44,216 bases of DNA from Roseicyclus sp. (lineage in GTDB: Bacteria; Pseudomonadota; Alphaproteobacteria; Rhodobacterales; Rhodobacteraceae): positions 1 through 44,216 of the forward strand of contig JAESTV010000210.1 in the NCBI GenBank assembly GCA_016763475.1. The letters run 5' to 3'. The notes beneath the pieces were generated by a model. It was not told where the DNA came from and made no database searches. It was given only the letters and a program-made list of their open reading frames with translations. Of the stretch, positions 1 through 44,216 are shown piece by piece. The translations under genes were made by a program, and so were the position numbers. The stretch's first letter is position 1; every line of letters begins with the position of its first letter.

Positions 1-29
1 GCCGCTTGCCCCGCCTCCTTGATGTTCAT
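1..29 (-). CDS. cueR: CueR-like MerR-family regulator (partial, N-terminus only, runs off window)
   Basis: Reverse strand reads ATGAACATCAAGGAGGCGGGCAAGCGG = MNIKEAGKR, resembling MerR/CueR N-termini; its ATG overlaps the copA stop (ATGA). Only 9 codons visible. Confidence 0.55.
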
Positions 30-2269
30 GTTGTCCTGCCAATCCGGCGCAACCGCAGGGCGTTCCCAAGGACCGAGACCGACGACAAAGCCATCGCTCC
101 GGCCGCAAATGCAGGGGACAACAGCAGCCCCAACCAGGGGAACAACGCCCCCGCCGCCACGGGGATCAACGCGGTGTTGTAGGCAAACGCCCAAACCAGG
201 TTCTGGCGGATGTTGGTCATGGTGCGTTTGGAGACATCCAGCGCCGTCACAACACCGATCAAATCCCCCGACATCAGCACCACATCAGCGCTTTCTATCG
301 CCACATCGGTGCCGGTCCCGATGGCAATCCCCACATCCGCATGGGCCAGCGCCGGGGCGTCGTTGATCCCGTCCCCCACAAAGGCAATACGTGCGCCGTC
401 TGCGCGCAGCTGGTCGAGGGCGGCCACTTTGCCATCTGGCAACACCTCTGCAATGACCACGTCCACCCCCAGCTCTGCCGCGATGGCCTCGGCGGTGGCG
501 CGTTTGTCGCCGGTGATCATCGCCACACGCAGGCCTTGCGCGTGTAACGCGGCGATGGCGCCGGCACTTGTGGGTTTCACCCGGTCCGCAACCGCGATCA
601 GCGCGGCGCCGCGGCCATCAATCGCGATATACAGCGCGCTATGGCCCCGTGCAGCATGGCTGGCGCCCGCTTGCGCAAAGGTGGCCACGTCCACCCCTTC
701 CCGCTCCATGAACCGGTCCGCCCCCACCAGCACCCATTGGCCCGCAACCCGTGCGCGGATGCCGTAGCCGGGCAGCGCCTCGATATCCTCAGCGGTTTGA
801 AGGTCTCCGTCAAAGGCGCGCAGGATTGCGCCGGCAATCGGGTGTTCGGAATGGGCCTCCACCGCAGCCGCAAGCGCCAGAACCCCTGCCCGCTCAAAGC
901 CATCTGCCAGCACCACGTCGGCGACCTCTGGCCGCCCCTCGGTGATGGTTCCGGTCTTGTCGAATGCCACCACATCAACCGAACCCAACCCCTGCAACGC
1001 ATCCCCCCTGCGGAACAAAACGCCAAGTTCCGCCGCGCGCCCGGTGCCAACCATGATTGACGTCGGCGTTGCCAAGCCCATCGCACAGGGACAGGCGATG
1101 ATCAGGACCGAAACCCCCGCCACCAACGCATAGGTCAGGGCCGGATCCGGGCCAATGGTCAGCCAGGTCAGGACCGTCAATGCGGTCACGACAATGACCA
1201 CCGGTACAAAATACATTGTCACCTTATCCACCAGCGCCCGAATCGGCAGCTTGGCACCCTGAGCGTCCTGCACCATGCGGATGATCTGGGCGAGCGTTGT
1301 GTCCCCCCCAACACGTGTGGCGCGGATTTGCAGCGCACCCGCGCCGTTGACAGTGCCGCCGGTGGTCGGATCACCAGGGGATTTGGTGACCGGCACAGGC
1401 TCCCCGGTGATCATGCTTTCGTCAATGTACGACGTGCCGGTTGTGACCACGCCATCAACCGGCACCCGTTCACCGGGGCGCAGGATCAGGATCTCGCCAA
1501 CGCCAATGTCTTCAATCTCCACGTCCTGCGCCGCGCCGTCACGCAGCACCCGTGCATGGCGCACCTGCAGGCCAACCAATGCACGGATGGCAGCACCTGT
1601 GCGGCCTTTGGCGCGCGCTTCCAACGCGCGGCCCAGAAGGATCAACGTGACGATCACCGCTGCCGCCTCAAAATACACCACGCGGGCTTCCTCGGGTAGT
1701 AACCCCGGCGCAAACGTGGCCAGTACCGAGAACCCAAAAGCAGCACTTGTGCCAAGCGCCACAAGGCTATTCATGTCCGGCGCACCTTTCAGCAGTGCTG
1801 GTATTCCAAGGAGGTAGAAGCCACGCCCAGGCCCCAGCAGCACCACGGAGGTCAGGACAAACTGGATCACCCAAGACGTCTGCAGACCGATACTCTGCTC
1901 AATCCACATGTGGAACCCGGGCACCAGATGTCCGCCCATCTCCAACACAATTACCGGCAGGCTTAACCCAGCCGCCCACCACATTCGGCTAAAGGCCACG
2001 CGGGCTTCTTCGGCTTTGTCAGGCCCTGCCTCCGGCATTGCCTCTGTCGAGATCACACGGGCCGGATACCCCGCCTGCGTGGACACATTGGCCAATTCCT
2101 CGGGGCTGACCTCATCCGCCTGAAACCACACTTGCGCGGTCTCGACAGCTAAATTTACGGTGACCTCATCTACCCCCGGAACGGCGGCCAGGGCACGCTC
2201 AACGCGCCCCACACAGGAGGCGCAAGTTAGGCCCTGAACGGACAGGCTGACGGATGTGGCGGCGGACAT
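26..2269 (-). CDS. copA: Copper-translocating P1B-type ATPase
   Basis: 747 aa; N-terminal HMA motif GLTCASCVGR, CPC motif (IIACPCAMGLATP), DKTGTITEG, GDGINDAPALAHADVGIAIG. Confidence 0.95.
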   Translation of the reverse strand: MSAATSVSLSVQGLTCASCVGRVERALAAVPGVDEVTVNLAVETAQVWFQADEVSPEELANVSTQAGYPARVISTEAMPEAGPDKAEEARVAFSRMWWAAGLSLPVIVLEMGGHLVPGFHMWIEQSIGLQTSWVIQFVLTSVVLLGPGRGFYLLGIPALLKGAPDMNSLVALGTSAAFGFSVLATFAPGLLPEEARVVYFEAAAVIVTLILLGRALEARAKGRTGAAIRALVGLQVRHARVLRDGAAQDVEIEDIGVGEILILRPGERVPVDGVVTTGTSYIDESMITGEPVPVTKSPGDPTTGGTVNGAGALQIRATRVGGDTTLAQIIRMVQDAQGAKLPIRALVDKVTMYFVPVVIVVTALTVLTWLTIGPDPALTYALVAGVSVLIIACPCAMGLATPTSIMVGTGRAAELGVLFRRGDALQGLGSVDVVAFDKTGTITEGRPEVADVVLADGFERAGVLALAAAVEAHSEHPIAGAILRAFDGDLQTAEDIEALPGYGIRARVAGQWVLVGADRFMEREGVDVATFAQAGASHAARGHSALYIAIDGRGAALIAVADRVKPTSAGAIAALHAQGLRVAMITGDKRATAEAIAAELGVDVVIAEVLPDGKVAALDQLRADGARIAFVGDGINDAPALAHADVGIAIGTGTDVAIESADVVLMSGDLIGVVTALDVSKRTMTNIRQNLVWAFAYNTALIPVAAGALFPWLGLLLSPAFAAGAMALSSVSVLGNALRLRRIGRTT

Positions 2270-2300
2270 GGTGATGGACCTTATTTATCAATACATCTCC

Positions 2301-2331
2301 CATATAAGCCTTCCAGTCACTGGAAGCTCAA
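2301..2331 (-). promoter_or_regulatory. CueR/MerR-type promoter-operator for copA
   Basis: Minus strand TTGAGC-[19 nt: TTCCAGTGACTGGAAGGCT]-TATATG; contains the perfect dyad CTTCCAG-TCA-CTGGAAG (2310-2326), 41 bp upstream of the copA start. Confidence 0.8.
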
Positions 2332-2712
2332 GGGGTATGATCAAAAGACCCGAAACCATTTTTTGGGGGGCGGTAATAGCCTGATAAATTTCGGAAAACA
2401 GCATGTGACACCCTCCGACCCCGCCAAACTGGACGGTGAGAGCGGCCCTATGACCAAACCCAAAGCGCCCTTCCGGCAACAATCGGTGGCCGAGCATCGC
2501 GCCGGGTGCCGATGCCAATCGCCGCCGTTGTCGGTGCCATGTCAGCGCCGCTCAGCAGCGCGCCGGTCCCGGCAATCAGCGGTAAGTGACCCTTGGTCCG
2601 ATCATCGAAAAAATGCGCAATCTCGACACCGTCGGTGACTGTTTCCACGGCAGATCAGCCCTCTATTTAGGGGCCGCCGCCGCGGGCTGTTCGAAAATGT
2701 AATGTGTCTATT

Positions 2713-3921
2713 TCAGGTGACTCGCTGGCGCGCCAGATATTGTGGCGTGTCCCACAGCCTGTCCCGCATTATCTCGGCCAAGATCGCCGCCGCCCCCGTC
2801 ACGTCTCCCTCATCCAGATAAAGCGGCGTGAACCCAAACCGCATGATGTCGGGGGCGCGGAAATCACCAATCACGCCGCGAGCGATAAGGGCCTGCATCG
2901 CGGCGTAACCGTTCTCGAAGTGGAATGACACCTGGCTCCCGCGTTGCGCCGGGTCTCGGGGGCTGGCGAGGGTCAGGTCGGGGCATGTCTTTTCAACCTC
3001 GGCGATGAACAGTTCGGACAGCCGGATGGAGGCCGCGCGCAGGTCATCCATGTCAACCTGGTCCCAAAGCTTCATCGCCTGCTCCAGCGCGGCCAGTTGG
3101 ATCACCGGCGGGGTGCCGATGCGCATCCGCTCAACACCTGCGCCGGGGCGATAGTCCCGATCGAAGGCAAACGGCGCCTCGTGCCCAAGCCACCCAGAAA
3201 GCGCCGGGTCGATGTCATCCACGATATCGGAGCGCACATAGATGAACGCTGGTGCGCCGGGTCCGCCATTGAGATATTTGTAGGTGCAGCCAACCGCGAA
3301 TTCGGCGTTCGACCCATCAATATCCACGGGAATCGCACCTGCGGAATGGGCGAGGTCCCAGATCATCACCGCCCCTGCCCCATGGGCTTTTGCGGTGATG
3401 GCATCCATGTCGTGGACGCGACCTGTCCGATAATCAACCTGCGTAATCAGGACGGCCGCAACCGAGTCGTCGATGGCATCCGCCACCTCTTCCGGGGCCA
3501 CAACCCGCAACTCGTGCCCGTGGTTCAGGTGCCTGATCAACCCTTCGGCCATATACAGATCAGTCGGGAAGTTGCCGCTGTCACTTAGCACAACCTTGCG
3601 GTCAGACCGCATTTGCAACGCCGCTGAAAGCGCCTGATAAACTTTTAGGGACAGAGTGTCCCCGGTCATCACCGAACCCTGAGGTGCCCCGATGAGCCGC
3701 CCGATCATATCCCCAACCCGCGACGGCTGCGCCATCCAGCCATCGACATTCCAGCCTTTGATCAGGTTTGCACCCCACTGCTCTATGATCATCGCCGCAA
3801 CCGTTTCGGCCACACCTTTGGGCAGTGGACCCAGAGAGTTTCCGTCGAGGTAAATCATCCCCTCGGGCAGCTCAAAACAATGCTTCATCGGCAGCCTCAC
3901 AACTGCCCCCGTACGTTCCAC
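2713..3921 (-). CDS. kynU: Kynureninase
   Basis: 402 aa; [32 protein letters not shown] (PLP lysine region), [17 protein letters not shown]; typical kynureninase. Confidence 0.93.
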
Positions 3922-4730
3922 AACTCCGGGAACAACTCGACTTCCAGCATTCGCCGCAGATATTGCACGCCGGACGTGCCGCCAGTGCCGCGTTTGAAGC
4001 CGATGATGCGCTCCACGGTGGTGACGTGGTTGAAGCGCCAGCGGCGGAAATAATCTTCCAGATCAACCAGCTTTTCGGCCAACTCATACAATGTCCAATA
4101 GGTGCGCGGATCACGATAAACTACGGCCCAGGCATCCTCAATCTGCGCAACCGCCTTGTGGGGAGTGTTGCGGGGGCTTTGCGGCAGGTCCACGTGCAAA
4201 GCCGTGCCCAAATGCCCGATCGCCACGTCATAAAGCGACGGTCGCGTCAGTTCAGCCGCCAACATTGCGTGCAGGTCACGGCGATGTTCATGCACTTTCA
4301 TCATCGCAATATTGCGATTGCCGAGGATGTATTCGATCAAGCGATATTGGTGGGATTGGAAGCCGCTGGATTGGCCCAGATCCTCCCGGAAAGCGGTATA
4401 TTCCGACGGCGTCATCGTGCGCAGGACATCCCAGGCATTGTTGAGTTGCTCAAAAATCCGCGCCACACGGGTCAGCATCTTGAAAACCGGCGGGAAATCA
4501 GCGGCTTGTAATGCGGTTCGGGCGGCGTCCAACTCGTGTAACGCCAGCCGCATCCACAACTCAGACGTCTGATGCTGGATGATGAACAACATCTCATCAT
4601 GGGCATTCGATATTGGCTTGGATGCCCCCAGAATCGGATCAAGTGACAGGTAGTCACCGTAACTCATGGTGCCCTCAAACGACATGCGGGCGCCGTCTTT
4701 CTCGGGGTCGTTTTCGATGCCGGAACTCAT
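3897..4730 (-). CDS. kynA: Tryptophan 2,3-dioxygenase
   Basis: 277 aa; [81 protein letters not shown]. Confidence 0.95.
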
Positions 4731-5116
4731 GGGATTTTCGCCGTTGCTTCAATCTCCACCAAAGCCTCATCCTCGATCAGGCCCGCCACCACAACCACGG
4801 ACATCGCCGGGAAGTGGCGCCCAAACGTGGCGCGATAGGCCTGCCCAACGTCCCGTTGTTTGGCCATGTATTCCGCCTTGTCGGTGATGAACCACGTCAG
4901 GCGGGTGACATGTTCCGCGCGGCCCCCGGCGGCTTCGACAACCGCCACGATATTGGCCAGGGTTTGTTCAAGCTGGCCAACAAAATCATGGGCCTCAAAC
5001 ACCTGATCGCCGGTCCAGCCGATTTGCCCGCCGACGTACAACGTGCCGTCAGGCGCAAGCATGCCGTTGGCGTAACCTTTGGCGGCCTTCCAGCCGTCGG
5101 GTTGGATGATCTTCAT
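4727..5116 (-). CDS. RidA/YjgF/UK114-family protein (putative enamine/imine deaminase)
   Basis: 129 aa; [50 protein letters not shown]; overlaps neighbours (ATGA-type coupling). Confidence 0.85.
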
Positions 5117-6720
5117 GGCGTGCCTCCCGGCGTCAGACGGAAACGTTGGATCTTGCCGGTCTGGGTTTTGGGTAAACTGTCGCAGAACACAACACTGCGG
5201 GGATATTTGTACGGGGCAATTACCGCCTTCACATGGTCTTGCAGGGCTTTGGCATTACCTGTGCAATTGTCATTCAAAACCACATGGGCCTCAACAATAT
5301 GGCCACGCGCGTCGTCCGGTGCGGCGATGACGGCACATTCCGCGACGTCTGAATGGGCCAGCAACGCGGCCTCCACCTCTGGGCCGGCGATGTTGTAGCC
5401 GCCCGAAATAATCATATCATCGTTGCGCGCAGAAAAATGGAAATAGCCGTCCTCGTCACGCCAGAAGGTATCGCCGGAGATATTCCAGCCATCTTGCACG
5501 TACTGCGCTTGTTTCTCACCAAACAAATACCGGCAGCCGGTTGGGCCGCGCACCGCCATCCGCCCCATTTCGCCCGCCGCCGCCTCAGACCCATCCTCGG
5601 CCAACACCTTGGCCTGGTAACCGGCCACCGGTTTGCCGGTACACGCGGGGCGGTGGTCGTCGAAACGGTTGGACACGAAGATATGCAGCATTTCGGTGGC
5701 GCCGATCCCGTCGAGCATTGGCTTGCCGGTCTTGGCGATCCATTCATCGTACACCGGCGCAGGCAGAGTTTCCCCGGCGCTGACGGCGGCACGAAGGCTG
5801 GACAGGTCGGCACCATCATCCATCGCTCGCAACATCACCCGGTAAGCGGTGGGGGCGGTGAAACAAACGGTGGCTTTGTATTGCTCAATTATCTTTATCA
5901 GATTGGGAGGGGAGGCATTTTCCAGCAACGTCGCCGTGGCCCCAAACCGCAGCGGGAAGATCGCAAGCCCCCCAAGGCCGAAGGTGAACGCAAGTGGCGG
6001 CGAGCCGACAAATACGTCGTCTGATGTCACGCCCAGAACCTCTGACGCGTAGCCGTCCGCGATGATCAGCAGATCCCGGTGGAAATGCATCGTGACCTTG
6101 GGCTCTCCGGTCGAGCCGGAGGTGAAGCCAAGCAAAGCCACATCGTCCTGTGCGGTCTGGATCGCGTCGAAGCGGACCGGCTTTTCCAGCGCCAACCGGT
6201 CCAACTCCGCATCGTGGTTCGAGGTGCCGTCAAAGCTGATGACCCGAGCGTCGCGGCCCTCAACCGCAGCTTCCATCTCTTCCATCAGGCGCGCATCACA
6301 CAGGGCAAATTGCACCTCCGCCTTGTCGAGGTATGTGCCCAGTTCACCCGCCCGCAGCATCGGCATCGTGTTGATCACAACTGCGCCCACTTTTGTCGCG
6401 GCCAGCCAACACGCCACCATTGCGGGGTTGTTTGCGGAGCGAATAAGCACACGATTTCCGGGCCTTACGCCGATATCTTCAACCAGCGCGTGAGCAAGCC
6501 TGTTGGTCCAGTCCGTCAGCTCCTTATAGGTTCGCCTGCGCCCATTCCCGATCAACGCTGTGTAATCGCCGAAGCCGCGCGTGACCATGGCATCGGTCAA
6601 TTCAGCGCCTGCATTCAGACGCTCGGGATAGTCGAACTGGTCCAGCAACAGGTCTGGCCAATCGGCTTCGGGCGGCAGGTTATCCCGTGTGAAGGTATCT
6701 TCATGGGCTGACGGAAACAT
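5113..6720 (-). CDS. AMP-dependent aryl-CoA ligase, probable 2-aminobenzoate-CoA ligase
   Basis: LLGFTSGSTGEPKVTMHFHRDLL, YFHFSARNDDMIISGGYNIAGPEVE, LPKTQTGKIQRFRL; start chosen at MFPSAHEDTF. Specificity inferred from the operon. Confidence 0.85.
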   Translation of the reverse strand: MFPSAHEDTFTRDNLPPEADWPDLLLDQFDYPERLNAGAELTDAMVTRGFGDYTALIGNGRRRTYKELTDWTNRLAHALVEDIGVRPGNRVLIRSANNPAMVACWLAATKVGAVVINTMPMLRAGELGTYLDKAEVQFALCDARLMEEMEAAVEGRDARVISFDGTSNHDAELDRLALEKPVRFDAIQTAQDDVALLGFTSGSTGEPKVTMHFHRDLLIIADGYASEVLGVTSDDVFVGSPPLAFTFGLGGLAIFPLRFGATATLLENASPPNLIKIIEQYKATVCFTAPTAYRVMLRAMDDGADLSSLRAAVSAGETLPAPVYDEWIAKTGKPMLDGIGATEMLHIFVSNRFDDHRPACTGKPVAGYQAKVLAEDGSEAAAGEMGRMAVRGPTGCRYLFGEKQAQYVQDGWNISGDTFWRDEDGYFHFSARNDDMIISGGYNIAGPEVEAALLAHSDVAECAVIAAPDDARGHIVEAHVVLNDNCTGNAKALQDHVKAVIAPYKYPRSVVFCDSLPKTQTGKIQRFRLTPGGTP

Positions 6721-6724
6721 GGGC

Positions 6725-7903
6725 CTATCCCCCCTTGTGGGCGTTGAGAACCTGGCGCGCGATGATGATTTTCTGCACGTCACTTGCGCCCTCATAGATC
6801 CGGAGCGCCCGGATTTCGCGGTAAAGCCGCTCCACCACTTGCCCCGTGCGCACCCCGTCACCGCCGTGCAACTGCACCGCCTTGTCGATGATGACCTGCG
6901 CCTGTTCCGTGGCGAACAGCTTGGCCATCGCGGCTTCCCGCGTGACCCTCGGCGCGCCGGTGTCTTTGGTCCAGGCCGCCCGGTAGATCAACAAGGCGGC
7001 GGCGTCGATATCTGTCGCCATTTCAGCGATATGCCCTTGAACCAACTGCATGTCCGCCAACTTCGCGCCTTGCACCTCGCGGGTGTTGACCCGCACAAGG
7101 GCCTCGTCCAACGCCCGCCGCGCAAAGCCCAATGCCGCCGCTGCCACCGTTGTGCGGAACACGTCCAGCACCGACATCGCCACCCGAAACCCCTGCCCCG
7201 GCGCGCCCAACATGGCGCTGGCAGGCACCCGCACGGCGTCAAAACGGAGCCGCGCCAACGGGTGTGGCGCGATAACCTGCAAGCGTTCGGCCACAACAAG
7301 GCCCGGAGTGTCCGCGGCCACGATGAAGGCCGACAGGCCCTTGGCGCCGGGCGCCTCACCGGTGCGGGCAAAGACCGTATACACATCCGCAATCCCGCCG
7401 TTGGATATCCACGTCTTTTCGCCATCCAGCACGTAGGAATCGCCGTCTCGCGTCGCGGTCATTGTGGAGTTTGCAACGTCTGAACCGGATTGAGGCTCGG
7501 TCAACGCAAAGCCACTGATCATCTGCCCGGAGCGGGTCAGCGGCAACCATTCGGCCTTCTGCGCCTCAGTTCCAAACAGGGAAATCGCAGCAGTTCCAAG
7601 GCCCTGCATGGCGAAACTAAAGTCAGCCAAGCCATCGTGGCGCGCCAACACCTCACGGGTCAGGCACAGGGTCCGCACGTCCAATGGGTTACCGGCGGAT
7701 GTGTTACTGACTGATGTGTCACTGGCGGTCACCACCAATAACCCGGCGTCGCCCATGCCAGCGACCAAAGCCCGGCACGCCGCGTCGGGGTCGGAGTGAT
7801 CCACTGCGCCCAGATTGGCACCGGCCCAGTCTTCCACACGGGCGGCCCATTTGCGGTGGTGATCCTCAAGAAACGGCCAGTTCAGGTAAGTTTGGTCAGC
7901 CAT
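6725..7903 (-). CDS. Acyl-CoA dehydrogenase family protein
   Basis: 392 aa; [84 protein letters not shown]. Confidence 0.93.
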
Positions 7904-8703
7904 CAGTCACCCTCGAACACGGGGCGTTCTTTGGCAACAAATGCCTCATACGCCCGTCTGAAATCGTTGCCTTGCATACAGATTGCCTGCGCCTGCGCCT
8001 CGGCCTCAATGGCCATATCCAGGCTCATGGACCATTCCTGCGCCAACATCGTCTTGGTCATTGAATTGGCAAAACCGGGGCCATCCGCGATGCGGGTGGC
8101 CATCTCTGTTGCCGCCGCTTCCAACTCCACCCCTGTAACCAGGCGATTGAAAAAGCCCCACCGCTCCCCTTCTTCCCCTCCCAGAGACCGGCCCAGGTAC
8201 AGCAATTCAGCCGCGCGGCCCTGGCCGACAATACGCGGCAGCATCGCACAGGCGCCCATGTCACAGCCCGCAAGGCCGACGCGGTTAAACAGGAACGCAA
8301 CCTTCGCCTCCGGCGTGCCGATACGCAGGTCGCTGGCCATGGCAATGATCGCCCCGGCGCCGGCGCAGATACCGTCCACAGCGGCGATGATCGGTGTGCC
8401 GCAACCCACCATCGCCTTTACCAGATCGCCGGTCATCCGAGTGAAGGCCAACAGCTCTTTCATCGTCATCTTCGTGAGGGGGCCAATAATGTCATGGACA
8501 TCGCCACCGGAGCTGAAATTGCCGCCATTGGGTCCGAACACCACGGCCCGTACGTCATCATCGTAGGCCAGGTCCCGGAACCAGTCGCGCAGCTCCGCAT
8601 AGCTTTCAAAGGTCAGTGGGTTTTTGCGATCTGGCCGGTCAAGGGACACCCGCGCGATGCCGTTTGCAATGTCACACCGGAAATGTTGCACATCAGTTCG
8701 CAT
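7903..8703 (-). CDS. Enoyl-CoA hydratase/isomerase family protein
   Basis: [62 protein letters not shown]; start at MRTDVQHF. Confidence 0.9.
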
Positions 8704-9166
8704 GGTCAGCCTCCAGATGGTCTGTAATGTTGTCCAGCTGCGCCGCAAGTGCGGCGATATCAGCCTCATCAATGCCGCCAAGCATCGTGTTCAACCAGCC
8801 CTCATGGGCTTGCGCCAGCCGCTCAAACGCGGTGATGCCCGCAGGTGTCAACCGCGCCAGTTGCGCCCGCCGGTCCCCCGGAACCGCCACACGGATCACC
8901 TGTCCGTCTTCCACCAGCCGGTCCACAATCCCGGTAACATTCCCGTTCGAGACCTTTAGCAACCCACTGATCTGGCTCATCTTCAGGCCCTTGGAGTGGC
9001 GGAAAAGCGCACTCATCACATCAAACCGCGGCAGGGTGGTCGCGGAGTCTTCGCGCAGGCGGCGGCGGATCTCGGCCTCGATTGCGCTTTGTGCCTTGAG
9101 CAGTTTCAACCACAGGCGAAGACGATCTTTTGAGATGTCGCCACTTGGGGTGGCGTCGGGGATCAT
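8693..9166 (-). CDS. MarR-family transcriptional regulator
   Basis: 157 aa; winged-helix pattern [66 protein letters not shown]. Confidence 0.92.
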
Positions 9167-9882
9167 ATCTCACCACCCGACACGCTGAGCGCGTGGCCGT
9201 TGATTGATCGCGCGGCGTCGGAGGCGAGCCAAAGGGCAGTTGCTGCCACCTCCGCCGGGTCAATCAGGCGGCCTTGCGGGTTGCCTGAAACCACCATTTT
9301 GGTGGCACGCTCGCGGTTCACCTCAAAACGGCCCATGACCCCGGTGATCGCGGCCTCCGCCATTTCGGTATCAACGAAACCGGGGCAGATTGCGTTGCAG
9401 GTCAGCTCCTTTTTGGCGACTTCCTTCGCCAGGCTGCGCACCAGCCCCAACACCCCGTGTTTCGCCGCCGCATACGCCGCAATATTTGAGCCACCCTGGA
9501 GGGCGGCGGTGGAGGCGATGGCGATCAGGCGGCCACCTTGGGGCATGTCGCGCAGGGCTTCCCGAAAGGTCAGGAACGTGCCGGTCAGGTTCACCGCCAG
9601 GGTGGCGTTCCATTGGGCAAGTGTGGTGTCGGCAACCTTTGTTGCGGTGCCCGCACCGGCATTGGCGATGACAACATCAAACTCCTGCTCAAACAGCGCC
9701 GCAACGGAGGCTTCATCCGTCACGTCCGCCGTACGCACAGTGATGTCGTGGCCCCGCGCGGTCTCCTCAAGCGGTGCCAGGCGGCGCCCGGCGATGGTCA
9801 CGCCATGGCCTGCCCCGGCGAAACAATGGGCAATTGCGCGCCCAATGCCGGTGCCACCGCCGGTTACAAGAACGCGCTTCAT
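9163..9882 (-). CDS. Short-chain dehydrogenase/reductase
   Basis: 239 aa; VTGGGTGIGRAIA, NAGAGT, YAAAKHGVLGLVRSLAKE. Confidence 0.92.
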   Translation of the reverse strand: MKRVLVTGGGTGIGRAIAHCFAGAGHGVTIAGRRLAPLEETARGHDITVRTADVTDEASVAALFEQEFDVVIANAGAGTATKVADTTLAQWNATLAVNLTGTFLTFREALRDMPQGGRLIAIASTAALQGGSNIAAYAAAKHGVLGLVRSLAKEVAKKELTCNAICPGFVDTEMAEAAITGVMGRFEVNRERATKMVVSGNPQGRLIDPAEVAATALWLASDAARSINGHALSVSGGEI

Positions 9883-12203
9883 GGGCGGATCACCTCTGCG
9901 TCCTTGTCAGCCAATCGCCACGCCTGATCGCGCCCGGGAAGGTACGGGAGCGGCCAATCCTCTGCGCCACGATCACCGATCTTGGTGGCTTCATGTAACG
10001 TCCAATACGGATCACTCAGATGGGGCCGCCCGACAGCAACCAGATCAGCCCGGCCCGCCATCAGGATCGAGTTGGCGTGATCCGCCTCGAATATATTGCC
10101 GACGGCCATGGTCGGAATGCCGCCCTCATTGCGGATCCGGTCCGAGAATGGGGTTTGGAACATCCGGCCATAGACGGGATCGGCCTCGGTGCTGGTTTGC
10201 CCGGTAGATACGTCGATCAGATCAGCGCCTGCGCCATGGAAGGCCTTTGCGATTTCCACCGCCTCACCCGGCGTCACGCCGGCATCACCAACCCAATCAT
10301 TGGCCGATATCCGCACCGACATCGGCTTGCCTGAGGGCCAGACCGCACGCATGGCCGCGAAGACCTCCAGCGGATAACGCAGGCGGTTCTCCAGATTGCC
10401 GCCATAGGCGTCAGTGCGGATGTTGGAGGTTGGGGAGATGAAGGATGACAGCAGATAGCCATGGGCCGCGTGCATCTCGATCATGTCGAAGTGCGCGCGG
10501 TTGGCCATTTGCGCCGAGGCCACAAATTGCGCCTTCACCCGCGCCATTTCGTCGAGGGTGATCTCGCGCGGTGTGGCGTTGTCCTTGGACCATGGGATCG
10601 CCGAGGCGCTGACGGTTTCCCAATTGTTGCTGGTCAGGGGCGCGTCCATCACCCCCCACCCCACCTGGGTGGAGCCTTTGCGGCCGGAATGGCCGATCTG
10701 GCAGCAGATTTTGGCGTCAGTTTCAGTATGGACGAAATTGGTGAGGCGCGCCCAGGCGGTCTCATGGTCCGGCGCATAAAGACCGGGGCAGCCGGGGGTG
10801 ATACGGGCCTCGGGTGAAACGCAGGTCATCTCGGTGAAAACCAGCCCTGCGCCACCTTTCGCACGTTCGCCGTAGTGGATCAGATGCCAATCAGTTGGCG
10901 CGCCGTCTACGGCTTTGTACTGTGCCATGGGGCTGACAACGATGCGGTTCTTCAGGTCCATTTCGCGCATTGAATATGGTGCGAACATTGGCGCGCGCAC
11001 AGGGGCGCACACGGGGGCAGATGATGGCGCCCCGTCAGGCTTTCCGGCGCCAGTCATGAACCATGTCTCAGCAGACGCGAGCCACTCCGCATCCCGCTCC
11101 CGCAGGTTTTCGTGGCTGATCCGTTGGCTGCGCGTAAGCATGGAGTAGTTCAGTTGCACCGGGTCAAGGTGCAGATAACGCTCCACATTCTCGAACCATT
11201 CCATGGAGTTCCGGGCCGCCGATTGCAAACGCAGAACCTCCAGACGCCGCTCATCCTGGTACCGGGTGAAAGCGGCTTCCAGGGTTGGTTCGGTAGTGAC
11301 ATATTCGGCCAGCGCAATTGCGGATTCAAACGCCAGTTTGGTTCCTGATCCGATTGAAAAATGTGCCGTGGCACTGGCATCGCCCAAAAGCACCACATTG
11401 CCGTGGTGCCAGGTCTCACACAGCACCCGCGGGAACCGAATCCAGGCCGAGCCCCGGATATGGTTGGCGTTTGTCATCAGAGCATGGCCGCCCAGATGTT
11501 TGGCGAATATCCGTTCACAAATTGCGATCGACTCGGCCTGAGCCATGTCCGCAAAGCCAAACCCGTCAAACGTGGTCTGGGAGCATTCCACGATGAACGT
11601 CGCCGTCTCATCATCAAATTGGTAGGCATGGGCCCAGATCCAGCCGTGTTCGGTGTCTTCAAAAATGAAGGTGAACGCGTCGGCGAAGGTTTGCTTGGTG
11701 CCAAGCCAGACAAACTGGCACAGACGTTCATCGACATCCGGTTGAAAGGTGTCGGCGTAAAGCGCGCGGGTTGGTGAATTCAACCCATCACAGGCAACAA
11801 CCAGATCATAATCGGCGCGGTAATCTTCGGCACTTCCGGCCTCGGTCTCGAACCGAAGATCAACCCCAAGTGAGCGCGCCCGGTCTTGCAGCAGCAAAAG
11901 CAGCGCCTTGCGACCGATCCCACAGAAGCCGTGGCCGGACGACACAATCCGCTGGCCGTCTTTGACCAGCGCGACATCGTCCCAATAGGCGAAATGGCTC
12001 CGGATCGCTTCAGCGGATACCGGATCGTTAGCGGCGAGGTTGTCCAGCGACTCATCCGACAGCACCACACCCCAACCAAACGTATCATCGGCGCGGTGGC
12101 GCTCAATCACGCAAACCTCAGCAGACGGGTCGCGCAGCTTCATGGATATCGCAAAATAGAGGCCCGCAGGCCCACCGCCCAAACACACAATCCGCATCAA
12201 CAC
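9879..12203 (-). CDS. Bifunctional FAD monooxygenase / Old-Yellow-Enzyme reductase (2-aminobenzoyl-CoA monooxygenase/reductase or salicylyl-CoA 5-hydroxylase type)
   Basis: 774 aa; N-terminal FAD monooxygenase (IVCLGGGPAGLYFAI, GNVVLLGDASATAHFSIGSGTKLAFE) fused to a C-terminal OYE domain (NRIVVSPMAQYKAVDGAPTDWHLIHYGERAKGGAGLVFTEMT, IEMHAAHGYLLSSFISP). Confidence 0.9.
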   Translation of the reverse strand: MLMRIVCLGGGPAGLYFAISMKLRDPSAEVCVIERHRADDTFGWGVVLSDESLDNLAANDPVSAEAIRSHFAYWDDVALVKDGQRIVSSGHGFCGIGRKALLLLLQDRARSLGVDLRFETEAGSAEDYRADYDLVVACDGLNSPTRALYADTFQPDVDERLCQFVWLGTKQTFADAFTFIFEDTEHGWIWAHAYQFDDETATFIVECSQTTFDGFGFADMAQAESIAICERIFAKHLGGHALMTNANHIRGSAWIRFPRVLCETWHHGNVVLLGDASATAHFSIGSGTKLAFESAIALAEYVTTEPTLEAAFTRYQDERRLEVLRLQSAARNSMEWFENVERYLHLDPVQLNYSMLTRSQRISHENLRERDAEWLASAETWFMTGAGKPDGAPSSAPVCAPVRAPMFAPYSMREMDLKNRIVVSPMAQYKAVDGAPTDWHLIHYGERAKGGAGLVFTEMTCVSPEARITPGCPGLYAPDHETAWARLTNFVHTETDAKICCQIGHSGRKGSTQVGWGVMDAPLTSNNWETVSASAIPWSKDNATPREITLDEMARVKAQFVASAQMANRAHFDMIEMHAAHGYLLSSFISPTSNIRTDAYGGNLENRLRYPLEVFAAMRAVWPSGKPMSVRISANDWVGDAGVTPGEAVEIAKAFHGAGADLIDVSTGQTSTEADPVYGRMFQTPFSDRIRNEGGIPTMAVGNIFEADHANSILMAGRADLVAVGRPHLSDPYWTLHEATKIGDRGAEDWPLPYLPGRDQAWRLADKDAEVIRP

Positions 12204-12244
12204 CCCCTTTGATTGTGGTGATGATCGCAGGTTTGGAATTTATC

Positions 12245-12268
12245 TCAAGCCTAAAGTTTCAGGCTTGA
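12245..12268. promoter_or_regulatory. Near-perfect palindrome, candidate operator for the aminobenzoyl-CoA operon
   Basis: TCAAGCCTaAAgtTTcAGGCTTGA, 8-bp arms, 42 bp upstream of the first gene of a MarR-containing operon. Confidence 0.5.
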
Positions 12269-12273
12269 AGTAT

Positions 12274-12645
12274 TTAGGGTGCGCCGATCTTCAACTGGTC
12301 CCCGGACACAACCACCGGCACCGGGTCCAACGCGCAGCCCTGCCCATGCCCATCCACGCCCGCGCCGGTGCAGGCATCAAATCCGGCATCATGGTTGGAA
12401 CACCGCAGCACCCCGCCGTCAGCAGACAGGATATTTTCGGACCGCCAGTCAAGCGGCAGAAACTGGTGCGGACAGGCGTTCACATAAGCCCGCAGGCCGT
12501 CACCTGACGCCACAAGGATCAGGGGGAAGCCATTGAGGTCAAAGCTTTTCACGCCGGTTTGCGGGACGTCAGCTGCTGGACAGATAACGGTGCCGGGCGC
12601 TGGCGCATTTGGGAAGGTTGTCCAGGCGGTGTGGTTCATCTCCAT
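12274..12645 (-). CDS. Rieske [2Fe-2S] ferredoxin-like protein
   Basis: CPHQFLPLDWR...GVLRCSNHDAGFDACTGAG (CxH...CxxH Rieske ligands); start overlaps the stop of the ABC permease gene (12645). Confidence 0.85.
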   Translation of the reverse strand: MEMNHTAWTTFPNAPAPGTVICPAADVPQTGVKSFDLNGFPLILVASGDGLRAYVNACPHQFLPLDWRSENILSADGGVLRCSNHDAGFDACTGAGVDGHGQGCALDPVPVVVSGDQLKIGAP

Positions 12646-13571
12646 CACCCCCCAGCCGCCACGCCAACCCGACCGCGCGCCGGGCCAAACAGACAGGTGA
12701 GGCCCAGGATCGCCCCGGAAACCGCCGCCACCATTCCAGCCGCTGATACGGAACTGGCAGCCCCGATCCAGATCGGTCCATACCCTGCCAATACATAGCC
12801 GAGGATCGCCGATAGCACTGCAAACAGCAGGCTCCACGCCACCTGGATACCAAGGCGGTTGGTCATCAGGCGGGCAGCGGCAGGTGGGCAGATGAACATG
12901 GCAATGACGATAATCGACCCCACCGCATCAAAAGCCGCAACGGCAGCGGCGGCGGCAGCTGTCACCAGCCCAAGGCCGATCAGGTTTACCGGCAGGCCCA
13001 TGGCGCGGGCAAAGCCTTCATCAAAACTCGCAAGCTTCAAAGGCCGCCAGAAGATCATTGTGAGCAACCCGATGATCGCGGCAATAAGAGCCATACGCGG
13101 CAACTCTTCCGGAAGGTGAGCCAGCGCCACGGGGTCAAGTAATGAGCCCCAGCCATCAGCGCGCAACCAGATAAGCTGCTCCAGATTACCCATCAGAGCG
13201 TGCTCCACATCAAGGTGGACAGAGGATGTGTCCGATTGCTCCAGCAACAAGACGCCACCTGCAAACATTGAGGTGAAAACAACACCCATGGCGGCACCGG
13301 GTTCGATCTTGCCAACCCGGCGGACGACCTCGATCAAGACCACCGCAACCAGCGCCGCCCCAGCCGCACCAAGCAACATCGGCCCGGTTGTCACCACACC
13401 AGTGATAAGGAACGCCACAACGATGCCGGGCAAAACCACGTGAGATATCGCGTCGCCGATCAGTGCCTGACGGCGCAGGATCAGAAAGTTGCCGGGCAAC
13501 GCGCAGGCCACCGCAGCGAAAATGCCGATCAGGATCGGCGTCAGCGAGAACTGGACAAATTCGGCCCCCAT
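12645..13571 (-). CDS. sitD: Metal (Mn/Zn/Fe) ABC transporter permease
   Basis: 308 aa ABC-3 family permease; FLILRRQALIGDAISHVVLPGIVVAFL. Confidence 0.85.
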   Translation of the reverse strand: MGAEFVQFSLTPILIGIFAAVACALPGNFLILRRQALIGDAISHVVLPGIVVAFLITGVVTTGPMLLGAAGAALVAVVLIEVVRRVGKIEPGAAMGVVFTSMFAGGVLLLEQSDTSSVHLDVEHALMGNLEQLIWLRADGWGSLLDPVALAHLPEELPRMALIAAIIGLLTMIFWRPLKLASFDEGFARAMGLPVNLIGLGLVTAAAAAAVAAFDAVGSIIVIAMFICPPAAARLMTNRLGIQVAWSLLFAVLSAILGYVLAGYGPIWIGAASSVSAAGMVAAVSGAILGLTCLFGPARGRVGVAAGG

Positions 13572-14777
13572 CTACACCCCCTCCGCTGCTGGCAATCCGG
13601 CATCAAATTGCGCGATCTCATCGCGGGTGAAGACCTCGTCTATCGGGGTAAGGCCATCATATCGCCCAATCAGGGCGGTGTCGTGGTGCAAGCGGCGGGC
13701 GATCGACCAGCGCCGCTCGTCACGGGCAACCCTGGTGCTGGCGATGCCACCTTTGTCGGTGGCGACACCATCAGCCCGCATCAGGCCTTCACGCCGCAGA
13801 ATCCTGAGGGTCAGTGGATCGTGAACAGGCTCGGAGCGGCTAAGCGCCAACAGGCCCTGGCGGCGATGCACCCGCGCCTGAAATGCACGCCGCGCCAGGA
13901 TGGACGCCAAGACGCCACGGGCCGGAGCAAACAGCAATGACAGCGAAAACAGCCCGGCAGAGATCAGCACAATGATTGGCCCGGTCGGCAAATCAGGTGC
14001 AGAGGCAGACAGCGCCGCCCCCACCCAACCGGACACCGCGCCGATCACACCTGCCGCCCACACAACGGTTTCGGCCCGCTCCGACCAGAACCGCGCGGTG
14101 ACAGGGGGGATAATCAACAAGGCCACAATCAGGATCAGGCCCACCAGTTTGAGGCCAATCACCGTGACAGCCAACACCAGCCCCACCATCGCCAGATCAA
14201 CGCGGCGCACATTCATCCCGCGCGCTGCCGCAAATCCGGGATCAAACGCCACCATCGTCATTGGCCGGCGCAGCAGCCAGATGATGGCGACAACAGCCGC
14301 CCCGCCGCCCGCGATCAGGACCGCATCCTGAAACAACATACCGGCGGTGGACCCAAGCAAGAAACCCTCAAGCCCCGCCTGCCGCCCCTGGCTCATGGAT
14401 TGGATGATGGTGAGCAGCACAATGCCGATGCCAAAGAACACAGACAGGATTGCGCCGATGGCGGCGTCTTCGGACAGGCGGGTGCGGCGCACCATCCATT
14501 CCACCCCCAACAGCCCCAACCAAGCCGTAATGGCAGACCCCAGAAGCAGCCCCGGAAGACTGCGCCCGTCACCGCCAAGGGCCACCATGACGATAAACGC
14601 CAGACCAACCCCCGGCAGAGTTGCGTGGGCGACGGCATCTGACACCAGCGCGCGTTTGCGCAGGAACAGAAAGCTGCCGCCAGCACCCGCAGCAAAGCCC
14701 AACAGCGCCGCGCCCAACGCCACCAACGCAGCGTTATACCCGGCTTGCAGAAAAAGAGCGTTCAGGAACGTTGCCAT
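13572..14777 (-). CDS. sitC: Metal ABC transporter permease with C-terminal cytoplasmic winged-helix-like extension
   Basis: 401 aa; FLFLRKRALVSDAVAHATLPGVGLAFI plus about 100 aa soluble C-terminus (RRQGLLALSRSEPVHDPLTLRILRREGLMRADG...). Confidence 0.85.
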   Translation of the reverse strand: MATFLNALFLQAGYNAALVALGAALLGFAAGAGGSFLFLRKRALVSDAVAHATLPGVGLAFIVMVALGGDGRSLPGLLLGSAITAWLGLLGVEWMVRRTRLSEDAAIGAILSVFFGIGIVLLTIIQSMSQGRQAGLEGFLLGSTAGMLFQDAVLIAGGGAAVVAIIWLLRRPMTMVAFDPGFAAARGMNVRRVDLAMVGLVLAVTVIGLKLVGLILIVALLIIPPVTARFWSERAETVVWAAGVIGAVSGWVGAALSASAPDLPTGPIIVLISAGLFSLSLLFAPARGVLASILARRAFQARVHRRQGLLALSRSEPVHDPLTLRILRREGLMRADGVATDKGGIASTRVARDERRWSIARRLHHDTALIGRYDGLTPIDEVFTRDEIAQFDAGLPAAEGV

Positions 14778-15572
14778 CTAGGTGCCCACCAATGCCAAAC
14801 CCTCGATCTGGAGGGCACCAAGGCGGCCACCATAGGTCTCGGACAGGGTGTCGGCGGTGAAAGCCGTGGCAATCGGGCCTTCGGCAATGCGGCGCAAGTT
14901 CACCAGTAAAACATGGTCGAAATAGGCGGACACAGTGCTGAGATCATGGTGCACGGCAACAACGCTGCGCCCCTCAGCTTTCAGGGATTTCAGAACCTCG
15001 ATAATCGCGGCTTCGGTTGCGGCATCAACACCTGCGAATGGCTCATCCAGGAGAAACAGATCGGCATCCTGCGCCAGCGCGCGGGCCAGAAAAACCCGCT
15101 GTTGCTGGCCGCCAGATAGCTGCCCGATCTGACGATCCGCAAAGTCGGCCATGCCGACACGGTCCAGACAGGCCCGCGCGCGGGCCCTGTGCGCGCCGCT
15201 GATCCGCCGCCAAAGGCCGATCTGACCGTAAAGGCCCATCAGCACCACATCAATTGCAGTTGTCGGAAAGTCCCAGTCCACGCTGGCGCGTTGGGGTACA
15301 TAGGCGATCCGGTCGCGGGCACGATTCACGTCGTGGCCAAAAATTGTGACCTCCCCCGAGACCCGCGGAATCAGGCCAAGCGCTGCCTTGAGGAACGTGG
15401 ATTTACCCGCCCCGTTAGGGCCAACAATGGCTGACATCGCCCCCGCCGGGAAGCTGGCATCAAGCGAAAACAGCGCCGGTTTCTCGCCGTAAGATACAGT
15501 TAAGCCACGCACAGCCAAGGGGCTTGCGGGATCAAGTGTGGCGGGTGATGTGACCACGTGCAGGTCGCTCAT
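14778..15572 (-). CDS. sitB: Metal ABC transporter ATP-binding protein
   Basis: 264 aa; VGPNGAGKSTFLKA, LSGGQQQRVFLARALAQDADLFLLDEPFAGVDA. Confidence 0.92.
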   Translation of the reverse strand: MSDLHVVTSPATLDPASPLAVRGLTVSYGEKPALFSLDASFPAGAMSAIVGPNGAGKSTFLKAALGLIPRVSGEVTIFGHDVNRARDRIAYVPQRASVDWDFPTTAIDVVLMGLYGQIGLWRRISGAHRARARACLDRVGMADFADRQIGQLSGGQQQRVFLARALAQDADLFLLDEPFAGVDAATEAAIIEVLKSLKAEGRSVVAVHHDLSTVSAYFDHVLLVNLRRIAEGPIATAFTADTLSETYGGRLGALQIEGLALVGT

Positions 15573-16525
15573 TGTAACAATCCTTGCATCCCACCATCGG
15601 GCACATCGCCGCCAAGGGCACGTGCAATCGTGGTGACGTTATGGTCAATCATCCCAATCCAGGTGCCTTCATAGGTGCCGTCCGGCCCCATCGCGTCTGA
15701 ATACAACTCGCCGCCGATGACCACCTCATGACCACGTGCCGCCGCCCCTTCGATGAGCGCGCGGATGTTGCGATCCGAGACCGAGCTTTCGACAAAAACC
15801 GCATGAATATTTCGCGCAACAAGCATATCCACCAACGCGCCCATCCGTTGCAGGCCAGCCTCGGATTCCGTGGACATCCCCTGGATACCAATGACCTCAA
15901 TGCCATATGCTGCTCCAAAATAGCGGAAAGCATCGTGGGCGGTCAGCAACACACGAGAGCCATCGGGCACACTGGACAGGACCTCGTGTGAATAGGTGAT
16001 CAACCCGTCGATCTCAGTTTGAAGGCTGGCCGCATTGGCGGCAAACACATCCGCAGAGGTCGGCATTGCTTCGGATAACACACCTTCAATGCGCTGCACC
16101 ACATCAGCCCAAATTGCGGGGTCCATCCAGACATGTGGATCAAAAAGATCCGGATACGCCTCGGACCCCAACAACAGATCGCGCGAAAGGGATTCGGCCA
16201 CCGGAACCACAGTGTTGGTCTCTGCCAGCTCCAGCAAGAACCCCTCCATCTGCGATTCCAGATACAGGCCGTGCCACAAGACAAGATCTGCCCGCGCCGT
16301 GGCCACAATGTCAGATCTGGTCTGGCGGTAGGAGTGTGGGTCCACCCCTGCCCCCATAAGCGCCTGAACCTGCACCAATTCCCCGCCGATTTGGCGTGCA
16401 GCGTCAGCGATCATGCCGGTGGTGGCCACGATGCTAACCGGTTCGATGCTAACCGGTTCATTGGCCTGCGCCGTCGCGGGCAACAGGGTCGCTGTTAGGG
16501 CAAGGGTCGCAAAGGCGCGTTTCAT
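15569..16525 (-). CDS. sitA: Metal ABC transporter periplasmic substrate-binding protein (ZnuA/SitA/TroA cluster A-I)
   Basis: Signal peptide MKRAFATLALTATLLPATAQA; GMIADAARQIGGELVQVQALMGAGVDPHSYRQTRSD, HDAFRYFGAAYGIEVIGIQGMSTESE. Confidence 0.9.
   Translation of the reverse strand: MKRAFATLALTATLLPATAQANEPVSIEPVSIVATTGMIADAARQIGGELVQVQALMGAGVDPHSYRQTRSDIVATARADLVLWHGLYLESQMEGFLLELAETNTVVPVAESLSRDLLLGSEAYPDLFDPHVWMDPAIWADVVQRIEGVLSEAMPTSADVFAANAASLQTEIDGLITYSHEVLSSVPDGSRVLLTAHDAFRYFGAAYGIEVIGIQGMSTESEAGLQRMGALVDMLVARNIHAVFVESSVSDRNIRALIEGAAARGHEVVIGGELYSDAMGPDGTYEGTWIGMIDHNVTTIARALGGDVPDGGMQGLLQ
16430..16459. repeat. Perfect 15-bp tandem duplication in sitA (EPVSI x2)
   Basis: gatgctaaccggttc repeated twice without spacer; encodes EPVSIEPVSI immediately after the signal peptide. 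Confidence 0.95.
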
Positions 16526-16530
16526 GTATT

Positions 16531-16581
16531 GATCTCCATCAGGGACGTCCATTGGGGATCTCCATCAAGGACGTCCGATGG
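16531..16581. repeat. 26-bp-period tandem duplication of the sitA leader
   Basis: gatctccatcagggacgtccattgg (16531-16555) and gatctccatcaaggacgtccgatgg (16557-16581). Confidence 0.9.
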
Positions 16582-16590
16582 ATGGTTATA

Positions 16591-16635
16591 TGAGAGTCAT
16601 TCGCAAAAGATCAAGGCAATTGCGAATGAGTTGCA
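16591..16635. promoter_or_regulatory. Two candidate Fur-family (Mur/Fur-like) operators upstream of sitA
   Basis: TGAGAGT-C-ATTCGCA (16591-16605) and TGCGAAT-G-AGTTGCA (16621-16635), 7-1-7 imperfect dyads, 30 bp centre to centre; together they contain the perfect 10-bp inverted repeat TCATTCGCAA/TTGCGAATGA. Confidence 0.6.
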
Positions 16636-16664
16636 ATAGCGCGACTTTGCCGTTTCAGACAGAG

Positions 16665-17987
16665 TTACGAAATATAGTGCAAATTCTTGAATTTACGCCG
16701 AAATACCGCGGTTTCAGTTGCCAGAGCCTCTGGCGCGTCACTTCGAAGCGCGCGGGCAATCAAACTGGCCAGCGTATCAATATCGCCGTCCTCCTGCCCA
16801 AATCCCCAGCGCACAAGTTCCGGGGTGCCAAAGCGGATCGCGTTCATGTCACCGGGAATGTCCGGCCCCGGAATGCCAATCCCACAGGCAATCAACCCGG
16901 CGCGGTACAGGTGTTTTGAGGCCATCTGCCCGCCAGAAAATTCATAGGCGGGGATCGCAAACTGGTGGCTTTCCGTCGGGCCACGTGTGGTTTCGAACAT
17001 TGGAATACCTTGCGCCTTCAGGGCGTTGGCCAATCGCTGCGCCACCCGGATCATCTCAGCCGCATACCCCCGCCCATGCTCACGCCAATCCAGCAAGCTG
17101 CGCGCCAATGCGGCGGATTTTGAGGCATCAAAATTTGCGGTCATACCCGGAAAGGCGATGGCATCCAGGCGTTCTGCGATCCCGGCGTCGTTGGTGAGCA
17201 GCAGGCCGCCCGCTGGCCCGCCCAGGCTTTTGTAGGTGCTCATCGTCATCAGATCTGCGCCCTCAGCCAGTGGATCAGGCCAGGCCCGTCCCGCGAACAG
17301 GCCACATTGGTGTGCTGCATCCATCAAGACTTTGGCGCCGACGCGATCCGCGATCTCTCGCACCTCAGCCACGGGATGGGGCAAAAGGTTGAGGGAGCCG
17401 CCAACAGTTATCAACGAAACGGAATGATCTGCGACCATTTTAGCCAGACCGGGTAAATCAATGGAATAATTCTCGCCATTGATCGGAGCTTCAAGGATAT
17501 TCAACCCAAACAGCCCCGCACAGCCCGCCGAATGGTGGGTGACGTGGCCGCCGATCGACGCGGGCGGCACAATGATGGTGTCCCCCGGTTTGCAGGTCGC
17601 CATGAACCCGTAAAGGTTTGCCATCGCGCCGGAAGCGACACGGATCTCGGCGTAACGGGCCTGAAAAATTTCGGCGGCAAGTTCAGCCGCTATCACCTCG
17701 GCCTCTTCAACCGCTTCCAGCCCCATTTCGTACTTGTCACCGGGATAGCCGAGTGATGGGCGTGATCCCATCCCATTGGACAACAGCGCCTCGGCCGCCG
17801 GGTTCATGATGTTGGTCGCAGGGTTGAGGTTGAAGCAGGTGTCCTGGTGAATGCGGCGGTTCTCAGTGCCAAGCGCGGTGAGGCGGGCGGCGATATCAGC
17901 GCTTGCGGTGTTGGCGGTTTTGGCTGCGATGCGCTGAACGAGGGCTTCGGAAGCGGCGGGCACCCATGGGCGGTTGGAGAGGGTCAT
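16665..17987 (-). CDS. PLP-dependent fold-type I enzyme, serine hydroxymethyltransferase-like
   Basis: Start at MTLSNRPWVP; NIMNPAAEALLSNGMGSRPSLGYPGDKYEMGLEAVEEAE (SHMT-like), MSTYKSLGGPAGGLLLTND (PLP lysine). Confidence 0.82.
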   Translation of the reverse strand: MTLSNRPWVPAASEALVQRIAAKTANTASADIAARLTALGTENRRIHQDTCFNLNPATNIMNPAAEALLSNGMGSRPSLGYPGDKYEMGLEAVEEAEVIAAELAAEIFQARYAEIRVASGAMANLYGFMATCKPGDTIIVPPASIGGHVTHHSAGCAGLFGLNILEAPINGENYSIDLPGLAKMVADHSVSLITVGGSLNLLPHPVAEVREIADRVGAKVLMDAAHQCGLFAGRAWPDPLAEGADLMTMSTYKSLGGPAGGLLLTNDAGIAERLDAIAFPGMTANFDASKSAALARSLLDWREHGRGYAAEMIRVAQRLANALKAQGIPMFETTRGPTESHQFAIPAYEFSGGQMASKHLYRAGLIACGIGIPGPDIPGDMNAIRFGTPELVRWGFGQEDGDIDTLASLIARALRSDAPEALATETAVFRRKFKNLHYIS

Positions 17988-18087
17988 GAAACAGGCCTTT
18001 GCTGGTCGAGGTGCGGGGATCATGGCGGCTGGGCGTGGGCGCTGCAAACCAGATAATCTGCAAACCTGTGTCAGGAAACCTAGGCCT

Positions 18088-18385
18088 GTGTCAGTTGCCC
18101 CTCCGCACCCGAAATTGCCGGTGCTGAACAGGTTACGCGCCTTTGAAGCGGCGGCGAGGTGTGGCGGGTTTCGTGTGGCGGCGGCAGAGTTGTGCGCCAC
18201 ACCTGCCGCCGTGTCGCACTCTATCCGCCCATTGGAGGTGTGGGCGGGGGCACGTTGTTTGTGCGCCAAAGCAATGGGGTGGCTTTTTCCGGGCATGGCA
18301 CGGGCATGGCGCGGGGATGGCGCGAGCAGTTGCTCACGCATTGTTGGCGGGTTGCGCGATCTGTATGTCAGAAAACCGCAGCAAT
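18088..18385 (+). pseudogene. Degraded, truncated LysR-family (GcvA-type) regulator fragment
   Basis: Frame 1: PKLPVLNRLRAFEAAARCGGFRVAAAELCATPAAVSHSIRPLE (LysR HTH); continues in another frame as GGGTLFVRQSNGVAFSGHGTGMARGWREQLLTHCWRVARSV; effector-binding domain absent. Confidence 0.75.
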
Positions 18386-18444
18386 GATCGGCAAGCTGGC
18401 GGGCTTGCCATCAGTGACGTGCGGCAATTGTGGCAGCTTGGGTG

Positions 18445-19494
18445 TTACAAACGGCGGCCGGTGTCGGCGTCAAACAAATGCACGGCGCCGGGTTTGACGC
18501 TGAGTTGCATGAGACCGGTTGTGGCCTCTTTGTCCTTCGGCACAGCGACAGAGAAATCCTGCCCCGCCACACGCCCGTGAAGCAACCGCAGCGCGCCCAA
18601 CTCCTCAATGATATCAACGTCGAACGCCAGGTCACCTTGTGGGTCTGGCCAGACATCTTCAGGGCGAATTCCGGCTTGAACCGGGCCATCATTGCCCTCA
18701 GTGCCGGTGTGGAGCACGTCTTGGTCACTGCCCAGAGTGACCTTGCCGCCACCAGCGATGCCTTGGAGCAGGTTCATCGGCGGAGCGCCCATAAACGACG
18801 CCACAAAGGTAGAGGCCGGGTGCTCATATATCTCGTTCGGGGTGCCGATCTGTTCGATTTTACCGTCATTCAACACGATGATGCGGTCGGCCATGGTCAT
18901 GGCTTCGATCTGATCGTGGGTCACGTACATCGCCGTGGTGGCGAGGCGCCGTTGCAAGGCGCGGATCTCGATCCGCATCTGGTTGCGGAGTTTCGCGTCG
19001 AGGTTGGACAGCGGTTCATCAAAGAGGAACAGGTCGGGTTCGCGCACAATAGCGCGGCCCATTGCAACCCGCTGGCGTTGGCCGCCGGACAGTTGCGAAG
19101 GGCGCCTGTCGAGGAATTCCGTCAGGTTCAGCATGTCCGAGGCTTCCCGGACCTTCGCCCGGATCTCGGCCTTCGACATGCCGCGGTTTTTCAGCCCGTA
19201 ACCCATGTTCTGCGCAACCGACATGTGCGGATAAAGCGCATAATTTTGAAACACCATTGCGATGTTTCGATCCGCCGGATCAACGTCATTGACGATACGG
19301 TCACCGATGGACAAATCCCCTTCGGAAATCTCTTCCAGCCCCGCAACCATGCGCAAAAGCGTGGACTTGCCGCAGCCCGATGGGCCGACAAGCACCGCCA
19401 ACTCACCATCGTTGATGGTGAAGCTGCACGGCTCCAATGCCTCAACGCCATTTGGGTAGATTTTTCGGACCGCATTAAGCGTGACTTGTGCCAT
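18445..19494 (-). CDS. ugpC: ABC transporter ATP-binding protein, MalK/UgpC type
   Basis: 349 aa; [103 protein letters not shown]. Confidence 0.88.
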
Positions 19495-19504
19495 TCTTGA
19501 TTTC

Positions 19505-20449
19505 CTATTTATCGGACTCGGTCAGGCCCTTGACGAACCAGTTCTGGAAGAAGATCACGATCAATACCGGGGGGGTCATGGCAATGATCGCAAGCGCCGC
19601 CGCCTCGCCGTATTCCGGCGTGGAGGAGCCGTCGGCATAAGCCTGCATGATCTGGCGGATACCGCGCACCAGCGTAAACAGCGACTCGTCAGTTGTGATC
19701 AATGTGGGCCAGAGATACTGGTTCCAGCCGAAGACAAACATGATGATGAACATCGCCGCAATCATGGTGCGCGAGAGCGGCACAAGGATATCGATGAAAA
19801 ACTTCACCGGACCCGCGCCGTCGATGCGCGCGGCTTCAACCAGCTCTTCCGGGATCGAGCGGAAGAATTGCCGGAAGAAAAACGTTGCCGTGGCAGACGC
19901 GATCAGGGGCAAAATCAGGCCGGTATAGGTGTTGGCGAGGTTCATCTGCTGGATGACCTCATAGGACGGCAGAATACGCACCTCCAGCGGCAACAGGAGT
20001 GTGGTGAAGATCATCCAAAACGCGAATGTCGCAAAGCGCAGGCGGAAATAGACAATGGCATACGCGGCCATCATGCCGACGACAATTTTGCCAATCGCAA
20101 AGCCAAATCCAAGGATCATGGAGTTCACCAGCATGGTGACGCCGTTCACGCTATTGGTGAAACCGCCATATTCAAACAGGGCGGCGTTGTAGTTCTCCAA
20201 CCCATCGTCGCCGAAGAAGAACTGAAGGCCCTCCCGGTGGATCAGGATATCCTCGTGGGTTGACGACGCGAGGATCATGTAGACCGGCACCAACATCAAC
20301 AGCGCGCCAGCGATCAGGACCGCGTGGTCCCCCACCGTTTCCCACTTGATGCGCTTTTTGGGGCGCGTGGGTGCTGCGGCGGTTGCGGTGTTGGTTGCGG
20401 TGTTGGTTGCGGTGGCGGTTTGGACGCCGGTCTCGGTAATGTCAGCCAT
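19505..20449 (-). CDS. ugpE: ABC transporter permease, UgpE-like
   Basis: Start [62 protein letters not shown]. Confidence 0.87.
20381..20416. repeat. 12-bp x3 tandem repeat in ugpE N-terminus (TATN repeat)
   Basis: ggttgcggtgtt / ggttgcggtgtt / ggttgcggtggc; protein TATNTATNTATAAA. Confidence 0.9.
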
Positions 20450-20462
20450 GTGCCCTACCCCC

Positions 20463-21344
20463 CTATGTGTAGTGAATTCGGCGTTCCAGGAAACGGAACT
20501 GCACGATGGTAAGAACCAGAACAAGGACCATCAGGACAACTGATTGTGCGGATGATCCACCCAGATCACCGCCCCTGAATCCATCCACAAAGACGCGGTA
20601 GACAAGCGTCATCGGGTTATTGCCGGGTTCACTTTTAACGATGGTGTCAACGATGCCGAACGTATCAAACAACGAATAGGTGATGTTGATGATCAGCAGG
20701 AAGAAACCGGTGGGTGCCAACAGCGGGAAGGTGATGTCCCAAAACCGTGCGGTGCCGGATCGATTGTCGATCATCGCAGCTTCTCGAACCGACCGGGGGA
20801 TTGCCTGCAACCCGCTGAGGAAAAAGATGAAATTCACCGGGATTTGCTTCCAGATCGAGACCGAAATCATGGCGCTGGCGGTGTCCCAGTAGTTCACACC
20901 AAGGCGGTATTCGATCCCCATCATGCCAAGAAGCTGGGTGATATTGCCGCGCGATTGGTCAAACAACATCACCCCCATCAAACCCGCGACTGGTGGCGCG
21001 ATGGCGTAGACCCACATCAGAAGCGTGCGGTAACTTTTGGCGCCACGGATCACCTTGTCGGCCTTCACCGCCAGCAAAAGCGCGATGGCAAGCGCGAAGA
21101 AGGTTACCAGAATTGTGAAGATCAGCGTAAATTTGGCGGCGTCGAGGTAGTTCGAGGACGTTGCAAGCCGGGTGTAATTGTCCATGCCCACATAAGTGGA
21201 CGTAAATCCAAAGGGGTCCTGCAGGAAGAACGAGGAATGAACCGCGTAACCTGCGGGCCAGTAGAAGAAGATCCCGATGATGGCGATCTGCGGAATAAGC
21301 AGCAGGATCGGAAACCCGATATGCCCAAATGCGGCGCGTTTCAC
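20463..21344 (-). CDS. ugpA: ABC transporter permease, UgpA-like
   Basis: 293 aa; AIPRSVREAAMIDNRSGTARFWDITFPLLAPTGFFLLIINITYSLFDTFGIVD (EAA motif). Confidence 0.88.
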   Translation of the reverse strand: MKRAAFGHIGFPILLLIPQIAIIGIFFYWPAGYAVHSSFFLQDPFGFTSTYVGMDNYTRLATSSNYLDAAKFTLIFTILVTFFALAIALLLAVKADKVIRGAKSYRTLLMWVYAIAPPVAGLMGVMLFDQSRGNITQLLGMMGIEYRLGVNYWDTASAMISVSIWKQIPVNFIFFLSGLQAIPRSVREAAMIDNRSGTARFWDITFPLLAPTGFFLLIINITYSLFDTFGIVDTIVKSEPGNNPMTLVYRVFVDGFRGGDLGGSSAQSVVLMVLVLVLTIVQFRFLERRIHYT

Positions 21345-21424
21345 GTGCGTGATCCCCTTAGGTTATTTTTTGATTGGCAATGTGGCCGGGCACGAAGCCC
21401 GGCCACTGCAGTGTCAAACGGCGA

Positions 21425-22728
21425 TTAACCGCCTTGAGTTGCCGCAAAGCGCGCCAACAGATCGTTGGATTCTGCTTCGATGATAGCGAATGCGTCATCC
21501 ACAGACGTCTCACCCGTCAGAATGCGACCGTATTCACGGTTCATCACGTCACGGATCTGGACGTAGAAGCCCATGCGGTAACCGCGTGTCCATTCACCAG
21601 CTTCAAGCGACAGCTGCTGGATGCCAACTTCGGCAGCCGGGAACTCAACGTAGTGCCCCTGCTCGGCAGCTTGCTCATAAGCGGCCGTGGTGATCGGCAC
21701 ATAGCCGGTTTCCATGTGCCACAGGACCTGTGTGTCCGAGGATGCGAGGAAGTCGAAGAACGCCGCGGTTGCTGCGTTTTCATCGGCCTCAAAGCCAGAC
21801 ATTGCGAACAGGGCCGCACCACCGATGAAGGTTTGTGTCGGCTCTGTCGTCACAGCTTCCCAATAGGGCAGCATGGTGGCGGAGAAGTTGAATTCCACCG
21901 ATCCTGAATGCCACCAAACGAGCCGGACGAGCCGAGCCACATGGCAACTTCGCCTGCCTCAAACGGGTTCTGGTTGTCAGCCCAACCGGTGCCGTACCAG
22001 GAGAAAAGGCCAGCCTCCTGCCAGTCAACCAGCGCCTGGAAGTGGTTCCGGATGGCGGGGTGGTTCACCAGAATCTCGGTGTCGATGCCGGTATATCCGT
22101 TGTCATTGGTTGCAAACTGCAAGTTGTGACGCGAGAAGAAGTTCTCGGTAAAGATCCACGGCAGGTGGCTTTGTGCCAGCGGAATATAACCCGCAGCAGC
22201 AAGCGCCGGCCCGGTGGTTTCGGCGAACTCTTCCCAGGTGGTGGGGGCTTCAACACCGGCCTCGGCCAACGCGTCTGCGTTATAGTACAAGATTGGCGTG
22301 GAGGAGTTGAACGGCATGCCGATCATGGTGCCATCGGCGTCAGCGAAGAAGTAGCGAACGCCGGGGATGTAATCCTCGATATCGAAGGCTATGCCGTTGT
22401 CGGCCAGAAGCGTCTCAACCGGAATGGTTGCGCCTGTGGCCCCGATCACGGTGGCGGCGCCTGCATCAAAAACCTGCACAATATTGGGCTGCTCGCCGGC
22501 GCGGAACGCGGCGATCGTCGCGGTCAATGTTTCCTCATAGCTGCCTTTGAAAATCGGGGTAATGACGTAGTCACCCTGACTTGCGTTGAAGTTCTCGGCA
22601 ATCTGGTTAACGGACTCACCAAGCTGGCCGCCCATCGCGTGCCAGAACTCGATCTCGGTCTGAGCCTGGGCCGCACCGGCCATAAGGCCAAGTGCAAGGC
22701 CGACACCTGCAGTTGTTTTGAAGGTCAT
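21425..22728 (-). pseudogene. ugpB: ABC transporter substrate-binding protein, UgpB-like, with apparent 1-nt frameshift
   Basis: N-terminal part (MTFKTTAGVGLALGLMAGAAQAQTEIEFWHAMGGQLGESVNQIAENFNASQGDYVITPIFKGSYEE...) and C-terminal part (SVEFNFSATMLPYWEAVTTEPTQTFIGGAALFAM...) lie in different frames, joined near 21900; one inserted base restores GIQDSVEFNF. Confidence 0.8.
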
Positions 22729-23112
22729 TCGATTCTCCCATCTGTCGTGCAACCCGTTTCGGGCAGCTCAATACGCAACACACCGCCGACAATTTCGTCG
22801 GTCGGGTGGATTTCTCATTTTCCGGGCAACACAAATGCAGTGTCCCCCCCGGATCTCCGCGCGAGGTCTAACCTACACGCTGTTCGACAGAGTGCAAATG
22901 GCTTGGCGATGTATGCCAATCCGGTGCGTCACTGCCCTAGTACGTTGCCGATAGGCCGAGTCTGTGACGGGGGTGTGACAGCAAGTGAAATACAGCGTTG
23001 GGGTGGAATCACGCGAAAGTCGGGCCTGCGACGGGCGAATCCAATCTGATCAACGGGTTGGGGTTTTTGATCGAGTGTGGCGCGTTGACAAATGCCACTG
23101 CCTGCATCCGCC

Positions 23113-23180
23113 GCCCTATCCCCTATCCCCTATCCCCGGGCCCCTATCCCCGGGCCCCTATCCCCTATCCCCGGGGCCCG
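23113..23180. repeat. C-rich/G-rich low-complexity repeat, G-quadruplex-type on minus strand
   Basis: ccctatcccctatcccctatccccgggcccctatccccgggcccctatcccctatccccgggg; minus strand contains GGGGATAGGGGATAGGGGATAGGG. Confidence 0.9.
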
Positions 23181-23246
23181 CGACCGGTTGGTGCGGTTTT
23201 TGGGGCGCGGTCCGGGGCTGGGAAAGGGCCGCCATGTGAGAGCCCC

Positions 23247-24089
23247 CTATAGACCCAGAGTACCAATCGCTGCGAAGACCACAACAACGGCAATCCATTG
23301 CGCGCCGCGCATCTGTTCGTGCAGGAATATTGCCGCAAGCACCACAGTGATCAGCCCAAATGTTGACGCCGCCACGGCCGCAAACTCGGGGTTTGCAAAA
23401 TTTCCCGCACCTGACACCGCGCCCAAGGCCAACGCATCCAGCGAGCCCATGATGGCGAGTATCCAGACCGCCCCCCAACGGGGCAAGATCGGCGCGCGCA
23501 TCACCAGTGCAATCCCGAGGATGGCAACAATTGCCGTGCCCCGCATCGGCAGCATCATCGCCCATTCATCGGCAAGCGCCGTCGCTTCCTGGCTTAGTGC
23601 AAATGCAATCGCGAAACCGGGACCTGACATCATCGACCAGAAGATCGCCCACCCTTTGCTGCCGTCCGATGCACCCGCATCACTGGTGATTGCGATATAG
23701 CCGACACCCGCAATCACCACGATGACCGCAAGCCAGTGCAGCGGCTCAACGGCTCCCCCGGATGTGGCGGCCCAGGTCATCGACAAGATTGGATAGGCCC
23801 CGATGATCGGAGCCGCCAAACGCACCGGGCCGATGGACAGTGCCTTATATAGCCCAAGTCCGGCGATGGCGTAAAATACACCCGCCGTTATGGCATACCG
23901 ATAAGCCAGCAACGGAGCATCCGCGAAATTGCCAAACCCGACAGCAAACGGCGTGATCACCAGGGTTCCCAGAACCAACACCGCAATGAGGGAAGAAAAT
24001 ACGCCCACAGACGCGCTGACCTTGCGCACACACAGGTCGTGCACAGCCCAGAAAAACGCCGCAAATAGCCCCAGAGACAAGGATATCAA
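23247..24089 (-). CDS. EamA/DMT-family transporter
   Basis: 280 aa, about 10 hydrophobic segments; APIIGAYPILSMTWAATSGGAVEPLHWLAVIVVIAGVGYIAI, IFLHEQMRGAQWIAVVVVFAAIGTLGL. Confidence 0.85.
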   Translation of the reverse strand: MISLSLGLFAAFFWAVHDLCVRKVSASVGVFSSLIAVLVLGTLVITPFAVGFGNFADAPLLAYRYAITAGVFYAIAGLGLYKALSIGPVRLAAPIIGAYPILSMTWAATSGGAVEPLHWLAVIVVIAGVGYIAITSDAGASDGSKGWAIFWSMMSGPGFAIAFALSQEATALADEWAMMLPMRGTAIVAILGIALVMRAPILPRWGAVWILAIMGSLDALALGAVSGAGNFANPEFAAVAASTFGLITVVLAAIFLHEQMRGAQWIAVVVVFAAIGTLGL

Positions 24090-24277
24090 GCGCTAAAACC
24101 CGTTGCCAGCGGGGTCGACGGCTCGGGCAACGGGCCTATGCAAATAGCGACCGTATGATCGGAGAAAAGCGTCATTGAGCAGGGCCTTTGCATATTCACA
24201 CTTGCATGCGGCACAAGTATTCTTAAAGATAAATTATTATTCCGCTGAGGCAACAGGGTTCTTGCCAGGAGGGCAGC

Positions 24278-26659
24278 GTGCTGGACAATCCCTACCCCAC
24301 TGTAAGAGCCGGGCCACCGAAGCCAAGTACTGTCATCAAACCGGCTGTATTTTCGCTACCGCCAGGGACGGAACGATATGTGGTTGAAGGCTGTGGCGCA
24401 GTCCTGATCCCGATCGAACCGGGTGATCGGATACGGATCGAAAACACCGAAGGTGGTCAGCCCTGCGAAATCGTTTGCGCTGACGCCCGCGGGCGCTCGG
24501 ACCTCGGCATTCTGGGAGAGGTTGGCGGCGCGCCAGCTGCCGGATTGCAACGGCTGCTTGCCGGTTCTGACCGGTCTTTGCGGGGCTTGCGTCTGGGATT
24601 GGAAACCCGCGGGATTGATCTGGCGCAGATCCAGGCGATCCACCTGTTTGAGGCCACGACGCCGGCGAAAACGGAGGCGGAATTCACCGCGACCCGCGAC
24701 GGCGTGGTGGTGATAGCAGCCCCCCACCCCAACCCATCAGGCCAGATGGACTATGAGGTGCAGGACACCGCCTCTCCGCTGACGGTTTGGGTCACACGCG
24801 CGGTGATAAAGTCCCATGTGAAGTTTGAGCTGCCCGATCCCCTGGCGGAGCCGATCGATAACATTCGGGTCCACACATCCACCGCAGAAGCGTATTTTGT
24901 GAAAGCTGGCGACTACATCCAGATTATCGACGTTGATGGCCGCCAATGCACGGATTTTGAATGCTTCTCGGCACGTAAGCTGGACCAGGGCATTGAACAT
25001 GCCCTCGACGTGACAACCACGCGAACCTTGATGGGGCGGGACTACCCGATGCCGGGGCTACACGCGAAATACTACGATCAGGAACTGCTGCCGCTGGTGC
25101 AGGTTGTGCAAGACACCTGCGGGCGCCATGACGCGTTTGCGCTGGCATGTTCGGCCAAATACTACAACGACATGGGTTACCCCGGACACGTCAATTGTTC
25201 CGAGAACTTCAACGCAACACTGGCCCAGTTCAATGTCGCACCGCGAAGCGGTTGGATGGCGATCAACTTCTTCTTCAACACCGCCATCGACGATCATGGC
25301 GTGATGTATGGGGATGAACCGTGGTCGCGCCCCGGTGATTACGTGCTGCTGCGCGCCCTGACCGATGTGGTCTGCGTAACCTCCGCCTGCCCCGATGACA
25401 CCAGCCCGGCCAACGGCTGGACTCCAACTGACATTCACGTGCGCACCTATAGTGGTGCTGAAAGCTTCCAACACGCCATCGCCACTCGAGCGACACCTGA
25501 TGCGGATCCAAAAATGACCAAACAAACCGGCTTTCACAACTGCTTCGCCCGTCACACCCGCAACTTCATCGAGTACAACGGCTACTGGCTGGCCAGTTGC
25601 TTTGCCGAGACCGGTCCGATTGAGGAATATCACGCCTGCCGTGAGGCGTGTGTGATCATGGATCTTTCGCCGTTGCGAAAGTTTGAGATCACCGGCCCGG
25701 ACGCCGAGGCGCTGTGCCAATATGTGTTCACCCGCAACATGAAGACACTGGCCATCGGCGCCGTTGTCTATACCGCGATGTGTTATGAGCATGGCGGGAT
25801 GATCGACGATGGAACCGTCTTCCGCCTTGGAAAGGATAACTTCCGCTGGATCGGCGGCAGTGACTTTGGCGGCGAATGGATCCGTGAGCAGGCCGAAAAA
25901 CTGGGGCTCAAGGCCCATGTCCGCTCATCCACCGATCAGTTGCACAATGTCGCGATCCAGGGACCAAACAGCCGCGATCTGCTGAAAACACTGATCTGGA
26001 CCGCACCCCACAACCCGGAATTCGAGCAACTTGGCTGGTTCCGCCACACCCCGGCGCGCCTGCGAAATGAAAGCGGCACTGCCTTTGTGCTGTCACGGAC
26101 CGGATACACCGGTGAGTTGGGGTATGAAGTCTTGTGCCACCCCAAAGATTGCGAAGAAATTTTTGAGGCGATCTGGGAGGCGGGAAAACCATTCGGTCTG
26201 AGGCCCATGGGGCTGGAGGCGCTGGATATGGTGCGGATTGAGGCTGGCCTGGTCTTTGCAGGTTACGATTTCAGCGACCAGACCGATCCGTTTGAAGCCG
26301 GGATCGGGTTTACCGTGCCGCTGAAATCCAAACCCGACGATTTCATCGGCCGTGACGCCCTGATCCGCCGCAAGGAACACCCGGCGCGCAAATTCGTGGG
26401 CATCGATATCGACAGCAATATCGACGTGGCCCACGGCGATTGCATCCGCATCGGGCGCGCACAAATCGGCGAGGTCACATCCTCCATGCGCTCGCCGATA
26501 TTGGGCAAGAACATCGCCTTGGCGCGGGTCGATGTGGCCCACCATGGGCTTGGCACAAAGGTAGAGATCGGCCAGCTTGACGGCCATCAAAAACGCCTCC
26601 CGGCTGAGATTGTGCCGTTTTCCCATTACGATCCACAAAAGACCCGGCCCCGGTCGTAA
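24278..26659 (+). CDS. tdm: Trimethylamine N-oxide demethylase-type protein (DUF1989 + GcvT/THF-binding domain)
   Basis: 793 aa, GTG start with AGGAGGG RBS; N-terminal DUF1989 (DYIQIIDVDGRQCTDFECFSARKLDQG, DTCGRHD, CVTSACPDDTSPANGW) fused to GcvT (FAETGPIEEYHACREACVIMDLSPLRKFEITGPDA...). Neighbourhood is a methylated-amine locus. Confidence 0.88.
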   Translation: MLDNPYPTVRAGPPKPSTVIKPAVFSLPPGTERYVVEGCGAVLIPIEPGDRIRIENTEGGQPCEIVCADARGRSDLGILGEVGGAPAAGLQRLLAGSDRSLRGLRLGLETRGIDLAQIQAIHLFEATTPAKTEAEFTATRDGVVVIAAPHPNPSGQMDYEVQDTASPLTVWVTRAVIKSHVKFELPDPLAEPIDNIRVHTSTAEAYFVKAGDYIQIIDVDGRQCTDFECFSARKLDQGIEHALDVTTTRTLMGRDYPMPGLHAKYYDQELLPLVQVVQDTCGRHDAFALACSAKYYNDMGYPGHVNCSENFNATLAQFNVAPRSGWMAINFFFNTAIDDHGVMYGDEPWSRPGDYVLLRALTDVVCVTSACPDDTSPANGWTPTDIHVRTYSGAESFQHAIATRATPDADPKMTKQTGFHNCFARHTRNFIEYNGYWLASCFAETGPIEEYHACREACVIMDLSPLRKFEITGPDAEALCQYVFTRNMKTLAIGAVVYTAMCYEHGGMIDDGTVFRLGKDNFRWIGGSDFGGEWIREQAEKLGLKAHVRSSTDQLHNVAIQGPNSRDLLKTLIWTAPHNPEFEQLGWFRHTPARLRNESGTAFVLSRTGYTGELGYEVLCHPKDCEEIFEAIWEAGKPFGLRPMGLEALDMVRIEAGLVFAGYDFSDQTDPFEAGIGFTVPLKSKPDDFIGRDALIRRKEHPARKFVGIDIDSNIDVAHGDCIRIGRAQIGEVTSSMRSPILGKNIALARVDVAHHGLGTKVEIGQLDGHQKRLPAEIVPFSHYDPQKTRPRS

Positions 26660-27076
26660 GTGATGCAGAGTGCCCTGGATCAGATCGGCGGCGAAGACGC
26701 ATTGCAGCGTCTGGTGACCCGGTTCTACGACCTGATGGAAAGTGACCCAGCGCTCTATGCGCTTCATCGGCTACATTTTCGCGGCCACGGGTTAAGCCTT
26801 ACGCGGGAAGAGCAGTTCAATTTCCTTTGCGGCTTTCTGGGTGGGCGGCGGTATTATCAGGAACGTCACGGCCATATGGACCTGCGTGAGATTCATGCTC
26901 ACGTTCCGATCCGCAAGGCCGACGCAGAGATGTGGCTTGCCCTGATGGACCGTGCGTTGGCCGATTGCGGGATGAGCGGTGACGTGGTGGAAAAATTCCG
27001 TGTCGGCCTGAGGCGGGCCGCCCTGATGGTGGTGAATGAGGTGCCGGATTGGCGCACAGGGGAGACAAACGCGTGA
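26660..27076 (+). CDS. Truncated hemoglobin-like globin
   Basis: 138 aa, GTG or ATG start; GGEDALQRLVTRFYDLMESDPALYALHRLH...EEQFNFLCGFLGGRRYYQERHGHMDLREIHAHVPIRKADAEMWLALMDRAL, group II-like trHb pattern. Confidence 0.88.
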   Translation: MMQSALDQIGGEDALQRLVTRFYDLMESDPALYALHRLHFRGHGLSLTREEQFNFLCGFLGGRRYYQERHGHMDLREIHAHVPIRKADAEMWLALMDRALADCGMSGDVVEKFRVGLRRAALMVVNEVPDWRTGETNA

Positions 27077-27456
27077 AACACGTCTTGAGTGCGATATTTG
27101 GCGCCGCCCTTGCCGTAGGGGCGGCTCACGCGCAGCCCACGGCGGTGAAATTGACCGCCAGTGAAATCACCCAGCTTCTGACCGGAAACACTGCCATTGG
27201 GGTTTGGGAGGGGGCGTACCGGCAGTTCTTTGGGGCCGACGGGGTGACGTTGTTTGCACAGGATGGCGTAAGGACCGCTCGTGGGGAATGGCGGGTTGAT
27301 GTGGAAGAGGACGAATACCAAAGCCTCTGGGCATCTGATGTGGATTGGGAGGGCTGGTTCATCATGCAATGGCATGAAGAGTATTACTGGGTCAGCCGCG
27401 CCACACCGCCCACCCTGTTTGATGTGGTGGAGGGGCAGCAATTGCTCGGGGAATGA
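27073..27456 (+). CDS. Small secreted protein of unknown function, translationally coupled to globin
   Basis: GTG start overlapping globin stop (GTGA); signal peptide VKHVLSAIFGAALAVGAAHAQ; Trp/acidic-rich mature region. Confidence 0.75.
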   Translation: MKHVLSAIFGAALAVGAAHAQPTAVKLTASEITQLLTGNTAIGVWEGAYRQFFGADGVTLFAQDGVRTARGEWRVDVEEDEYQSLWASDVDWEGWFIMQWHEEYYWVSRATPPTLFDVVEGQQLLGE

Positions 27457-27489
27457 ATATCCGTCGCGACCCTTGGCACGGATTTTTTG

Positions 27490-27867
27490 ATGGCCGTCCT
27501 GTTGCCCACACCCTTGATCGCGCAGGATCGGCCGTTTTGTGAGGCCATTGTGCAGTTGCAAACCCTTGCGCCGGGACCAGTCAATCATTCCGCTCTGCCC
27601 CATGTTCCACTACCCACGCCGAACCCACCGGAGCCGACGTGTGGCTTCACGCTCGGCCTTTCGGGGTCGCGGTCGGTCTATTGCGGGTGGCCGTTTGCAT
27701 ATCGCTCCGAGGTCGCCACCGAGGCCTTTGAGGCCCTGCTACATGCGGTTTCTGTTTGCGTGGGGGGCGCCGATACACCCGACTCCGGTAGCCGGGTCAA
27801 TATCATCCTGACAGCTATGATCTTCGGCTATTTACCACCGCGAACACGACCTTGGCCGGGTCTTTGA
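27490..27867 (+). CDS. Small secreted Cys-containing protein of unknown function, C-terminus possibly frameshifted
   Basis: MAVLLPTPLIAQDRPFCEAIVQLQ...TCGFTLGLSGSRSVYCGWPFAYRSEVATEAFEALLHAVSVCVGGADTPDSGSRVN; an alternative frame after about 27800 gives HPDSYDLRLFTTANTTLAGSLKDKASLQETCVFLRVGEAP. Confidence 0.55.
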   Translation: MAVLLPTPLIAQDRPFCEAIVQLQTLAPGPVNHSALPHVPLPTPNPPEPTCGFTLGLSGSRSVYCGWPFAYRSEVATEAFEALLHAVSVCVGGADTPDSGSRVNIILTAMIFGYLPPRTRPWPGL

Positions 27868-27984
27868 AGGACAAGGCAAGTTTGCAGGAAACCTGTGTGT
27901 TCCTGCGGGTGGGGGAGGCGCCCTGACCTCTGCCGTCCCAAAAAACTGAGGCCAGTCCGGCGCCCCACCGCCCCCAGAAAAAGC

Positions 27985-29319
27985 TCAGATATCCAGCGTG
28001 TTGTCCTTCTCCCACTGGGAGAAGTGAGAGGTGTAGGCGTTCCATTCCTGCATCTTCAACTTGAGGAAAGCTGCGCTGAATTCTTCGCCCATTGCGGCTT
28101 TAAGGGCCTTGTCCTTGTCATACTCCCGCAGGGCATCCAGCATGTTCAGTGGTAACTTCGGCGCACCGCGGACCTTGTGACCTTCGGCATACATATCAAT
28201 GTCGTGCCGTTTTCCCGGATCAGCCTTGCTGCGCAGGCCCGAGAGGCCGGTTGCAATGATGATTGCCTGCAGAAGGTACGGATTGACCGCGCCATCGGGA
28301 AGGCGCAACTCGAACCGGCCCGGGCCGGGCACACGCACCATGTGGGTGCGGTTGTTGCCAGTCCACGTCACGGTATTTGGTGCCCATGTGGCACCTGACA
28401 TGGTGCGTGGCGCGTTGATACGTTTGTAGCTGTTGACGGTTGGGTTGGTGATCGCCGCCAGGGCGGACGCGTGCTTCATGATGCCGCCAAGAAAGTGGCG
28501 GCCTTTGTCCGACAACCCAAGTTCTGCGGTTTGGCTGCTGTCATCGGGCTCCATCGCAAAGACGTTGACCTTCGACGCGGCCCCCGGCGCATCCCAGACC
28601 GAGATGTGGGCGTGACAGCCGTTGCCAGTCAGCCCCTCAACCGGTTTGGGCATGAATGTTGCGCGGAAGCCGTACTTCTCGGCCACACATTTGGCCATGA
28701 ATTTGAAGAAGCTGTGCTTGTCAGCGGTCTTGAGGGCGTCATCAAAGTCCCAATTCATTTCCCACTGGCCGTTTGCGTCCTCGTGATCGTTTTGGTACGG
28801 GTTCCAGCCTAATTCCAGCATATGATCGCTGATTTCACGGATCACATCGAGGCGGCGCATAAAGGCTTGCTGATCGTAACAGGGCTTTTCTGCGGTATCA
28901 AAGGCGTCCGAGATCGCGTCACCTTGTGGCGTCAGCAGGAAAAATTCAGCCTCCACTCCGGTTTTGACGTACAGGCCATCTTTCGCCGCCTCGGCAATCA
29001 GCTTGCGCAGCACGTTTCGGGGGGCTTGCTCAACCGGCTTGCCTTCCATCACGCAATCGGCGGGAACCCAGGCAATTTCCCGGTTCCACGGCAGGATAAT
29101 GACGGCGTCAGGGTCCGGCACAGCCAGCATATCGGGGTGGGCGGGGGTCAGATCCAGCCAAGTGGCGAAACCCGCAAAACCGGCACCGTCTTCCTGCATG
29201 CCGGCAATCGCACGTGCAGGCACCAATTTGGCCCGTTGCCCGCCAAACAGGTCAGTGAACGAAATCATGAAGTATTTGACGCCGTTTTCCTCGGCGAAGG
29301 CCGCCAGATCGATGGTCAT
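27985..29319 (-). CDS. gmaS: Gamma-glutamylmethylamide synthetase (glutamine synthetase family)
   Basis: 444 aa from MTIDLAAFAEENGVKYFMISFTDLFGGQRAKLVP; NPYQNDHEDANGQWEMNWDFDDALKTADKHSFFKFMAK; GNGCHAHISVWD; adjacent to mgsABC. Confidence 0.9.
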   Translation of the reverse strand: MTIDLAAFAEENGVKYFMISFTDLFGGQRAKLVPARAIAGMQEDGAGFAGFATWLDLTPAHPDMLAVPDPDAVIILPWNREIAWVPADCVMEGKPVEQAPRNVLRKLIAEAAKDGLYVKTGVEAEFFLLTPQGDAISDAFDTAEKPCYDQQAFMRRLDVIREISDHMLELGWNPYQNDHEDANGQWEMNWDFDDALKTADKHSFFKFMAKCVAEKYGFRATFMPKPVEGLTGNGCHAHISVWDAPGAASKVNVFAMEPDDSSQTAELGLSDKGRHFLGGIMKHASALAAITNPTVNSYKRINAPRTMSGATWAPNTVTWTGNNRTHMVRVPGPGRFELRLPDGAVNPYLLQAIIIATGLSGLRSKADPGKRHDIDMYAEGHKVRGAPKLPLNMLDALREYDKDKALKAAMGEEFSAAFLKLKMQEWNAYTSHFSQWEKDNTLDI

Positions 29320-29402
29320 TGTTGAGTTCCCTGTCGTATTCTTTTTGCCAGTCTTGAACCGGAATCGGGCAGGACCATTGCGGTCCCGCCCGATCGCCAT
29401 TG

Positions 29403-30809
29403 TTAATAGGAGGTGCCCGGCTTTCCGGGATACCAATTGGTGCCCGCAAGCGGGATTTTGGCCATCGCCGCCGCCTCCATCGTCAAGGCGCACAGATCCT
29501 CAGGCTCCAGATTGTGGAGATGGCTCTTGCCGCAGGCGCGCGCGATGGTCTGGGCCTCAAGGGTCATCACCTTGAGGTAATTGTTGAGCCTGCGCCCACC
29601 CTCAACCGGATCAAAACGCGCCATCAATTCCGGGTCTTGTGTGGTGATGCCCGCCGGGTCACGGCCCTCGTGCCAATCATCGTAGGCCCCAGCCGTGGTG
29701 CCAAGCTTCTGGTATTCATCTTCCCAGCGCGGATCATTGTCACCCAGCGCAATCAGGGCGCCGGTGCCGATCGCCACGGCATCTGCACCCAAAGCCATAC
29801 ATTTGGCCACATCCGCCCCGGTGCGGATCCCGCCCGACACGATCAGCTGCACCTCCCGGTGCATCCCCATATCCTGCAACGCGCGCACCGATTCACGGAT
29901 ACACGCGAGGATCGGCTGGCCGACGTGTTCAATGAACACATCCTGTGTCGCCGCCGTGCCACCCTCCATCCCGTCAAGCACCACAACATCGGCACCGGCT
30001 TTAACCGCCAGCGTTGTGTCAAAATAGGGCCGCGCCCCGCCAACCTTGATGTAGATCGGGACTTTCCAACTGGTGATTTCACGCAACTCGAGGATCTTGA
30101 TTTCAAGATCATCGGGACCAGTCCAATCGGGGTGACGACACGCAGAACGTTGGTCGATCCCTTTGGGAAGGTTGCGCATTTCGGCCACGCGGTCGCTGAT
30201 CTTTTGCCCCAAAAGCATACCGCCGCCGCCGGGTTTGGCCCCCTGCCCCACCACAACCTCAATTGCATCAGCCCGCCGCAGATCGTCCGGGTTCATGCCG
30301 TAACGTGACGGCAGATATTGATAGACCAGTTTATTGGAATGGCCGCGCTCTTCCTGGGTCATGCCGCCGTCGCCGGTGGTTGTGGAGGTGCCCGCAAGGG
30401 TAGCGCCACGACCAAGCGCCTCTTTGGCGGGGCCTGAGAGTGCGCCAAAGGACATGCCCGCAATGGTGATCGGGATATCCAGCTCAATCGGATTGCTGGC
30501 GTGGCGAGCGCCAAGGGTCACAGAGGTCTCACATTTTTCGCGGTAGCCCTCCAGCGGATAGCGGCTGATCGAGGCCCCCAGAAACAGCAAATCGTCGAAA
30601 CTGGGAACCTTCCGTTTCGCGCCGCCGCCGCGAATGTCGTATATCCCCGTCGCCGCTGCCCGCCGGATCTCGGCGTTGATTGACTGCGAGAAGGTGGCGG
30701 ATTGGACCGGTGTTGTCTGCGGAGGGCCGTCGGTATCGGTGTCTTTCACAATCTTGCCCTCAATATGCGTTGTCGATGTTGAAATTATAGAGCTTTCTGG
30801 CTGAGCCAT
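29403..30809 (-). CDS. mgsC: N-methylglutamate synthase subunit C (FMN-binding glutamate synthase-like)
   Basis: GltB-like FMN domain: MSFGALSGPAKEALGRGATLAGTSTTTGDGGMTQEERGHS, QGAKPGGGGMLLGQKIS, LIVSGGIRTGADVAKCMALGADAVAIGTGALIALG. Start approximate. Confidence 0.88.
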   Translation of the reverse strand: MAQPESSIISTSTTHIEGKIVKDTDTDGPPQTTPVQSATFSQSINAEIRRAAATGIYDIRGGGAKRKVPSFDDLLFLGASISRYPLEGYREKCETSVTLGARHASNPIELDIPITIAGMSFGALSGPAKEALGRGATLAGTSTTTGDGGMTQEERGHSNKLVYQYLPSRYGMNPDDLRRADAIEVVVGQGAKPGGGGMLLGQKISDRVAEMRNLPKGIDQRSACRHPDWTGPDDLEIKILELREITSWKVPIYIKVGGARPYFDTTLAVKAGADVVVLDGMEGGTAATQDVFIEHVGQPILACIRESVRALQDMGMHREVQLIVSGGIRTGADVAKCMALGADAVAIGTGALIALGDNDPRWEDEYQKLGTTAGAYDDWHEGRDPAGITTQDPELMARFDPVEGGRRLNNYLKVMTLEAQTIARACGKSHLHNLEPEDLCALTMEAAAMAKIPLAGTNWYPGKPGTSY

Positions 30810-31437
30810 ACCGGGTGAACTCCGCCGGCTTGGCGTCACATCCGCCACGTTCCAGCAGATCGGCCAGAATTGCCAGATGCTCGGGCCGCATCTCTTTTTC
30901 GATACAATCAGCCCCCAGAGATTTCACCGAACCGCGCACAAACAGCCGCGCCTCGTAGATGCTGTCCCCTAGGGCATCCCCGGCATTGCCGCAGACCACA
31001 AGGTTGCCCGACTGCGCCATAAACGCGCTCATGTGGCCCACGTTGCCATGCACCACAATGTCGATGCCCTTCATCGAGATACCACACCGTGACGAAGCGT
31101 TGCCTTTGATCACCAACGTCCCGCCGTTGCCCGTAGCCCCTGCATATTGGCTGGCGTCCCCGTCAACGATAACCGCGCCCGACATCATATTCTCGGCGAC
31201 ACCCGGCCCGGCAGAGCCGTGCACATTGATTGTCGCCTGTTTGTTCATGCCCGCGCAGTAATACCCGGTTGAACCCTTGATAGTCACCTCGATCGGGGCG
31301 TCCAAACCAACGGCAATCGCGTGGCTGCCACGGGGGTTGATGATTTCCCATTCGGTTTGATTGGTTGTCTCTGCCTGCCTATGCAGGGTAGAATTCAACT
31401 TCCGCAGGCCCTCGGCCTCAAGATCAAACGTCTGCAT
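30760..31437 (-). CDS. mgsB: N-methylglutamate synthase subunit B (GXGXG domain)
   Basis: MQTFDLEAEGLRKLN...; TIKGSTGYYCAGMNKQATINVHGSAGPGVAENMMSGAVIVDGDASQYAGATGNGGTLVIKGNASSRCG. Confidence 0.9.
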   Translation of the reverse strand: MQTFDLEAEGLRKLNSTLHRQAETTNQTEWEIINPRGSHAIAVGLDAPIEVTIKGSTGYYCAGMNKQATINVHGSAGPGVAENMMSGAVIVDGDASQYAGATGNGGTLVIKGNASSRCGISMKGIDIVVHGNVGHMSAFMAQSGNLVVCGNAGDALGDSIYEARLFVRGSVKSLGADCIEKEMRPEHLAILADLLERGGCDAKPAEFTRYGSARKLYNFNIDNAY

Positions 31438-31438
31438 A

Positions 31439-32335
31439 TCAGTGGTTCCAGAAATAGACGGTTGCAGGCTCAGGCTCCCATACCCGGGCGGTGTCGATGC
31501 CCGGCAGGTTGACCAACGCACGATACTCGCTGCCGAACGCCACATATTGATCGGTTTCGGCCATCACGGCGGGTTTGCACGCAATCGGGTCACGCAAGAC
31601 CCCAAAGCCATCTTTTGTGCCGACCACAAAGGTAAAGAACCCATCCAGATCATCCAGCGAGCTTTTCAACGCTTCCCCTAATGTGGACCCGTTTTGCATC
31701 TTCCAGGTCAGGTAGGCCGCCGCGACCTCGGTGTCGTTCTCGGTCTCGATATGGACACCCTCGCGCCGAAGCTTCCGGCGCAGCGAGTTGTGGTTGGAGA
31801 GCGAGCCGTTGTGCACCAGGCACTGATCCGGGCCGGTGTTAAACGGGTGCGCACCCATGGTTGTGACGGCGGATTCTGTCGCCATGCGCGTATGGCCGAT
31901 CCCATGGCTGCCGCTCATCTTTGCAACCGCGAAGCGGTCCGCCACATCCTTTGGCAGCCCCACCTCCTTGTAGATCTCTAACGTGTCACCGGTACTCATG
32001 ACCCGAATCGAGTTGTCCAACTCGCGCAATGCGGCACGCGCCTCAGCCACCTTGTTCGTTGCAAGCGCCACAACTGCGTGGGTGTCCTTGGGTGTCAGGG
32101 TCACCGGGGTATCAATGGCGGCACTTAGCCGTTTGGCCAGCCCATCGAAGGCAACATCCGGGTTATCCGATTGGATCGTCATTTTCGCGTTGGCCGCGGA
32201 GCCATCACCGTAAATCGCAATTCCCGCACTATCGGGGCCACGATCCGTCATGGTGATGAGCATGTCCGTCAGCATTGCGCCCAACTGCGGTTCAAGCGAC
32301 TTGTCTTTCAGAAATAGACCTACAATTCCACACAT
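31439..32335 (-). CDS. mgsA: N-methylglutamate synthase subunit A (class II glutamine amidotransferase)
   Basis: MCGIVGLFLKDKSLEPQLGAMLTDMLITMTDRGPDSAGIA; GHTRMATESAVTTMGAHPFNTGPDQCLVHNGSLSNHNSLRRKL. Confidence 0.92.
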   Translation of the reverse strand: MCGIVGLFLKDKSLEPQLGAMLTDMLITMTDRGPDSAGIAIYGDGSAANAKMTIQSDNPDVAFDGLAKRLSAAIDTPVTLTPKDTHAVVALATNKVAEARAALRELDNSIRVMSTGDTLEIYKEVGLPKDVADRFAVAKMSGSHGIGHTRMATESAVTTMGAHPFNTGPDQCLVHNGSLSNHNSLRRKLRREGVHIETENDTEVAAAYLTWKMQNGSTLGEALKSSLDDLDGFFTFVVGTKDGFGVLRDPIACKPAVMAETDQYVAFGSEYRALVNLPGIDTARVWEPEPATVYFWNH

Positions 32336-32496
32336 GCTGATTGGCCTCCGACTTGTGCGCCTTGATTAGACTCGGACGTTAGCACCGTTGTCCAAGTCTC
32401 TCAACTGTGGAGAAATAAATTTTCATGTCAGGCAAGACAGGGAGAGCGGACATCACTGCCCGCTCTCCTGATCGAATTCGTCAATTGTGGTCCAGA

Positions 32497-32715
32497 TCAG
32501 TAACGTTCGATGCTTTCCCGAACCTTTTCGTGATCCACAGCCTTTTGGCGTGCCTCCTCCATCTGCTGACCTTCCTGCACAAACTGTATCCGGTGCCAGG
32601 CCAGCCAGAAGATCACCGCCGCGATGGTCATTACAACCTCCCATCCCTGGAACGGATAGATTGCCCCGACGTCGGCTAGGTCAACAGCCCAGCTTTCATA
32701 ACCAATAGTAGACAT
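32497..32715 (-). CDS. Small single-TM membrane protein of unknown function
   Basis: 72 aa MSTIGYESWAVDLADVGAIYPFQGWEVVMTIAAVIFWLAWHRIQFVQEGQQMEEARQKAVDHEKVRESIERY; follows amt by 12 bp; AGGGAGCAAGTGAC upstream. Confidence 0.75.
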   Translation of the reverse strand: MSTIGYESWAVDLADVGAIYPFQGWEVVMTIAAVIFWLAWHRIQFVQEGQQMEEARQKAVDHEKVRESIERY

Positions 32716-32727
32716 GTCACTTGCTCC

Positions 32728-34101
32728 CTATTCTGCTGGTATGACTTTGGCGGCCAGGTGGGCCTTTTCAGCTTCGATAATTGCCGCTTTTTCATCTTCG
32801 TAAGCGTGGTTCTCATCGTAATCGAGACCTTGCATTTCCACTTCCTCGGGAATGCGCAAGACCCCTGCAGCAGACTGCATCTTGGCGACGCACCAGCCAG
32901 GCAAGAAACCAAGGACGAAGAACATGATCACCGCGCCAATCGCCTGCCCCCAGGGGGTAATCACCGCGTACCCCTCAAAGGGCGAAGATGGCGACCCCCA
33001 CAAAATGAACCCCGCCATGATCAGACCGACAACACCGGCATAACCGTGAACCGCAACTGCGCCCACCGCATCGTCCAGCTTGAACTTCTTCTCAACCCAG
33101 TGGTGCAGTTTGTAGACAATCACGACGCCAGCCGCGCCAACCAACATGGCTTGGATCGGGTGGTACAGATCATTGCCGGCCGAAGCCGTGATGATCCCTG
33201 CCAGACCGCCGGAGAAGGTCCAGAACGGATCCCCTTTGGAGACCACGTAAGCCGCCATCAAGCCGCCAGACAGCGACATCAGGAAGTTGAAGGTGATCGC
33301 CGATAAGGTTGTCGGTGCCAGATAGATGTTGGTTGCGGTCCACGTGGTCCCGACGATTTCGCCACCGATCACCTCAGGTGAGATGATAGGCACGTTACAT
33401 GCGGCGTAGAAGCCCCAGAATCCGGTGTAGATAAGGAAAATCCCGATACACAGCATCCACGGGTTATGGGGTGGAATATTGCGCGGGGTGCCATCGGCGG
33501 CAAATTTGCCGATCCGCGGACCCAGAACCATAAGCACACCAAGCACGTACCCCCCCGCAATCGCGTGGATCACACCCGAAGCATAGGCATCGTGATACCC
33601 CAGATATTGCACCATCCAGCCAGCATAGTGCCAGCCCCATGCCGCATCGATGATCCAGAACACCGACCCGATAAGAACCGCATGAACCCAAAGCGCCGAA
33701 GAGCGGATGCGCTCGATGACAGACCCGGACACAATGGATGCCGCTGTCCATGAGAACAGCAGGAACGCGGCCCAGAACACACCGGTGATCCGGTCATCTA
33801 AGTTCGTTGCCATGTTCTCGGACCACGGAAGGTTCGCCGCGCCCGCCTCAAGATCAAGGCCGCCGAAGAGGGGAAACTGGGGGAAAGCCCAGTAAATCCA
33901 CCATCCGAACAGGAAGAAGGACACGGTCACCAATGGGATGATCATCACGTTCTTCATTAAGGTATGCATGTGATTCCGTCGCCGGCTTGCACCGACCTCG
34001 TACATGCAGAACCCCACATGAATCAGAAACATGATTACGATCGTTACCCAGTAATAAAACTCGGTAAAAACCGTTGTTAACGCATTTAAATTGCCGTCCA
34101 C
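32728..34101 (-). CDS. amt: Ammonium transporter
   Basis: Probable GTG start preceded by AGAGGGAG; multi-TM Amt: FWIIDAAWGWHYAGWMVQYLGYHDAYASGVIHAIAGGYVLGVLMVLGPRIGKF, AVHGYAGVVGLI. Confidence 0.9.
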   Translation of the reverse strand: MDGNLNALTTVFTEFYYWVTIVIMFLIHVGFCMYEVGASRRRNHMHTLMKNVMIIPLVTVSFFLFGWWIYWAFPQFPLFGGLDLEAGAANLPWSENMATNLDDRITGVFWAAFLLFSWTAASIVSGSVIERIRSSALWVHAVLIGSVFWIIDAAWGWHYAGWMVQYLGYHDAYASGVIHAIAGGYVLGVLMVLGPRIGKFAADGTPRNIPPHNPWMLCIGIFLIYTGFWGFYAACNVPIISPEVIGGEIVGTTWTATNIYLAPTTLSAITFNFLMSLSGGLMAAYVVSKGDPFWTFSGGLAGIITASAGNDLYHPIQAMLVGAAGVVIVYKLHHWVEKKFKLDDAVGAVAVHGYAGVVGLIMAGFILWGSPSSPFEGYAVITPWGQAIGAVIMFFVLGFLPGWCVAKMQSAAGVLRIPEEVEMQGLDYDENHAYEDEKAAIIEAEKAHLAAKVIPAE

Positions 34102-34376
34102 CGTATCACTCCCTCTAGAGTTGGCACTTTCCTTTAAGTTAATTTTTTTTACCATGAGTGCGTGCCGAATCATCATCTGTCAATGTTTCTGCGGGAAACG
34201 TCGGTCCCGGAACGGCACCCGGTAGCGCCGCAAGTGGCGTGGAAACACGGTGATCACGGCAGCGCCAGAATGACGAAACTTGCCTCGTAGGAAAACTTTC
34301 TGCACGTGAGTATTGATTTTGGCCGTGCCTTAGGTCTGAATGAGCGCAGAGAAGAAATTGATCACAGGGGGCCTCG

Positions 34377-35522
34377 ATGGCTATCTTATGGAGAACATCC
34401 GTCTTGGGGCACCGCCACGCCGAGATCGGCGCCGAACTTGAAGATTGGAACGGGATGGGCACGGCGTGGTATTACGACCACACACCCGAACGGGCGCAGG
34501 CAGATTACGAGACGGTCCGCACCAAAGCGGGCCTCATGGATGTCTCGGGCCTCAAGAAGGTCCATATCGTCGGTCCGGATGCCGCACACGTGATTGACCG
34601 CGTCACCACACGTAATGTCGAAAAGATCATGCCGGGCCGCTCCACTTATGCCTCAATCCTGAACGACGATGGCAAGTTCATTGATGATTGCATCATCTAT
34701 CGTCTGTCGGTGAACACGTGGCTGGTTGTCCACGGCACCGGCTCGGGCATGGAGCAGCTATCCGCCGTTGCTGCCTCGAAGAATTGCACACTGATCTTTG
34801 ACGACGACATGCATAACATTTCCTTGCAAGGCCCGGTGGCCGTTGATTTCCTGGCTGACCGGGTGCCGGGCATTCGCGATCTGGCCTATTTCGGGATCAT
34901 GCAAACCAAGCTGTTTGGCTGTCCCGTCATGATTTCGCGCACTGGGTATACCGGTGAGCGTGGGTATGAGATTTTCTGCCAGTCCAAACATGCGGTGCAA
35001 TTGTGGGATCAGATCTTGGCGGAAGGGGCCTCGGTGGGGATCCGCCCGGTGCAGTTCTCCACCCTCGATCTGTTGCGCACCGAAAGCTATCTGCTGTTTT
35101 ACCCCGGCGACAATTCCGAGACCTACCCGTTCGACGATGAGCCCTGCGGCGATACCCTGTGGGAGTTGGGGCTGGAATTCACCGTTTCGCCCGGCAAGAC
35201 CAACTTTATCGGAGCCGAAAACCACTATTCGGCGAAGGGCAAGGAGCGTTTCAAGATCTACGGGGTGATGCTTGAAGGAACTGTGGCCGCTGATGAGGGC
35301 GCAGACCTGTTGCAGGACGGCAAGAAAGTTGGCGTTGTCACCTTCGGCATGTACTCCAGACTGAATCGCCACTCAGTGGGCATCGCGCGGATGCCGGTGG
35401 CTTGCGCAGTTCCCGGAACCCCTCTGACAGTGCGAAACGGCGACGGAGCCGAAATAGCCTGTACCGCCCAGGAGATGCCGTTTTACGATCAGGACAAATC
35501 GATCCGCACCGCCAAAGGCTGA
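34377..35522 (+). CDS. dmmD: GcvT-family aminomethyltransferase, DmmD-like
   Basis: 381 aa; HAEIGAELEDWNGMGTAWYYDHTPERAQADYETVRTKAGLMDVSGLKKVHIVGPDA; ISRTGYTGERGYEIFCQ; first gene of a dmm-type operon. Confidence 0.82.
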   Translation: MAILWRTSVLGHRHAEIGAELEDWNGMGTAWYYDHTPERAQADYETVRTKAGLMDVSGLKKVHIVGPDAAHVIDRVTTRNVEKIMPGRSTYASILNDDGKFIDDCIIYRLSVNTWLVVHGTGSGMEQLSAVAASKNCTLIFDDDMHNISLQGPVAVDFLADRVPGIRDLAYFGIMQTKLFGCPVMISRTGYTGERGYEIFCQSKHAVQLWDQILAEGASVGIRPVQFSTLDLLRTESYLLFYPGDNSETYPFDDEPCGDTLWELGLEFTVSPGKTNFIGAENHYSAKGKERFKIYGVMLEGTVAADEGADLLQDGKKVGVVTFGMYSRLNRHSVGIARMPVACAVPGTPLTVRNGDGAEIACTAQEMPFYDQDKSIRTAKG

Positions 35523-35585
35523 CCCAATCATCGGGTGCCCGTTTGCGGGCACCCATTCTTCGAAAACCAGAGAGCACGCGACCCA

Positions 35586-36188
35586 ATGTCGAAATTTCAA
35601 TTTCCCGACAGCATCCTGAGCCGCCCCGTTTACGGAACGCTTGCGCCACGTCAGGGCAAATCGCACCTGATGATTGCTGACGCCGAGGGCGCTGAAGCGA
35701 TCCTTGATCTGGCAGCACGTGACGCGGGCCTGATGTCCAACTCACATATTATCTACATCCCCAAGGGCACGGATTTTGCACCGAAGCTGGGGGCTCTGTC
35801 AGTTGCGCAGCTTTACGTGGGGCCATCCTACGAGGCCTCGCTCCCCCGCCTGCGCCATGTGCTGGCCAACGCCCATCAGGGGCTTCAGGTCTATCTGGCC
35901 GGCACGGAGGGCCTGATCGGCCAAGCCCAGAACGAGGCCATGCGGGCTGGCATATCACCTACCTCGATCCAGACCGAACATCGCGGATCGGTGGCACGTC
36001 GGATGCAATGTGTGCATTGCAAAGGCATCACCGAAGACGTAATGCACGACCCGTTCCAATGCGCTCATTGTGGATTACATCTGTTTGTGCGTGACCATTA
36101 CTCCCGTCGCCAGGCGGCTTATCAGGGCGTTTGTGTTGACGCGGAAGATCCGGGCAGTGCCCCCGACCCTGTGGAATTGTATTCATGA
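35586..36188 (+). CDS. dmmA: Dimethylamine monooxygenase subunit DmmA-like (C-terminal zinc ribbon)
   Basis: MSKFQFPDSILSRPVYGTLAPRQGKSHLMIADAEGAEAILDLAA...RRMQCVHCKGITEDVMHDPFQCAHCGLHLFVRDHYSRRQAAYQGVC. Confidence 0.82.
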   Translation: MSKFQFPDSILSRPVYGTLAPRQGKSHLMIADAEGAEAILDLAARDAGLMSNSHIIYIPKGTDFAPKLGALSVAQLYVGPSYEASLPRLRHVLANAHQGLQVYLAGTEGLIGQAQNEAMRAGISPTSIQTEHRGSVARRMQCVHCKGITEDVMHDPFQCAHCGLHLFVRDHYSRRQAAYQGVCVDAEDPGSAPDPVELYS

Positions 36189-37168
36189 ACACCCCCCCCC
36201 AAAAATCCAGGCCCGGCGCCGAGCAGATCCCCGTTGTTGTAAGCGCGATTGTACCGCTGAATGATCTGGTCACCCGGTTTGAATTTTGCCGCCCCGACGG
36301 CCAGGAGTTTCCACCGTTCTCGGGTGGTGCTCATACTGTGGTCGAAATGCGGGACCATGACCGCACCCGCCTTAATCCCTATTCGTTGACCAGTGACCCG
36401 TCCGATTCCTCGATCTACGCAATCTCGGTCCGGCGCGACGAACAAGGGCGGGGTGGATCGCTATTCATGCACCGCTCTGTCTCGGTGGGTGACGCGATGA
36501 ACATCACTTATCCGGTGAACCTGTTCTCACTTGACCTGCGGGCAAAAAAGCACCTGTTTCTGGCAGGCGGCATCGGCATCACGCCGTTCATGTCGATGAT
36601 CGCGCAGTTGGAACGGATGACTGGCAACTGGGAGCTGCACTATTCGGTGCGGAATGAGGCGTTGGGGACTTATGTGGACCAACTGCGCTACAAATATCCC
36701 AACAAGGTCCATGTGTATTACTCTGATCAGAACCAAAGGATCGGGCTGGAACAGCTGCTGGACGGCCAATCACTTGGCACCCATGTCTATGTCTGCGGAC
36801 CGACGGGTATGATTGATCAGGTCCATGGCGCAGCAGCCGCTGCCGGGTGGCCCGAGGAACATACCCATTCCGAAGAATTCCTCGCGCCTCAGCCCGGAAA
36901 ACCCTTTGAGGTGCGCCTGTGCAAATCCGAACTGACAATCCAGGTCGGCGAAAACGAAAGCCTTCTGGAGGCGATTGAGCGGTCCGGGGTAGACGCCCCG
37001 TATCTGTGCCGTGGCGGTGCCTGTGGTCAGTGTGAGACCGACGTGATCCGTGCCGATGGTGAATTTGTCCACCGCGATCACTGGCTGGACGATGAACAAC
37101 ACTCAAGTGGCCAGAAGATCATGCCCTGCGTCAGCCGATTCCTTGGCACGTTAGAGCTGGATCGTTAG
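36185..37168 (+). CDS. dmmB: Flavodoxin/ferredoxin reductase with 2Fe-2S domain (PDR/VanB type), dimethylamine monooxygenase reductase subunit
   Basis: HLFLAGGIGITPFMSMIAQLERM; PYLCRGGACGQCETDVIRADGEFVHRDHWLDDEQH (2Fe-2S). ATGA overlap with dmmA. Confidence 0.85.
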   Translation: MNTPPQKSRPGAEQIPVVVSAIVPLNDLVTRFEFCRPDGQEFPPFSGGAHTVVEMRDHDRTRLNPYSLTSDPSDSSIYAISVRRDEQGRGGSLFMHRSVSVGDAMNITYPVNLFSLDLRAKKHLFLAGGIGITPFMSMIAQLERMTGNWELHYSVRNEALGTYVDQLRYKYPNKVHVYYSDQNQRIGLEQLLDGQSLGTHVYVCGPTGMIDQVHGAAAAAGWPEEHTHSEEFLAPQPGKPFEVRLCKSELTIQVGENESLLEAIERSGVDAPYLCRGGACGQCETDVIRADGEFVHRDHWLDDEQHSSGQKIMPCVSRFLGTLELDR

Positions 37169-37238
37169 GGCACGGCGCGCGTAATCCCGAATTTGGCTGC
37201 CGGTTTTCCAACCAGACAAGGCAGCAGGAGAGACTAAG

Positions 37239-38357
37239 ATGACCATTCAGTTCAACGAAGAAACCTTCCGCGACGACTATTCGTTCCACAATTCGGCGCG
37301 GGCAATCAAACGCTTTCCGTTCCCGTTTCATGAAGACAGCTACATGTATTCTGTGAACATGGAGCAGCATCGGGGCGGGCCGGAAGGCTCGGTCTATGAG
37401 AACCGGTTTGATGTCGACGAGCACTATCTGGCCGAGATGCGCGACCGGGCGATGGTGTTGGCCGACGATCCGTTACGCTGCCAGTCCCTGCCACATATGA
37501 CATTGGCGGGGTGGGACCTGTTGGAGGTGATCATGGTCTCCAAGTCCGAGGATTACCCGGACCTGTTTGAACTGCACCGCGACGGCGATCGTTGGCGCTG
37601 GATCAACAAACCTATGGGGATTGACGACACATTCACCTTTCTGGACGAGACCACCCTGCCCTACGGGCCGATGGAATACATCACACGTCAGGCACAGGGT
37701 GATTTCTGCATTCTCGATCAACGCGATGAGATGTTGTGGATGGATGCCGGTATGATCACCACTCAGGCTGATTGGAGTCTGGATTTTGACATCGGGATGA
37801 ATTTCTTTGAGTGGCACGCTCCGGTCCCGTTGGCCCATGAACTGGGTATCTTTACACGGGCGCTGAAGTTTCTGCTCAACATCCCGCAAGGGGCGCCGGC
37901 GCGGCGGTTGAACTGGACCATGACCGTGAACCCGCTTCTGGATACCAGCCCCGAAAACTACCACAAATGGGGCATCCAGAAAACCTCCCTCACGCCAGAA
38001 AATGTCGGCTCAAAACAACACCTCCGCGTGGAATTGCAGACCTTCTTCCGGCTTCCGCGATCCAACGCCCTTGTGTTCCCGATCCGGTGTTACCTGATTG
38101 CGTTCCAAGACCTCGTGAGCATGCCAAAATGGGGCCGTCGCATGCATCGTGTATTGCGCGAATTGCCTGATGAGTTGGCCACATACAAAGGCTTCATTGA
38201 TAACCGGCCGATGATGCTGGACTATCTGAGCAAGTTTGACGACGGGCAGCCGACCTCACCCGGCGTGTGGCCGGACCCAGAAACCGAGCCACCGCTCAAT
38301 ACGGAAATTCGCAATCACACCGATGGTAATTCGGTCGATCACAACCGCTCTGCTTAG
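37239..38357 (+). CDS. dmmC: Heme-dependent oxidative N-demethylase family (DUF3445), dimethylamine monooxygenase subunit
   Basis: 372 aa; FPFPFHEDSYMYSVNMEQHRGGPEGSVYENRFDVDEHYLAEMRDRAMVL...RQAQGDFCILDQRDEMLWMDAGMITTQADWSLDFDIGMNFFEWHAPVP; VELQTFFRLPRSNALVFPIRCYLI. Confidence 0.85.
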   Translation: MTIQFNEETFRDDYSFHNSARAIKRFPFPFHEDSYMYSVNMEQHRGGPEGSVYENRFDVDEHYLAEMRDRAMVLADDPLRCQSLPHMTLAGWDLLEVIMVSKSEDYPDLFELHRDGDRWRWINKPMGIDDTFTFLDETTLPYGPMEYITRQAQGDFCILDQRDEMLWMDAGMITTQADWSLDFDIGMNFFEWHAPVPLAHELGIFTRALKFLLNIPQGAPARRLNWTMTVNPLLDTSPENYHKWGIQKTSLTPENVGSKQHLRVELQTFFRLPRSNALVFPIRCYLIAFQDLVSMPKWGRRMHRVLRELPDELATYKGFIDNRPMMLDYLSKFDDGQPTSPGVWPDPETEPPLNTEIRNHTDGNSVDHNRSA

Positions 38358-39001
38358 GTGTTTTGCGGGTAGCTGATGATCGCAAGGTAACGTGCCGGCA
38401 GATCCACAAGTGTCTCTGGCCCATGGGGGGCGTCGGCATCGAAATGAAGGGTGTCGCCCGGGCGCAGGGGGTAGACGGTATCCCCGTGCCGGTAATCCAC
38501 GGCCCCTTCCAGCATGTAAATTGTCTCAATCCCGCCGTGTTGGAAGACCTTGAAGGTGTCGGACGTGCTGTTGAGCGTGATCAGGTACGGCTCAACCAGC
38601 ACCCCGCTGGAATTGGACCCGATGTGCCCCAGCAGATTGTATTGGTGCCCGGCACGTGTGCCGTCTGAGATCACAACCGAGCCTTCGCCGGACTTGGTGT
38701 GAATGGCTTCACGGCGTTCCTCAAACTTCCGGAAAAACGCCGTCAACGGCACCGAAAGCGCGTGTGAGAGGTTTTCCAACGTTGTCAGCGACGGCGATGT
38801 GTTGCCATTCTCGATCTTGGACAACATGCCGATCGACAACCCTGTCATCCGCGACAAGTCCGCCACGGTAATGTTTTGCCGTTTGCGGTAGGCGCGTACC
38901 TCTCGCCCAATCGCCACTTCCAGAATCTTTTCCCGCTGTTCGCGGACGGAATGGGGATCCTGCATCAGAACCGGTTTCACGTTGCTTTTCGTCTGACCCA
39001 T
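38354..39001 (-). CDS. XRE-family transcriptional regulator with cupin domain
   Basis: 215 aa; RKRQNITVADLSRMTGLSIGMLSKIENGNTSPSLTTLENLSHALSVPLTAFF + cupin VDYRHGDTVYPLRPGDTLHFDADAPHGPE. Confidence 0.92.
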   Translation of the reverse strand: MGQTKSNVKPVLMQDPHSVREQREKILEVAIGREVRAYRKRQNITVADLSRMTGLSIGMLSKIENGNTSPSLTTLENLSHALSVPLTAFFRKFEERREAIHTKSGEGSVVISDGTRAGHQYNLLGHIGSNSSGVLVEPYLITLNSTSDTFKVFQHGGIETIYMLEGAVDYRHGDTVYPLRPGDTLHFDADAPHGPETLVDLPARYLAIISYPQNT

Positions 39002-39078
39002 TGGCGCTCCTCACGGCTGATGAACTCAGCCTACATACTTTCTTGTGGCGGGTGAAATTTTTCCCCACAGTTACACTC

Positions 39079-40083
39079 ATGGACCCCAGACGCCCAGAAA
39101 GAATCGGATTCCTGCTGTTTGACGGCTTTCCGATGGCCTGTCTTACGTCAATGATCGAACCAATGCGTGCCGCCAATGAAATATCCAAGACGGAGGAATT
39201 TCAATGGGTTCTTGTATCTGAGGGGGCGGCCAAGGTGATGGCCAGCGCCTCGGTCTCGTTTGAAACACCGCTGAGTTTGTCGGCGCAACTGCCAATTGAC
39301 TGCCTGATTGTGTTGTCAGCCCCCAAGGTTACGTTCACCTGCCCCCATACACCCGGACATCTGCGCGCCTTGGCGCGCCACGGCACAGTGCTGGGTGCGG
39401 TTTCGGGGGGGGTATTCCCGCTGGTGCGCAGTGGTGTCCCGCGACGTGGGCCGATCTCTGTCCATTGGTGTTATGAGGCGGCGTTCAAATCCGAGTTTCC
39501 TGATGTGGATTACTCAGATCAGGTCATCGAAATCACACCTGATTTGATGACCGCCTCTGGAGCCGCTGCCGCCTTCGACTTATCCCTGCAATTGATCCAC
39601 ACCCGCCTTGGCGCATCCCTGGCCACCGAAGTTGCGTGCTGGTTTCAGCACCCGATGATGCGCGGCAGCGACGTGCGGCAAGCCATTCCTGCGATCAGCA
39701 CCGCGGCGACAACCGAACAGGCATTGCCCAGTCGCGTCTCACGTACCATCGAGATCTATTCCGGTGCCCTGTCCACACCGCCCACATTGGCGCAGGTTGC
39801 AGCGGATATCGGCATTTCGACACGACAGCTGGAGCGATCCTTCAAGCAGGCAACTGGGTTGAACCCCACGAAATATCTGCGGCGCATGCGGATGAATGCG
39901 GCGCGCCAAATGGTGATGTATACCAACCAACCCTTCTCCAACATCGCCGAGACCGTTGGCTACAGCAGTGCCGCAACCCTGAAGCGCCACTATGGAGAGG
40001 CGTTTGGACTGACCCCAAAAGAAGACCGATCACGTATCAACCTGTTTCGGGTGTCGGGAAACGTGCCTTTACCGGCCACCTGA
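39079..40083 (+). CDS. GlxA-family AraC-type transcriptional regulator (DJ-1/PfpI domain + HTH)
   Basis: RIGFLLFDGFPMACLTSMIEPMRAANEI..., TLAQVAADIGISTRQLERSFKQATGLNPTKYLRRMRMNAARQMVMYTNQPFSNIAETVGYSSAATLKRHYGEAFGLTP. Confidence 0.92.
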   Translation: MDPRRPERIGFLLFDGFPMACLTSMIEPMRAANEISKTEEFQWVLVSEGAAKVMASASVSFETPLSLSAQLPIDCLIVLSAPKVTFTCPHTPGHLRALARHGTVLGAVSGGVFPLVRSGVPRRGPISVHWCYEAAFKSEFPDVDYSDQVIEITPDLMTASGAAAAFDLSLQLIHTRLGASLATEVACWFQHPMMRGSDVRQAIPAISTAATTEQALPSRVSRTIEIYSGALSTPPTLAQVAADIGISTRQLERSFKQATGLNPTKYLRRMRMNAARQMVMYTNQPFSNIAETVGYSSAATLKRHYGEAFGLTPKEDRSRINLFRVSGNVPLPAT

Positions 40084-40195
40084 AGCGTTTCGCGCGGCCT
40101 TTTTAGATCAGGGCCTATGGTGAAACATCTGCTCCCTGGGAATATTGCGGGTGTTCCGCACCCAATTCGGGGCCCAAGTGGAAAGCGAAACGCTT
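40083..40195. repeat. 11-bp perfect inverted repeat flanking the convergent intergenic region
   Basis: aagcgtttcgc (40083-40093) and gcgaaacgctt (40185-40195). Confidence 0.85.
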
Positions 40196-40812
40196 TAAAG
40201 GGCGGCCCGCATCGCTGTCAGAAGCGCGTGGTGGAGCGAGCCCGCCGCTGAGCGCGGCCCAATGACCGATGCATGATCTACTGCGCGGCAGATCACAAAA
40301 CAGCCCAGATGCTCGATGCTTGTTCGCGTTGCCTCTCCCCCTGTGAAGCTGGGGAAATCCAGCGCGCAGAGTAGCGCAAATATTTCGGCCAACCCGGGGC
40401 CACGCAGGTCAAACCGGCACCAGCCATCACTTTGTTCCGTGATCGAGGCGTGGCCACCCGCTTGGGCCACAAGACGCTCGACGAGGTCTTCGTGGGTCTC
40501 AAACGGGGCCTCGATCATCCATTGATCCGGCCCCACCCAGAACGCGCTCAGGGAGTGTCCCGCTGCCCGGCCCGGCCCCGGCGCCGCTGCACCAATTTGT
40601 TGCGCCACAAGAGCCATCGTCGGCGCCTCACCCCCAAGGCGCGCGGCGACGGAGGCCAGCGCGAAGCCAGTGACTTCCGTCAATATCACACCCGCCACCA
40701 CATCTGTGCGTGGTGCCACCCCGCCAAGTGGGGATATGGCCTGAAGATCATGCACGAAGTCGCTCCCCGTCCGGGTCAATAAAATGGGCGCTGGTGACCT
40801 CGACGTCCACAT
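40195..40812 (-). CDS. mgdD: Sarcosine oxidase gamma-subunit family / N-methylglutamate dehydrogenase subunit D
   Basis: 205 aa; VGPDQWMIEAPFETHEDLVERLVAQAGGHASITEQSDGWCRFDLRGPGLAEIFALLCALDF (SoxG-like). Mgd assignment from context. Confidence 0.78.
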   Translation of the reverse strand: MWTSRSPAPILLTRTGSDFVHDLQAISPLGGVAPRTDVVAGVILTEVTGFALASVAARLGGEAPTMALVAQQIGAAAPGPGRAAGHSLSAFWVGPDQWMIEAPFETHEDLVERLVAQAGGHASITEQSDGWCRFDLRGPGLAEIFALLCALDFPSFTGGEATRTSIEHLGCFVICRAVDHASVIGPRSAAGSLHHALLTAMRAAL

Positions 40813-43702
40813 CCACCCCGGTCAACGGACTGACAAGGCGGATGATCTCTCCGATCCGACGATCACCAGACTTCAGGTAACCGATGGCAATCCCATGGCC
40901 GAGGTTGGGTGAGAAACACGCCGAGGTCACGTAGCCTTGATCGTGAGCCGCATCAACCGGGTCACCTTTGCTCATCAGATGCCCGCCCGCAGGCACGGGA
41001 TCGTCTGCGTTCACCGGTTTCAATCCCACCAGCTTCAACCCGTCGTCCGTGTTCATCCCCTCGCGTTCAGACAGAATTGAACCGATGCTATCCTTCTTCT
41101 TCGACACCATCCGCCCCATCCCAAGGTTCAGGGCCGTGGTTGTCCCATTCAGCTCATTCCCCGCCGCATGGCCCTTTTCAATCCGCATCACCCCAAGGGC
41201 CTCGGTCCCATATGGCATGACATCAAATTCCTCACCCGCCGCCATCAGCTTGCGCATCAGCGCATCGCCGTATCGGGTAGGAACCGCAATTTCGAAGGCC
41301 AATTCGCCCGAAAAGGAGATCCGGAACAGGCGTGCCCGCAACCCACCGCAGACAGTGATATTGGCGCAAGCCATGAACTCAAACCCCTGGTTCGAGATGT
41401 CGAATTCCGGGTCCACAACCTTTTGCAGAAGCGCCCGTGAATTTGGCCCGGCAACCGCGAATTGCGCCCACGCTTCGGTGGTCGAGATCAGCTGCACGTC
41501 GAGGTCGGGAAACAGGCACTGGCGTACAAATTCCATGTGCCGATAAACCGGAACCGCATTGGCGGTGGTGGTGGTGACGACAAAATGATCCTCCCCCAAG
41601 CGCCCGGCGGTGCCGTCATCCAAGGCAATCCCATCTTCGCGCAACATCAGGCCGTAGCGGGTTTTCCCGACAGCCAGTTTGGCGAAGGCATTACAGTAGA
41701 CCTTGTTGAGGAACGCCGCCGCGTCCGCGCCCTGGACGTCAATCTTGCCAAGGGTCGTCACATCGCAGATCCCGACCGAACGCCGGGTTTGCAACACCTC
41801 GCGGTCGACGCTCTGACGCCAATGAGTTTCGCCGGGGCGCGGGAACCATTGGGCCCGCAGCCACATGCCAACCTCAACAAAAACCGCCCCCCGCTCTTCC
41901 GCCCAGTAGTGGCTCGGGGTTTTCCGGGTCGGGCGGAAGTTTTTATCACGGGAGCGTCCCGCGAAAGCTCCGATGGCTACGGGCACATACGGCGGGCGGA
42001 ACATTGTGGTCCCGACCTCGGGGATTGGTTTGCCCGCAAGTTCCGCCATGATGGCGAGGCCACCGATGTTGGACGTCTTGCCCTGGTCCGTCGCCATGCC
42101 AAGGGTTGTGTAGCGTTTGAGGTGTTCCACGGAAGAGAAGTTTTCCTGATGGGCCAGCTTCACGTCTTTGACGGTCACGTCGTTTTGCAGATCCAGCCAT
42201 GCACGTGAGGCACCTCTGACGGTCCAGAACGGCGTGATGTTGATCGGCGCGTCTTCAGTTTCCGGCATTTCAGCGGCAATTGCGGTGATCCCCAAATCAG
42301 CCAAAGCCGCCGCCGCCCCGTCAGCCCCTGAACGTAATGCGCCGTGGGTGCTGAGATGCCCATTTGCGGCACCCGCAACACTTAACCCCGGCGTGCCCGA
42401 GAGATCAGGAACAAAGGCCGCAAGCGCGTGGTTCCAGATTGGGCGACCACGCTGGTGGCACGTCATATGGACATTGGGATTCCAGCCGCCAGAAACCGCC
42501 AGTGCCCCGGTTTCAATGGTGCGACTGGTTCCATCCGAAAGCATCACCTCAACAAAGTTGAGCCCCAAACGCCCTTTGGTATCAACAACCTGCGCCCCGC
42601 GCAGCACTTCGTAGTCGTACGTGACAGGGGCATCATCGCGGGTGTCGATCACCGCGGCAATCTTCACACCCTTGGCATGTAGATCCGCAGCTGTTCGGTG
42701 GCCGTCATCGTTGTTGGTGAACACTGCAACCCGCGCCGCAGGGGTCGCGGCCCACCGGTTTGCGTAGGTCCGCACCCCCCCAGCCAGCATGATTCCGGGG
42801 CGGTCGTTGTTGTCAAATGCGATCGGACGTTCGGTTGCACCTGCGCACAGAAGCGCGCGTTTGGAATAGATCCGCCACAGGATTTGGCGGGGTTTACCGG
42901 CGGCGGGTTCAGCAAGGTGGTCACTGACACGCTCAACAGCGCCGTAGGTGCCGTGATCAAACGAGCCGATCACGGTTGTGCGGGTCATGAGGCGGACCGT
43001 GGTCATGGTGGCGAGTTCAGCCACGGTTTGTGCGGCCCACTCAGCGCCAGTGGCATCACCAATGGTGAATGTCTCGGCATTCAGACGCCCCCCGATGGCG
43101 AAATCCTCGTCCGCCAGGATCACCCGCGCGCCGGCCCGACCAGCGCTCAGCGCCGCCGCCAGCCCCGATGGCCCGGCGCCGATGATCAGCAGGTCACAAT
43201 GCAGGAACCCTTTGTCGTAGCTGTCGGGATCAGGCTGAAACGAGATTGAGCCGAGGCCCGCCGCACGGCGGATGATCGGCTCATATACCTTTTCCCAGAA
43301 CGCTGACGGCCACATGAAGGTCTTGTAGTAGAAGCCAGCCGACAGGAATGGCGAAAGGAAGTCGTTGATTGCCAAGGCGTCAAATTTCAGCGACGGCCAA
43401 CGGTTCTGGGACCTTGCGTCAAGGCCCTCGTACAGTTCCGCTGTTGTGGCGCGGGTGTTGGGTTCCTGGCGCGCGCCGCTGCGCAATTCGACAAGGGCGT
43501 TGGGTTCTTCTGAGCCGGCACAAAAAACGCCACGGGGGCGATGGTATTTGAACGAACGCCCCATGAGACGAACGCCATTTGCAACAAGGGCCGAGGCCAG
43601 CGTGTCACCTGCAAAGCCCCGCATCCGCTTGCCATCGAAGGTGAAGTTCAGCGGGCGCGTGCGGTCAATCTGGCCACCTTCAAGACGGTTCGGGCCACTC
43701 AT
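40748..43702 (-). CDS. mgdC: Sarcosine oxidase alpha-subunit family / N-methylglutamate dehydrogenase subunit C
   Basis: 984 aa; N-terminal 2Fe-2S-like domain, FAD-dependent (CDLLIIGAGPSGLAAALSAGRAGARVILADED), C-terminal GcvT-like domain. Mgd assignment from context. Confidence 0.85.
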   Translation of the reverse strand: MSGPNRLEGGQIDRTRPLNFTFDGKRMRGFAGDTLASALVANGVRLMGRSFKYHRPRGVFCAGSEEPNALVELRSGARQEPNTRATTAELYEGLDARSQNRWPSLKFDALAINDFLSPFLSAGFYYKTFMWPSAFWEKVYEPIIRRAAGLGSISFQPDPDSYDKGFLHCDLLIIGAGPSGLAAALSAGRAGARVILADEDFAIGGRLNAETFTIGDATGAEWAAQTVAELATMTTVRLMTRTTVIGSFDHGTYGAVERVSDHLAEPAAGKPRQILWRIYSKRALLCAGATERPIAFDNNDRPGIMLAGGVRTYANRWAATPAARVAVFTNNDDGHRTAADLHAKGVKIAAVIDTRDDAPVTYDYEVLRGAQVVDTKGRLGLNFVEVMLSDGTSRTIETGALAVSGGWNPNVHMTCHQRGRPIWNHALAAFVPDLSGTPGLSVAGAANGHLSTHGALRSGADGAAAALADLGITAIAAEMPETEDAPINITPFWTVRGASRAWLDLQNDVTVKDVKLAHQENFSSVEHLKRYTTLGMATDQGKTSNIGGLAIMAELAGKPIPEVGTTMFRPPYVPVAIGAFAGRSRDKNFRPTRKTPSHYWAEERGAVFVEVGMWLRAQWFPRPGETHWRQSVDREVLQTRRSVGICDVTTLGKIDVQGADAAAFLNKVYCNAFAKLAVGKTRYGLMLREDGIALDDGTAGRLGEDHFVVTTTTANAVPVYRHMEFVRQCLFPDLDVQLISTTEAWAQFAVAGPNSRALLQKVVDPEFDISNQGFEFMACANITVCGGLRARLFRISFSGELAFEIAVPTRYGDALMRKLMAAGEEFDVMPYGTEALGVMRIEKGHAAGNELNGTTTALNLGMGRMVSKKKDSIGSILSEREGMNTDDGLKLVGLKPVNADDPVPAGGHLMSKGDPVDAAHDQGYVTSACFSPNLGHGIAIGYLKSGDRRIGEIIRLVSPLTGVDVDVEVTSAHFIDPDGERLRA

Positions 43703-43986
43703 TTGGAGCGCCCCTCGGCACGGGCCACATCGCGGGCAAGTTGCACGTCCAAAATCACGTGGGTTGTTGTATCGCGGGTCACAACCAGCCAGGATCGGTC
43801 CCCCTGTTCGTGAAACCAGAGTTCCCGATGGGGACCGGCTGGATTGTCGCGCAGGTAGCCATAAGCGGTGAATTGCGCCAGCGCGTCTTCGGCCTGCCAG
43901 TCGGGCCGGTTGATCAAGGCCGCGTCCCCCAGGTAGGTGAATTCAGCGGCATCGCGGGGGCCAAGCAGAGGGTGTTCAATAATCAT
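43699..43986 (-). CDS. mgdB: Sarcosine oxidase delta-subunit family / N-methylglutamate dehydrogenase subunit B
   Basis: 95 aa; MIIEHPLLGPRDAAEFTYLGDAALINRPDWQAEDALAQFTAYGYLRDNPAGPHRELWFHEQGDRSWLVVTRDTTTHVI (SoxD). Confidence 0.88.
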   Translation of the reverse strand: MIIEHPLLGPRDAAEFTYLGDAALINRPDWQAEDALAQFTAYGYLRDNPAGPHRELWFHEQGDRSWLVVTRDTTTHVILDVQLARDVARAEGRSK

Positions 43987-44056
43987 CTCATTTGTCCTCT
44001 GGTCACCGGGCCGACGCGAAAAGGTGATAGCGAGTTCTTTTGGTCATGCTCCATGT

Positions 44057-44106
44057 CCCTCAATTCAAATTGGGCCTCACTGCAAGTTAGGCCTCAATGC
44101 AAGTTT
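44057..44106. repeat. Approx. 17-bp degenerate tandem repeat (3 units) at the mgdA/soxB 3' end
   Basis: ccctcaattcaaattg / ggcctcactgcaagtta / ggcctcaatgcaagttt; last unit contains the stop codon of the upstream gene. Confidence 0.8.
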
Positions 44107-44216
44107 GGGTGGTTACCCACACCCTTTTCGTCAATCAGCAGCCCCTTTTCGAAGCGACCGAACCGGAAAGCTGTCGCCGTTTCGTGTGGGCGCTCGGTGG
44201 CCAGAAGATGCGCGTA
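44094..44216 (-). CDS. mgdA: Sarcosine oxidase beta-subunit family / N-methylglutamate dehydrogenase subunit A (partial, C-terminus)
   Basis: Minus-strand translation YAHLLATERPHETATAFRFGRFEKGLLIDEKGVGNHPNLH*, SoxB-like C-terminus; followed by soxD/soxA/soxG-family genes. Confidence 0.75.
   Translation of the reverse strand, partial: YAHLLATERPHETATAFRFGRFEKGLLIDEKGVGNHPNLH

Follow-up and report, generated by a model that had tools for sequence, protein, structure and literature searches.

What are a truncated globin and two small exported proteins doing directly behind tdm, the gene for trimethylamine N-oxide (TMAO) demethylase? In the sea, methylated amines form a large pool of nitrogen, and the tmm-tdm-dmm-gmaS pathway for their breakdown is a textbook trait of Roseobacters. 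The window, the 44,216-nucleotide stretch of Roseicyclus sp. DNA analyzed here, makes up contig 144 of a draft genome (3.28 Mb in 320 contigs, 83% complete). Its features are listed in Table 1, where the two exported proteins are called P2 and P3. The pathway genes found around these small genes, in the window and in its relatives, are the same as in the methylated-amine cluster of Ruegeria pomeroyi and other Roseobacters, which consists of tmm, tdm, dmmDABC, gmaS-mgs, mgd and TmaR according to the parts of two papers that were consulted (PMC5520151, PMC13390433). A text search of these two papers returned no mention of a globin, and the parts consulted say nothing of exported proteins behind tdm. 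A literature search, covering few subscription journals, found no work linking a globin to tdm or tmm. Four papers that pair a truncated haemoglobin with trimethylamine look unrelated, as judged by their titles.

Table 1. Features of the tdm locus in the window
Feature	Position	Strand	Basis or remark
tdm, trimethylamine N-oxide demethylase	24278..26659	+	NF053776; first gene of the transcription unit
Group II truncated globin, tdm-linked subfamily	26660..27076 (start GTG 26660 or ATG 26663)	+	PF01152
P2, small exported protein, predicted 8-stranded beta-barrel	27073..27456	+	GTGA overlap with globin
P3, exported four-cysteine protein, frame-disrupted in the window	27453..27926	+	Profile matches in two frames; translations; intact relatives
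Site of tmm (trimethylamine monooxygenase) in relatives (- strand there); absent in the window	27927..27984	.	
gmaS, gamma-glutamylmethylamide synthetase	27985..29493	-	Convergent neighbour, conserved across relatives; named from pathway context and the initial annotation, not from a family model
dmmDABC, DMA monooxygenase operon of the same pathway	34377..38357	+	Pfam GCV_T; DmmA-like_N/_C; Fer2 and NAD_binding_1; HODM_asu-like

The product of the first gene scored 1189.7 bits against NF053776 in an NCBIfam search, above the curated cut-off of 1100. Its TAA stop codon occupies 26657-26659 and is followed without a gap by the globin gene. The globin and P2 overlap by 4 bp (GTGA), as do P2 and the probable start of P3 (ATGA). 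When the junctions between tdm, globin, P2 and P3 were searched, no sigma-70-like promoters and no plus-strand terminator-like sites were found between the genes. By its layout, tdm-globin-P2-P3 appears to be a single transcription unit; co-transcription is likely because of the 4-bp overlaps and the lack of an internal terminator. The initial annotation had described a globin and two secreted genes inserted between tdm and gmaS. The order of tdm, globin and P2 and the GTGA overlap stood, while the third gene proved to be frame-disrupted and the picture of an insertion did not hold.

The third open reading frame as first called (27487-27867) is part of a gene only. A P3 family profile was built from 40 sequences and used on the window's genome. 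Profile positions 5-98 match 27490-27801, and positions 99-136 match 27804-27917 in a different frame. The conserved end of the family, VNHPDxYD...SLKDK...VFLR, runs on out of frame to a stop codon at 27924-27926. The frame change was placed between 27801 and 27804, where the window has an excess of two bases compared to the unbroken V-N-H-P-D of its relatives. Since the profile matches in two frames, we rejected the idea of an intact, short exported protein with cysteines, which is how this gene had been read initially. P3 probably starts at ATG 27453, within the overlap with the P2 stop codon. Because the frame of this ATG goes out of register with the rest of P3 at six consecutive T near 27481-27488, a second indel there is likely.

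The breaks in P3 may reflect either decay or an assembly error. An assembly error has to be reckoned with because the draft consists of 320 contigs and a second gene, at 21425-22752, also looks frame-shifted. The two extra bases near 27798 are atypical for a homopolymer error. The gene at 21425-22752 (minus strand) encodes a sugar-binding protein, UgpB-like by eye, with two overlapping frames at about 21850-21940; this split may be an assembly indel error or a second pseudogene. In relatives with intact P3, the VNHPDxYD and SLKDK motifs and four conserved cysteines are present. P3 is missing or damaged in several P2 loci, and its median dN/dS of 0.25 in relatives points to purifying selection.

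The apparent insertion between tdm and gmaS is due to the absence of tmm from the window. In the intact order, tdm-[globin]-P2-P3 converges on tmm, identified in relatives by NF058570, and gmaS follows; tmm thus has P3 on one side and gmaS on the other and is read from the opposite strand. No tmm was found in the window's draft genome, where one weak, partial match (31%) to Tmm was seen. The organism may use TMAO but not TMA. A link between loss of P3 and loss of tmm was considered; it is not general, since several P2 loci without P3 retain tmm.

The evidence that ties these genes to methylated amines comes from other genomes. In a sample of 298 genomes of the family, tdm is present in 80, and the tdm-type globin, called at E 1e-15 or better, is present in 23. 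A tdm match accompanies the globin in 22 of these, and in the remaining genome (L244) tdm is cut by the contig end. In 17 of the 23, the globin is part of the tdm operon, where it follows tdm immediately or comes after P2. The other six globins lie outside tdm operons: two by gmaS (L242, L246), one near dmmDABC, flanked by amtB and sarcosine oxidase genes (L247), one behind folD (L243; PF02882) and two elsewhere (L245, L248), so that four of the six are in methylated-amine or folate-C1 loci. Fisher's test for globin and tdm gave p 7e-15 (23/23), or 5e-13 without the tdm at the contig end, and that for P2 and tdm gave p 5e-6 (9/9 genomes); these values overstate the certainty, since related genomes are not independent. 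Co-occurrence with tdm is far above chance, with the p-values as a guide only. In the rest of the class, sampled with 237 genomes, no member of the globin subfamily turned up.

A P2 profile scan of 84,980 species genomes yielded 77 loci. Immediately upstream of P2, tdm or tdm-globin was found at 62 of them, and 57 of these 62 converge on tmm. Seven arrangements were seen at the 62 loci: P2-P3 (23), globin-P2-P3 (13), P2-globin-P3 (9), globin-P2 (9), P2-globin (4), P2-P3-globin (2) and P2 alone (2). The 23 P2-P3 loci have no adjoining globin, and many tdm loci carry the globin alone. Globin, P2 and P3 are thus separable. Many tdm loci, including every one whose Tdm is under about 60% identical to that of the window, lack all three genes, which means that none of the three is essential for TMAO demethylation. 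Rhodobacteraceae isolates that carry the module include Octadecabacter dasysiphoniae, Planktotalea frisia and Roseovarius marisflavi (loci L190, L189 and L221). At three loci (L172, L182, L191), P2 and P3 are fused in one open frame. At the L172 locus (L043:10406-11064), a gene pair that is antitoxin/Doc-like by eye lies between the fusion and tmm.

Away from tdm, too, both exported proteins are found next to methylated-amine genes, so that each meets such genes on more than one occasion. Of nine P3 relatives examined outside tdm operons, four (L262, L264, L265, L266), without P2, lie directly before mttB. PF06253 matched at 1e-231 or better in the three of these loci that were tested, and the fourth mttB was assigned from its resemblance to those three. 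On the other side of the P3-type gene in these four loci is guaA; they form a second methylated-amine context for P3. A P2 relative lies directly after dmmC of dmmDABC, confirmed as HODM_asu-like, in a Rhizobiaceae-group MAG (L234:2227-6454). Some P2-like and P3-like proteins are found beside unrelated genes. The initial annotation had seen in these genes the best candidate for an accessory module not yet described, to be refuted if homologues failed to co-occur with tdm or the globin. The idea withstood this check, as the homologues do co-occur with tdm and with each other.

The globin matched PF01152 (Bac_globin) at 4e-22 with 79.1 bits, above the gathering score of 21. Alignment to solved group II globins assigned its pocket residues as Y23 (B10), Q52 (E11), H79 (F8) and W92 (G8); Y23, H79 and W92 are invariant in 56 of 56 tdm-type globins aligned to 2bkm and 5d1v. 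Judged by these residues, the globin is a group II truncated haemoglobin with a canonical pocket. The same Tyr B10, Gln E11, proximal His F8 and Trp G8, as well as PF01152, are found in the HbO-type globins of Agrobacterium (2xyk), Geobacillus (2bkm) and Bacillus (YjbI, 1ux8). The closest solved relative by profile is 2xyk, which also has a His at CD1, as does the tdm-linked globin (H39). In contrast to the known group II globins, the tdm-linked globin has an insert of two residues relative to 2xyk and of five relative to 2bkm and 5d1v, and the subfamily conserves H43, G44, H47, G58, M73 and H81. The 56 sequences have H39, H43, G44 and H81 in common, and thus extra conserved histidines. Position 47 is His in 52 of the 56 and Leu in the window, so the extra-His pattern is incomplete there. 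The subfamily is also set apart by its gene, which is tied to tdm and, within the samples taken, was found only in the window's own family. A median dN/dS of 0.08 in relatives indicates purifying selection.

P2 starts at GTG 27073, inside the globin stop codon, and its N-terminus, MKHVLSAIFGAALAVGAAHAQ, was judged by eye to be a signal peptide. Neither P2 nor P3 has a recognized family, as the initial annotation had surmised: the window proteins against Pfam and NCBIfam and the family alignments against Pfam gave no family above cut-off, and searches against PDB sequences gave no match. The P2 model (pLDDT 90.9) is an eight-stranded barrel, rich in conserved aromatic residues, and its best PDB match is 4u3q, the TP0435 (Tp17) lipoprotein of Treponema pallidum (probability 1.00, TM 0.71 by target length, E 0.011), with the barrel part alone aligning. 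The modeled P2 would thus resemble TP0435 as a small beta-barrel. However, the two are 17% identical and come from different organisms and contexts, and no lipobox cysteine was seen by eye among 69 sequences of the P2 family, in which the signal region ends in AHAQ/AQS. Membership of P2 in the TP0435/Tp17 family was rejected due to this lack of a lipoprotein signal; only the predicted fold is similar. TP0435 is a periplasmic or surface lipoprotein reported, in the part of the source consulted, to mediate adherence rather than to act in metabolism (PMC4861935). P2 is under purifying selection in relatives (median dN/dS 0.08). The P3 model (pLDDT 87) is an alpha/beta protein without a convincing fold match: the best Foldseek match in the PDB had E 0.03 and TM of at most 0.41. 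It weakly resembles alpha-beta proteins of the DcrB, Mog1p and LpqN types (6e8a, 1eq6, 6e5d), from which P3 differs by its four conserved cysteines and its HPD and KDK motifs.

From sequence, then, the conserved neighbourhood would mark globin, P2 and P3 as helpers of methylated-amine breakdown, and we infer their roles as follows. The globin, cytoplasmic and translated directly after Tdm, would most likely carry out NO and O2 chemistry where Tdm releases dimethylamine (DMA) and formaldehyde. As a scavenger of the NO dioxygenase type, it may protect the ferrous site of Tdm and the haem of DmmABC, and it may keep NO-derived nitrosating species off DMA, a secondary amine. NO-derived species nitrosate secondary amines, a reaction that formaldehyde promotes. 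Due to this chemistry, a globin would be useful at the Tdm step. The other half would be a periplasmic pair, the TP0435-like barrel P2 and the disulphide-type alpha/beta protein P3. Since some genomes encode P2 and P3 as a fusion, the two probably act together, most likely as a small methylated-amine-binding complex for TMA/TMAO uptake or retention. This role is favored because of the fusion and the independent links to methylated-amine enzymes. A point against the proposed mechanism is that P2 and P3 are exported, while Tdm is presumably cytoplasmic. Our tentative reading, possible though short of probable, is that the globin and P2-P3 form a conserved accessory module of the Rhodobacteraceae TMAO-demethylase operon, in two separable halves with these roles.

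Several other explanations were weighed. Tdm requires Fe2+ and Zn2+ but no O2, and its products DMA and formaldehyde appear in a 1:1 ratio (PMC12560246). Since the enzyme works with or without O2, a supply of O2 to Tdm by the globin was judged unlikely. The globin could instead supply or buffer O2 for the flavin-dependent Tmm and the haem-dependent DmmABC, so that the pathway runs at low O2. The Tmm and DmmABC genes are in the same cluster, some unlinked globins adjoin dmmDABC or gmaS, and Agrobacterium HbO is the closest solved relative by profile. We nevertheless find this explanation unlikely, since the constant partner of the globin is the O2-independent tdm product (PMC12560246) and the globin is retained where tmm is not adjacent, as well as in the window, which lacks tmm. 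Another possible explanation is that the globin, instead of scavenging, senses redox state or gases or is a second haem protein active on TMAO. Haem iron can accept oxygen from N-oxides, the linkage to tdm is strict, and the subfamily histidines and CD-region insert (H39, H43, H47, H81) suggest an unusual pocket or an extra metal site. However, the pocket residues are those of an ordinary group II globin, a sensor would lack both an output domain and a partner kinase, and the N-oxide reactivity is drawn from general chemistry only, which makes this role quite unlikely.

For P2 and P3, a general function in envelope stress, against formaldehyde or TMA toxicity in the periplasm and without binding of methylated amines, would fit the occurrence of similar proteins outside methylated-amine loci. 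It would also fit the best structural match of P2, TP0435, which in the part of the source consulted is reported for adherence rather than metabolism (PMC4861935). The strong linkage to tdm and the independent links of relatives to mttB and dmmDABC argue against it, and we see it as somewhat unlikely. The linkage could also be an inherited operon order without shared function, since the Tdm tree places all globin-linked loci in a single clade, which also contains the P2-linked loci. This is very improbable: the order varies (tdm-globin-P2-P3, tdm-P2-globin-P3, tdm-P2-P3-globin) while membership is constant, which argues for selection, and the genes also relocate to other methylated-amine or C1 loci and P2 and P3 fuse. 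Beyond the accessory module that we prefer, the tdm-linked globin could represent a class of truncated haemoglobin with a new function, acting directly on methylated-amine chemistry either by reacting with TMAO or by removing NO to block nitrosamine formation from DMA and formaldehyde, with P2-P3 as a new type of periplasmic methylated-amine receptor. We consider this combination a long shot.

While both the pathway and the superfamily of the globin are known, the expanded TMAO-demethylase operon, the distinct globin subfamily and the two unnamed exported families appear to be new. A conserved globin and two unnamed families tied to Tdm in many species would be further parts of the methylated-amine pathway. 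The module offers a direct route to the question of the bacterial function of group II truncated globins, and to how cells cope with the simultaneous release of dimethylamine and formaldehyde.

Two further observations were made in the course of this analysis. At L147-L164, divergent Tdm-like proteins have 40-46% identity and score under the NF053776 cut-off; in many cases the genes that come next encode ABC transporters that by eye resemble quaternary-amine uptake systems. These Tdm-like proteins may demethylate another substrate. Next to dmmDABC in the window, a gene for an AraC-type regulator (39001-40083, plus strand), GbdR-like but under the NCBIfam cut-off, adjoins one for an XRE-cupin regulator (38354-39001, minus strand). 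The AraC-type protein may be the TmaR of PMC13390433.
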